Assembly: GCA_950295325.1 (NCBI GenBank) | Contig: OX485806.1 | Coordinates: 15,934,001-15,998,000, forward strand | DNA from: Polytrichum commune | Lineage: Eukaryota > Streptophyta > Polytrichopsida > Polytrichales > Polytrichaceae | DNA: 64,000 nucleotides | Reading direction: 5' to 3' | In this document: one piece after another, positions 1 to 64,000 of the stretch | Layout: each line of letters starts with the position of its first letter | Numbering within the stretch: position 1 is the first letter of the stretch | Program-made: the position numbers and the translations under genes | Notes under the pieces: model-generated | The model's database searches: none | Told to the model about the DNA's origin: nothing | The model's input: the letters and a program-made list of their open reading frames with translations, nothing else

Positions 1-3000
1 CTTGATCATGTCTTTCGCAATAGAGGGCTCTAGCTTCTCATCAAGCATGAGGATGCAAATACCACGGTCATCAAGTCCACGTCGCCCAGCTCGACCACTC
101 ATCTGGATATACTCTCCACTAGTAATCCATCTAAACCTATCTCCATCAAACTTGCGTACATTGGTGAATACTACAGTTTTGGCTGGCATATTCAAGCCTA
201 TGCTGAATGTCTCTGTTGCAAATAAACACTGAACACAACCAAAGTCAAGATATTTTGATGCCTCTGTATGACACCTGAAGGCCCAGAATGGACCTCTTGG
301 AACCTTACGGGTTAATATCTTCAGATACATCAAATGACAAATGACATAAGCACCTTATGTCTAATATGAATAAAATACACATGAACAACAAAGTTGAAAA
401 TGTACCTTGATGAGGCCTTCTTGAAACAGAATCTCAATTACTTCCTTCAAAATTGGCAGCAGACCAGAATGATGCACACCAATGCCGCGTTTGAGTAATG
501 GAAGTAGATGGGAGACCTAATTTAATCACATGTTTCTGTCAAGATCATTGCTTATCAAAGTGAACTGTCAGACTTGCAGCTACAAAACTATCTTCAATTA
601 GTGTCACGTCATTATCCGCAAAATACAAGGCACTCATTGAATGGTTTATATCTACTAAGCAAGTGTGTGCCACTTGCATGACACCAACCTAGACTCATAT
701 GCCTTCAAATTAAGCATCAAAGACACTTCTAGGTGATATTTGTGTACTATATTTTTGTAGTCTCCTTACATGGATGTTTGCTTAACCAACAACTCTTGAT
801 GGTAGCAGGGATGATTTAGAAGTATACTACAATAGCTCACATATAATGTTACAATGGCAATCTACTCCACAACTCACCAGTGAGTGTATTGAAATAACGG
901 GAAAATTAGAATAGTGAAGAGGTTAATATGTCAATTTGCAGCATCCAAGACAATGCCATTATTTAACATTTATTATGAAACCACAACGTGGACAGATATG
1001 CTCATCTCAAATATTTCAAACAAGATGGACCTGTGCTGCCAAGAAGCATATCCTCACAGCATCAACTCAAAGTCTATACCTGAGGGAGCTTCTTATCATC
1101 ATCAGAAAGCGAGTCCATAGCATTCCAGAACACACCATCCACTAGCTTCTTCTCATTTTCATCATTTAAATCAAGCTTTGCCATCTGCAAAAGAAAACAA
1201 TACAATTAGAATCTGAGCCATGTCATAATTCTACACATGAGGAAGAGCCAGCTTCCATGAGCAATCCAATTGGGCATTCACAAAACATCAAAGTTTGCAG
1301 CCACTGTGTCCTTTTACAATGTGATTTGACGCCACTAAAATACAGGCAAGGGCCTTTCACACCCACATAACCATAATCAGGACCACACAAACAGAGACTT
1401 AAGTGTGGCTTGTGAAAAGTATGTACAAAGGGACACTAACTAGTTGTCATACAGAACCCCAACAAAGATCTGCTAAATCTAGCTAAAGCAGGAAGGATAT
1501 GTAAATTTGACCCCACCCATATAAAAAAAAAAAAAAAATTAATAATAATAATAATAATAATTACATGTAGTGCTCCAACATTTTGACAACACCCTGCTCA
1601 AGTTACAGTGGCCAGATAAAAACCTGAAGTGCATTTTCTTCACAGTTGCGTTTACTGAAACTGAATACAATCACAGGGTCAAACTGTCGCTGCATAATCA
1701 TCTTGATAATCTTAAAAATGTCACTAGGCTCGCCAGGTGCTCCACCCCTTCCACCCTTCTGCCACTTTCCAGTTTCCTTCTTTTTGGAAGAATCACCTGC
1801 TTCTTTTGTAGAAAGCGAATTGACAGCTTTTTGGAAGCTACTATCTCGGAACATACCCTTTTCATCCACAACCATATACAATCCATCGCCCCCAGCTGGG
1901 TATACATAGTGCTGTAGAGGAGTGGGACGGTAGTCTGTGTACACAATATGACAAGGTTGTTCATGAACCTACAGTCACAACCCCCACATTTGTTGATTGT
2001 GAATGTTATATTAACACAAACTCAAGAGCAGAACAATGACGCAGGTCAGAAATTTAGTAGACATAGGTAGAGGCAATTGACGATGAAAGCTCCAGAAAGA
2101 AAATCAACATGCCTATCAGCAAGAATGTTGTCAAATCTTCAGCAATACTGCTAGGACTGTTGAATTAATGTATTTCTCTCAGGCTGATGTAGTTACTTGA
2201 CATTTCTGAGAAAAGCCCTTCAATTCTTGAGTCACCAGCTATTACCGACCAAGAACACTATAATACAACTACACTAAATACGAACGCATACACTAAAAAT
2301 CACTAACCCTATGAAAGTAAGTAACATCAAATGTAAAGTCAAACACTAAATATCAACTATGGTAATATGTGGAAGTTACATGCATGAAGTTAGTGTAGTG
2401 CAAAGCCAGAACACATATCCTAAGAGTCCTTAAGCACCCTTTAGCTCCTGGAAAATATGAACGTTGAGGAAAACAACTAGAGAAAAGGTTCATACCTTTG
2501 CAACCCAGTCAGCAAACTCCTTTGCATTTGGTACAGTGGCAGAGAGGAACACAAAGCGAGCATTCTTGGGTGCCATCACAATGCTCTCCTCCCACACAAC
2601 TCCCCTTTCCCGGTCCCGCATGTAATGTACTTCGTCAAATATAATCCAGGCCACTTCCCTCATCACCTCTGACCCTCTATACTGCATACTACGTAGAATC
2701 TCTGTTGTCATCACCTAATACATTCAAGCTCAGTCAAAGTCAACAAAATTGAACATTTCTCTTACAGTGTTGAAGAGGAAAAAGGATTGATACAACAGAC
2801 CCTTTCAGAAGAAACAAGTATCGACCAGGAATAACCTACAGAAACTACACCACAGGGTTGAAGACTATTTTTACAAAAGTTTCCTGCCTGGAAGAATTGC
2901 CTGCTTTCAGGTCCAACAAAGACCTGAATTGCCCAACTTTAAGTCATGTTTCCATGCAAAATTTAAACATCATAGTATCCATTTAGTGTTCTCAATCAAT

Positions 3001-5662
3001 CTAATTAACAATAGTACAAGAAGAGAATTGGATGCATACCAAGCAAGAAGCATTTGGATTGATTGTGACATCCCCAGTCATGAGACCCACATCAGGAAAC
3101 TCCTCCAACATATCCCGATATTTTTGGTTGCTAAGAGCCTTAATAGGCGAAGTATACACAACTCGCTGTTTATCCCGCAGTGACATAGCAATTGCATATT
3201 CTGCAACTACTGTTTTTCCAGCTGATGTATGGGCAGACACCTGTACACACAGGGCACAACCTGTACATGACTATGGAGAGACTAAGGTGTTTTCATTGAA
3301 AGCTCAAAAACAGAAATGCAACATATCAATTGAAATACATTTGCAACTTTGGATCTCAAGTAAATTCCAAGGTGCTGAGGATGGCATAATAGTGTGCTAG
3401 AAAATTGCAGTGCCCTTGAAATTACATGTGCCTCAACAAACAAAATGACCTCAATAAACTCTTCAACAACCCACTTGTGTGGAAGTTCCTAGTGGCACTC
3501 AACATTGAGGAACCTAGAGTTCACACTAATAGGATATCCATATGTACTTAGACATCAGTAGGAACACAGTACCATAGAACATGGAAACTACATAAATTGG
3601 CAGACCACATTTGATTTTTATAAAAGATTGCCAGGCATCCATAACTTAGGTCTAGGCATACAGGCTGAGCCCTTGGGGTATGACTTCTTGTCTCCTCCAT
3701 AAAACTCAACATTGCCAATCATGAAATGATTGATTTCTTATAACAACTAAGGGCTTTCTTGTGAGATTATTCTGAGGTGAAAACCATGACATTAATGTGC
3801 ATTTTCATGCTGCAGATTAACTAAGAACTAGGATTACGCTCATCTAACTGGACTCTAGATTGAAAGTTTAAACTGTGCCAATGGACCGATAACCAGGCAA
3901 AGCAATTAACTCTGCATGAATGCACACCTTGAAGTGCAAAATAATAAAACTAGCGGCCAAGCCTTCCAAGAGCAGAACTTAAACTGCAAATTCAGTGAAG
4001 AACATGAAATATGCGTACAGGGTTAGAGTTGGATGGCTCAAGGTCATTAAATAAATCTGCAGGCAAGGCTCAGCACCTTGCCTATAAACTCAGAAACCCG
4101 ATAAACAGAAACACCAGGCATTGTAATTAAACTGAGAAGAGTATCAAAATGCCTGAAGGGTTAGAGTTGATGGCTCAAATTCATTAAATACATTTACAGG
4201 CAAGGCTCGGTGTCCTTGCTGAGCTGATTCCTGTGATCTCAATAATCTGCAACACACTTGAATTTAAAGCTTACAGCTCAAGAACAACTGATTGAGCATG
4301 TATGGACTCCAAAGTAGAGCATTCAAATATGTAATTTAGGATGCTAATCAGCTTTTTGTCCATAACAGATGAATTCAATTCTGCTCACATTTGACTAGAG
4401 GACATTAAGAAAACTTGGCTTCTTAAGTTACCAACACAGATTCCCCAGATTCCACGCACTGGATAGCTTCCCTTTGGCATGGACAAGGGAAAAGGATACT
4501 TCTTTGCGGGAGCATGAATATGCATAAAGGTTAAAAGTTGATGCCTTAAGGTCATTAAATAAGATTGCGGACAAGGTTAAGGGTCCTTACTGTGCTAATT
4601 CCAGTAAACTTGATAACCCGCAAGAAACTAAACTTTCCAGCTCAAGAATAATAAATTGAGGATGAATGGACTCCAAAGCGGAGCATCCAAAGGTGACAAT
4701 TTGGATGCTAATACGCTCTTTTCGTCCATTACAATTCAAATGTTGCTCACATTCAAATAGAACACATAAAGAAAATTCGACTTACATCTTACCGAGACAG
4801 AATATGCCTAAAAATTAAGTTGATGGCTTAAGGTCATTAAAAAAATTTACAGGCAAGGATGAGGGTCCTTGCTGGGCTGATTCCTAAAAACTCGATAACC
4901 CACAAGACACTAAAATTTAAGCTTTCCAGCTCAGGAATAGCTAAATTTAAGCATGAATGGCCTCCAAATTAGAATCCAAAGGTGAAATTTTTGGATGCTA
5001 ATGGGCTCCTTTCGTCGACTACAATTGGAATGCTGCTGCTCACAATCCAATAGACCACAAAAAGAAAAGTTGACCTCCTGGTTACCAACACCGAATATGC
5101 GTAAGGGGTAAAAGTTCATAACTCAAGGTCATTGAATAAATTTGCAGGCAAGGCTTAGCGTCCTTGCTGAGCTGATTCCTGTAAACTCGATAACCCGCAA
5201 CACACTAAAATTCAAAGCTTACAGCTCAAGAATAACTACAAGTGATCATGCATGCACTGCAAAGTAGAGCATCCAAAGGAATAACTGAAATGTTGAATTC
5301 TAATCGAATTTTTCATTGTTTGCGATTCCAATAGAGCACAAAAAGGAAAAATTAGGGTTATAGCTTACCAACACAGATTCGCCAGCTTCGAGGCACTGGA
5401 TGGCTTCCCTTTGGAATGGATCCAGGATAAATGGATACTCCTTTGCAGGCGCTGTATCTTTCCTCTCTGAGACCGGGCGGACGTATCCCTCCGGTATAGA
5501 GACATCGTGAAGACATGCAATGCCACCTTTCCCAGCCTCCCCCACGTCCACAGGCTCCGCAAGCTCCACGGGAGTATGTAGAATTCCCGGTTGCCGAGCT
5601 TGCTTTGCAGACGCTCCTTGTTGCTCCGGCTCGTCCTCCGCCTTCCTCTTGGCCGTTGCCAT
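1..5662 (-). CDS. MTR4: MTR4-type DExH-box RNA helicase, 5' half (gene runs off the left edge)
   Basis: Seven exons, all joined in phase 0 at GT-AG introns: 5662-5369, 3240-3040, 2714-2496, 1968-1624, 1184-1080, 516-406 and 228-1 or beyond. They give 501 codons of a protein usually near 1000 residues. Visible helicase motifs, in order, are AHTSAGKT (motif I), [11 protein letters not shown] (Ia), DEVHYM (II), LSATVPN (III), [12 protein letters not shown] (IV), [15 protein letters not shown] (V) and [10 protein letters not shown] (VI). The N terminus is short, basic and low in complexity, followed by the [11 protein letters not shown] segment typical of plant MTR4. By family knowledge this is the 3'-5' helicase cofactor of the nuclear exosome, acting in pre-rRNA processing and RNA surveillance. 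The close paralogue HEN2 is less likely from the fit of the core. The arch, winged-helix and C-terminal domains lie outside the window. The ATG at 5662 is the first in frame and begins a natural N terminus. Confidence 0.96.
4009..5368 (-). repeat. Tandem array in MTR4 intron 1 that includes a relic of exon 1
   Basis: Units recur with starts near 4009, 4149, 4516, 4802 and 5094; full units are about 286-292 bp and the first is partial. Each carries a recognisable block reading, on the plus strand, like 'ggctcaaggtcattaaataa', then 'aggcaaggct', 'tgctgagctgattcc' and 'ctcgataacccgcaa'. At about 4428-4505 one unit also keeps a degraded copy of the last 85 or so bases of exon 1, including the splice-donor side (compare 5367-5455). 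The array therefore arose by tandem duplication across the exon 1/intron 1 boundary. The exon relic no longer keeps a clean frame. Confidence 0.75.
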
Positions 5663-5880
5663 GGCTCAGAATTTGAGCACAAAAAAAATGCTGTTCCGAA
5701 AACCTACATCGCCAACTAAGTTACTCTCCGCAATTGGCAATCAGGAACACAAACAAAGCAGGAAACTCCCTCGTCGACAGCGATAGTGCGTGTCTGTGTC
5801 ATAGGGTTTAAGGGAGAATTAGGGTTTGGGGGGTTTTGGGAGCAGGGGATTTGACTTAGGGCTTGGACCTTATAGAGCAA
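5663..5880 (-). promoter_or_regulatory. MTR4 upstream region with telo-box motifs
   Basis: Upstream of the MTR4 start, the plus strand shows 'atagggtttaaggg' near 5801 and an exact TTAGGGTTT near 5820 (AAACCCTAA on the gene strand). A related 'attagggtta' lies just inside intron 1 at 5351. Telo boxes are established promoter elements of plant translation and ribosome-biogenesis genes, which fits a helicase needed for rRNA processing. No convincing TATA box was seen, and the transcription start is not known. Confidence 0.5.
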
Positions 5881-6419
5881 GTGTGGAACATGGATGGAAA
5901 GTGGATGCCTACATATTTTATAAGGGCCCTTTTAAAATCCAAAATAGGAGGTGGGGCCCATCATTAATACCACAACCCCCCATAAACCACTTGCAATTTT
6001 AATAAGCATGATTTACTTGGGTAATTTGGAGTTGATAAAGATCCAATTTTGGATTAAAACCCCTAAAGACACAAAGCAAAATCTCTCCAAAATCATTGAA
6101 AACATTTTAGTCCAATCCAGCAATTTCTTGAAGAAATTTGGCACCTCTTATGGTATACATCATTTTATATTGGTGTGGTTGGGCAGAAATGATTGTGTGT
6201 ACTAAAACGTTTGTCTTGACCTTTAGGGGGCTTGGATTTCGCAACATCTACATGTTCTCAACTTCAAGTCCAAAGTTACGGATTTTCGTCTATTTATGTG
6301 GTTTTAAGAATATCACTTGGTGTAAGTTGCCCCCTTGTCTAAGGGCTCACATTTTTATCATGACTAAAATCTAGATCAAGAGGTTGTTGAATTTGTATAT
6401 GTAATGTTCACCTACCCAC
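5881..6419. other. AT-rich spacer, no gene seen
   Basis: This stretch lies between the MTR4 promoter and the MULE insertion. Reading frames are short and show no recognisable domain. Together with the DNA right of 19458 it forms the pre-insertion target site. The right flank has a TATA-like 'catataaagg' near 19511, so an older inserted element could have been split, but I saw no paired terminal repeats. Confidence 0.5.
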
Positions 6420-6470
6420 AACTAGCAGGAAGACGTTAAATACCCCCCCACGAACTTATAGGGGGCACCT
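6420..6470 (+). repeat. Left target-site duplication and left terminal inverted repeat of the MULE
   Basis: The direct repeat AACTAGCA occupies 6420-6427. The terminal repeat runs 6428-6470, beginning GGAAGACGTTAAATACCCCC and ending in TATAGGGGGCACCT. It matches the reverse complement of 19407-19450 except for a few differences near the outer end, including one missing base. Similarity fades after the CACCT. Confidence 0.93.
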
Positions 6471-6689
6471 CTGACAGGTACAGGACTGCCCGCGAAGTGA
6501 TGTCAGCAGTGTCCAGCCGTCCATCCACTCCACTCGACGTTCATCCACTCCACGTCCGCGTTGAAGGCGTCCTCCAGACCTGCGTAGCTAGGATTTAGTA
6601 CACGACATTGACATATACTAAGATCCTTATACATTTATACATACAATGTTATATACACAATGTTACAAGTATAGGGTACTGTATATCCA

Positions 6690-7040
6690 GTTCTGCATCT
6701 GCTGTTCTGTATACCCAGATATGTACACCCAGACCCAGTTCTGCATATGTACATGCTCTGCAGATCTGCGATGGAGTGTTCCTGTATATCTACCTATACA
6801 GAACATTCCCTTCAGATCTGCGATGGAGTCGTTCTGCATATGTACCTATACAGAACATACTCTGCAGATCTGCAGAATGGACTCGTTCTCAATCTCTACC
6901 TATAGATAACATGATCTGCAGATCTGTACATGGACTCGTTCTCAATATCTACCTATACAGAACATGATCTGCAGATCTGTAAATGGACTCGTTCTCAATA
7001 TCTACCTATACAGAACATGCTCTACAGGTATGCGAATGGA
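6690..7040 (+). repeat. Left subterminal minisatellite of the MULE
   Basis: About five units of 51-56 bp, each with the blocks 'gcagatctg', 'atggactcgttct', 'tctacctata' and 'cagaacatg'. Short open frames here arise from the repeat. Subterminal repeats often hold transposase binding sites in MULEs and hATs; that role is inference here. Confidence 0.8.
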
Positions 7041-7161
7041 GTGATTTTTGGATCTAGGGTTTAAGGGTCTTGGAACGCAGAGCACACATTTCTTTGCATA
7101 GTGTGTGATGGTTTAGGGTTTCGTCATTTGTGCTCGCGTTTTCAGATTTTGAGTTCTTTGC

Positions 7162-7645
7162 TATCCGTTTCCAGTTCTCCTGTTCGAAGTTGTTGGGTAC
7201 TGCTCAAATTTTCTTCATCGCCTTCACCTTGCAAGGACACATCCCCTCCTTTGTTTCCAGTTCTGTTGTTCGAAGTAGTTGGGTACTGCTCAAATTTTCT
7301 TCATCGCCTTCTACTTGCATCCCCTCCCTCGTTTCCAGTTCTGCTGTTCGAAGTAGTTGGGTACTGATCAAATCTTCTTCATCGCCTTCACCTTGCATCC
7401 CCTCCCTTGTTTCCAGTTCTGTTGTTCGAAGTAGTTGGGTACTGCTCAAATCTTCTTCATCGCCTTCACCTTGCATCCCCTCCCTCGTTTCCAGTTCTGT
7501 TGTTCGAAGTAGTTGGGTACTGCTCAAATCTTCTTCATCGCCTTCACCTTGCATCCCCTCCCTCGTTTCCAGTTCTGTTGTTCGAAGTAGTTGGGTACTG
7601 CTGAAATTTTCTTCATCGCCTTCAACTTGCAAGGACACACCCCCT
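7162..7645 (+). repeat. 78-bp tandem repeat upstream of the transposase frame
   Basis: Six units share the core 'gttcgaagtagttgggtact' and 'cttcatcgccttcaccttgc'. Central units are exactly 78 bp, while the first and last carry an extra 8-base insert after 'ttgca'. Because 78 is a multiple of three, one plus-strand frame (Ser-rich, 26-residue repeat) and one minus-strand frame (acidic, with EGDEEDLSSTQLL) both stay open. Neither joins the transposase frame directly: that frame has a TGA at 7681-7683, just after the array. This may be a 5' leader or an N-terminal exon. Confidence 0.8.
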
Positions 7646-7797
7646 CCCTCATCACATTCGTATTCATGGAAATGGCCTCCTGAAATTCTGTTCAAGAGAA
7701 GGCGACCACCCATTTCCCCCGCAATTTGTCAAATCCTCAATCCAGTGTAGAGTGCGATGATGACATCCCACAAATCGCTCCTGCAACATTTCGTGCA

Positions 7798-10700
7798 ATG
7801 CAGGCTGATCTTATAATTTCGTTGAGAGAGAGAGTTCAAAATCCTCCTCCAGGTGCATTTGCTATGGACGACTTGGTGTGGACCAACCACGTTACACAAG
7901 GTCAAGGGATACAGAAAACCTCTAAGCTAGCTGTAATATTGTGGGAGAGACTTGATGATTTCATTAAAGGCGAGCAACAACATCCTCAATTTCCCTGCAA
8001 TTTTACCAAGGAAATCGTCCGTATTAACTTGCCAAACTCCTTGCGAACACCTCGTGCACACAGTCCTGCTATTGTATTGAGGTTTGACCTACTGCCTGCT
8101 CTGAATTTGAAACCACACACTATTCATGTTCTGCTTGTCATAATGTGCTCACCAGCCAGATATCAAACTTATGCATTTTATTCTACACTCCACAATTTGC
8201 AGTACACTGTCCTTACTGTTCATGAGGGTGTATGGATTCCATGTCCTGCAAATATGTACATATAAAATTTTACATATTCAATACATGTGTTCTTCCATTG
8301 CCATTGCAGATACAGGTGCAATTTTGGTCCTGAAGATAGGAGTGATATTGTTGCGCATGATATGCAAGCTCTACTGAAATCTACACAAAAAAAAGCAGAA
8401 GATGTTGCAGAAGAAAAAGCGAGGTAAGAAGGTAATACCGGAATACGAGTCTTTCGCAGTGAGCAAATCAACCCATCCAAAGGTTGCGCGCATTGGCAAG
8501 ACATGTGCGGGCAACTCAAGAAAGCGAGGGTGCCAATGTTGTTTTCTTGCGAAGAAGCCCTATCTGGACCACTCGTTGTGTTTGCTAATTTATGAAAATG
8601 CAGAACACTTGAATAAAGCTGGAGAACACTGCCACGGCACCATGCTCGGTGGATTTAGATATGCGCTCGGTGCTAGTCTTTCAACTGAAATGAAACAAAA
8701 AATTGTTGAAATGCATGCCTATGGGTTATCCCCTACCCAAATCATGCAACAACACACCAAAGAGGTTCGTGAGCTTGTCGTGTGTAATGGAGTGGTGACG
8801 CACGACACATTCTTGTTGCCGTGCGACGTCAGAAACATATGTCGAAAGAGGGCTGAAGATCTGTGGGAGAAACATCCGTCCGACCCGATTAGCGTCCGTA
8901 TGTGGGCAGCAGAGAATCCAGACAGCGTGTTCTACTACCAAGAGCACTCGCTACTGGACCTTAATTCTCAAACACAAGACGACTCACCTTTCACCATAGG
9001 CATACAAACTGAATGGCAACTTGAAATGATGGCAAACTTCGGTCACAACAGCGCTCTTTCCATTGACGCCACGTTTGGTACCAGCCAGACTAGGGTAAGC
9101 TAATGTCCATGTCCTTCATCTTCGTCATCATGTTCTGTGATGATTTTCTCATACTGCCAGTCAATTTGTTTCAACCATGTTCTGCCCTATGCTAACAATG
9201 ATGTTCATTGTTTCTACAGTACCCACTCTACACTGTTATGGTGTTCGATGATTGGAGAAATGGCATACCAGTGGCTTTCTTTGTCATTTCGCGGACACGT
9301 GAACAAGATCTCCGCCCAGTTCTTCAAGCGCTGCATGACAGGGTTCAAGGGTTAAAAAATGATTGGTTACCATCCTCTATTATCGTTGACAATGCTCAGG
9401 CTGAAATAAACACACTTGGGTAAGCAGTTATTGTCTGTTCTGCAACTTTTACTTTGTAGTCTCACCCCAATATGTAATGCAGTGTCCTGCATTGCATATT
9501 GGTGTTAATTATTAATTCCTCACTGTTACAGGTATTTTCCTCAGTGTTCATCCTCTGAGCTCATAATCTACTGTTCTGTCTCTTGCACAGCATGGTGTGG
9601 CCGCAAGCCAAAATTTTCATGTGCTTGTGGCATGTCAGAAAGTCATGGGCAGAGAACGCCATCAAGAAAATTTCAAGCGCTGCAGAACGCAACACTGTTC
9701 TTCAAATGCTCGGCGACATAATGTACGGGAAAGGTTGCAAGGTTGACGATGATCCTATCGACTGGGCCCTCGACCAACTTGACAACATATCTAACACTCG
9801 TCCATTGGCGAGTGCGTTCATGACATACATGAACGATGTTTGGCGAGTCAAGACACCAATGTGGTGCGTCGGAGCGCGACGGATACCACATGCAGGATAG
9901 AACACTAACGCGGCTATTGAATCCTATCACAACAATTTGAAGAGTGTTCTAAACTCTGCCAAAGAGAAATTTGTGGGTAGGCGCATGGACTGGCTTATTT
10001 ATCATCTAACGGGTGACGTTTTGACTCATTACTGGTACAGTGTCCAATGCAAAGCATACGGATATATACGCAACAAGAAACAAGAAGGTATTGTTGCATC
10101 TGCAATTATGGGAGCCAACGACATACCTGATAGTAAAGTCCTCATTTGTATGGACGAGGATGTTGCATATGTGGGGTCTGTAAACAACCGCCCGAAGGTG
10201 TGGACCATCAAATGTCCGGACTCTGAATGGGCACAATGCAACTGCCCCGTCGCCAAAGAGGGCATGATTTGCAAGCACACCATTAAAGTCTTCAAGATGC
10301 TCCACCCTGGAATTGAAGATGGTGCCATAGTGCGTGAAGCTGGTACACGACATGGAACTCAGCGCGCCACTCCAATTGCGCGTTGTTACGCAGGACTGTC
10401 ACAACAGACTACTCAAATCCATGTTCCGGAAGACATGGGCACACCAATCAAAGTTGAACCTGTGGTGCAGGACAATGTTCTGCAAATTGATGTTGTCGAA
10501 GATCACATCACTCTAACTCCTGTGGACCCTGTGACTGTGGACGACGAACAGAACCCCTCGCAGTTCTCCTCTCAGTTTACCCAGATGGACTCCTTCCATT
10601 CGACTCCCCTTTCCCAAGAGAGTTCTTCACAAGCACCCACTGCCGCAACCGCGCACGACATTTACGCCACCCTTGCACTCAAGGCTGAGCAACATCCTGT

Positions 10701-10899
10701 TCTACAAACTCACTTGATCGCTAGCCTTAGGCACATTCGGGGCAAGCAAAACCAGCTTATTGCACAAGGGGTTACATGGATGCCATTAACTCCTACGACA
10801 ACCTCGTTTCCAGAGAGGGCAGGCGACAACTCTTTAAAACGCCGGAGGAGTTTCCTGGAGTTCCCGTTGCCGAAGAGAAAGCTTTCCAGCTCCAAATGA
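7798..10899 (+). pseudogene. MULE transposase with SWIM zinc finger, broken by one frameshift and one TAG
   Basis: Proposed exons: 7798-8253 (first in-frame ATG at 7798), 8310-9094, 9220-9419 and 9591-10899; all junctions are GT-AG and phase-consistent. The MULE catalytic residues are visible: Asp in SIDATFGT (9065-9067), Asp in IIVDNAQAE (9388-9390) and Glu in NAAIESYH (9919-9921). A Cys/His motif, CLWHVRKSW, lies between them. A SWIM finger (C-x-C-x8-C-x-H, at QCNCPVAKEGMICKH) follows near 10240-10280. Two faults are seen. Within 8310-9094 the frame shifts by one base near 8424, where the first frame meets TAA just after EEKAR while the neighbouring frame carries on with KKVIPEYESF. In the last exon a TAG at 9898-9900 falls seven codons before the catalytic Glu. 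The product would be the DDE transposase acting on the element ends. The N-terminal exon is uncertain. Confidence 0.88.
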
Positions 10900-11889
10900 T
10901 AGGGTTTAAGTGTGAACAATAATCTGCATTATCTGCATATTTGTAATGCAGTACACAGTTAGTTCTTACTTGTAATAGTTTTTAATTCTGTGTGCAAAGT
11001 TATGTGTTAACAATAAAATGGTCCTTCCTAAGTACCATATCTGGGTGTAGTAGGGTGATTCATGTTCTGGTTACGACATACCTCAGCTCATTTTCCTTGT
11101 TGTACTGCAACTCGCCTGTCCTGCTCATTGTGTATTGTTCTGCACCATTGGTTGATCACGCGCCAGTTGTCCTGCCCATTTCCTACTCTACACTTCTTCT
11201 ACTGCACATCGACTGTTTCTGGGTTTGGTGCGTTTTCATCATGACTGCTCCCATCCCTTTCAAGTGGTCCCATCTAACCACATCCCCCCCCCAACATCCC
11301 ATATCACACATGGTCTTCTGAAATGCCATTGTTTTATATCAAAATAGTTGCTATTGAAAGCAGTACAAATGGTCTTTGACCTTCGAATGTTCTTTGTATC
11401 ATGTTCTACGTTTTCTGTGTTGTATATCCTGTTATGTGTATCCTGTTCTACATGACTATACGGTATTTGATGTTGTACAATGTAATGGAAACTGTACATC
11501 CATTTTACAACATGTTACACATGTAAAAAATACAACCTAACTCTTGTCGACTACTTTCGGAGGTCCGACCTTGAGCCTTACTCTGCGATGTTGTTTCGCT
11601 GGAGGTCTTCGTCGTAGTGCTGTCTGGTGTGCAATTCTCACGTTCCATTCCGTGGAGTGGTGCCGTCCATTCTCTATCACATCGATCAACGCATTCCGAA
11701 CTACCCTCCTTGTACGCAATGCATCTGTCCTGCTATAGTTCAACGCGAATCCTTGCAACAACACAAACATCCTTAGAACATTTGTTGCAGAACAACAGTA
11801 CATTAATTGTGGTAGTATTATACTTAAACTTTTTATGATCTATTACTCATCTGCGTATTCTCTATGCATGTTTAGGTGTTCAAAGAGGT
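10900..11889. other. Convergent 3' region between the two MULE genes
   Basis: This lies between the transposase stop (10897-10899) and the protease-gene stop (11890-11892). 'aataaaatgg' near 11012 resembles a plant polyadenylation signal for the transposase. A minus-strand frame at 11760-11537 codes for an Arg-rich basic tail rich in RRRP-like stretches and could be an extra 3' exon of the protease gene. However, the only good acceptor (near 11756) is out of phase with a donor after LTLCE, so I did not join it. Confidence 0.4.
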
Positions 11890-14800
11890 CTAAGACTCAA
11901 TTACCTCACACAATGTAAGGGGTCTATCTCTCACGCTCTTTGTATACTCCATGATATTCTTCAACATGTAGAACCCGCAAGCCCAGCCAGAATTTTGTTG
12001 TGGCACAATTCCTTGTACCCACTGCTGGGACGAGCTAACATCATTCCACATATCAGCATCGATATCATTGCCACTCCACGCAGCCCACAACTTTCCGAGT
12101 CTTGTTTCAATTCTGGGGTCGGAATGGAGACTTGACCCTACCAAGGAATCGAGATGGAAGAACCCGTGTCCCCCTACTATGTAAACGGTCCAATGTTTCC
12201 CGCATGTATAAGGAACTATTAAAGTGTTTATGTTCTGCGTTGGAAGGGCTCCATGCACGTCATGTATGAAGGCTACATATACCTCTAAGGTGTCTTTTTC
12301 TTGGTCCTAAAGATGCGCTAGGAGCAGGTTTAGAAGATAAGGACTGCAAACGTGACACTTTAAACTCTCAAGTTGGGGATTCAGCCACGCCCTAATCCAT
12401 TCCATCATGTAGTTACTCAACTCCCCATGATTTTGAACCAAAGGCTTCATATCCCCTTTCCACTATAGACTCAAATTCTCACCACAATACAGAAACTCAA
12501 AACTTGCAACTTTCTTCCCACCTGCTTCAGCAATGATGGTGTTCACAAGTTCCTCAAGTCTGCAGAACACAACCTCATGTATTAGTCTCGTAGCCAGCAA
12601 CATCAAAGGACGGTATGAATATTATGTTTTGCATCATTAACACTACATAAAAGTTACCTTCCATCCGATTTTTGTGTTGTACTGCCCAGTACGTCGTCCA
12701 AAGTTTTGTCCTCCTTAGGCTGGACAGGACGGGAGCTGACCTTCACTGGCTCAACATGTTCCTCCACCTCTGATACTACCGGGCACGCAGTGCGAGTTGA
12801 AGTGGATGCATCCTTTGTCGCCGTCGAAACTTCACCCATGTTCTGGACCGAAGTGGATGCATCATTTGTCGCCATCGGAACTTCACACATGTTCTGGACC
12901 TCTTTGTAGGCGTCATTGAAAAGTGCGCCTATTTCGTCCGCTGCAGCACCAGCGTCCTGTGAGCATCGGGATGAGTCCAATGGTTTGTTGTGGGTGCAAC
13001 CAGTAGGGGTAGTGTCGTCGAGGTTCAACCTCCGTGCTGGAGAAACCATTGTCCTGCCATCCGGAGGCCCTATTGCAAGCGTGTGAGACGGCGTCCTGTA
13101 AAACCACGGTCTTGTGTTGACCATTTAGCAAAAGGCATAGGTGGAAGGCGCTTAATTGAACTCATAGGTTGATAAGGGTGTGGTATGAAACACGAACCTT
13201 AATGGCGTGTTCTGCATCTCAGAACTAAGTTGTGTTAGGGTTATGTCCTACGTGCTGATGCGGTCGACGCCATCGAAATCCATGTGCATAGGTATTGAGT
13301 CCAAACTCTCCAAACTCATGGCCTTATGTACTTCACCCCCGAACCCCAGTGTTGATCGAGATGATTTTTCCATAGGCATCGTCACCTCTTCGAACAACAA
13401 CGCCCTCGTGCAATGTAGGTCAGGGGCAATGTCATCTGTTGTTTCCTCCACTCCTAGTCCACAATTGAACAACCGCAATTGGGTGGACCTTACATATTGC
13501 AAGCTTTGTACTATATCCTTCACCCGCATCTGCACGCAGGTGCTCTTCTTGTGCAGGTCACCCAATGTCAATGTTCCTATGTCAACGTCCTCGCGGAAGA
13601 CCATTGATGAACACAAGACCTGCGCCACATATCCTTCACTTACTTTGGCCATCGTATGTTGTTATACCAATACTGTTCTGCACTATATAATACTATATTG
13701 TTTTACAATCAATATTCAAAATGTACTGTTAGACATATCATGTTCCTATTAACTCCCAATCGTCATAGTGAAGAACATGCTAAACCCCGAGGGTGATTGT
13801 CAGATGAACAGGACTCAGTACATACCTCGCTACACTTCGCTTGGCGTTGCTCTCCGACGTCGACATTGAACCACATGTCAGCAAGCTCACTTTCACGGTG
13901 CATGTGGACCATGTCTGCAATGGCTCGTTGCGCGATCCTACCGATGAAGGACTCCATTTTCTTAACCACAGCCATGCGCCCTGATGGTTCGTGTCCAAGC
14001 AGAGCTGCAACGTTTGTGAACAGGACATCAATGTGTTCTGCGGCACTCTCGATGCTGGGGAAAGTACACCAACCTGTTGTAGGGATGTTCTGGGCAATTG
14101 TCGTCAAGGCGACTGAGTGGACTATGTCTCGAGCAAGCTCCAATATGTATTCCTCGTGGAGACCTATAGTTGGGTGTGAGATTGGACGACTGAAGCCTGT
14201 ATGATTTCTGACCAAGTACAAAAATGCTCTCAAAACATGCGGGCACTCACGCTCAAGCGACAGAGGCTCGGTCTTCGTGTTCGACAGCAGAACATCTGAC
14301 ATCTCCAGCCACTCCTGTTCTGTGTGGTCCCATGGGCCAGCCTTGAAATTTTTTAGAGGCCATTTTCTGAATATCTGGTACAACGGTGACCATTTCCACT
14401 TGGACTCCTCCTCCTTCTCTTTCACGGCGCTGTCAAATTTTCGTAACGCGTCTTCGACGTGATTTCTTCTAAAATTCTCAAAGTTGACCTTGGCGGCAGC
14501 AACCTTCTCATCGTACTCCCTTTGTTCGACGCGATAATGAAGATAGTCTTTCAGGCACCTGAGCTCTTCATACACGTTCACATCAGAATTGCTCTTAAAA
14601 ACCCTGACCTGCGCCTTTATTTTATCCAAAAATTCGCTATGTTCTCCAAGGTTCTTCTGCAATGTATACACCGGCAGAACATAAAAAAACGACTCATTAT
14701 AAGAACATAATATTGTACAGCCAATCTGATCTGGTAGAACATGAGATGATAGAGCACATTCAAAACTGAAGAACATGGAGTGAAACACAATACCATATTT

Positions 14801-17003
14801 TTGCCATGCAGGTACCATTGCCCGAATGCAGCCCCAACGCGATAGCCAATAGAGCCATCTTCCAATTGTTTCTGGAGGTATTGCATGCAGCCATCCGGGT
14901 CATCTAAGAGACTTTTTGGCACCCAATAATCGTCAGTCTCGTTGATAAGCACATAGAGACCATCGACTGGCACTAGTTCTGGAGGCCGTGTAATCTCTTT
15001 AGGCGCATGGAAAAGAACTGTGGCCTCCTTGTACGCGTGTTGTTTGCACTCCTCCCGCGACATGGGGATAGGTTGGACAGGTTCAGTCGAGGGCTGGGCA
15101 ACAACAAGGGGAATAGCATCTTCCTGCGGAGGCTCGGGTTGCATAACAATGTCCGTCACAGGTACTGTTTGCGGAACAATGTCTATGTCTATGGCAGGAT
15201 TCAATAGTACACCATCGTGCGAAGTCGTAGCTCGAATAAGTTCAGTCTGCTGAACTTGTGGGTGGATATGTTCCACACGCGACGGCGAAGGCTGTGCACG
15301 ATGTCCATGCTCGTGCGTCACAACACGGAAGTACCCATGGCCATTGTTCTGCGAATTTGGAGTCGCCTCCTTTGATGTGGAGTCGGACTCGCTTGGCGAC
15401 GTGCCTAAATTCAGGTCCTCTTCGCTAGAGGATATACAAATCCTGCGAGATGTCTTCTAATTTTTCTTCGGTCGTCCCTTACTGGCAGAGGGTGACTTGG
15501 GTACTCTGGGCGGTCCCTTCACTGCAAGGTTTTGCGCCTTGCGGGGTGGTGATGAGGGAGCGGCGTCCACACCAACGCTGCGAGTTCTACAGCCAATGAT
15601 AGGAACGGGCGTCCTCGTTGTTAGCTTGCGTTTTCTGGATGGAACACCATGTCCTGCATCGGCAGCCACCAATGATGTACTGCCCACTGGATTGGACTCT
15701 AATTCCAGAGGCGGAGGAAACTGCGATGGGGATTGGGAGTGCGACCCATGTGGCGAGGAAACCTTGTTGAATTTTTGTGCAATCCTATGCTTTTCTTCAT
15801 GATTGCTTGGCTCCCAGGTTGGATATATCTTAAGTGGCTTCTCTCCCGTGTAGCTCTTACATAGGTTAAACATCCTATGGTAAGAGACAGTGTTCTTATC
15901 CTTGTATGACTCATTGCAATAAATACAATTGAACCTGTACCTGTTATTGGCCATTTGAACTTTGTCCCTCGCCTGCCAATATGCCTCTACCACAAGCTCC
16001 TCATACTCATCCTCTACGTACATACATGCACAGGTCTTCCTATTTTGTTTCATGGTACAACGGAAAACCCTAGATGTTCCATCTGGACCAGCAAACACCT
16101 GCAAAACAATACCTGTTCAATATGCAGAACTGATGGGAGGGAAGAAAGTTCTAATAGAACTACAGGACATGTTAAATTCCTAAAACAGATGAGAGGGAAG
16201 AAAGTTTTGATAGAAAAAACAGGACATGCTAATTTCCTAAAACTGATGGAAGGGAAGAAAGTTCTCATAGAAAAAACAGGACATGTTAATTTCCTAAAAC
16301 TGATGGGAGGGAAGAAAGTTGTCATAGAAAAAACAGGACATGTTCATTTCCTAAAACTGATGGGAGGGAAGAAAGTTCTGATAGAATTACAGGACATGTT
16401 AAATTCCTAAAACTGATGAGAGAGAAGAAAATTTTGATAGAAAAAACAAGACATGCTAATTTCCTAAAACTGATGGAAGGGAAGAAAGTTCTGATAGAAC
16501 TACATGACATGTTAAATTCCTAAAACTGATGAGAGGGAAGAAAATTTTGATAGAAAAAACAGGACATGTTATTTTCCTAAAACTGATGGGAGGGAAAAAA
16601 ATTCTCATACAAAAAACAGGACATGTTAATTTCCTAAAACTGATGAGAGGGAAGAAAATGCAGTGAGCAAAACAGGACCTGTTTAATACCAAAAACTGAT
16701 GCTTACCCCTTGAAAGTTCTAAGAAAATTTAACATATTGTTATGTAGCAAATATGTAACCAACAATACAGGAAAATGGTAAGGAAAAACAACACAACAAG
16801 TTCTGTGAATGAATGCTTACCCCTTCTTGCCAACCTTGTTTACCATGTATGCTCAAGTGGACGAATTTGTGCCTCCCCAAGGACCTTATCAGGGCTTCAT
16901 CTTCGAGGACATGCCAACCCACAGCAAGCGCCTATGGAAGAAGTTTCGCCCCGTTCTTGTTCCTAGTCACTTTGGATGCTCCTGTTCCTTCAGTTGTCGC
17001 CAT
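11890..17003 (-). pseudogene. MULE-borne Ulp1-like (C48) cysteine protease with N-terminal C2HC finger, five in-frame TAG codons
   Basis: Six exons fit in phase: 17003-16821, 16098-14794, 14656-13826, 13619-13198, 13095-12658 and 12559-11890, giving 1283 codons including the terminal TAG. The N-terminal region has a C2HC finger (C-x2-C-x12-H-x5-C, starting CIYCNESYKD). A Ser/Pro-rich, basic, probably disordered section follows, then a large helical region (exon 3). The C-terminal Ulp1 domain shows His in CGKHWTVYI (about residue 1182), Asp in FFHLDSL (about 1197), and Gln and Cys in VPQQNSGWACG (about 1248 and 1254), the C48 catalytic set. Internal stops, all TAG, are at 16932-16934, 15457-15459, 13248-13250, 12463-12465 and 12307-12309. 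No TAA, TGA or frameshift was found in the model. Ulp1 proteases cut SUMO or related conjugates; the role of these MULE proteins in transposition is not established. Confidence 0.85.
16110..16670 (-). repeat. 57-bp tandem repeat filling intron 1 of the protease gene
   Basis: About ten units with blocks 'actgatgggagggaagaaag', 'ttctgatagaa', 'aaaacaggacatgttaa' and 'tttcctaaa'. Central spacing is 57 bp. The array sits between the donor at 16820 and the acceptor at 16099, so the open frames through it are by-products of a period divisible by three. Confidence 0.85.
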
Positions 17004-17960
17004 TAATGCGTTCGGGTATGATGATTTCAATTATGCACAAAAACACTCAAAACTACACTTGAAAATGAGCAAACCCTAAACCTCACACGCTTTCATAATT
17101 TGCTGGCATTAAATGTGCGATAAGGGAATGAAGAGTCTGCAAATAAGCAAAACTGCAAACCCTAATAAAATTGTGCAGAATGTCGCTAATGAACTTGCTA
17201 ATGTCGCTAATGAACGGCCGTGGACATAAACTGCCGCAATAATAACTGCTGCTACAACAACAACCAGAAGCAGTTATTGGACACCAATCGATTAGCACTC
17301 AAAACCCTTGGAATGCCGCAAAAACCTTTCGAGTATAACCCGCAACCGCTTCGAATGTCACTAAAAACGCTTAGATTCTAACTAAGTCGACTCATCGAAA
17401 TCATGTCCACACTCGCCGAACACACACCAGCTCATAAATTTCGCACGTTCCTACTCAAAAGAAAATCAAGCAGTTCACAAATGAAACCCTCGCAGCCCTT
17501 CACAAGCTCTTTAGAAAATGGTTAAACCTGCTGGTCTTCAACCCAATGACGTCCAAATGATACCTAATAACCCTAAACAATCACTTTCAGTGAAATCACT
17601 ACGTCATGATTGATGCAGCTATCATTAAAGAGCATGGGCGTACGACATCCCTTGAGCAGGACAGCAGTCGCGTCGAACTGCTCTGTACAGGACTGCAGTC
17701 GCGAGGAACTGGTATCTACAGGAAGGCAGTCACGTGAAACTGCTGTGTAGAACAGAACAGTAGTGCAGCAGTGCATCAATGGCGTGGAGGTGATATGCAC
17801 AGCACAGTAGTAGCGTGGAACGTTAAATAGGGAAAATGTTCAATTTGAAGAGGTTGTCAATGTCTCCCTTGTTCTATGTTGGAGATGAGATCGTGTTCGA
17901 CAATGAAGCATTGTCCATCTCCCACTGTAATAAAATGCATATCGTCTACGTTGGAGATGA
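17004..17960. other. Upstream region of the MULE protease gene
   Basis: There is no credible gene here. The stretch 17640-17830 repeats short blocks such as 'caggactgcagtcgcg' and 'ggaactg', which grade into the subterminal minisatellite. The promoter of the minus-strand protease gene should lie just right of 17003, but I cannot point to a defined TATA box. Confidence 0.4.
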
Positions 17961-18029
17961 CTTCATGATCCACAACCAATAAGAATGCATGTTCCACAAA
18001 AAACCATAGCCCATGTTCCTAAACCAAAA

Positions 18030-19135
18030 AGAGTGCATGTTCCCCAAAAACCAGTGTCCATGCTCCACAATGAACCAGTGTCCATGTTCTTAAACCCTAA
18101 ACCAGTGTCCATGTTCCTAAACCCTAAACCAGTGTCCATATTCCTAAACCCTAAACCAGTGTCCATGTTTCACAATCAAGCAGTGTCCATGTTCCACAAT
18201 CAAACAGTATCCATGTTCCACAATCAACCAGTGTCCATGTTCCACAATCAAACAGTGTCCATGTTCCACAATCAACCAGTGTCCATGTTCCACAATCAAC
18301 CAGTGTCCATGTTCCACAATAAACCAGTGTCCATGTTCCTCAATAAACCAGTGTCCATGTTCCATAACCAATAACATTCATGTTCTACAATCCTATGTTG
18401 TGCTAAATAATGTCTCTATGTTGTGCTAATTAATGTCCCTATGTTGTGCTATTTTATGTCTATATGTTGTGCTATTTTATGTCCATATGTTGTGCTATTT
18501 TATGTCCATATGTTGTGCTATTTTATGTCCCTATGTTGTGTTATGTTATGTCCCTCAATAAATTAGTGTCTATGTTTCACAATAAACCAGTGTCCATGTT
18601 CCTCAATAAACCAGTGTTCATGTTCCACAATCAAGCAGTGTCCATGTTCCTCAATAAACCAGTGTCCATGTTCCACAATCAACCAGTGTCCATATTCCAC
18701 AATCAAGCAGTGTCCATGTTCCTCAATAAACCAGTGTCCATGTTCCACAATCAAACAGTGTCCATGTTCCACAATCAACCAGTGTCCATGTTCCACAATC
18801 AACCAGTGTCCATGTTCCACAATCAACCAGTGTCCATGTTCCTCAATAAACCAGTGTCCATGTTCCATAACCAAGAACATCCATGTTCCACAATCCTATG
18901 TTGTGCTAAATAATGTCCCTATGTTATGCTAAATAATGTCCCTATGTTGTGCTAAATAATGTCCCTATGTTGTGCTAAATAATGTCTCTATGTTGTGCTA
19001 ATTAATGTCCCTATGTTGTGTTATTTTATGTCCCTATGTTGTGCTATTTTATGTCCCTATGTTGTGCTATTTTATGTCCATATGTTGTGCTATTTAATGT
19101 CCCCATGTTGTGCTAATTAATGTTCCTATGTTCTC
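18030..19135 (+). repeat. Right subterminal minisatellite with alternating A-B-A-B arrays
   Basis: The A unit is 24 bp ('ccagtgtccatgttccacaa' plus 'tcaa'), at about 18036-18372 and 18560-18890. The B unit is about 23 bp ('tatgttgtgctaaataatgt' plus 'ccc'), at about 18395-18555 and 18895-19135. The A-to-B junction is the same in both blocks ('cacaatcctatgttgtgc'), so a segment of about 515 bp was itself duplicated. The 24-bp period gives an octapeptide repeat in one frame (PVSMFHNQ), which I regard as non-coding. Confidence 0.9.
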
Positions 19136-19149
19136 CCTAGCTAAGTTCA

Positions 19150-19320
19150 ATTCAATGTGTACTGTATACGATGTCATGTATACGATGTCCTGTGTGGGAT
19201 GCACTGTATACGCAGTCCTGTATACGGGGTCATGTATCCGCTGTATTGTATACGTTGTACTGTATATGTCGTACTGTATCCGACGTCCTGTATACGCTGT
19301 ACTGTATACGCCGTAGAACT
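19150..19320 (+). repeat. Short-period 'tgtatacg' repeat next to the right end
   Basis: About ten degenerate units of roughly 15 bp based on 'ctgtatacgctgta'. It lies between the A-B minisatellite and the right terminal repeat. The palindromic core GTATAC recurs in most units. Confidence 0.75.
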
Positions 19321-19406
19321 CCTAAACGCGTTGTCATCCATACGCGTCCGCGAATGACCGGCACGACCGGTCACCCCGTCGCCGGGCTGCCCTGCACATT
19401 TTCAAC

Positions 19407-19458
19407 AGGTGCCCCCTATAAGTTCGTGGGGGGGTACTTAACGTCCTCCCAACTAGCA
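19407..19458 (-). repeat. Right terminal inverted repeat and right target-site duplication of the MULE
   Basis: The terminal repeat occupies 19407-19450 and, read inward from the right, begins GGGAGGACGTTAAGTACCCC. The direct repeat AACTAGCA follows at 19451-19458, identical to 6420-6427. Confidence 0.93.
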
Positions 19459-22400
19459 TGCCTCAAGTCTTAATAAGGGTAGTCATGACCACTTATGGTC
19501 CCACCCACCCATATAAAGGGACTTCATAAAAAGCCTTTGTGGCACTCTCTTCTTCTTTTTGTCTACTATCTTGAGGCTCTTGGTGGTTGTGGCTCTCAAC
19601 TTGTAAAATATGTGTAACTCTTGGATTATGTGAGAGTTGTTTGTGGCTATTCGATTATGATTTGAGGAATTTTGAGTTTGTGTACTTAGTAGTTGTAGTT
19701 CTTCATTTGCATTCTTGGAGCTTTTGTAATTATTTTTAGTAACTTTGGTGATCTCTCTTAATCAATTAACTTAGAACCATTATTGAATCTATCAAAGTCT
19801 CCTCATTTTTATTCATCATGGAATCTCTCTTTCAGACCTAACTCTTAGTTTCTTCACTTTGAAGCATTATTGGATTTCTCTTAATCTCCTCACTTTGGAG
19901 CATTATTGGATCTCTCCTAGTTCTTTAATTTTGAGTCAATATTGAATTTATCTTAATCTTTCATATATATATATAATATATAATATCTCTTTGATCTTAG
20001 AGCTCTTTTAATCCAAAAAAAAATACAATACAATACAACACGTAAACTAACTATTGATAAATTCACCAAATGTGAATTATATTTTTCATCAACATGATAA
20101 TGTTGATGGATATTTTTGGTTCTTTATTTTCTTCTAATGTATTACAAGTACATTGAATACAAGTGAGTACATGTACACATACACGAATACATACTACATG
20201 TATTCAATACTTGATAACTATGACACGCATAAAGATAAAACCAATAACTAAATAGTGGACAAACTAAATGATCATTCATATGCGTTAATTATTCAAGAGA
20301 ACAAGTAATGAGCACATCTTAAGCCAACAAAACAAAAACAAAAAAAACAACATACAAAAATAAAAACAATTAAAACAAAAACAATTTCATCTACCAAAGC
20401 AAAATAAACAAACATCCTAAGCTTTAGGGGAAAAAAAGAAAAAAGAAGAAGAAGAAAAAGACTTTTGAACAAATCTAAACTAAGATGCTAACCATGAAAA
20501 AAAATTTACATGCTAAGAAAAGAAAAAATGAACACAACCAAAGGCTTGCAAACTAAACTAACATCCGAAACAAAACAAATTAACAACATCAAAGCAAAGC
20601 ATACAAGGGCGAGGGAAGCAAAAGACATCGACATAAATTAAGCCTCGTATTAATAATAATTCTATTGTTAATACTAAGCCTAATGCTAATACTATGTGTA
20701 ATACTAACAATAATCATGCTACTAAAATTAAGACTAAAAGTAACCCTAATGTGAATTAACATGGTTCATGCAAACAATGAGTACATTAGTCTTTTTAAGA
20801 ATCAAATACTTAATATACATGAGGTTATTTGTTGACAATTCCTAGCAAGTATCAACTAGTTGTGGTAGGAAGGAAGGAAACATGAGTGATAGGTAGGAGG
20901 GAGCAAAAGGGGGGGGGGGGTTGAAGCAAAATGTTGTTTCCATGAAAGACAAGGTCATTACGCCAAAACCCAAGGTCACTAACCAAAACATGGCGAAACT
21001 AGCACCTAGATAGCAAAGCCAACAACTAGATCACATCAACCAACATCTAGATCTAAAGACTCAAGGTTGTAGAGTTGAAGGCCATGCACAAACAAGAAGC
21101 CAAAACCCCTTAGGCCGGATGAGAACCTCAAAATTTGAAGCATGCACAATTTCAAAGATGGTGGGGAGGAGAGAGTGCCTTCTTTATATTAGAAAATAAA
21201 AAGATATTAAGACTAAAGTCGTGGATTCAAGACTTACGAGCTCCATAGATCTCAACTGGGTCTAGTCATCTAAAGTCAACCCTACATCCGGGATTTGGAC
21301 ACATTCAAATGATATCATGATGAGTCGGTCATAGAAACTAACCCATATAAGACCCATCTATCTCATTCCAAAATCGGTTAATCACCATAGGCCGATTCCA
21401 ATCTCTCTCTCTCTCTCTCTCTCTCGCGGATTGTTAAATTAATTACACATTGATTAAAATGACCGCAATCAACATGTAAGGTGTAACTAGGCTATGACTT
21501 ATCATCCAAGTTGGTCAAATCTATTCATTATGATATAGAGCTTATACCTTACTCCTCTTCATATATACGACAAAATAATTAAATTTTGACAGATCATGTG
21601 ATTGCGCAATGTGCCTCATAATTGTTTTAACAAACTACTTGGTCAATTCAACAATTCCCTATACATACGTTCAAAAGGTGAAAGGGCGTATGGTAACCTC
21701 GAGGGGAGCGCATGGAGAACACCAAGGGAACTTCTAGAGAGCACGTGGAGAGCCTTCTCTCCCGTTCCCTATCCCGCCTCTCAGATGTACACCCGGCGTA
21801 CACACACCTTACAAAAGTAAGATCTATGCCCCAGGTACATGACGGGGCGGCTTCCTCGTGGCCCCCGGGCCTTCCTGGTCGTCGTCTGCCCTTATACTTT
21901 GCTTTGTCGCTGTTCGCCATTGCACAGGGAGGTGGCCACTTGTCGGCCCCGGCGGACCACGTACTCGACCTCCAGATGGCGATTTCTGGCTCGAATCTGG
22001 TGCGTCACATCCCGGGAACCCTTTCACCTAAATTTTTCGCCGTCCGAATTGATCCGGGTTTGGTGTATTTGCATGCATTTATGACACCATCGCCTTCTCG
22101 GTCCCGGTTGATGTCAATTTCGTGCAAGAAGATTCGCTTCCATCCCCTGTCTTTAGTGTCGCACGAAGATCTAGGGTATGGTGGTTTGCTTTGGCGAAGA
22201 GGACCAAGAATTTCGAGGTTTTGCTAAGTCAAAGTCCGATGATTTGTGAATGAATCATCGAAGCGAGTGCATTTGGTCCCTTTGCGAGGACGACATTCTA
22301 TTAGGTTGTGGATGACTGTTTGAGGACATTTAGATTTTTAGCTCACGTGTAGAATATTTTTTGGTAGCTCGATTGTGCCTTCCAGGCGCAATGCGCATCA

Positions 22401-22849
22401 TTTTCAAAGGCAAGAAGTGGCCAGGTTAGGGTTCACAGAACATCAGAAATTGACATGATATATTTATTCTTTTTCTTATGTGGTCTTTATGTGTGCAGCT
22501 GAGTAGGTCGGATGGCACAAGAACGTAGGCGGATCCATAAGGTTTCACGAAAAGACGGTTTGTGAAGGAAGGGATCAGTTGGACATGGCTTATGATGCGG
22601 ATAGTGCCTACAGGTTTGTAAATCATCACAAGCTTAAAAATTATTCAGGATCATCTATACTTCTGCCTGCATGTTGGACTTCGCCATTGGAATTAGTTTG
22701 TTCTGGTCAGTTTGATTCTAAGGTCGTCCAGGTACGACCATATGTAAAGTTGGAGTTTAGATCATCAATTGTAAGGAAGTAATAATTCTCAATGAATGAA
22801 TTAGCTAGGCTAAGGTAGATTAGTTTCAATGGTTACTATTTTCGACTAG
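19459..22849. other. Spacer between the MULE and the DUF2045 gene region
   Basis: There is a TATA-like 'catataaagg' near 19511, T-rich and A-rich low-complexity stretches (19960-20470), a run of 12 G at 20909-20920, and a CT microsatellite at about 21403-21424. A plus-strand frame at 21712-22227 (171 codons) lies in a GC-richer stretch but shows no domain; it may be 5' untranslated or promoter DNA of the downstream gene. I found no supported gene here. Confidence 0.45.
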
Positions 22850-23185
22850 CCCACTTTTCTAAGCGTTTGAGACTCGTGATTAAAACAATATGGTTAGCAA
22901 TTCGAATTGAGGCTGTAGCCACTTTCCTCATGATTTTTGGAGCTCATATGAATATATTATTCATTATTAAAGTGAAGATTCTCGTGCTCATCAAATGGGA
23001 ATGCAGGTTCCCCCAATTATGTTGACTAATTTGAGTCTAGAATGGTTATCACGTTCTGAGCACGCTGTCAAATCTCTTTCAAAACACATGTATTTTTGGT
23101 ATTTGTTCTTGGGGCCACACCAAACCACATACCACTTAAACATAGGTGTCTTAATAAGAAAAGTAACTGAAAAAGGGTTGTCTAC
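22850..23185 (+). repeat. Dispersed repeat copy upstream of the DUF2045 gene
   Basis: This closely resembles 56670-57020 over about 340 bp; shared blocks include 'tctagaatggttatca', 'ccacaccaaaccac' and 'aagggttgt'. Weaker partial relatives occur near 38470-38700 and 55480-55690. No terminal structure was resolved. Confidence 0.7.
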
Positions 23186-23829
23186 CTTAAGTGTTCCAGA
23201 AGAAGGAGAAGAAGCAGTAGCAGCAGCAGCTTCTATGAAGGATCAGGTAGCTAGGTATATAATTTATGCTTACTGCATAGTAGCAGGTTAATATTTCGGT
23301 TAGTTTATTAATCGTCTTTGCTTATGTGTGCCCCATAATTGACATTGTTTTTTTTTTGAACAGTTTGTCGGTATTGCAACCAGTGTGTGAATGTTCAGTC
23401 TTGTCTGGTCGATTTACAATTAAAAAAAAATCACAAATTTAACTGAGGATCATGTGTATCTCTGCCAAGAGCATCCACAGCTGTTGTCCAGGTATGATCA
23501 TATGTGGAGATAAAGTTTAGATCATCAATTAAAAAAGTAACAATTTTCAAAGGAACCTATGCCTGAATTAGCTAGGGCAAGTGTTTAAGAAGGAAGGTTT
23601 GGTAGCTTCATTTGTTTATTTTTATTTTTATTTTTAAAAATAAAATTTTAGTTGGTTCAATGCACAGTAGCAGGTTTATATTCCGGTTGCTGGAATCATC
23701 ATGTTTGCTTACATGTGCCCCATAAATATAAAAAAACAAACTTGCTGCTTGTTGGTGTTCCAACAATGTGTGAATGTTCAGTCATGTCTTGCTACCTAAT
23801 CTTTAGGTAGTGTGTTTGGCAGGCATGAA

Positions 23830-26800
23830 ATGGGAGGAGCTGAAGCGGAGGAGGAGGAGGAGGAAGAAGAATGGCAGCATGTAAATGCCACTGTTTTGAC
23901 GTAAGAATTATTTTGTCTCAAAGTTTAACCATTACTGTAGTTATGTACAATTTGGACGCTGATGTCCTGGAGTCAATCAGTTGCATTGTAGCTATTAGCA
24001 AAGGTCTTCTAGTTCCTTGAACAGTTGTACCTGTGTCGCTTTCGTTATGGAGATGATAGGTCCCCATCTCCTCAAACAGTATTCTTGGATACCTTTTCCT
24101 TGTTTATCCAGGTCCATTCACAGATGGTCTTCTATGCTTAGCCTTGTTTTTGTGGCCATATACATGCCAAGCAGTCAGTGTCCCGAACACTACAAAAATT
24201 GGCCAACTCTGAAAATTTCAAGCAGCTCATCTTTGTGATGTGCATTTCTGTTTCTAAGCACATGATCTCTTATTTGAGCCTGTGTTTTACTGTCTTTGCT
24301 TGTCACTTCTCTGCTCTCTATCTCATACTTCAACATCCAGTGATTGACGTAGATATGTAAGTAGAAGATAGTAAAGAGAATTTGAGCCCTTGCTAAAGTT
24401 TCACTTTGTGCAATTTGTATTCGCGTTATGTCTAATTTGGAGACCTTCTATTAGTGGATTGAAACTCGTGAGGATCTTAGGTATGACAGTTGTTTGCGGT
24501 CTCATGTTCGACAAGTTGTTGCAGCCTGGTTGAGAATTCCTCTGGGACTGCTTGAATATTTTTGGATAGGTTCATTGATGGCCCTTGTTGAAGTGAATCC
24601 TATAAATCATCTCCTCAATGTCTACATGCAAATATTTCATTATTTGATCAATCATAACAAAGACTAACATATAGCTTCTTAGCATTGCAAAGAGTAATTG
24701 GTGGTGTTATGTTGTAATCTGCTGGGTACAATTAACATTATAATACACTATTGGCAACACTGATACTTTCGGAACATACTGTATTCACACATTTGTGTTG
24801 TTCGACAAGTCTTATTGTTTAAATTATGAGAGATATCATTGAAGGTGGAGTTCGTAAACCTGATATTTGTTCTAACTCCTATTCTGTTTGTTCACTGGTA
24901 TTCTACAGACAACACAATATTGAAGGCCAAGAGCTGAAAAGCTTTCAAGGGGATGGTCATGTTCCTGCTATGCAATTGTCAAACAATGTGACTCCTTCTC
25001 GGTGCATTTAATCTTCTTACCCTTCTCACAGTGAAAGTCTTGGAATTAGAGTTGCATCTTCGGCTTTTGTTGACCTCATGTCACGCTGAGCAAATGAGGA
25101 TAGTGCATTGAACCTGTTTATGCATCAAAAGATTATAGTACTCAAGGATGATTAGAGATGCCCTCCAAGGTCCTCTATATGTTCAAACCAAATTTGTGTT
25201 GTAAGTACCCAGAAGTGTTGCAGGTATTTGACTTTAGGTGTAAACTACCAGTGTGGTATGTTTACAGATGAGTGAAGGTCAAAGACAATATCTATCTAGT
25301 AATTTCTTGCATGAACAAGCTTGTAAGAATATCAGCTGGGAGCTGGATCATTTTGTGGACCAATGTGTCATGTGAAGCAGTGTAATTGTGCTGTTGAAGT
25401 GTCGTTGTTTGAAACATTTGTGTAAAAATTGGATCTTCTGAGTCTGAAGCTGCAGTGCATACTGTTGCTGCAGAGATGTTGTAAGCTGTTGCAAGTATAT
25501 TCCAAGCGGTAGAAATTCATTCAAATTTGGGTTGATGCAGAGGAGAGTTACTGAACATTGTCAAGAAGCATTCATCATCTCTAGGGCAGGCTTCCAGTGA
25601 TGATGCTGAAGTGGATCCTCAATTCTGGTGTGAACTTCTGGACCTTTTCTTTGTACGTGGGAAAGCAAATCGCAAAGAAGGAAAAGGTGATGATGATCTT
25701 GTTTTCTTCGTGCGCCTCCAGGTAGGTTTTTGAAGATGACATGAACTCAGAGATATTGACAGTATTATTAGTAACTCTTTGAATAATAAAGGATTGGAAG
25801 CACAAAGAAAACTACAAGAAATACTGTCCTTTGCAGTTATGTGTTGCAACTTGTCCACTGCAACTCTTGGTTAAAACTGGCGACAAGGGTGCCGGGGAAG
25901 GGAACAGTACCCGATGAATCAACATGGTTGCTACCCAGAGGTTCTGGTCCCATATTGTTGGAGTTGTGGTGGATGGTTGGCAACCACAGTGAATTTATTT
26001 TATACATTTTTTGCTTGAAGTTGCAATGGACAAATTCTTTTATTACTGAAAGCAACAAGATTATAGTATTTGAATGCTTAGATTCTATCTCTTTTAAAGA
26101 ATGATATTCTAGGAACCTTCCACTTCCATTCTGAACATCTGATAGAAGCTTGTCATATATATGTGTTGGGAATGTCTATTGGGGTTGAAGGCACTTTCAG
26201 TGATCAAACGTCTAAAAACATTTATGATTCTGTCCAACTGGTCTTGCTTGGTATCAAGTACTTGCCACTTGTCATGTTATCAATTCTTTGATGGTGTTTA
26301 CATTCGATATTTGCTATGGAAAATGAAAGATAATTTGATTTGGATTTGAAATTTTGTGAGTGTTCAATGACCATGACTCTTCTCATTTGATTGCGGAAAT
26401 CATCCTCATAGGAGCAGAAACTCTCAAGTTTCTTTGGTGATGTCCTTCCCAGGACTCTCAAGTCTGGTTCACCTGGTTGGGCAGGTTGTACTTTTAAGGT
26501 AGTTTATAATCAAGCTGGGATTGTAGTGAATTTCATCATTGCTAATGAGGGGCTCATGGTGCAGAGTTTACAGTATGGAGACAACCAGCCATCAGAGTCA
26601 GATGATTCATCAGGAGAACCATTCTTTGTGCGTAGGTGGGCACCAGAGGTGGGTCTCCAAATGCTCTTTGTGCGTGGTGTATGGAAAGGTTTTTTTTTAT
26701 TAAACTTTAATAGTTTCTAGATGTTATATTTTATTTGGTTTTGTTTTAGTCCTTGTGAACTATCCTCTAAGTTGCATTACCAAAGCAAACTTCGAAGGTT

Positions 26801-29800
26801 TACGTTGTTGAAAATTTGACTAATATTTTAAATTATGTTTTTGGTTTAATTTGCAGCTTGTGAAGGTGATTGGGCACAGTGCTGGGCAAGTGGATTGGCA
26901 ACGTTCCTTCTATCTCAATCTCATATGTCACACAACATTTTCTCTCACAGTGGCAATCTGCAGGTATATCTCTGAACAGAACAAAGCTGATAAGGTCAAA
27001 TTGAGACTCACATGTAACGATAGCATTCAAAGTGATTGTAAGCAGCACCAGTATCGATAATGCTACATTGAGATTTGTGCTCATCTTTACTCTGCATGGA
27101 GTGGTGGGTTCAAAACTGGACTTTGGTGTTATCATTGGCAAATTATCCAATTAGAAATCAAGGGACGTTGGTCTCTGGTTATTTTTGACAGAAATTGTGC
27201 TAAATGTCAAAAGCTCTTCATATCTATGAAGGAGTGCTGTACATCACAGAGCTGCAGGTGTTGACTTTTAAACAGTTCAGGCAGTTCCAATTTTTGAGAA
27301 TTGTCCTAGGACCTCCAGTCAAAAAAAATCTGTGACATAACGTGGTCACATTGATGATCACTGTGAGGCTAGTAGCCATCATATTTGGGTATCCTTTGTC
27401 CTCATAGATTTAGCTTATCTCTCACACAATTATTGTCACAATTTTAGTTGCATTAATAATACTAGGAACTTACTGATAAATTTTCCTAAAATGCCTGGAT
27501 TCTCTATGCTTACTTTGATATCAATCGTAGTTGCAATTTACATGCCTTCTGGCATGATATTCATGTAATATCAACTACCCAACAACTTATATGTTGTGGA
27601 CAAACATGAGTCTGGCATATATATATATATATATATCAATTAGTTACAGCCCAAATGCTACATCTCTCAACTAGTGGTTGTGTGGTTCTGGATATGTATT
27701 GCTTGTTGAGCAAGACTTCTGGGCTTTACATGGATGATGTGCTTTTTTTTGCAGTCGTCAAGGTTTACAAAATCAACAAAATTCCAACTCATCTTTGGCC
27801 CCTATATACAAGGTGACAAAGAGGGTATATGCATCACCAAGTCGTGCAAATTTTCAAAGCGATTTCAGGTCCAAGGTAATATTACTATGCAAACCAGGTA
27901 GTAGATTCTACTCTATGTCTTTGCGTTGAAAACTAAGTCTCTGTTTATTGTGCTCATAGGTAAGCTATATAGAAACCACATAATGTTGCTTCTGGGTTGG
28001 GAAAGAGGAGAGGAACTTCCTATCTAGAATGTATAGCATTTTGCATGCATCACCAAGTATTCACCAGGTAAACCTCTTTGCGACTATGCAAATTCACAAA
28101 TTATTTTAAAAACAGGTTGAATTTGAGTACTTGGTGATGCATGCAAATTCAGTTAAGATGCATTTAACCCTGTTTTTGCAAGCTGATGATCATGGTGGGA
28201 ATTGTGAAATATTTGTAGCCAAGAATTTCCTAATACACTACACTGTAAACATTTACAGTAAACTCAAATTTTGTTGTGTAATATTTTGAGTGTTTTTCTA
28301 TTTGGAGTAGATGATTATTTCTTAAAAATGGCCTGGGTAAGTGAGTACTGTGGCTTGACTTGGGAGTTGTGGATTGTTCATTAAACAGGCGGTTGAGACA
28401 GTGCCTGCATACCCTAACATCTGCTTTGTGGTTGACGACTACGACAACACATTTGAGGATGTGGTCAGTATCCAGGCCTTGAACTACAAAATGACCCTTG
28501 CTTTGTTGCACTATCAGGTCTAGAGTTTGGAGTAGAAGGCCTCATGACAGTGGTTTTCATGTTGTTAAGTAAATGTTGGGCTACTCGTAATGACTGCCAG
28601 AAATCACCATGATCATCTCCAATATAACAGGCTTCTTCTGTTATGGAATATTGTTCTGCTTTTCTCTTATTGCTTGTGTGTTACGCTTTTCACATGTCCT
28701 TTAATTGATGACTCATATTTTAGTGCTGAACTTGTAGATCATAACAGAACCAGATCACTGCTATTGTGTTCTCTTGAATGCTCGAGGAGGAGCTGCACTG
28801 CCTCCTGAGTTATTTCCTGATCTCGAGGGCATGAGAGAAGCAGAGGAGCATGGAGAAGCAAATCTTTCCACTTTACCTAAAGTAAGTACTTCAAAGTTTT
28901 AATTTCATCCTCTGCACTGTGCAAGCATGGTCTACATTACATACATAAGGAGAATGTTCCATCACAGTTGGGTAGGTATGAGTAGAGATTCCATGCACAA
29001 CCATATGATGAACAGGCCATCATTTGGTTGTGGTTGGTGAATGTCTTGCTTCAACCTTCTAAGACTACATTTGTTGCAGGTGACATTATTTTCTGGATTT
29101 GTGAACTATGACTTGGTTTGGAATGCATACGAAGGTGATTAAATTCTGTTCAGTCCCTAATTGTAACTTGTTACTATCATGTAATGTCAGATTGTCACTC
29201 CTGATATTTATGTTCCAAATGAAACGCTTAAGTGAGTCTATCATTTATGTTTTGAAGTATTAATTTCCCATAGGCAGGTCACTAAACCTTAGCGTGTTGA
29301 ATTGCCAAAGGTTTTTCTTTTAAGTCCAGTCCAGTATGTATTCTTGGAAAGGCTGTGGGCTGTGAACTTGTCAGTTAACCGTCTCTGTTGTGAGGAGGAT
29401 GTAGGTGGTAGAGCAAAACTGGGAGGATTATTGCTCTTTTCACCTGCAGGAAAATCTGAGCGACTCATCATGCGAGGTCCAGGTGGACGCGGTGCTTTGG
29501 ATGTTGCAGTTTCCACTGTCTCTGGTATGTACACAAATTCTGTCTACAAAGGTCTTTGTATGTAGATTCTCCCTTCATAACCAACATATTTGCCGATCTT
29601 CACCTTAAGATTGAAAAGCCCTTTGAACAATTTATGAGGGGTAGAATTTGTCCATAAGCGTGACAGTTGGCACATTTCAAGAAATATGTCATTAGCGCTT
29701 CTTACAGGAGAGGAGAGACCAGTTAGGCACTTAGTTGATCCCAAGTTACCGTTCCTAATAGGTTTGTGGCAAAGCTCTTAAGTCTGCAGCATATCAACAA

Positions 29801-31087
29801 TGACTTTAGTTGTTTGTAAATATCCTAAAAGTGCTTCACAATGCATTGTCAGTCTCGAATAAAGTCTGGCACAATAATTTCTAAATTGCTTTTCCTCTTG
29901 AATTCAGGATTGACAACTACATTATGGCCCACAATAGAGCATGTAACCTTTCTGTTAGTTCATTTCAGTAGCCTGTTTCAGTTTTTGTCTTTGTTTGAAG
30001 CCAATCGTGTTCTCAAAAGTGTACAATGTTGCAATTAACCCTTAAAGGTCCAAGAGACCCATTGTGGGCCTCGAGGTGTCATATGGAGGGGTTTAAGCTT
30101 ACCTCTTGATATTTAAAACCAAAGGTGTCAATTTATGAGCTTGTATAATTGACTTCCACTCAAGTATATACCACATGTTTCTATTTCATTTCTTGAAAGG
30201 TTGTGCTAAATATGATTTCAATATTGTAGACCAAATAAAACATTGTTTCAGTACATGTTGAGGTTTGTACACATCGTCACAGATCCCATATAAATGCACT
30301 CTTGGTCCTTTAAGGTTGAAGGGGAAGACCATCCTATGCTATATTTCAGATATTCCTTCATAGATGAGTTTTCTGAAGTGCTGATGGATGCATTCCCTAT
30401 GTGATGGTTGGCTTAAATCCGATGCCTTAACCCAGATCCCATGGGAACTCCAAGGTGAAGCTGCCTAAGGCCTACTTGGATGGGTGACCTTCCTAGCACG
30501 TGATTTCTGGTGCACCCTACCACCTATGGTCCACCCATCGCAGTGGGGGTATCCCGATGACTGGATGTTTTCAGCCAACCATGTGGGAACCTAGGGGCTC
30601 GCTCTTGGGGGACATAGGTGCCAGCCGGCTTGTCTGTACCTGTTCAAGGTGTTCACCTTTGAAAGGAGAAAGCAGTAGTTGTCGAATGTCCTCTAATTTG
30701 TGGAATGCCCATTTTAAGATTACATATAGACTTGGACCAACTCGAAAATGAAGTAAAAGCTTAATTCACACCGGTGGCAACATTGAAGTCCTCTTACTTT
30801 TCTTTCTACTCTTATGTGATGTTTGTGTGATCTTTTTGTTGACAGTTCCGAATGAGGCTGATGACCTCCAGGGGCGACCTGTGTCGCCTCCAAGCCCCAT
30901 AGGCAAGAGAGGATTCAGTTCCATAATGCGCAAAGCAGCCATAGCTGCAAAGCAGGCTATGGCAGCTGCAGCCGCTAGCCAAAGGCTTGATCCAAACGTG
31001 CCACTTCCCCTCCGATGCTGTCTCATGTCCCTCTCATTGCCCTGGGATACGCTGGCAACCGACCTCCTCTTCAAGGTTTGCAACTAA
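23830..31087 (+). CDS. KIAA0930/DUF2045-family protein, ten exons, intact
   Basis: Exons: 23830-23900, 25541-25721, 26565-26648, 26857-26963, 27755-27875, 28389-28463, 28738-28881, 29080-29134, 29405-29524 and 30846-31087. All are GT-AG and all phases match, giving exactly 399 codons plus TAA; animal KIAA0930 is about 400 residues. Family landmarks appear in the right order: DPQFWCELLDLFFVRGK, DDDLVFFVR, FFVRRWAPE, VDWQRSFYLNLI, VYASPSR, AYPNICFVVDDYD, DHCYCVLLNARGG, LIMRGPGGRG and, at the C terminus, LRCCLMSLSLPWDTL. The start is an acidic leader (MGGAEAE, then Glu-rich) ending in the conserved ELLNIVKKHS. Alternatively, the last codons after LLFK could be a retained intron start (AAG|GTTTGC) leading to a further short exon. 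The protein's function is not established in plants or animals. Exon 1 rests on phase and position more than similarity. Confidence 0.85.
28038..28149 (+). other. Hairpin in intron 6 of the DUF2045 gene region (between exons 5 and 6)
   Basis: Arms of 26 bases at 28038-28063 and 28124-28149 are inverted copies with two differences, separated by a loop of about 60 bases. The arm core ATGCATCACCAAGT also occurs in the preceding exon at 27829-27842, where it codes for part of VYASPSR. The size resembles a small-RNA precursor, but no expression is implied. Confidence 0.65.
30432..30503 (+). pseudogene. 5S-rRNA-like segment in the last intron of the DUF2045 gene
   Basis: The blocks CAGATCCCAT, GAACTCC and TTGGATGGGTGACCTTCCTA match, in order and with similar spacing, the central and 3' parts of plant 5S rRNA, including the internal control region (box C, GGATGGGTGACC). 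A GGTGCACCC-like end follows at about 30509. The 5' third of 5S is not recognisable, so this is a fragment: a 5S-derived SINE, a Cassandra-type LTR relic or a 5S pseudogene. Confidence 0.7.
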
Positions 31088-33622
31088 ATCTGATCTTGTA
31101 TATCATTTGACAATGAATTTGAAACACTAGTATGCTTCAGCTGTACAGATAACAAGTGGCTCCTGTTAAATCAGAAAAGTCCAAAACGAATGTTGAGGTG
31201 GACATACCAGCCGCTAAGCCTTGAAATACATAAGATACCCAAATTAAGTTTCTGGAGTGTATATTATCTAGCAGAAGAATGTAATCGGAAGAATGACAAG
31301 TAGTAATTGGAAAAGGGCGTTTTGGAACTTGGGTTTCTTAAATTTCAACAAAAGATGAGCTTTGTCTAATCATGTCGAGATTACCGACTGTCTGTCCAAT
31401 ATTTATTTGATGATCGTGTTTCTTAATTTCTTAAACTCCAGTAATGAAAATCCATTCAGTGCAGTAGAGGGTGCTAATTCCAACCCTCTCCTAAAAGTGT
31501 TCCCTATGCACACCACCTAATCCCATAACCACCTTAAACTATCCGAATGTCTCTGGTGCCAAGCAGGGGGGTTCCAAGAGAATGCGGGGTTAAATTTGGT
31601 CAAAAGTGGGATTGGATTTGGGCAAGTGTCAAGATGTAGCTAGGGTGGGATTACTTATATGTTTTAATTAAAATCCCATATGCAAAACTTATAAGGGCTC
31701 AAATTTTTTTTTTGGGTGGAGTGTTGGTTTTAGTGCGGGGGTGGTTTGAGCGAAAGGTGGGGACGGTTTTTGGAGGAGGCGGGGTTGATTTTGGGCAAAA
31801 GACGGGGGCGGTTTTGGGCGAGTGTCGGGATGCATTTGGGAGCCGTTTGCTCTGGGAAAAAAAATGTGGGTCTAGGGAGGGATTAAGTAGCTAGGGGTAA
31901 GTGACTGAAAAAAAGTTGTAGCATATTCATATGATTTTGAATTTAATTTAATTTGTTTTTTTCCACCATGTCTAAGCCAATTAGCTAAGACATCATGCAA
32001 AGCACTAATCCAAATGGACTTTCAAAATAGGCTAAATCAGCTAAAGGGTTGTTTTCAGCACCCTCTACCTTAGTGTTTTTCCTTTCAAATTGATACTAGA
32101 TAGAAAATATGTAACAAGCTACTAGTGTGGATAGTAGAGATGTTCATGCAAAGATGGCCCTAGCAGAAATGAGAAACAATAGTGGCACTTGAATACTGAG
32201 TCACTACTAGTTTCAGTTGTTCAGTCCTCTTGACAGGATACCCCCCAGTAATTTCTTGCCCCAGATTTTTTGTATTCAGGAATTGGGACCCTCTTACTTT
32301 CACAATACTTATCGTCAACAGTTTGCTAACAAAAATTCCTCAATACATTTGCAGGAACTGTCTACCAAAGACACTTAATGCAGAGGTCTCTTTCTATGTT
32401 GATGCTGAGCATTGAGCTGTGAGTCCTGTTCGCTCCTAAATTGTGCTCCAGTTTATGCCTGAGACATGCGCAACAAACAAAGATGCAGTTAGCCTTGGCG
32501 CACACAGTGACGGAGCCTTAATTGTTGTTCCGGTCATTGTAGAAGCACTTGGAGGTTGCAGCTTAGAAGTTTGGTGGAACACTACCATCATATATTACAA
32601 TTGAGGTGAGGTCTCAACTGGGGCACCTTAGAAAACTCGTATTAGAGATGATTTATTTCATTGAAATGAGGTGTTGTACATGTACATAAATAGACCAATC
32701 TATGTACCAGAAATAGGTAAGTAGATGTTACTCGTAGTAGTCGTGGGAAATATGTTCCACCACATTCTGTTGGCTGTTTTTATCAAATTGTTTGTAAGTC
32801 ATGAACCTTGCCGGCCATGATTTGAATATCGTTGTACCTACGAGATACTGCAACCAAGCTTTTTTTGTCACAGAAACTTCTGGTAGGCATTTGATTGCAC
32901 TTTTTCATTTTGTATTCTTATTATGCATGTATCTCAATTCTGAAAGAGGAAGATTACTATTGGAGTGGAAAAAAGTAACCTCCACTTTACAGAGACCTGT
33001 GGAAAACATGGAGTTGAGAACAAGTTACTGCAATGAGAAAAGTCTGAGTGGCAACTTTCAGAAGTGTACCACCTGCATATCAATGACGTATGTTGCTTTT
33101 CTTCACACAATGTATACACACATACGTGCCATGATGTTTGACTGTTGGGGACATCGCTTTTGTCCTTGCCAGTTGATCAGAATACCTACCCTGCTGAATG
33201 AGTTGTTTTGTGCCAGAGCCCTCACATGAACTTACTCTTAAATGTCTAAAAAAACTCCATGTACGATCTATGTACACAATTTCTACAATTCCTCACCATG
33301 TCTGAAATTCATATTTTTATAGTTCATCGTATTGAAACCAGTATATGGACCCGAATCTGAAATTACTTTTAAAGTGTTCAACTGATTAAAGAAAACATTG
33401 TGAGTTAGTTTTGAGTATGGTCATTCTTGACAACTTTAGCTTATAATGGAAGTATGTACAGTAGTTCAGACAAATGTTTTTGTGCCTAAAAGGACCTCCC
33501 AAATGTGTGGAGGTCACGACTTGCTGAATGCTACACTAAACAAATGATTTAATGTGTCATGTTGATGAAAGTGGTCTTCATGACTTGCTGTGTAGTATCA
33601 TACGGAGTAATCATCTAAACAT
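31088..33622. other. 3' flank of the DUF2045 gene, no further gene seen
   Basis: The transcript probably ends within this region. A G-rich segment at 31585-31870 repeats blocks like 'gggcggttttgggcgagtgt' and could form G-quadruplexes. The plus-strand frame at 32801-33229 shows no domain. I see no recognised gene. Confidence 0.4.
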
Positions 33623-34244
33623 GTAAAAATCAAATGTTAACCCTCTATAAATGTTAACCCTTGGGAGTGGATCCAAGTTAACATTTATAGAGGTGTTAAC
33701 AATTAACAATTATAAAATTACTTTTTTGAGCAATATACAAATCTTAACATGTTATAAATATAATCAATTGTGAACAGTACTTGTGAGAGAATACAATTCA
33801 CAAAATTGCAAACCCAATCTAAACTTTATTCAATATCAAGTTTACAAATCATGGGTGAAGTATGAATCAATGGTTCTTTGGTGAGATTCATGTGCATGCA
33901 CAACTTGCAAATATTTCTCAATCTCCACCAACAAACCCACATACTTGGACACCCACATGAATGTGTTTCCATGTACCTTCTAATGGAACTTCTCATGTGC
34001 CTCCATTCTTGAACTTCCATCACTAGAACTATTAGTAGCCAAACTTAGTCTTTCCAAAAGACTAGTTATGGTTGTATTTCATTCGTTAACATTTATAGAG
34101 TCAAATTTACAAAGAAGGGAGTACCATTTTGTTAACAATTAACACGTTTAACATTTATAGTGTGCAATATGTGGGGAGTAGAAGAAAGTTAACATTTAGA
34201 AAGGGTTAACACTTATAGGTGTAACATTTATAGAGGGTGGACTG
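33623..34244. mobile_element. Possible pogo/Emigrant-like MITE
   Basis: The right end, read inward, begins CAGTCCACCCTCTATAAATG next to a TA dinucleotide at 34245-34246. This resembles plant pogo-like (Emigrant/Lemi) ends, which start CAGT and contain CCTCTATAAAT. The left end holds 'aaccctctataaatgttaac' near 33638 but lacks a clean CAGT start. Extra copies of 'gttaacatttatagag' occur just inside both ends. Confidence 0.45.
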
Positions 34245-35016
34245 TATGTGGAGAATTTTTTTTCACAAACCTCTTTCGTGTTTCCTTCAAATAATAAATT
34301 TTATTTAATTTACAGTAATATGTACTATAGTACACAAGTTTGGATATTGTCTTGGTGACGTCATACTGATGTAAGCCCTAATTTTGTATTTTATTAAAAT
34401 ATTTCTATGTTTCAAAAATCTATAAACGTTATGAATGGGGAAATGTTGGCCTATTTCCACGGTAATAGAGTCCCTACCTCTTAAAAATTTCTAAAAATAG
34501 TTCGATGTTTTTCCCTAAATCCTGCGGTTATAGGTGCATTTTTCCTCTCAATTCATGTCCCAAATTGAGTTCTCCGCTCTCCGCTCGCATACTAACTTTC
34601 CCCCAAAAACGCATCACGTTTAGATGTTTTTTTGGTAGCGTTGAATGGGGGATTTCAACCTAAATTATGACGCACCAAAGTATGTCTTATTTGCATTTTG
34701 TATACAAAAGTTACAATATTGGTAGATGATCCAGATCTCACATTGGAGCCTGAATATTAAGGTGGTGGACAATCTCTTAATTAATATGTACTTATTGTGC
34801 AAGATATTTAAATTGTGTGGTCAACATTGAATGTGCTCCTGGAGAGTCATGTAAATATTGCACAATAGATTCTACATTCTTGAGGATTGTCATGCATCGT
34901 TCGCAAAATGTAGATCTACCACAACAATACATTTGCATACTTCTCTTTCATCAGCTTGCCTATAACTTATTATGTTGTTTGTGTCACTTTCGTCATTCTA
35001 AGCACATTGATTATCC

Positions 35017-35417
35017 CATTTAGTGAGGGTGGGCTCATAGTGTGTGTGGGATATTAGTGAAGGTGATACTAAATCTTTACGCTATGAAATTAGTGCCACA
35101 AGAAGATCTAGGATTTCGGGAGGTCAAAGCGTCGGGAACTCTCGATGCAAGCTCTCTTTAGTTTCTTAGTGTTAGGAAATGCCTCAGGATTGAGTGGAGT
35201 TGACTGACAGAAGAAGAGGAACCTCTTGGAACTCATCAAAACAAATTTTGCAATCTACAAAACACCTTAGAATACACATTGATTTACCTGAAATGAAAGG
35301 TAAATGAGCGTGTATTCATGAATTTAGTATCACATAGTAAAGACTTTAGCCCTCACAAATATTGAGATATGGCAAAATAGTGTGTGTTACGGGTATCGGT
35401 ACCACACACACTAAATG
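35017..35417. mobile_element. MITE family A, copy 1 (about 400 bp)
   Basis: The left end reads CATTTAGTGAGGGTGG and the right end, inverted, CATTTAGTGTGTGTGGT. The interior matches 63433-63828 along its whole length. Separate ends of the same family lie at 53150-53225 (inverted) and 51650-51715. No coding capacity. The superfamily is not assigned because a target duplication was not clear. Confidence 0.65.
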
Positions 35418-35574
35418 AGACAACTAGCGTTATGAAGCCCTCAAATGTATGATTATAATATACATTAATTATGGTCATGATTATGATATGCATTGGTTGA
35501 TTATGATCCTATTATAGCATTGGTTGTGGGTAAGTAATACGTGCCTTAACTTCATCCTCATGAGAAAGTCCATA

Positions 35575-36000
35575 CATGCCACGCTCCCTTAAAAAGTTGG
35601 GAGAAGAATTTCATTCCAACCTAGCTAGGAAAGTTGCTCAAGAAGTTTGTGGGCTCGTGCATTCAAGGCATCAAAGGTCTCGTAGGAGTTACTTGCACTT
35701 ATGCGCCACCGTCATGCCATTGAATCCCCCAAGCCTCTCATTATGGTATGTAGTGTTGGATTAAGTGTGGGTTTTTGTGCCTATACTTCGGCCCACACAT
35801 GCCAAGCCACACTCCCATAGATTGTTGGGACAAGAAATTCCGGTCCAACCTAAAAAGCCACTCAAGAAGTCATGCATCCGAGGTCTAGGGAGAGGAAGGG
35901 AATTGTCGTATACGAGCTTACCTCTCATCCATTCAACACAAAACTTAAAACCCCCCCCCCCCCCCCCCCCCTCCAGGTTTGTTGCGATTCGTCTCAAATG
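35575..36000. other. Low-complexity stretch with a 21-base C run
   Basis: A pure C run at 35951-35971 sits next to 'ctccagg'. Two imperfect copies of a segment with 'catgcca', 'ttgggacaagaa' and 'actcaagaagt' lie at about 35573-35660 and 35795-35870. No gene. Confidence 0.4.
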
Positions 36001-36118
36001 ACTTGTATTGGACTAATTCGGGGTCTTTAAAGCGAACTTCAGTGTCAAATAAACTAAACATAATAACATTTGGGATGCATGTAATTCCAAGGTTTTTATG
36101 CTGAATGAATGGTAAGTA

Positions 36119-36195
36119 CTCCCTCCGTCCCAAAATGTTTGTAAGATAGAAAAAAAAACTCGGGGTGTAGGACAATCATTTTGGGATGGAGGGAA
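36119..36195. mobile_element. 77-bp Stowaway-like MITE
   Basis: The ends CTCCCTCCGTCCCAAAAT and, inverted, TTCCCTCCATCCCAAAAT are flanked by TA on both sides (36117-36118 and 36196-36197). This is the Stowaway (Tc1/mariner) terminal consensus and target. The element is unusually short; almost half is terminal repeat. Confidence 0.85.
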
Positions 36196-36460
36196 TATCA
36201 TGGATGCTATGAACCGATTTATATTTTGCCTAAATTTCTGGAAGATTTTGAAATTTATAAAATTTTGTAGAAAAATATTCAGTTGCGTTGTCTGAAACGT
36301 TTAATTTTAAAATGAATATGGAAACTTTTGAAGGAAAACACATTTTCTTCTCAAAGTATTGATGAAATCGAAATATAAAATCACGCAAGTCGAATCAAGT
36401 GAATATAGTCCATCCTTGCGATTTGTAGCTTGAAATAGTAGGCTTGAATTGGATAAGAAG

Positions 36461-37501
36461 CAGGGTTAATTTTTGCACCCGTCACAGCCCGTCACATGTC
36501 AAATTTCCGTCGAATTTTACCACAACTCGTCACAAGACAGAAAAATGTAAAGCTGAATCCGTCAAAAGACATAAAGCTTTTAAAATGCCCGTCAAATGAC
36601 AGGACCCAGTCTGAGATGACCTGTCACAGATTTAACTTTACAAGTTCCCTACATTCATCTACTAATCATCTTAAATTCCCAACAGGCATTCATTCATGCT
36701 AGGGCTCCCGTAAAGCATGATAGAAGCCGCCACGACAAGTTAAACATTGTTTCATAGACAACAACTTATCAGCCTTATCTGTTGAGGTTTGCTTCTCTCA
36801 GCTCGTCAAGTTGGGATCTGTTGAGTACCCGAGGTATGTTCTTATGCATTTTTCGTAGCGTATCTGCAGTTGCCATAATGTCCTGCAATGTTGTCTCTTT
36901 GAGAAGCTCGCACATCACTTAACGTAGAGCAGTAGACTCAGTGGAGGACCAATTGGCCCAATCTCACAAGATTATGGCAGAAGGTGCTTGTAATACCATC
37001 GAGTATTGCAATATGCGAGAGGGGATTTTCAAAGCAAAATTTGGTGAAGAGTGCATTGCGTTCTCGACTTCGATTGAATACATTGGACGCGTTAATGCGC
37101 ATATCTCTATGTGGCATAGATGTGGGAGATATAGATTGGTTAGCTGTTATGCAAGAATGGAGAAATATGCGAGATAGACATATTCTAGCATTGGATTGAG
37201 TGATCCCAATTTTTTTGGGTTGAGGTTGTGGATAGTGGACATTTACATATAAATGTTTTTGATATAAGAGTTTATTGGTATTTTAGTACAAAAATTTATG
37301 ATGTATTGCAAAGGGACTTCATTCTTTGAATACATGTTGAAGTTTACTTTGTAAATGAGCATTAAATAAATTCAACCCGTCAAATGAGAATTTTGCCCGT
37401 CAAAAAACTGGTTTATATTGGATGAACCCGTCACAAAAACAGGTCAAGAAATTACAGCCCGTCACAAGATAGATGGGACCCCTTGTCAAAAATTACCACT
37501 G
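36461..37501 (+). mobile_element. hAT deletion derivative, 1041 bp, with exact 8-bp target duplication
   Basis: The left end is CAGGGTTAATTTTTG and the inverted right end CAGTGGTAATTTTTG (12 of 15 match). An exact direct repeat ATAAGAAG flanks it at 36453-36460 and 37502-37509, the hAT target size. Subterminal zones (36478-36620 and 37375-37480) are full of 'cccgtcac'/'cccgtca' motifs, as expected for hAT transposase binding regions. The interior keeps only the dimerisation part of a transposase. Confidence 0.9.
36936..37199 (+). pseudogene. hAT transposase C-terminal dimerisation domain, fragment
   Basis: An open stretch of 87 codons follows a TAG at 36933-36935 and ends in TGA. It contains WQKVLVIPSSIAICERGFSK, RSRLRLNTLDALMRISL and CGIDVGDIDWL. 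The pattern of 'PSS...CERGFS..N..K..LR.RL...TLDALMRIS' is the hAT C-terminal dimerisation signature. The catalytic core and BED finger are absent, so it cannot transpose by itself. It lies inside the hAT ends described above. Confidence 0.85.
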
Positions 37502-37509
37502 ATAAGAAG

Positions 37510-37599
37510 CTTGAGGAATAGGAAGAGGTGAACAACCTGGAGCTTTGAGTGCCAAAATCCTAAAAATCAAATTGAGGTGTTGAACCTACGCGTGTACCA

Positions 37600-37631
<32 letters not shown>

Positions 37632-40002
37632 GTATCCGACACCCAAGTGCCGAAATAGAGGGTAGGGTGTGGTACGTTTGTATGCGATAATTCCCTCTTT
37701 TTGTCTATTGGGGCTCGTGGACACCATGTGAACTGTCATAGAGCATGAATTATAGCATACAAGCGTACCTCTCATCCATCCAACATAAAAGCCTGACCTC
37801 CTATGGGTGTGTCACCGATTCATTATGTATGGCTAGGACTAGATGGATACGGGGTTCTTGAATACCCTCTATGTCAAATTCAGCTTTAAATAACAACTTA
37901 TGGGTTGTATACTAATTTCAACACTTTATATTGGATGAATGAGAGGTACGCTCGTATGCAATAATTCTCTTTATTATGCATTGTCTATTTGTCAAGGCTC
38001 CAAACCAAGTAAAAGAATAAATGAGTGTTGAGAAACCTCTGACTTATCAAACATGTGAAACATGACAATGCCCAACTTAAGGTACAGGACGTTAAAACAA
38101 TCACTTTAAGCGTTGAGCATAACTTCTCTTATTATATTGATTTTCAAAAAAGAAAATCGTTAGCAATTGACATGGGATTTCAATGCACCACAATATTTGA
38201 ATACCATTTAAAATAGTTTCAATGGCTCAAAGTTTTAATGGTAGGTGGCCCAAAACCAACACGGGAGCCAAGGTAGTGAACATTTTGAGGATCAACATAT
38301 ACTTATAAGTCATTTTGCAAGATTTTAGGGTACTATTTTTAGCACCGTGTAAGGTAAGCAAGCCCCAAATGAACATTGTAAGCTATGCACCTACTTCTCA
38401 TACGATGCGAAACTCACAAGTAGTGTGAGAGGATTATTAGTTGTGTCCATGTCCAATTTCTTCATTAATTTTGGCACTCCTATGGATATCTTATTTATTC
38501 TCAAATTGAGAATTCTTATGGACATTAAACGGTCATATAATGTAGGCACCCCTTCAATATGTTGACTATTGACCCTAGAATGATTAACATTATGAGCACG
38601 CAATCCAATCTCTTTTTAAATACATGTCTTTTTGGTTTTCGTTCTTGCATTCGCACCTAACTACACACCATTCAAATATGGTAACCCAATCAGATAAAGT
38701 GAGCATGAAGTACTATGCTTACCTTACCTTACCTTACTTCAACTAGGTATACAATATTGTAGTTTATTTGCAAATTAGGCAAGGTCTGTAGCCATATTGT
38801 GGACACTTCCAACTCCACAAACAACTTTGACCGTTGAAATCAAATTGAAAATGACCTCATTTGGTTAGCAATTACAAATCACACATATTAGCATTCCAGG
38901 TCACAAAAGTAGAGTGGAGATGGTCTTGCTACTGTATAAGAAGTCAACTGAAATATCTCTTTTGCTCTAAGTGACCACCTCGACACTTCCGATTATGTTA
39001 GCTACTGAGCCTAGAATGATGTCTATGATCTCAACACATATGCCAATCTCACCACGACAAGTGTTCTCATGATATCCATTATTGATCACAAGCATTGCCA
39101 TATACCACTCATATCTAAGTGTCCAATCAAGAAGAGTGTCCACATAAGGCCCCCACATACCACACATAGATTTTGGAGACTCGCAAACCTCATCCCGAGG
39201 AGTTGATTTTTCCTCTCGAAAACACCTAAGGGCCTACAAATAGAGGTGAGAGCACGAGAGAAAGTAAAGGTCGCCCGCTACTTATAAGTTGTTTGGTGGG
39301 GGAAGTACCCAAAGTGAGCCCAAAAGATAACGCCCTAGCTATATTGGGGCTTCAAAGAACCATAAAGTAGAGGTCAATAGTATTAGTAGCACATCTTTAA
39401 AACCTATCACTGAGGGCCTACTATCACTTTGACATACCACATTAAATTGTGGTCGACATAATTTTGTTGTGATTCAATGCCATTGTTTAGCCCACAATAC
39501 CATGTGATAAAAAATATAAATATGGAATTAATGTTTTTAACAATACATAAATCATTTTTCATTTAAGAATAAATTATCAATATTATTTTTTAGCTAAATA
39601 ATAATAATTTGAAGATCATCCCAATTTTCAACCCGCATAGGGTAACAAGGTTTTATAGTATTAGCCCACAATAATAGGTGTGAAAGGTGTAGTACTTGTT
39701 TCTCCTAGTATCTTTTGGGTCTTAGTGCTCACTAAAATGCTAGAAGTTTACAAGTTGAAAAAGTGGTGTATTTGTTTGTTTTTGTTTTTTTAATCATACC
39801 ATCCTACATGTGAACGAACACACTAATTGTGAATGGTGTACACGATTTAGAGTTGGGTTAGAGCTCTAAGGAGAGCAAAAAAAACAATATGATGGAGCTC
39901 CTTTTGTTGTTTGTTGGATATTATGATGAAAATTGTGAAAACAAGAGTGTATTTCTTAAATTAAACAACCAACAACCTAAGGGTTGTTGCACAAGGGGTC
40001 TC
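37510..40002. other. AT-rich intergenic DNA, no gene seen
   Basis: Contains an A-run (37612-37630), a partial relative of the 22850 repeat near 38470-38700, and 'cctta' pentamers near 38720-38745. The frames are short and without domains. Confidence 0.4.
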
Positions 40003-41115
40003 AAGTCCCAAGTCCCAATCATGTCAACAAGTCCAAATATAGATGGAGGCAAAGTCCCAACTTTTGAACTTTAAGGACCCATTAAGATAAGGTTTTTATG
40101 GGATCTTTATTATTCTATACAAAAACCTTGGAACTTGTGTTGAGAGTTGGGTCTAGCTTTTGTTTGACCCAACTCCCAACACGAGTCATGAACCTCACCT
40201 CCAAAAAGTGTTGCTATGTAAGCACCCATGTCATACTTGGGACTTAAGACTTGGAACCTGTGTGAAGTAGTAAGTCCCAACTTCCATGCTCTCAACGGTT
40301 GAGATCGCACAGATTGACCTCAAATGAACCGGGACCTTAGGACTTGAGCCCCCATGTGAAATGGCAAGTCCCAACTTCCATGCTCTCAACGGCTGAGATC
40401 GCACAGATTGACCTCAAGTGAACCGGGACCTTAGGACTTGAGCCCCCATGTGAAATGGCAAGTCCCAACTTCCATGCTCTCAACAGCTGAGATCGCACAG
40501 ATTGACCTCAAGTGAACCGGGACCTTAGGACTTGAGCCCCCATGTGAAATGGCAAGTCCCAACTTCCATGCTCTCAACAGCTGAGATCGCACAGATTGAC
40601 CTCAAGTGAACCGGGACCTTAGGACTTGAGACCCCATGTGCAATGGCAAGTCCCAACTTCCATGCTCTCAAGGGCTGAGATCTCACGGATTATCCTCAAC
40701 TGAACTAGGACTCATGACTTGAGACACCCATGTGAAATGACAAGTCCCAACCTCCATGTTTTCAACGGTTGAGATTGCACAGATTGACCTCAAGTGAACT
40801 GGAACTTATCTGGACTTGAGACCCCATGTGCAATGGCAAGTCCCAACTTCCATGCTCTCAAGGGCTGAGATCGCACAGATTGACATCAAGTGAACTGGGA
40901 CTCAGAAATTGAGACCCCATGTGAAATGACAAGTCCCAACCTCCATGCTTTCAACGGTTGAGATTGCACAGATTGACCTCAAGTGAACTGGAACTTATCT
41001 AGACTTGAGACCCCATGTACAATGGTAGGTGCCACCTTCCATGCTCTCAACGGCTAAGATCGCACATATTGACCTCAAGTGAACTGGGACTTAGGACTTG
41101 AGACCCCATGTGAAC
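40003..41115. repeat. 94-bp tandem array with an upstream unique segment that is dispersed elsewhere
   Basis: From about 40235 to 41115, roughly nine units share 'ggcaagtcccaacttccatg', 'ctctcaacggctgagatcgc' and 'acagattgacctcaagtgaa'. Spacing is exactly 94 bp in the best-preserved part (40341, 40435, 40529) and units become more divergent to the right. The segment 40003-40330 has a relative at 62860-63220, where only one unit is present. Confidence 0.85.
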
Positions 41116-41249
41116 CGACACTAATTAAGCAAGCTTGGTTTTAAAGACTAATGAAATTGAGCCCCAAGGAGTTCGATTTATCCCTATAAAGGACAATCCT
41201 ACATGAGCGGTGTGACCCTGCTACAAAGTCACCTATTGGGGGAAAGACC

Positions 41250-41539
41250 GGGGCTCCCTAAATACCCCCGACGAGCGTTGCAGGTGTCAGGTTCGGAGGC
41301 CAGGTTCGGTGAGGTTTATTTTTCTGGCCCTCCCCGTTTTAGCCACTTGGTGATTTTTTTTGGTTTTTTTTTGCTAAATTTGGGTCCTACGGCCCCAAAT
41401 TACCCTAGGGAGCCCCTTATGATATCAAATAAAGCCCCACCCAATTAAAAAAATAGGGGGCATGTTTTATGCCAACCCTGCCACCCCCTCCCGAACCTAG
41501 CCTCCGAGCCACGCTCGTCGGGGGTATTTAGGCAAATCC
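41250..41539. mobile_element. 290-bp MULE-type MITE with exact 9-bp target duplication
   Basis: The left end starts GGGGCTCCCTAAATACCCCC and the inverted right end GGATTTGCCTAAATACCCCC, both continuing GACGAGCGT. GGAAAGACC is duplicated exactly at 41241-41249 and 41540-41548. There is no coding capacity. The core TAAATACCCCC followed by ACGA is shared with the 13-kb MULE's ends, suggesting related transposase recognition. Confidence 0.88.
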
Positions 41540-41548
41540 GGAAAGACC

Positions 41549-44253
41549 CAAGGGATGCCCAATAAAGGTCCGCCTTGCCTTGCCTTGCCTATATATGGGC
41601 TGGAAAGAGATTCACAAGTGGGGGCCTATAGTAGCACTTTGTCAATGACACAGGGAGAACCGACCGCCACACGGTTTTGTTGAATTAGTGTGGGTTACAA
41701 TTCAAGTTACATGTGGCTATAACTTTCAATCGTTTTTGACCAACTAATGCCCCCTCCCCACTTGACTTTAGCGAAGCCTAAAAGTTGGTTCTAAAAACAC
41801 GGCCTCCACACCATCGACATTATCTAGTGCCGAGCCTAGTTGGTAAATGATGTGGCATGGTTCACAAGTGGAGGTTTTAAGCCTCAAGCACCAGCCCTCC
41901 CATCGGTGCCTAAACATGAGGCAAGAATATAAGACCTTTAAAATCGTCGCCTCCCATCCTTGTGATTGGTTGCTTTTTAGTCTTAGCTATGAGGGCATGA
42001 GGAGCTCCATTAACAAAAACCGATGGTAAGATAGATGAGTAGTGAGGCATTTGGGGATGGGACAAAAACTACCCAACATGTCATTGCTTGGTAGATAAAA
42101 CCATGAACATGTGTGAAAGCTACTTAACTAAAACCTACTCAAAAATCTCTGGAGCAAGTTCTTGTAGGTGCATTGGGATAGCCGGGTGCCTCCCCTATAA
42201 CCAAGGGAGCTCTACCCGGGTTTTAGGAAAGACTTTGGTTATTTGGTAAAGTCAGGTGGGGAGGGGGCATAAGTTATATCTTTCTCTTTGATGTGCATAC
42301 TAACTACTTGTGTTATTTCGGTAAGAAACGATACTCTCAGTAAAGTGTTATAGTACTGTGTAACTCCAAATGGTAAGCCACACAAATTAGACAAAACCGT
42401 GTAGTTGCATATGAACTAGTTGAGTTTGAGATAAAACCGGTTAAAGTTTAAGACTTCAAAGAAATCACCGATCATTTTAGAGTGTTCTATGGGATATACC
42501 TCAAATTAACAGAGAAAACATGAAAGATCACAACATGTGACCTGTTGGACTTGTAAACACTAAGATATTGACTGATAATATCCAAAAATCTTCTTGAACA
42601 TTAGCACTTGTTAACCCTAGGATCATTTTGGTTTTAAAGCTCACTAAGGGTGAGTTTACAATATGGCCAAGGGCCATGACCATGAAAATGTGAGGGCCCT
42701 TGAAATTTATCCGAAAGGCCATACCATGAAAAATTGAAACTAAAGCATGTGTGATCGTGGGCCTCCAAGTCTAGTGTAATGACATACACAGCCAACTTGA
42801 TCTAATTTTTACTACTATCCCAATTATGTAGGCCCTTCTTCTCAATAAGTTATAATAAACCAATGGTTATGAGATTTCTACATGTCATGCTCTTCCAGCT
42901 ATGTGTAAACCCACCTCTTTGAGGTGGGCTTGATACAAAATTTGGTAGACCATGGCATATAACTATTGCATGCTATGTAGGACTATGTGTGTAGATTTGT
43001 TCATCCATTCCAACATTCTTCCTAAGCATCTCTAAGGAGCCCAATCTTCATTCATGACCTTCACATGCACAAATATTTGCATTTGAATGACATACTTCCA
43101 TTTTCAGGTAATTGTGTCAAAAGTGGCCCCATGTAAAATTAACTTGTTTTTCAATGCATTTTTTGTAGTTACCTAAATATGTTTTTGGGTTCAAATGCAC
43201 ATCATGGTTGTCCTAGAATGCAAGTGCACACTTAGTGTTTTGATCACCAATGTCACATTTGCTTGTATTTCTATTTTTTCCATGACATAAGTCCATGTCC
43301 TAAGTAAATTTGAACCTCATATATATTTTTTATTTTTAAAAAAATCAAAAGAATCGACTCAGTACTGCTCGTAATGTTTTTTGTAGTAATGCCCGCTCAT
43401 TTAGCCCCTTTGGTCCTTTGAGGGTTAATAAGCCCTCAAGCTCTAGTATAAAGTGAAGTCGCCCAGTCTCGTGAATTTCCATCAACGAGGGATTTAAAAT
43501 AAATGAAATCTAAAGCTTTAAGATAGACGTGCCTAAGTTGAACACAACAATAATTTGGACACCCATATTTGAGTTGCATGTAGTTATGTGTGGATCTAAA
43601 AACTTATGTCTCTAAAAGAGATTGGAGCACATGCTTATCAATATATGCTAACCATTCTAGGTTTAGAAGTCAACATGTTTGGGAGGACCTACTTGACCAC
43701 TTAATGAACACAAGAATCCTCACTTTGATAATGAACAAGACATTCATGTAAGCTCCAAAACTTATGAGACAAATGGCTACATGCACAATTAGGATCCGCT
43801 AATCCTCTTGTATCAATCGTGTGTGTTTCAAATCCTACGAGAAGTGGGTGCAAAGAGAATCCATTTAAAGCACCTCCACCTTAAGGTAGACTAGTCTTAA
43901 GTGGCTCTTTTTCTTAATCGGACCCATGTCTTCAATTGGTATGTGGTTCAGTGAGGATCAAAGAGCAAACGTCATAAAGATACATGTTTAAAAGAGATTA
44001 GACTACGTCTTCAAGTATTAATAACTACTCCACTCTCGATATTAAACACAATCGGGAGGACCTTTGTACCAAATTAAGAAATCAACAAACACGCACTTCC
44101 GACGACCATAACTAAACCAGGGGAGGTCTGATGCTCAATCCGGATCCTGCAAATGTTTCCTTGTAGATTTGCTAATGCATCATGAGGTTCATAACTTCAT
44201 CCAGGAATGTGTCATGTAATGTGCTAGAACTTTACCTTTTGAATACTTGTCTA
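41549..44253. other. Intergenic DNA, no gene seen
   Basis: 'ccttg' pentamers lie near 41573-41590. Loose relatives of the 22850-type repeat occur in 43560-44060 ('aaccattctaggtttagaag', 'gaccacttaatgaacac'). No frame of note. Confidence 0.4.
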
Positions 44254-44520
44254 AACAAAATTCAGCTTGATAAACTTGGGTGAAGCAATGTCACTAAATA
44301 CTATCAAAGTGGAATGGGTGACAACAGTTGAATAATGTGTTGTTTATTGCGAAGGTCGAATCAGTAGAAGTTGGGATGAAAAATGAACAAAATTCAGCTT
44401 GATAAACTTGGGTGAAGCAATGTCACTAAATACTATCAAAGTGGAATGGATGACATCAGTTGAATCATGTCTTGTTTATTGTGAAAGTCGAATCGGTAGA
44501 AGTTGGGATGAAAAATGAAC
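44254..44520. repeat. Two-copy tandem duplication, 134-bp period
   Basis: Copies at about 44254-44387 and 44388-44518 share 'acaaaattcagcttgataaa', 'gcaatgtcactaaatactat' and 'gtagaagttgggatgaaaaa' with few differences. Confidence 0.85.
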
Positions 44521-45459
44521 CATATAACACCCACACACTTTACTGAAAAAGTACGTTGCTGAAAGTTCTACAAGTTGGAAGAAGTGTTTACTTTTTGCTT
44601 TTCCTTTTTTTCTTTTTTCTTTTTTCATTTTCTTTTTGTATATTGGGACTGTGGTGGGTCACTTGTCCTCGTACAATAATAACAGACCACAGCAAAAAAA
44701 GGCCGGACAGTGCTTCAGTTACCGGTTGTTTTATGTACTCTAGGTGGAGTACAATGATGTCCAAGTGGGTCGCTTTGTCCCCAGTGGGACCAGCCTTTGC
44801 TTTTACTTTTTTACTTTTTTAAAAAACTTTTTTTCATTTGGTACCAAATTGAACATGTTCAATCGCAAGAAGAGATTGAAAGCACCAGGACCAGGCTTTA
44901 AGGTATGTGTGTGTTATTTGGTCCATTTTTCTCAAACTTCTGTTGATTAGATATACACACAACAAAAATCGTGTTGCAATAGCAAATCTATAATGGAACG
45001 TGTGCAAAAAAAGAGCCCCGGATTGAGAATTGGATCTCCCCTTAGTTAGTTATGGTTGTTGCAAATGTATTTTTGTTGATTTCTTGACTACATATATAGG
45101 TCCTCCCGATTGTGTTCGCGGTTTAGTGTAAAGTACTCATTGATGCTTGCAGACGTAGTCCAATCTCTTTGACACAATCTCTTTGGTGTCTTTATGACGT
45201 CTGCTCTTTCATCTTCACCGAACCACATACGAATCAAATACATGGGTCTGATTAAGAAAACAAGCCACTTAAGACTCTTCTACCTTACAATTCCTCCCTC
45301 CGTTCTTCATACTCCACCATTTGAAGGCAATACGATGAAGAGCCTTGGGAGTGTTCCAACCGGATTAGGGTTCGACTCATGCAGTGCCCACACTAGGACC
45401 AGTGACTAGTCCACACCAATACGAGAGTTTTCATCTAGTAGGAGCTCTTGTCTTGTATA
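44521..45459. other. Intergenic DNA, no gene seen
   Basis: T-rich runs lie near 44600-44640 and 44805-44835. The open frame at 44556-44822 is driven by these and has no domain. Confidence 0.4.
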
Positions 45460-45682
45460 CACTACACCATTTATGGTATTTAGCATCACTTACTATTCGA
45501 AGTTACACAATGCTAAAATTATTTATTAAGAATGCTATATTTTACCAAGAAAAGTCATTTATGTTCTATAATGTCCAAACAACCTATTCAACATTTGTTA
45601 GTAAAAGTTGAACTCATGAGAAGTTATTGCATCACATAATTCCAAATCGTAATTGACACTAAATACCATAAGTGGTGTAGTG
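45460..45682. mobile_element. 223-bp CACTA-like MITE
   Basis: Both ends start CACTACACCA and continue (T/C)TTATGGTATTTAG inverted (23 of 24 match). The CACTA start fits the superfamily. The flanking triplets are ata and aaa, so the expected 3-bp target duplication is imperfect. Confidence 0.7.
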
Positions 45683-45737
45683 AAACTGGAGTACGTTACA
45701 TCTAGTGACATTAATATGTGAGTAAGACAACAATCCT

Positions 45738-45806
45738 ACTGGTAGTAGTCAATTTTGGAGAGGGATGAACGTCCCTTACCAAGAGGGACTCCTCCTACTA
45801 CCAGTG
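45738..45806. repeat. Short inverted repeat
   Basis: ACTGGTAGTAG at the left and CTACTACCAGT at the right are exact inverted 11-mers about 69 bp apart overall, in otherwise unremarkable DNA. 'gggacgttc'/'gaacgtccc'-like segments lie inside. Confidence 0.6.
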
Positions 45807-46642
45807 AGCAACAACGACTGGCCCTAGTGTGGGCATGGTATGAATCTTGGCGATTCGTCATCAATTATGAGTGGCTTTTGTTGAGGTTCGTTTGTGCCGT
45901 CGCATGTGAAAGATCGCGCTACTTGTTGCATTCCTCTTTTACACAAGATTAGTACAATCACGAATGCACACAAGGCATTTACACTAAATATTCTATCACT
46001 TCTAGTTGGAGGTGTCTAACTCTAACATGGAAATCTTCCAGAAAAAGGAATCCAACTTCAATGCAAGGATCTTCTATCATGAATTGTCTTATTTCCATGC
46101 ACGATTCGTTCATGGGTTGTCTAGCCCTTGTTCACAAGTCACTCATGGGTTGTCTGACCCTAGGGCACAAGCCACTCTTGATTGTTTGACCCACTTCTTA
46201 CTCTAGAGTTATCCGACTCCAGTCACCATCTGCTCACCTACTAAATACAACAAAGTATAGTTAGTCATCATTCGTCAACGATGAATCAACAAATCTCTTG
46301 ATCAAGGTACCACTAAGACACATCACACTATTATTGATCACAAACGCCGCAGATTTTCGAGCAAAACATAGGTGTTTTGACCATCTCAATGTAGATGGCC
46401 AAAATTGGTCAAAACGTTGGCGTTTCCAAGCCCAACCAATTACATGTTGTGATCTTCCGGTTTTTCTTTGTCAATGTGAGATATATTCCATGGATTCCTC
46501 TAAAATGATGGGTAATTTCCCTAAAATCTTAAACCTCAATCGGTTATTTCTCAAGCTCAACCGGTTCATCTATAAGTAGTGGCCGGTTCTCCCCGTTCAT
46601 TCGTTGCCTTATACCAGGGCCACACCGGTAGGTCCATCCATA
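45807..46642. other. Intergenic DNA, no gene seen
   Basis: Repeated blocks 'catgggttgtct' occur near 46108-46160. No frame with a domain was found. Confidence 0.35.
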
Positions 46643-46802
46643 AACACCAGCCCCACGTATTCTCCGGGAATATAGGGCATGGCATTTGAGATGGCTGGAG
46701 TTGTTGGTTGCAGGCTACCCGCCTTCTTCCAGCCACTCCAGTAGCTCCAGCCATCTCAAATCCCAACCCTGTATTCCCGGACAATACGTAGGGTTGGTGT
46801 TT
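46643..46802. repeat. Long foldback (arms about 65 bp)
   Basis: The left arm from 46643 (AACACCAGCCCCACGTATTC onward) and the right arm ending 46802 are inverted copies. Inverted, the right arm reads AACACCAACCCTACGTATTG. Both contain 'tttgagatggctggag'. The loop, of about 30 bases, contains 'ttgcaggctacccg'. The transcript would form a near-continuous hairpin. Confidence 0.85.
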
Positions 46803-48829
46803 CTGTCTACTGGAGCTGCTGGGGTTTTTGGTGTGGCCTTGGTATTAATAAGTCGAAGTGTGTTGTTTTGTCCATCTTGTCGGCACATTGAATGCTCACA
46901 TTTTGTGCCCCCTCTTTTTACCTACAAATCGGGCCGGTCTCGTTTCCGTGTCCCCCCTTAGTTACTAGGCCAGGGTTGGAGTAGGGGACAGTCCTCTGTA
47001 ACGTGGCTAAGACATGGTCCCCAGTGTCAGTAACAATCACGCATGTAAGTTGTCACATGAGTCGTCACCTCAACTTTGGAATTTAACTTAAACACATCGG
47101 ATCCTATATGTTGGACACGGACGGTGGGTATAGGGTACCACTAGACCTACACAACCCTTGAAGGACGTCACTAGGGTCTCATATATCCGGCCAAATACAG
47201 TACACAACTTACACGGGCCTCTAAAAATCGATGCCGATGAATTTTTTGTTTGGGCAATTACTGTTGCCCGACAATACCAACATGCACATTTACGTCACAA
47301 CCTTCTGATTTTGGACACATAGATGGTTCAAAATTTGTGTGACCGGTTCCATTTCTACAAAGCATTCATCCGTACAATGAAATCTATCATAAGAAGTGTC
47401 GATTTGCTTCAATGAGTTTCTAAAGCGGATTGAAATTGTCTCAAGTGATTTTGAGGTGACTTTGCTTCGGCCTCTAGAGGTTAATCCAAATAGAGCAATA
47501 CTATGGATACCTATAGTCAAGTGGGAGAGTGCGGTTAGGTGTGGATTTTGGAACGAACATCAAAACGATATGTGTTTGGAAAAAGACTATATTGCGTGCT
47601 CAAAATTGCTCACCATTCTAGACTCAATAATAAACATGATTTAGGAGAGGAAGGGAGGGGGGACTATGTGACCACTTAATGAGTACGAGAATCTTCACTT
47701 TGATAATTATTACGATACCCATATGAGCTCCAAACTTTATGACTACGGGCATGACCTAAATTTGGTAATCGTCTCGCTCTAATTGCATGTGTCAAGTCCT
47801 ATGAGGAGTATAAAAGTATCCGAATAACACTAGTATGTATAACACACGCATGCCATTAGGTTGCACGACATATAATAAAGTAGAGTTGAGTCCTTGCAAT
47901 GAACTCTCGGAATTTTTTTTCCAGTCGATTCTATTGTACTGCTTTTATCCCTTCAAAGTCCAAGAAGCATATTTACCATTGATGAATTTTTGTGTGTGTA
48001 TATATATATATATTGGAACACATGACACGTTTGACCACTTAGCTAGTTTTCCCATCAAGTAGAGAGACGGTTTCACGGCTGGGAATCGAATTGCCAACCA
48101 CTATTATCCACTAGTCTAGGGTCATCTCGGACCTACCATTGATGGGTTTCAAAACGTTGAAGGCATTTAAAAGATTTCTTTATGAGGATAATTTATATGG
48201 AAGTTCTATCGATCTATTTAGTTGGGTTTTCATTCAACTTACGACAAAGGTATAGGAGTACATGCCTTATTGAATTTAAACCCTTATGAATCCATGAAGT
48301 AATTTTTAATAATTAGCATGGGTTATGGCCAAAACAACCCAAGCATCTATTCAACCATCCATGAAAACATTTCATTATAGAGTTGTAAGGATGCATAAAA
48401 CACCAAACTTTAAGTTAATAATTGGCATGGATTCCATCCAAATTTCAAGCGTTTATGACAATACTTGTCAACATGTTTATAAGACATGTCACTAGACTAG
48501 AAAGGTCACCTCGGTCACATAAAATGCCACATGACACCAAATACAATGTGTAGTTGTAGTGCTTGGTGTAGTACAACGTGTAGTGACGCTCTTAAGTATA
48601 AGCCACCGGTTACATTGAATGGAGGTTGAGCGGAGGCTACTTGTAGTGATCATTGAACCCCACACAAGGTACCAATCATGCGGCCGGTGTGGTCACACCA
48701 AATTGTATGTGTTTTTGGGTGCCAAATATGCACCCACCGGACCGCCATTTCCCTAGTTTGTATCAATTGCCACCACCTACTCCGTCACAAAGGCAAGTGC
48801 CACATGGCCACACCCACCACAACACATGA
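46803..48829. other. Intergenic DNA, no gene seen
   Basis: The frame at 47396-47644 (82 codons) has no recognisable domain. A TA microsatellite lies near 47999-48012. The segment 47640-47800 resembles 43680-43850 ('tgaccacttaatga', 'gagctccaaa'), a weak dispersed repeat. Confidence 0.35.
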
Positions 48830-50050
48830 GAAATACGAAGCCACCTTTCTTGCACCACATTTACCACAAGCCCTCCAACACACAAATCATATTGTACACC
48901 CACACCGCTTGAGCCTCTCGCGGTAAGGTGGGCATGCTCAAATCCAATACATAATCTGAAACCCGAAACTATGTATCATGACAATGTATTTGAAGTTCCC
49001 TGTTTGTGTGATTGTGGTATATAATGGTAGTTTTAGGTTTTATTGGTGGGTAAGGATTTACACATCTATCATGAGCCCTCCAACACAAAATCATATTGTA
49101 CACCCACACCGCTTGAGCCTCTCGCAGTAAGGTGGGCATGCTCAAATCCAATACATAATCCGAAACCCGACACTATGTATCATGTTAATGTATTTGAAGC
49201 TCCCTATTTGTGTGATTGTGGTATATAATGGTAGTTTTAGGTTTTATTGGTGGGTAAGGATTTACACATTTATCATGAGTCCTCCAACACATAAATCATA
49301 TTGTACACCCACACCGCTTGAGCCTCTCGCGGTAAGGTGGGCATGCTCAAATCCAATACATAATCCGAAACCGACACTATGTATCATGACAATGTATTTG
49401 AAGCTCCATGTTTGTGTGATTGTGGTATATAATGGTAGTTTTAGGTTTTATTGGTGGGTAAGGATTTACACATTTACCACAAGCCCTCCAACACACAAAT
49501 CATATTGTACACCCACACCGCTTGAGCCTCTCGCGGTAAGGTGGGCATGCTCAAATCCAATACATAATCTGAAACCGACACTATGTATCATGACAATGTA
49601 TTTGAAGCTCCATGTTTGTGTGATTGTGGTATATAATGGTAGTTTTAGGTTTTATTGGTGGGTAAGGATTTACACATTTATCATGAGTCCTCCAACACAT
49701 AAATCGTATTGTACACCCACACCGCTCGAGCCTCTCGCGGTAAGGTGGGCATGCTCAAATCCAATACATAATCCGAAACCGACACTATGTATCATGACAA
49801 TGTATTTGAAGCTCCATGTTTGTGTGATTGTGGTACATAATGGTAGTTTTAGGTTTTACCGGTGGGTCAAGGATTTACACATTTACCACGAGCCCTCCAA
49901 CACACAAATCATATTGTACACCCACGCACCCACACCACTTGAGCCTCTCGCGGGGAGATTGTGGTAAGGTGGGCATGCCCAAATCCAACACATAACTTGA
50001 AACCGACACTATGTGTCATGACAGTGTATTTGAAGCTCTCTAATTGTGTG
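48830..50050. repeat. 204-bp tandem array
   Basis: The landmark 'cgcttgagcctctcgc' (with variants) recurs at 48906, 49110, 49315, 49519 and 49723, then near 49937. Each unit also has 'ggtgggcatgctcaaatcca', 'cactatgtatcatgacaatg' and 'atggtagttttaggtttta'. 204 is divisible by three, which explains a 261-codon open frame at 49182-49967 that is not a real gene. Confidence 0.9.
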
Positions 50051-51210
50051 ATTGCGGTACATAATGTTGGTTTTAGGTTTTACTAGTGGGTTAAAGCTCT
50101 ACACATCTTTGAGATATGTGGGTCTTAATGTGTGTGGTCCTTCTTCTCAACCTCAATGACACATGTCCAAACTATAAGTATCGTCCACCCCCCACACACA
50201 ACAGTCACAATGATCCATCGCACAAATAATATTGTGTACACACATACACACGCAATGGCCACTTAAACCTCGAGTAGGAGGAATGACAGTAAGGTGGGCA
50301 CACTCTAATCCAACACATAACTTGAAACCCATATTCTATGCCATTACAATATGTTTGAATGCCCCTTATTGTGGTACATAATGTTGGTTTTAGGTTTACT
50401 GGTGGGTTTTGGATCTACACATCTTGAGATATGTGGGTCTTATGTGGTCCTTTTTCTCAACCTAGATGACACATGTCCAAATTATAAGTATCGTCCACCC
50501 ACACACCCACACACCCAACGGCCACAACACTCCAACTCACAAATAATATTGTACACCCACATAAGATACAACAACCACTTGAACCTCATGCATGAGAAAT
50601 GGTGATTAGGTAAGGGAAGGCAAGGGAAGGTAAGGGAAGGCAAGGGAAGGTAAGGGAAGGCAAGGGAAGGTAAGGTAAGGTAAGGTAAGGTAGGCATACT
50701 CAAAACCAACCCATAACCTAAAACTAACATCATGTATCATAATCTTACATTTGAAGGCCCTATTTGTGTGAATGTGGCACATAATGTTGGTTTTAGGTTT
50801 AATGTAGTTTTGGATTTACACACCTTAAGATATTTGGGTCTTACATAGTCTTTCTTCTCAATTCAAACAACACATAAGCAAACAAGTATTGTCCACCCGG
50901 ACACACAATGGCCACTTGAATCTTGTGCGGGAAAAACCGTAGTAAGGTATGGTAGTGCATACTCAAAACCAACATTATGTACTAGTATCATACATTTGAA
51001 GCCCACATCTATATGACTGTGACACATAATGTTAGTTTTATGTTGCTTTTAGATTTATGCACCCTAAGATATGTGGGTCTTATGTGGTCCATTTTCGTAG
51101 CCCATACGACATATGCGGTAACAAGGAACCTCGTGCGGGGGAAAACTGTGGTAAGGTAGGCACACCCAACACATGACCTAAAGCCAACACTATGTGCCAT
51201 TGCCGTAATA
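50051..51210. repeat. Diverged relatives of the 204-bp array
   Basis: Longer, decayed units keep 'taatgttggttttaggtt', 'agatatgtgggtctta' and 'gtaaggtgggcaca'. A pentanucleotide tract of the type (ggcaa/ggtaa/gggaa)n fills about 50608-50692. Confidence 0.75.
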
Positions 51211-52561
51211 ATATCTTAAGTATCCAAATGTATAATTGTAGTACATATTGTTGATGTCATGTTCGTTGTCGGTATTAGATATACCACCTTAAGACGTGTG
51301 GCTTTGTGTGGTCCCTCTTCTTGATCAAACAACTCAGGTACATGTACCCAAAACCAACCTACAACCAACACTATGTACCTAAATCCCTCAGTGATCCCAA
51401 AGTGACTATTTTTTGGAGTTTTCTTTGGTTTAATTTTCATTGTTCATAATTCTTATTTATTTATCACCCAAAACATATAGGAAGCATTGTTCATCCCGAC
51501 GCTGTTCATTGAAAATATTATTCATCACAACACCATCCACTGAAAAGTATCAACATTTGACATTACTCATTGAAAGTATTAGCACCTGGCATTATTCATT
51601 GACAAGCATAGGTTTCCATATAAATTTAGTGTCACTTAGTTAAAAAATTAACCCTCATTAACTTTGAGATTTGGCTAAATAGTGTGTGCTTTGGGAATTC
51701 GTACCACCCTCACTAATCCGCTTAATCAATGTAGTAAAACTAATTCATGGAACTTTGTGGCGTATCAAATAATGCAAGGGGCTGGAGAAGATCACATTTG
51801 AGTCAATTCTTCAACATTTCAAGGCTCAAAATTCCACAATGAAATCGACAATGTGAGGAGGTGGACCTCATCCCCTCACCCATTCGGTGAGAAATGCATG
51901 GTATAAGTTGTTTTTTCCAAATTTGTTGCCAATCACCTAAGGTGTGTGGGTGTTATTCGGTTCATTTTTCATGTTTTCCAAATTCGATTAACTAGGCTTA
52001 CATAACACAACTTGTGTTGCATTAGCAAATTTATGCTGAAGCATCAAGCAAAAACAGGATTGAAAATCATACCTCCTTTGGTTTAGCTATATTTATCGAA
52101 AGTTAATGTTTGTTGATTTCTTGAATGAATATACATGTCCTCCCAATCATGTTCATTGATGCGTGTAGAATAGTTAAATAATATTTAAAGACATAGTTCA
52201 ATCTCTTTCAACCTTGTGCCTTTATGATGTTTGCTCTTCGATCCTCAGTAAACTACATACCAATCAAATATAGGGGTCCGATAAAGAGAAGTAACCAAAT
52301 AACACCCACATACCTTATACACTAAATTTCCATACGACAATCACATGCGGACAGTTTAAAGGTTTTGAGTCGACTCCTAAAGTGTTCAAACTTAAATCAA
52401 TCAACCTCTAAATAATTGCAAACAGAGCCACACGGTTTAGGGCCCAGGTTGATGAATTCCTGACTTAGGAAATGAAAGGACCTGAAAGGATAAAAAATGG
52501 CTCAACACACGGCCATTTAATGTGTTGATTCTAGGTTTAATAGTCAACATAATGGGGGGAC
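51211..52561. other. Intergenic DNA with repeat ends
   Basis: A fragment of MITE family A lies near 51650-51715 ('gagatttggctaaatagtgt', then 'ccaccctcactaa'). Weak similarity to other dispersed repeats occurs at 52100-52320. No gene. Confidence 0.4.
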
Positions 52562-53067
52562 TTAGGGCCACTTTTCACACGAGCCAAGAGCCGTGACCAT
52601 GAAATTGTGAGAACCCAAAAGAAAGTGCCCAAAGGCCATCCCAACACACCTCCAAAATCGTGTAGCTTGGTCACGGACCTTCAAGTGTAGTGTGAAACCA
52701 TATGTGACCAGACCCTAAACCAAATGCTATTTCAATGAATTTCTATTCATGCAAGTCCTCACACATGGTAAAAATAGAATAAATCAACGGTTTTGAGCGT
52801 TCGGAGTGCCATGGTCTCCAAATTTTGTGTTAGGCCCACCTCCAAGAGGTGGTTTTTGAAACTAGTCCAAGTGACCATGAAACACAATCCATTGGATGCC
52901 ATGTAGGATTCCATGTAGACTCTACATCCCTCTTGCATTCACATACTCCGTTGGTCCCTCAAGCGTAGTGTAAAGCGAACTTGGGCCAACTCCGCCTTTT
53001 CCACCAATGAGAGTGCTCGAAGCGTACTGGTCACGGGCACTCAGTCTCATGTGAGAAGTGACCCTTA
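52562..53067 (+). mobile_element. Family B terminal-repeat element, copy 1
   Basis: The ends are TTAGGGCCACTTTTCACACG and, inverted, TAAGGGTCACTTCTCACATG. The interior matches 60263-60748 and, reversed, 62267-62778 (for example 'gagccaagagccgtgaccat' near the start). It has no coding capacity. A hAT-like origin is possible from the sister copy's CAAGG start, but no clear target duplication was found. Confidence 0.75.
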
Positions 53068-56000
53068 CATAACACTCTTAAGGATCAACATCATTGAACT
53101 TCGACCATCCACAACAATCTGATATTAGCTCCAAAACTTGATGAGAACGTATAAAGTAAAGAAGTTTAGTATCACCTTCACTAATTTCCCACACACACTA
53201 TTAGCCCACCCTCACTAAATGGGACGGTTATCATAGTAAACGATTTAACGCAAGCAACGATTAATGAAGTGCGATCCCACACCTCACTCGTGCTTGGAAG
53301 TTGGAACTTGAATGTCTATGGTGCCGAGTTCGGGGTGAGGCCCGCCACCACACAACGGGGGCTCCTATATCTCAACCCGCGAATGGATCATGCACCATTG
53401 CACCCTATCACATAGTAGTAACATGCGGTTTCTTATTCCAACCCCACAACCTCATCATAAACATAAACATAAACATAAACACTAACATAAACACTAACAT
53501 ATTGTTATTGTGGGTCTTAAATGCCACCTCATGATGCTTTAATCCGGTAAGATTACATCGCACAACCACCTCACATTGCTAATTCGCAACTTCTTCAAAG
53601 TGGCCATGACTCCCGCACATATTAGTTATATATAATAATGTATAATTATATAAAACGCGTACACTTGTTCCGCCCCCTTTTGTGCGTGTTCGGTTGGAGT
53701 AACTATGGTAGACATGACACTTGGTTTATTTAAATATGAATTATGTAATGACTTAGTCACAATAACTGCATCAAAAGAACAAAGAAACAACTCTTTCCAC
53801 AATTTTGGTTTTTTCCAAAACATAAAGGAAAATCGTATCCACATGGTCTCCATAGGAGTCGAGTTACGAAATACGACGCAAAGCTTAGAAGTGCAAAAAA
53901 TCAAGCGAGTTTTGAAAACTCGATTTGTTGATATTATGATGTGTGCATGTGACGTGCTATGTTCGGGTGACTTCGATCCCCTTCTATGGAAGTTATCACT
54001 TCCCTCCCCCTTTTTGGGCTTGCTAGCAACATGTTAGGTTTGTTTACTTAGGGAACCAAACAAGGTTTGTGGCTCTTCCTATGTGGTTTTAGGTGTTCAC
54101 TTTAATTCTTTGTCCCATCTTTTCGTTTTCTTCTTGAAACATAAGGACAAATCGATCTCTAAAAGAAGTGGACATACACCTGGAGGAGACACCCCCAAAA
54201 TTGGGGTATCCTTTAGCACTCAAGCAACAATACACCTAAGACGGCCTTTGTCCTTCCAATGGACAACTATGCTCTGTATGTAAGCAATCATACATCATGA
54301 GGTTTGTCAAGTTTAGAAATGCGGAAAACGAGGCAACTCTCTCAAAGCCGAATTTGTAATTGTTTGGTGCGCCGGTGAAATGCTTTGTGAGGTAACTTGT
54401 CTCACCTACAATGGAAGTTCCCCCCCCCCCCCCGGTTGCCAATTCATCCCTCATAAAAGCCTTCTCTCTCATGAGTATGAATGATGGGTGGACTCTCCAT
54501 TTTGTTTTTTTTACAATTTACTGAATTCTTCCAATAATAAATAAATATATAAAAACAAGCTCTCAAGTTGAAAGCTCAAGTGTGAAGTGGACTTGAGTGA
54601 ACAAACATGTATATAAAGAAACTCCTTTCTTCAAGCTCTCAACTTCTCAAGTGTCAGTGAGGCCTTGTGAACCAAAAATAGATTTTCAAATAATATCCTC
54701 TATGAGGAGAAACAAGAAGGGGAAAAAGCCAGATTTTTTTAAGAGGATTGTATATTTGTATATATATAGAGAAAGAGAATGAAACGATGGTGCATTGGCC
54801 AAATTACAAAGATTCATGGAAACCATCCATTTATTATCCTCATATATCACGGGCAACACTCAAACAAGAGAACGTTGTCCAAGCAATGATATCCTTGGCG
54901 AGGCCTTTTGGGTCCCGTGCTCCAACCGAAACTCATTTCTTTTTGTGGCGAAAAGCAAGTGTAGCTGGTCTGGATGGATAGCATAAGCTTCTCCTTTTTA
55001 GGGGCTTTTAGGGCAACGTTGATGTGGCGTTTCATTGACGCCCATCAACAACACTTCATATATATATATGAAGTAGCTAGAAAGGTGTGTGGCCCTATAA
55101 CAAATAAAGCGACCACTTCAAGCTCCACACACCATTTATGGTTGTTGGATTCACCTGAGGATTGTCTCATTCGATCATTCATTGCGACTCCAAGTTTCAA
55201 TTTGGGAGTCGAGATGCAAAAGATGTAACCAAAAGATAGATTAGCCATTCCCAAGGTTCATGAATTTGTTACTCACGACACCTTCGTAGCTCCATGGGAT
55301 CGAGTTGGATGATCTATCCATCCAACAATTCATCCAACAACTTCATGGTTGCATGCCCTCAACCTGCCCTGAAAACCATACATGAGGTTCAAAGTTCTCT
55401 CTCTCTCTCTCTTGCAATTGTCATGTGTCGTCAGAAAATCAATAAAATTTACCATCAACGCAAGATGATTACCTATGACTCATATGTTGGTAGTGATTCG
55501 TGCTCATTGTTGCATCTAGTATGTTGTCTATGTTTTGAGCACATGGTCCAAATTTATCATAACACGTGTCTTTTTGGTGTTTGCTCTTGACTACAAACCT
55601 TGCCATGTACCAGTAGAATATAAGCGTTGAATTAGAAAAAGTGGCCACACAATATGTACATGCCTTAAAAGTATATATATCGACCTTGACATGGTCGACA
55701 CTTCCAACATCTTAAGACTTGGGAACCAAAAAGACTATGGTGTTCATCACTAGCAAAAGCTTAGCAAAGCTCACTTGAAAGCCCCAGTGTTACCAAACCA
55801 TTTTTATTTCTATTTTTTACAAAAAAAATAGTTGTCTTGGGTTACTAACCAAGTTATATGTATTATAAATAAACTTAAAATTAACCGGACCCTCCCCCCA
55901 CTACTCATCTATGGGCAATCTCATCCAGTTTGTTGCTTTAGTTGATGACTTTGTTAGATATATTGGCCCTAGGTCACTATACCGTCTCGAAACTGCCCGA

Positions 56001-56669
56001 GTATTGGAGTTCTATCTACTTGCTAGGTTGGACGTGTTGAAAGCTTGTATGGTTGATGCTTTCAATTTGCTTTGGCTGTAACATGACAAGTTAAACATGC
56101 AAGCATGTTATGCTAGTATTATTGTTCTCTAGAGTTACCTTTGCAATAAAATAGAGTTTTGATTTGCAACCAAACAACAACAACAAATGAGGACTATGAA
56201 AGTTGACCTTGCTATTTCGTGAGCCAAACTGAATAGCTTATGAAGTCTTGAAGTCTTTCTTCTATATTTTGTTATATCATTTTCTTCTTTTCTTATGTAC
56301 ATTGCAAACCTTGAATTGTACCTATATGCTAGAAACTGTTGGAGGTTTAGTTTTTACTGAAAGCTTATACACCTTTTATATATATGTATACTAAATAAAC
56401 TCCAAAACTACTAGGACCATGTGAGGGGGAAAGGAATTTCTAGACGTGTCTAAAGATTTATTTTGGAATTTAGTTAGTTCTCTTGAGCCAACAATATAGA
56501 AGCTATGCAAAGACAAGTGCTTGATTTGAATCTAAGTGGCACCATAGGCGTGGTCCATATCATGGGATGTTTTCACATAAGCTAGGAATTTGGGACTTGG
56601 GAAATTTGTGTGCCATAGAGTATGTGCACATGGGGTAAATGGGTCTTAAATGGATTATTTTTTTCCGAT
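53068..56669. other. Intergenic DNA, no gene seen
   Basis: Holds an inverted end of MITE family A (53150-53225), an 'aaacat' hexamer tract (53455-53500), a 14-base C run (54420-54433), a CT tract (55398-55411) and a partial relative of the 22850 repeat near 55480-55690. Frames such as 53705-54037 (110 codons) show no domain and no supporting splice pattern. Confidence 0.35.
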
Positions 56670-57020
56670 TAGCCCACCTCTCCTAGGATGTGAAACACAT
56701 GATTAGTACAAGATGGTTAGCAAATCCAAACTGAGGCCGCTACCAGTTACCTCATTATTTTTGGAGTTCATATGAATATTTTTTCATTAGCAAAGCGAAA
56801 ATTCTTGTGCTCATTAAGTGGTCACATAGATCCCCCTTTTTCACAAATATGTTTGAGTATTGATTCTAGAATGGTTATCATAATTTGATCACACAATTCA
56901 ATCTTCTCTAAAGACACGTATTTTCAACATCTATTCATGGAACCACACCAAACCACGTACCACTAGAATATAGGTGTTGTGATACGAAAAGTAAGTGATT
57001 AAGGGTTGTTTACCTTGTAT
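56670..57020 (+). repeat. Dispersed repeat, second clear copy of the 22850 family
   Basis: Matches 22850-23185 in the same orientation, with shared 'ttctagaatggttatca', 'ggaaccacaccaaaccac' and 'attaagggttgtttacctt'. No ends resolved. Confidence 0.7.
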
Positions 57021-60000
57021 ATATTGCATTGTATCAATAAAAAATTTGAGCTTTATGTTGAAGGTTTTGATATAGACGGTGTTGAAACCATTACCCCACA
57101 ATAACCAACACCCTTGTATCTTGTACGATATGTACATACCGATGTTAAGAATTTTCACTGCCTTTACATCAGACTCTTGTGATGCTTTTTGATCATCTTT
57201 CAGTAAATTTTTGAACTTTTGATTATTGCATATATGATTCAAATAAAACATGTTTTGGTGTGGAGTTAGTACGTTGAAAACTTATGCCAATTGCTAACTA
57301 TAATCTTGTAAATAAACAAATAATAGAATAGATGCATGATGCATAAAGTGACAATTTTAGCATCATCTATCCTTTCATGTCATTGTTCAGTTCAACAAGA
57401 GTGGTCTCCATCTAATTAGGATCATGCTTGTCAAATTTGTGCATATGGAGCATACTTAGGCAATCATGTGGAGCCATGTCACCCAAAGTGGGCTCAACTC
57501 CATGTATCATGAACCCATCATCCATTAACAATACCAAAAAGTATTTCAAAATTTGATGTGTTTGGGCATGAGATATGCTCCACTTTTGACATTTTTTTAG
57601 ATTTCAAGGAGCGTTCAATGGCGTTGAACCCCAAACTTGGGTGGGGATGTTTGATTTTGACCAAAAAAAAATTGCTATATAAAAATAAACTCCTTGTCAA
57701 ACGTGGGTCGTGTAAAAAAAAAGGCAACCAAGTCTTTTTGGAAGCGTTTTGGAAGGGCAACAATAAGAAATGTTGCCTTATAATTGGATGGGAAATAAAC
57801 CATATAAAAATCACTTATTCTTCAAGTGCACAAGTTCTCGAATCAATTGAATGCTAATTGTTCATGAAAGTTTAGGTTCAGTTATATAGCATGAGTGCCC
57901 TTGGATACAAAACACATCTTTCGTAACATGATCATCAATGTCGCTATGAATTCATATAAATTCCTTTTCTTTTCTTGACATAAGATAGTGTACTAAATAA
58001 TGTTAACCCCTAAATTTTGTAGGAACAACAATCTATGACTTGGTTAGGAGGCTCATACACATTGTTGATTTCATGATGAACATTTGAGACCCTAAGTCCA
58101 TTAAAGGTTACATAATACCAGCCCTAAGCCTCAACCGAGCTCAACGTACACCTCGTCTAGATGTGGTGCATCAGCCACTCTAGCCCTAATCAACACACAA
58201 GGAAATTATGATTAAGTGAGGATCATCTCTCGGGGGGTTCACTCTCTCTTATATTTTGCATACACGTGCGTTTGGGACCTATTTATTGGGGGGGTTATTT
58301 ACCTTGCATAAAAGATTATAAGGTGATGGTGTTTTACATGTAAAAAGCTTGAAAATATTATATGTGATGGTATTTTACATGTAAACATGTTTCACTATTT
58401 TTGAATCCCCTATTTTACATGTACATTTTTTACAAAATTTATTTACAATGAATATATTGGACCCTATTTTTTATCGCACGTTGTTCTACGATTTTCGCCA
58501 GTGAACCTCCCGAGGGATCATCTTAACCCAACAATGCTCAAGCAACCCGAAATGAGTCGCCACCTAATATTCTATTGGGGTTTGCGACCCACTAGGTGGC
58601 AATCTACGTGGATGAAAAGGTATCTATTGGTGTAAAGTGGTCCCCGCTTACCATGTGGGCCAAACTAACATATAAAAACCTCATACTCCAAGTATATAAG
58701 ATTTTTTGTTAGGTTGGCATTGCTTGTTTTAGGAGGCAGTTCCATGTGTTGTTCAAATGTAGGAGCCAAATTAAGGAGCCAATGTCTTTCACATATGATG
58801 CCCAATTTGGGTGCGGTGTTTTTTTTTCTTAGGACAAGGTGACGATTGTGCATAAATTGACCCAGATAGATTTGGTAAAAGTTTACTACTCATGTTGCTT
58901 GCTCCATGAAAAAAGGGAAACTTCCAAAATGACCTCATGTGACCCCTCTTACTTTGAGGGGACAGACTTCGTCTAATTTTGCTAAAAAAAACAAAAACAA
59001 AAAAACCCAAAAAATTGGGAGCAACTCATTTGTCATCCACATAACATATTATGACAAAGTTGCCAAATTTCTAATATTTGTGGTGTGACCGAAATGGTCA
59101 TGAAATGAACGATTTTAGAGCTATCTCTAGCTGCTCCCCGGATGAAGACCTTGTCCATATGTAAACTAACCTAGCAAATGTGGTCCAATTGGCTTCAAAT
59201 TTTCTTATCAATAATGTATGGTAGTTAAGTTTAAATATGTACAGTTGGATTTGAAGAAAGAAAAACAAAATTTGGCTACATAACATAAATTTTCAGCACT
59301 AGTGTTGGAGGTGCCTGAAAATGGAATGTGAAGGCTTGAGCAATTAGGGTTAAACCAAGACAACACCCAAAACCACCAATCCTCCAAATCTTACTTGATA
59401 ATTACATGTTGATTTGAGAATAGTCACCATGTGAACATCAAGCCGCCTTAATGATTTTGGGTGCCAACATAGTTCCCACTTCAAAATTGTATATTTATTT
59501 CAATAGCCAGGGGGGGTTCAAACTCCTACCTCTTCCTTTCAAAAGGTAGAACCAAGGGTACTAGCCATCAACTTCAAGCCCATTTTGATGACCAACCTTG
59601 AAATGAAATGAAATTTATCCGGTTGTATGAGAGCATTTGTGTGGTATTTTGAAGGTTCCCATAGGGTTCCCTAAGTTCCACATAGAGTTCCCTTCCGGTG
59701 TCATTTTTGGATCCACGTGTAACCACACACCACTCAACTATAGGTGTTCACATTATAACTATGTTGGATATGCACATTATCTTATATGAAAAATGAAGCA
59801 ATTCTTTTGATGTGGAATGCACCTTTTCAACTTCATTAACTTAAACGAAGATTTGCTTTCCTATTTCATACCGTATGGCTAATTAAGGAGCTTTAAGTGT
59901 TGATACCAACATAATCATCATGCGCCAGATAACGGCCATTCGATGAACCAACTCCATGGGCACTTCTTAGCATATTTGACCCTAACATAACATCAAAGAC

Positions 60001-60262
60001 TGTGAGTTAGTCTAGTGAAATTAAGTTTGAGATGAATGAACCGTAAACCTAACTTGTGATAAGTTTATATTGGACCCCTTAATTAAATGAGTGGCACGGA
60101 TCCTAAGCCTCAGAAGTGCAATAATTGCACTGAAAATTATCATGGTGGCATTGAATTTCACATTGACGTCAAAGTGTATTTAACCCCATAAATACACCAA
60201 AGACTCCGGAATAGTCTAACGAGATTATTGTGAGCTGAAACGACCAAGAACCTATATATATA
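57021..60262. other. Intergenic DNA, no gene seen
   Basis: AT-rich with scattered A and T runs. The longest frames (under 110 codons) show no domain. Confidence 0.35.
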
Positions 60263-60748
60263 CAAGGGCCACTTCACACATGAGCCAAGAGCCGTGACCA
60301 TGAAGTTGTGAGAGCCCAAAAGAAAAGTGTCCAAAGGTCATTCCAAGACACTTCCAACTCAATTGTAGTGTGAAGTCATACGAGACCGGGCCCTCAACCA
60401 AATGCTATTTCAATGACTTTTCATTCATGCGGGTCGTCACACCTAATAAAATAGAATAAATCAACGGTTGTGAGCGTTCAGAGTGCCATGGTCTCTTGGT
60501 TTTGTATGAGACCTACCTCCAAGGCGTGGTTTTTGAAAATGGTCCAAGTGATATGAAACGTGATCCATGAGATGCCATGTAAGAACCCATGTAGAGTTTA
60601 CATCCATCTTGGCATTCACAAACTCCGTTGGTCCCTCAAGCCGAGCGGAGTGTGAAGCGAACTTGGACCGGCTCCGCCTTTTCCACCAACGAGAGTGCTT
60701 GAATTGCAATGGTCACATGCCCTCAGTCTCATGTGTGAAGTGACCTTG
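60263..60748 (+). mobile_element. Family B terminal-repeat element, copy 2 (486 bp)
   Basis: The ends are CAAGGGCCACTTCACACATG and, inverted, CAAGGTCACTTCACACATGA, the clearest ends of the family. The flanks are 'tatatata' and 'agatataa', which is not a convincing duplication. Confidence 0.8.
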
Positions 60749-61925
60749 AGATATAAATTTTTGGACCCCTTGCAAAAGTGGCACGAATCCTAAGCCCCGA
60801 AAGTTCAATGCTTACAAACTCATACGAAATTCCATAGGCACTCCTTATCGTATATAACTTTGGGGGGGGGGGGGAATATTCAAAGACTATGAATTAGTTT
60901 GGTGAGATTAGAGTTATCCGCAAAGTACCCCAAAGAGGGACGAAACCTCAAGTTCGAACCTTCTTTGAGAAAAACCTTTGTATGGAGAGCTTGTTAGCCC
61001 ATCATGTACTGAAGCTTATTGTCAAAGTTGGATGAAATTTTTGGGGCCACCTCTTTTCACGTCAGAAACTTTGAGAGCATCTTAGGATCTAAAATAGGAT
61101 ATACGCATGGAGCCTGCTATCCTCAACCCCGCATCCCTATGCAAGGCTAGCTTGACCCACCCATCCTAGTAGGACAACCTCGAAAGTTGGTTTTCTATAG
61201 CCCGACATCATTTTTGGTGTATGAGAATTTAAGCAATAAGAAAGGTCGAACGACTTTGTGTAAACTTTCGTCAACTCAAGGTTTGGGGACTTCATCCACT
61301 TTACTTTACGGATAACGCTATTCAATTGGGCACAAATCAACCGCAAACCTAGCTACATGAGGCCGGCTTCTTTTACTCGAGTGGGCACAAATCCGAAGCC
61401 CTAATAAAGGGGTGGATTGCTTATGTAAGTCGAACTTTATCATGATGACAATGAATTCCATGTGCACTTTCTTGTAGGCTTGTCACGGGTCATTGGACAA
61501 AGGGCGAGGTGTGGATTGAAACATTGTCAAGTGTAGAATATAGAGTAAGTTGTTAATACAAATAAAGAAGGAAAGGAGGCGAGGCGAGGAGAAGAAGATT
61601 GAGAGGATAGAACAATGAGTGGGGTCTAGCTACTATACTTATTAACTCGAGAGTTTGCACATGGTAGCTAGCTAGCTAGGGAGCATAAGTTAAGTGAGTG
61701 CAGTAGTTGTGGTGTGTAGGCGGAATCATGAGGCCCGCTTTTAAAGCCTGAAAAGTGGAGTTGGAAAAGGGCACGCTACTTCAAGATGGACGAATGAGAG
61801 CAAGATCGGTCGGAGAGCAGATCAATAGAGACCACTCGACCGTCACTAGCTCCCTCCCTAACTGACAACGTTTGTGGGCCCTTTTTGGTGGGCTTAGGGT
61901 CCCCTACTCCTTGAACCTTGACCTC
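60749..61925. other. Intergenic DNA, no gene seen
   Basis: A 13-base G run lies at 60862-60874 and 'gctagctagctag' near 61666-61678. No domain-bearing frame. Confidence 0.35.
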
Positions 61926-62360
61926 GGCCTCGTTCCATTGGCTCGAACGTAAGGGGCAATGTACTTCACGCTAGAGCTTGAGGGCCCGTGACCATCACGC
62001 TTCGAGCGCTCTCGTTGGTGGAGTTGAGGTTGAACGTGTTCCATTGGCTCCAACGTAAGGGGCAACGTACTTCACGCTCGAGCTTGAGGGCCCGTGACCA
62101 TCACGCTTTGAGCGCTCTCGTTGGTGGAGTTGAGCTTGAACTTCTTCCATTGGCTCGAACGTAAGGGGCAACGTACTTCACGCTAGAGCTTGAGGGCCCG
62201 TGACCGTCACGCTTCAAGCGCTCTCGTTGGTGGAGTCGAGGTTGAACGTGTTCCATTGGCTCGAACGTAAGGGGCAACGTACTTCACGCTAGAGCTTGAG
62301 GGCCCTTGACAATTACGCATCGAGCGCTCTCGTTGGTGGAAAAGGAGGGGCCGGTCCAAG
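61926..62360. repeat. 106-bp tandem array derived from the end of family B
   Basis: The landmark 'ccattggctc' recurs at 61935, 62041, 62147 and 62253. About 75 bp of each unit ('aaggggcaacgtacttcacg' through 'gagcgctctcgttggtgg') equals the terminal part of the family B element that follows at 62267. The array is thus a head-to-tail multiplication of one element end plus about 30 bp. Confidence 0.85.
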
Positions 62361-62778
62361 TTCGCTTCACACTACGCTTGAGGGACCAACGGGTATGTGA
62401 ATGGCAAGATGGATGTAAAGTCTACATGGATTCCTACGTGGCATCGAATGGATCGTGTTTCATGATCACTTGGCCTACTTTCAAAACCCACCTCTTGGAG
62501 GTAGGCCTAACACAAAAATTGGGAGATTGAGGCACTCTGAACGCTCACAACTGTTGGTTTATTCGATCTTCTCATGTGTGAGGACCCACGTGAATGGAAA
62601 TTCTTTGGAATAGCAATTGGTTGAGGGCCTGGTTACGTATGATTTCACACTACATTTGAGGGTCCGTGACCGTACTACGTGATTTTGGAGGTGTGTTGGG
62701 ACGGCTTTAGGACACTTTCTTTTGGGCTCTCACAATTTCATGGTCACGGCTCTTGGCTCGCGTGTGAAGTGGTCCTTG
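62267..62778 (-). mobile_element. Family B terminal-repeat element, copy 3 (inverted)
   Basis: Reversed relative to copies 1 and 2. The right edge ends 'gtgtgaagtggtccttg' at 62778 and the left edge merges into the 106-bp array. The interior shows 'ttgaaaac'-like and 'ctcttggaggtaggcc' blocks shared, inverted, with 60500-60530. A further partial end motif follows at 62780-62820. Confidence 0.75.
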
Positions 62779-62859
62779 AAAGGTAACGTACTTCGCGCTA
62801 GAGCTTGAGGGCCCACGACCATTGAAATCTAAAACATGTCAAGGCCGGTTCACATGGGG

Positions 62860-63220
62860 TCCCAAGTCCAACTCATGTCAACATGTCCCAACATGGAGGC
62901 AAAGTCCCAACTTTTGAGCCTCGAGAAACCATTAAAACATGGTCAATTGTCATTAAGGTTGGATCTTCACTATTGTATGCAAATTCGGGGGACTTGTGTT
63001 GAGAGTTGGTTCCAGCTTTATGCTTGACCCAACTCTCAACATGTATCCCAAGCCTCACCTCTAAAAAATGTTGCCATGTAGGCATTCATGTCATACTTGG
63101 GACTTAGGGCTTGGGATCCTATGTGAAGTGGTAAATCCCAACTTCCATGCTCTCAACGGTTAAGATTGCACAAATTGAACTTAAGTGACTTGGGATTTAG
63201 GACTTGGGACCCTAATGTGA
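62860..63220. repeat. Dispersed copy of the segment next to the 94-bp array
   Basis: Matches 40003-40330 in the same orientation ('ggaggcaaagtcccaacttt', 'gacttgtgttgagagttgg', 'gtcatacttgggactta'), followed by a single diverged 94-bp-type unit. It shows what the array looked like before expansion. Confidence 0.8.
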
Positions 63221-63432
63221 ATTGGCCCTTATTGGTTCAAAAGGTCGAGACCTTACCACTTTATTGGTTCTACCTTGAGCATAGTTATTGGTTTTTTTTT
63301 TTTTTTTTTCGCCCATAAGTGTGTCATGAATGAATGTATGCATAGGAATTTGAAAACTAGACTTCAATGTGGATGAAACTAAGTTAACTAGAGAAAAATA
63401 GAATTTCATGTAAGAAACTACATTAATTATTG

Positions 63433-63828
63433 CATTTTAACGAGGGTGGGTAATGGTGATGTTAAATTTCTTTATGCTATGAATTTAGTGTCACCATAAG
63501 ATGTAGGGTTTCAGGAGCCCAAAGTGCCAAAAAATTTCAATGTAAGCTCCACTCTTCAATTTCTTAGTGTTTGGAGATGCCTCATGAGTGAGTGATATCG
63601 ACTTGCAAAAAAAAAGGAAAAGAAAAAGCCTTTTCGAGCTCATCAAAATAAATTGTGCACTCTACAAACACCTTAGAGAACGCACTAATTTTCTTGGAAA
63701 AATTGTATGGTACATGAGCACGTATATCATCATTTTAGTATCACTCATTAGAAATTCAACCCTCACTACTTTTGAGATTTGGAAAAATAGTGTGTGTTTC
63801 AAGAACTAGCACCACACTCACTAAATGG
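63433..63828. mobile_element. MITE family A, copy 2
   Basis: Colinear with 35017-35417 over its length. The ends are 'cattttaacgagggtggg' and, inverted, 'cccatttagtgagtgtggt'. An A-rich insert lies near 63607-63635. Confidence 0.7.
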
Positions 63829-64000
63829 GAGAATCAATGCAGGTAGAGTTATCTAAAACCTAATAAGTTTACTCCCACTCTTAAGATAAGGCATGGGGGA
63901 GCTTACTGGACAAAGGTTACAACGATCACATGGACAAAAGCATCATTTTGCATGCACAAAATGGTATTTAAATCTTCCTTTGTTGTAGACTTAGGCACGA

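Follow-up and report, generated by a model that had tools for sequence, protein, structure and literature searches.

MULEs that carry an Ulp1-type protease gene, Kaonashi / KI-MULE among them, have been described in Arabidopsis, grapevine, melon and rice (PMC2528002, PMC13317346), and a review places Ulp1 capture by non-TIR MULEs close to when monocots and eudicots split (PMC13317346). The element considered here lies in a 64,000-nucleotide stretch, the window, of the 408-Mb genome of the moss Polytrichum commune. It resembles Kaonashi/KI-MULE in having an Ulp1-like protease gene oriented opposite to the MULE transposase gene; the two differ in that KI-MULEs are described as non-TIR whereas the moss family has TIRs, and in that the host here is a moss, against an Ulp1 capture placed near that split. 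The TIRs do not fit Kaonashi or VANDAL, which are non-TIR MULEs. VANDAL/VANC (PMC5735166) offers a second comparison: both have a dense, family-specific short motif and tandem arrays that lie inside an accessory-gene intron and upstream of the transposase, while the moss family differs in having TIRs and in carrying its word in coding sequence as well. No report of Ulp1 MULEs in mosses or of VANC-type anti-silencing in bryophytes was found in what was mostly open literature, which is weak evidence of absence.

The element and its gene models

The window MULE occupies 6428..19449 (13,022 bp, no strand assigned), is flanked by the 9-bp target-site duplication CAACTAGCA, and ends in 43-bp TIR arms at 6428-6470 and 19407-19449 that are 95% complementary. 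The left TIR starts alike in all six other copies examined; the right end was not located in two of these (L003 and L006), and the four with both ends located likewise have a 9-bp target-site duplication. The element is one copy of a multi-copy TIR MULE with a predicted transposase gene and a predicted Ulp1-like protease gene.

The transposase gene model (8402..10899, plus strand; exons 8402-9094, 9220-9419 and 9591-10899) has 734 codons including the terminal TGA. Against its predicted protein the MULE domain PF10551 scores 26.0 bits (E 1.3e-5), within one exon, just below the cut-off of 27.6, which copy L005 exceeds with 27.9 bits. A candidate additional coding exon at 7684-8265 has neither a Pfam match nor a clear coding signal.

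The protease gene model (11890..17003, minus strand) comprises six exons, 17003-16821, 16098-14794, 14656-13826, 13619-13198, 13095-12658 and 12559-11890, and 1283 codons including the terminal TAG; as originally predicted, the phases match and exactly five internal TAGs interrupt the frame, and the introns have GT-AG borders. Splice-site GT and AG are retained in most covering copies at every site, the worst being the intron 1 acceptor (8 of 11), and tblastn segments against diverged families start and stop at, or close to, the borders of the modelled exons. The predicted protein matches Peptidase_C48 (PF02902) at 22.5 bits against a cut-off of 20.7, and a profile built from six relatives finds the Ulp1-like SUMO protease 6dg4 (E 9e-4), with SENP8 weaker. 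The active-site residues of Ulp1 and the C48 peptidases are His, Asp, Gln and Cys; as read from the sequences of the predicted proteases in alignment A2, the H, D and Q columns are invariant (6/6), and the Cys is present in five of the six, including the window copy, with a Tyr in L033. A C-x2-C-x12-H-x5-C pattern (15859..15927, minus strand), whose four residues are invariant in 9/9 aligned sequences, is perhaps a zinc finger; no Pfam zinc finger lies above cut-off in the protease protein, and a fold model of this region had a mean pLDDT of 51.8, too poor for a structure search.

The six internal TAGs and their counterparts in other copies

All six codons named in the original prediction, one in the transposase frame (plus strand) and five in the protease gene (minus strand), do read as TAG. 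They were compared with 19 aligned pieces of other genomic copies (20 rows with the window copy). Four of the stops face CAG almost throughout: that of the transposase frame at 9898..9900 (13 of 14 copies, with one CAA), and those of the protease at 13248..13250 (13 of 14, with one CAT), 12463..12465 (15 of 15) and 12307..12309 (14 of 15). The remaining copy at 12307, the diverged L009, has TAG, the only recurrence of any of these stops. The other two protease stops face TGG at 15457..15459 (11 of 12 copies, one being gapped) and GAG at 16932..16934 (7/7). The stops therefore arose in the window copy. The prediction had offered deamination of methylated C in CAG, a CHG site, as one reading, and this fits the four CAG sites; the TGG codon became TAG by a C-to-T change on the opposite (plus) strand within CAA, a CHH context, and the GAG codon by a G-to-T transversion, which deamination leaves unexplained, so that CHG deamination alone is insufficient for all six.

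The same comparison bears on a rarer reading offered with the first, by which UAG would be decoded, read through or edited and both genes would still yield full-length proteins. That all six internal stops are TAG, in frames otherwise open, is what one would expect of such recoding, but the TAG sites stand in for three residues, Q, W and E, the other copies lack these TAGs with the one exception at one site, and TAG is also the conserved terminator of the protease gene (11890..11892, minus strand; 15/15 covering copies). Editing from U to C, moreover, would bring back neither the TGG nor the GAG codon, and all three stops occur among the decayed MULE domains at other places in this genome. Decoding, read-through or editing of UAG is thus exceedingly improbable.

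Substitution spectrum and decay of the window copy

With singletons in the alignment assumed to be derived, 58 of the 73 private substitutions of the window copy are C-to-T. Their context dependence, one of the checks proposed at the outset, is evident: C-to-T is found at 23/693 CHG sites (3.3%) and 16/673 CG sites (2.4%), both above the 19/2576 (0.7%) at CHH (CHG vs CHH, p = 1.6e-6, odds ratio 4.6; CG vs CHH, p = 0.001, odds ratio 3.3), and the excess of CHG over CG is not significant (p = 0.33). Across all 20 rows, C-to-T is also commoner at CWG than at CCG (184/8429 vs 15/1652, p = 3e-4), which matches what plant chromomethylase methylation would produce, methylation being lower at CCG than at CAG and CTG (PMC5221884). 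Methylation-driven decay of plant transposons likewise raises C-to-T at CG and CWG above the level at CCG and CHH; the present case differs from it in nothing essential, the CHG rate of the window copy exceeding that of the other copies (p = 0.015).

This spectrum also speaks to two further explanations. A RIP-like process mutating C in CpA would account for the C followed by A at the origin of five of the six stops; over all copies, however, the C-to-T rates of CAA (35/5835), CAC (44/4360) and CAT (55/6035) do not exceed those of the remaining CHH triplets, the rate of CTG (97/4174) matches that of CAG (87/4255), and the host is a moss, moss-like also in its plastid PsaB. With C-to-T not concentrated at CpA in the trinucleotide table, RIP was rejected as having a negligible chance of being correct. 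Sequencing or assembly error might be invoked for a copy taken from an assembly, but the private differences of the window copy share the C-to-T context pattern of the other copies and include no exon indel, neither of which is expected of errors, and we give this explanation almost no credence.

The protease gene had been said to be free of frameshifts, and at no exon position do most covering copies show an indel relative to the window copy, so that no frameshift private to it is seen. The further claim that this is not ordinary decay finds no support. Private changes in the protease (13 synonymous, 21 missense, 4 stop; neutral fractions 0.30, 0.64 and 0.05) and in the transposase (5 synonymous, 10 missense, 1 stop; neutral fractions 0.28, 0.66 and 0.06) fall near the neutral prediction, and the other copies show all three stops, with a frameshift in 11 of the 19 pieces.

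The likeness of the six stops is less striking than first given: the chance of about 1 in 243 becomes 0.015-0.05 once codon content and spectrum are taken into account. If mutations follow the spectrum seen in other copies, six TAGs in six have a probability of 0.015; the spectrum of the window copy itself gives 0.052, and flat rates give 0.007. The 48 stops in other copies (26 TAG, 16 TGA, 6 TAA) give 0.025 from their 26/48 share of TAG. Given a bias toward TAG, the uniform outcome amounts to mild luck. The number of stops, six against 2.9-3.2 expected (Poisson P = 0.08-0.10), is somewhat high; together with an all-TAG chance of just 0.015-0.05, this counts against the main explanation given below, as do the transversion, the stop in CHH context and the lack of a significant CHG excess over CG.

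Plain neutral decay with no effect of methylation, the TAG run being pure chance, would agree with the near-neutral split of changes and with stop types that do not differ significantly between the window copy (6 TAG, 0 other) and the other copies (26 and 22; Fisher p = 0.07). It is at odds with the context dependence of C-to-T in the window copy and with the CWG excess over CCG across all copies, and we consider it very unlikely, if less so than recoding, RIP or error.

We conclude that this is, very probably, a decaying copy of a TIR MULE whose stops came from unselected substitution dominated by methylation-linked C-to-T change at CG and CAG/CTG. The stops are specific to the copy, the pattern of change is near neutral and the C-to-T excess depends on context; the locus presumably is, or formerly was, methylated and silenced. 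After insertion, selection would no longer maintain the genes of the copy, and substitutions would build up, most of them C-to-T changes in CG and in CAG/CTG. These probably come from deamination, on a silenced transposon, of 5-methylcytosine placed by plant MET1-type and chromomethylase-type enzymes. TAG would be the commonest stop to arise in both genes, since CAG, a common Gln codon, is also preferred among CHG targets and TGG can yield TAG as well.

Family-specific words and wider meaning

Related MULE lineages, mostly seen with an Ulp1-protease gene, each have their own dispersed word of about 7-9 bp. The window family has TGTYCTGC and its nearest sister TGTTCTGCA; a third group has roughly TGTYMTTCA, and two more have GTAGTGC and TGTTACA, respectively. 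Exclusivity is incomplete, window-family loci also having GTYCTTC 8-11 times and L041 having GTYCTGC 10 times. Most scored word sites are noncoding (117/149, with 32/149 coding), many of them in tandem arrays. Such arrays lie upstream of the transposase and within the protease gene, whose intron 1 has a 57-bp tandem array (16128..16701, no strand assigned) containing AAAGTTCTGATAG and CAGGACATGTT. Coding words of the window are still the word in 6/13 cases in L032 and 6/12 in L034, where 22% and 24% of aligned 7-mers are unchanged, and in 0/2 in L035 (9%); as evidence that families retain the word where it is coding, these counts are no more than suggestive.

By analogy with VANC/VANDAL, a DNA-binding protein encoded by the element may target these words and shield its own family from silencing, here in TIR elements far from Arabidopsis; we offer this tentatively, as a possibility we hold to be somewhat doubtful. 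Candidate readers are the transposase and the protease protein, the latter bearing the possible zinc finger. Local protection of motif-rich noncoding DNA was not seen when C-to-T was compared between coding and noncoding sequence (CG 0.019 vs 0.018, p = 0.92; CHG 0.019 vs 0.022, p = 0.39; CHH 0.008 vs 0.009, p = 0.18).

The stop-codon makeup of a decayed transposon, on this evidence, depends on codon content and methylation context, and a run of stops that are all TAG is therefore weak evidence of recoding; MULE copies such as these can in turn serve as a sequence-only readout of chromomethylase-like methylation, with its preference for CWG over CCG. If the proposed role of the words is true, copies with stops would owe their decay, biased to CG and CWG, to the loss of word-based protection, and it would become possible to test whether transposons gained sequence-specific anti-silencing early in land-plant history or on more than one occasion.

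The element and its two genes

The MULE carrying the six in-frame TAGs extends from 6428 to 19449, with TIR arms of 43 bp that are 95% complementary and a 9-bp duplication, CAACTAGCA. Six other copies were examined; a right end was sought and not found in two of them, and all four with both ends located have a 9-bp duplication of their own. A Ulp1-type (C48) protease gene, running from 17003 down to 11890 (minus strand), can be modelled as in the original prediction: six exons (17003-16821, 16098-14794, 14656-13826, 13619-13198, 13095-12658 and 12559-11890) with GT-AG introns and 1283 codons, interrupted by TAGs at 16932, 15457, 13248, 12463 and 12307, and in addition ending in a TAG. For the transposase, the model (8402-10899) comprises 734 codons that end in TGA and are broken by one TAG, at 9898. 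All six internal codons, read directly, are indeed TAG. In Pfam, Peptidase_C48 scores above its cut-off (22.5 bits) and the MULE domain slightly below (26.0 bits), and a profile built from six members of the family matches the Ulp1-like SUMO protease 6dg4 (E 9e-4).

Directly before the modelled transposase start lies an A-run (8387-8394) whose length differs among copies, and further upstream is an open frame of 193 codons (7684-8265, plus strand), which has no Pfam match and no clear coding signal. Tandem arrays with differing units occupy noncoding parts of the element at 6751-7040, 7166-7631, 16128-16701, 17657-17749, 17964-19132 and 19158-19314.

The MULE is about 760 bp upstream of the first exon of an MTR4/DOB1-like gene (1603-5665, minus strand); exon 5300-5665 matches RNA helicases of that type (E 1.7e-9), and 1603-1968 looks like a later exon. 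At 49131-49967 (plus strand) there is a 278-codon open frame with an internal repeat unit of roughly 65-70 residues.

Elsewhere in the genome, the frame preceding the reverse transcriptase of a Gypsy-like retrotransposon piece (L046, G000:C5:48361900-48366600) encodes a C-5 cytosine methylase domain (PF00145, E 6e-12), an arrangement read in this one piece. Across the genome 123 matches to PF00145 are listed, many in open frames of more than 1000 residues, and one further match lies some 34 kb to the left of the window. Methylase-bearing retrotransposons are described from dinoflagellates and the charophyte Klebsormidium (PMC5890265).

Origin of the six stops

A DNA search of the genome (408 Mb in 64 contigs, the window being part of it) gave at least 28 rows including the window's own, its counts being lower bounds. 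The host is moss-like: PsaB encoded on contig C8, presumably the plastid, has its best matches in 8htu, 6l35 and 7ksq (1701-1705 bits), which are entries from Physcomitrium patens, and the distinct sequences that follow score 1667 and 1630 bits. Nineteen stretches, spanning 27 non-window rows, were fetched and projected on the window, with pieces shorter than 150 bases or more than 30% already covered being dropped. Judging by their spacing, L007/L018, L014/L019 and L015/L016 each appear to be a single copy split in two, which would leave about 16 other insertions.

The original prediction, that deamination of methylated C had turned CAG codons into TAG, holds for four of the stops, or for five if deamination is taken more broadly. 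The other copies have CAG at 13248 (13 of 14, with one CAT), 12463 (15 of 15), 12307 (14 of 15, the exception being a TAG in L009) and 9898 (13 of 14, with one CAA); at 16932 they have GAG (7 of 7) and at 15457 TGG (11 of 12, with one gapped). L036, a later find by protein search that lies outside these counts, has W, Q, H, Q and Q at its five covered sites. The diverged loci L032-L035 have E at 16932 and Q at 13248 and 9898 (4/4 each); in order, they show gap, gap, gap and L at 15457, Q, Q, Q and S at 12463, and D, D, D and R at 12307.

The rarer reading, in which UAG is decoded, read through or edited, is not supported. The TAGs take the place of three different residues, other copies lack them with one exception at one site, and the protease terminator is still TAG in 15 of the 15 copies covering it; U-to-C editing, moreover, would be unable to restore the TGG or GAG sites.

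The uniform run of TAGs is less unusual than it appears. Stops in the same two frames of other copies comprise 26 TAG, 16 TGA and 6 TAA, and one or both genes are frameshifted in 11 of 19 pieces. When all one-step changes to a stop were enumerated and weighted by mutation spectrum, the expected TAG share was 0.495 with the other copies' spectrum, 0.612 with the window's own and 0.441 with a flat one, giving probabilities for six of six of 0.015, 0.052 and 0.007, respectively. Against 2.9-3.2 stops expected per copy, the six observed are mildly in excess (P 0.08-0.10). Leaving out the TAG at 12307, common to the window and L009, the private changes in the protease gene are 13 synonymous, 21 missense and 4 stop (neutral fractions 0.30, 0.64 and 0.05) and those in the transposase gene 5, 10 and 1 (0.28, 0.66 and 0.06). 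The stops are ordinary decay of a transposon copy, with a leaning towards CHG and CG contexts of the kind that methylated DNA would show.

C-to-T changes by context

Of 9351 columns, 9203 yielded a majority base, with the intron-1 array (16090-16729) masked, and changes seen in a single row were assumed to be derived. The window copy has 73 such changes, 58 of them C-to-T: 16/673 in CG, 23/693 in CHG and 19/2576 in CHH. The proposed count by context bears out an excess over CHH for both CHG (p = 1.6e-6) and CG (p = 0.001), with no difference found between these two (p = 0.33). The window copy exceeds the other copies in its rate for CHG (p = 0.015) but not for CHH (p = 0.73). Over all 20 rows the counts are 87/4255 for CAG, 97/4174 for CTG and 15/1652 for CCG; CWG differs from CCG (p = 3e-4), and CCG is not distinguishable from CHH (p = 0.67). 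The pattern suggests methyl-cytosine deamination. In Physcomitrella, CHG methylation is described as dependent on PpCMT, with CCG methylation falling in the met mutant as well (PMC6453930).

Family-specific words and likeness to VANDAL elements

Short dispersed words, particular to each MULE family, were counted in loci hand-picked from match tables (window 6428-19449, L001, L010, L032-L036 and L039-L045). TGTYCTG occurs 46 times in the 13-kb element vs. 5.5 expected under a dinucleotide model, and 9 times in the remaining 50.7 kb of the window. The three loci of the sister family, the nearest relative (L032-L034), have GTTCTGC 30-33 times and GTCCTGC 3-4 times; six loci of a third group (L035, L039, L040, L042-L044) have GTYCTTC 16-29 times and GTTCTGC 0-6 times. 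L041 has GTAGTGC 19 times and L045 has TGTTACA 14 times, these fourth and fifth words each resting on one locus. The lineage words TGTYCTGC, TGTTCTGCA, approximately TGTYMTTCA, GTAGTGC and TGTTACA occur 14-37 times per 6-13 kb, as against 0-3 for each of seven patterns counted in six background slices of the window and the retrotransposon piece L046. The separation is incomplete: GTYCTTC is also found 8-11 times in loci of the window and sister families, and GTYCTGC 10 times in L041.

Flanks are unlike for 24 of 28 TGTTCTG sites in the window element and 29 of 30 in L032, so the main words are not accounted for by tandem duplication; CATGTTC in the window has 18 distinct of 42, so many of its sites do come from such duplication. 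The words are found on both strands. A rather permissive matrix scored 149 sites, 32 of them in coding sequence, where simulated sequence gave 21.

VANC proteins, the anti-silencing proteins of VANDAL elements (non-TIR MULEs), are reported to bind YAGTATTAY and other family-specific motifs, which lie in tandem-repeat arrays in noncoding parts of the elements, and to cause loss of DNA methylation there (PMC5735166); some VANC genes have a Ulp1 domain, according to a 2026 review (PMC13317346). The window element resembles VANDALs in layout, with tandem arrays ahead of the transposase gene as well as in the first intron of the protease gene. This likeness is a lead to possible VANC-like anti-silencing in the window family rather than a test of it. 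Local protection of noncoding DNA from post-insertion decay was looked for and not seen, and a tblastn search of the 6.2 kb fetched for L045 found no protease homologue; that this locus has a word without a detected homologue speaks for candidate readers besides the protease protein. The family-specific words merit more follow-up than the stops.
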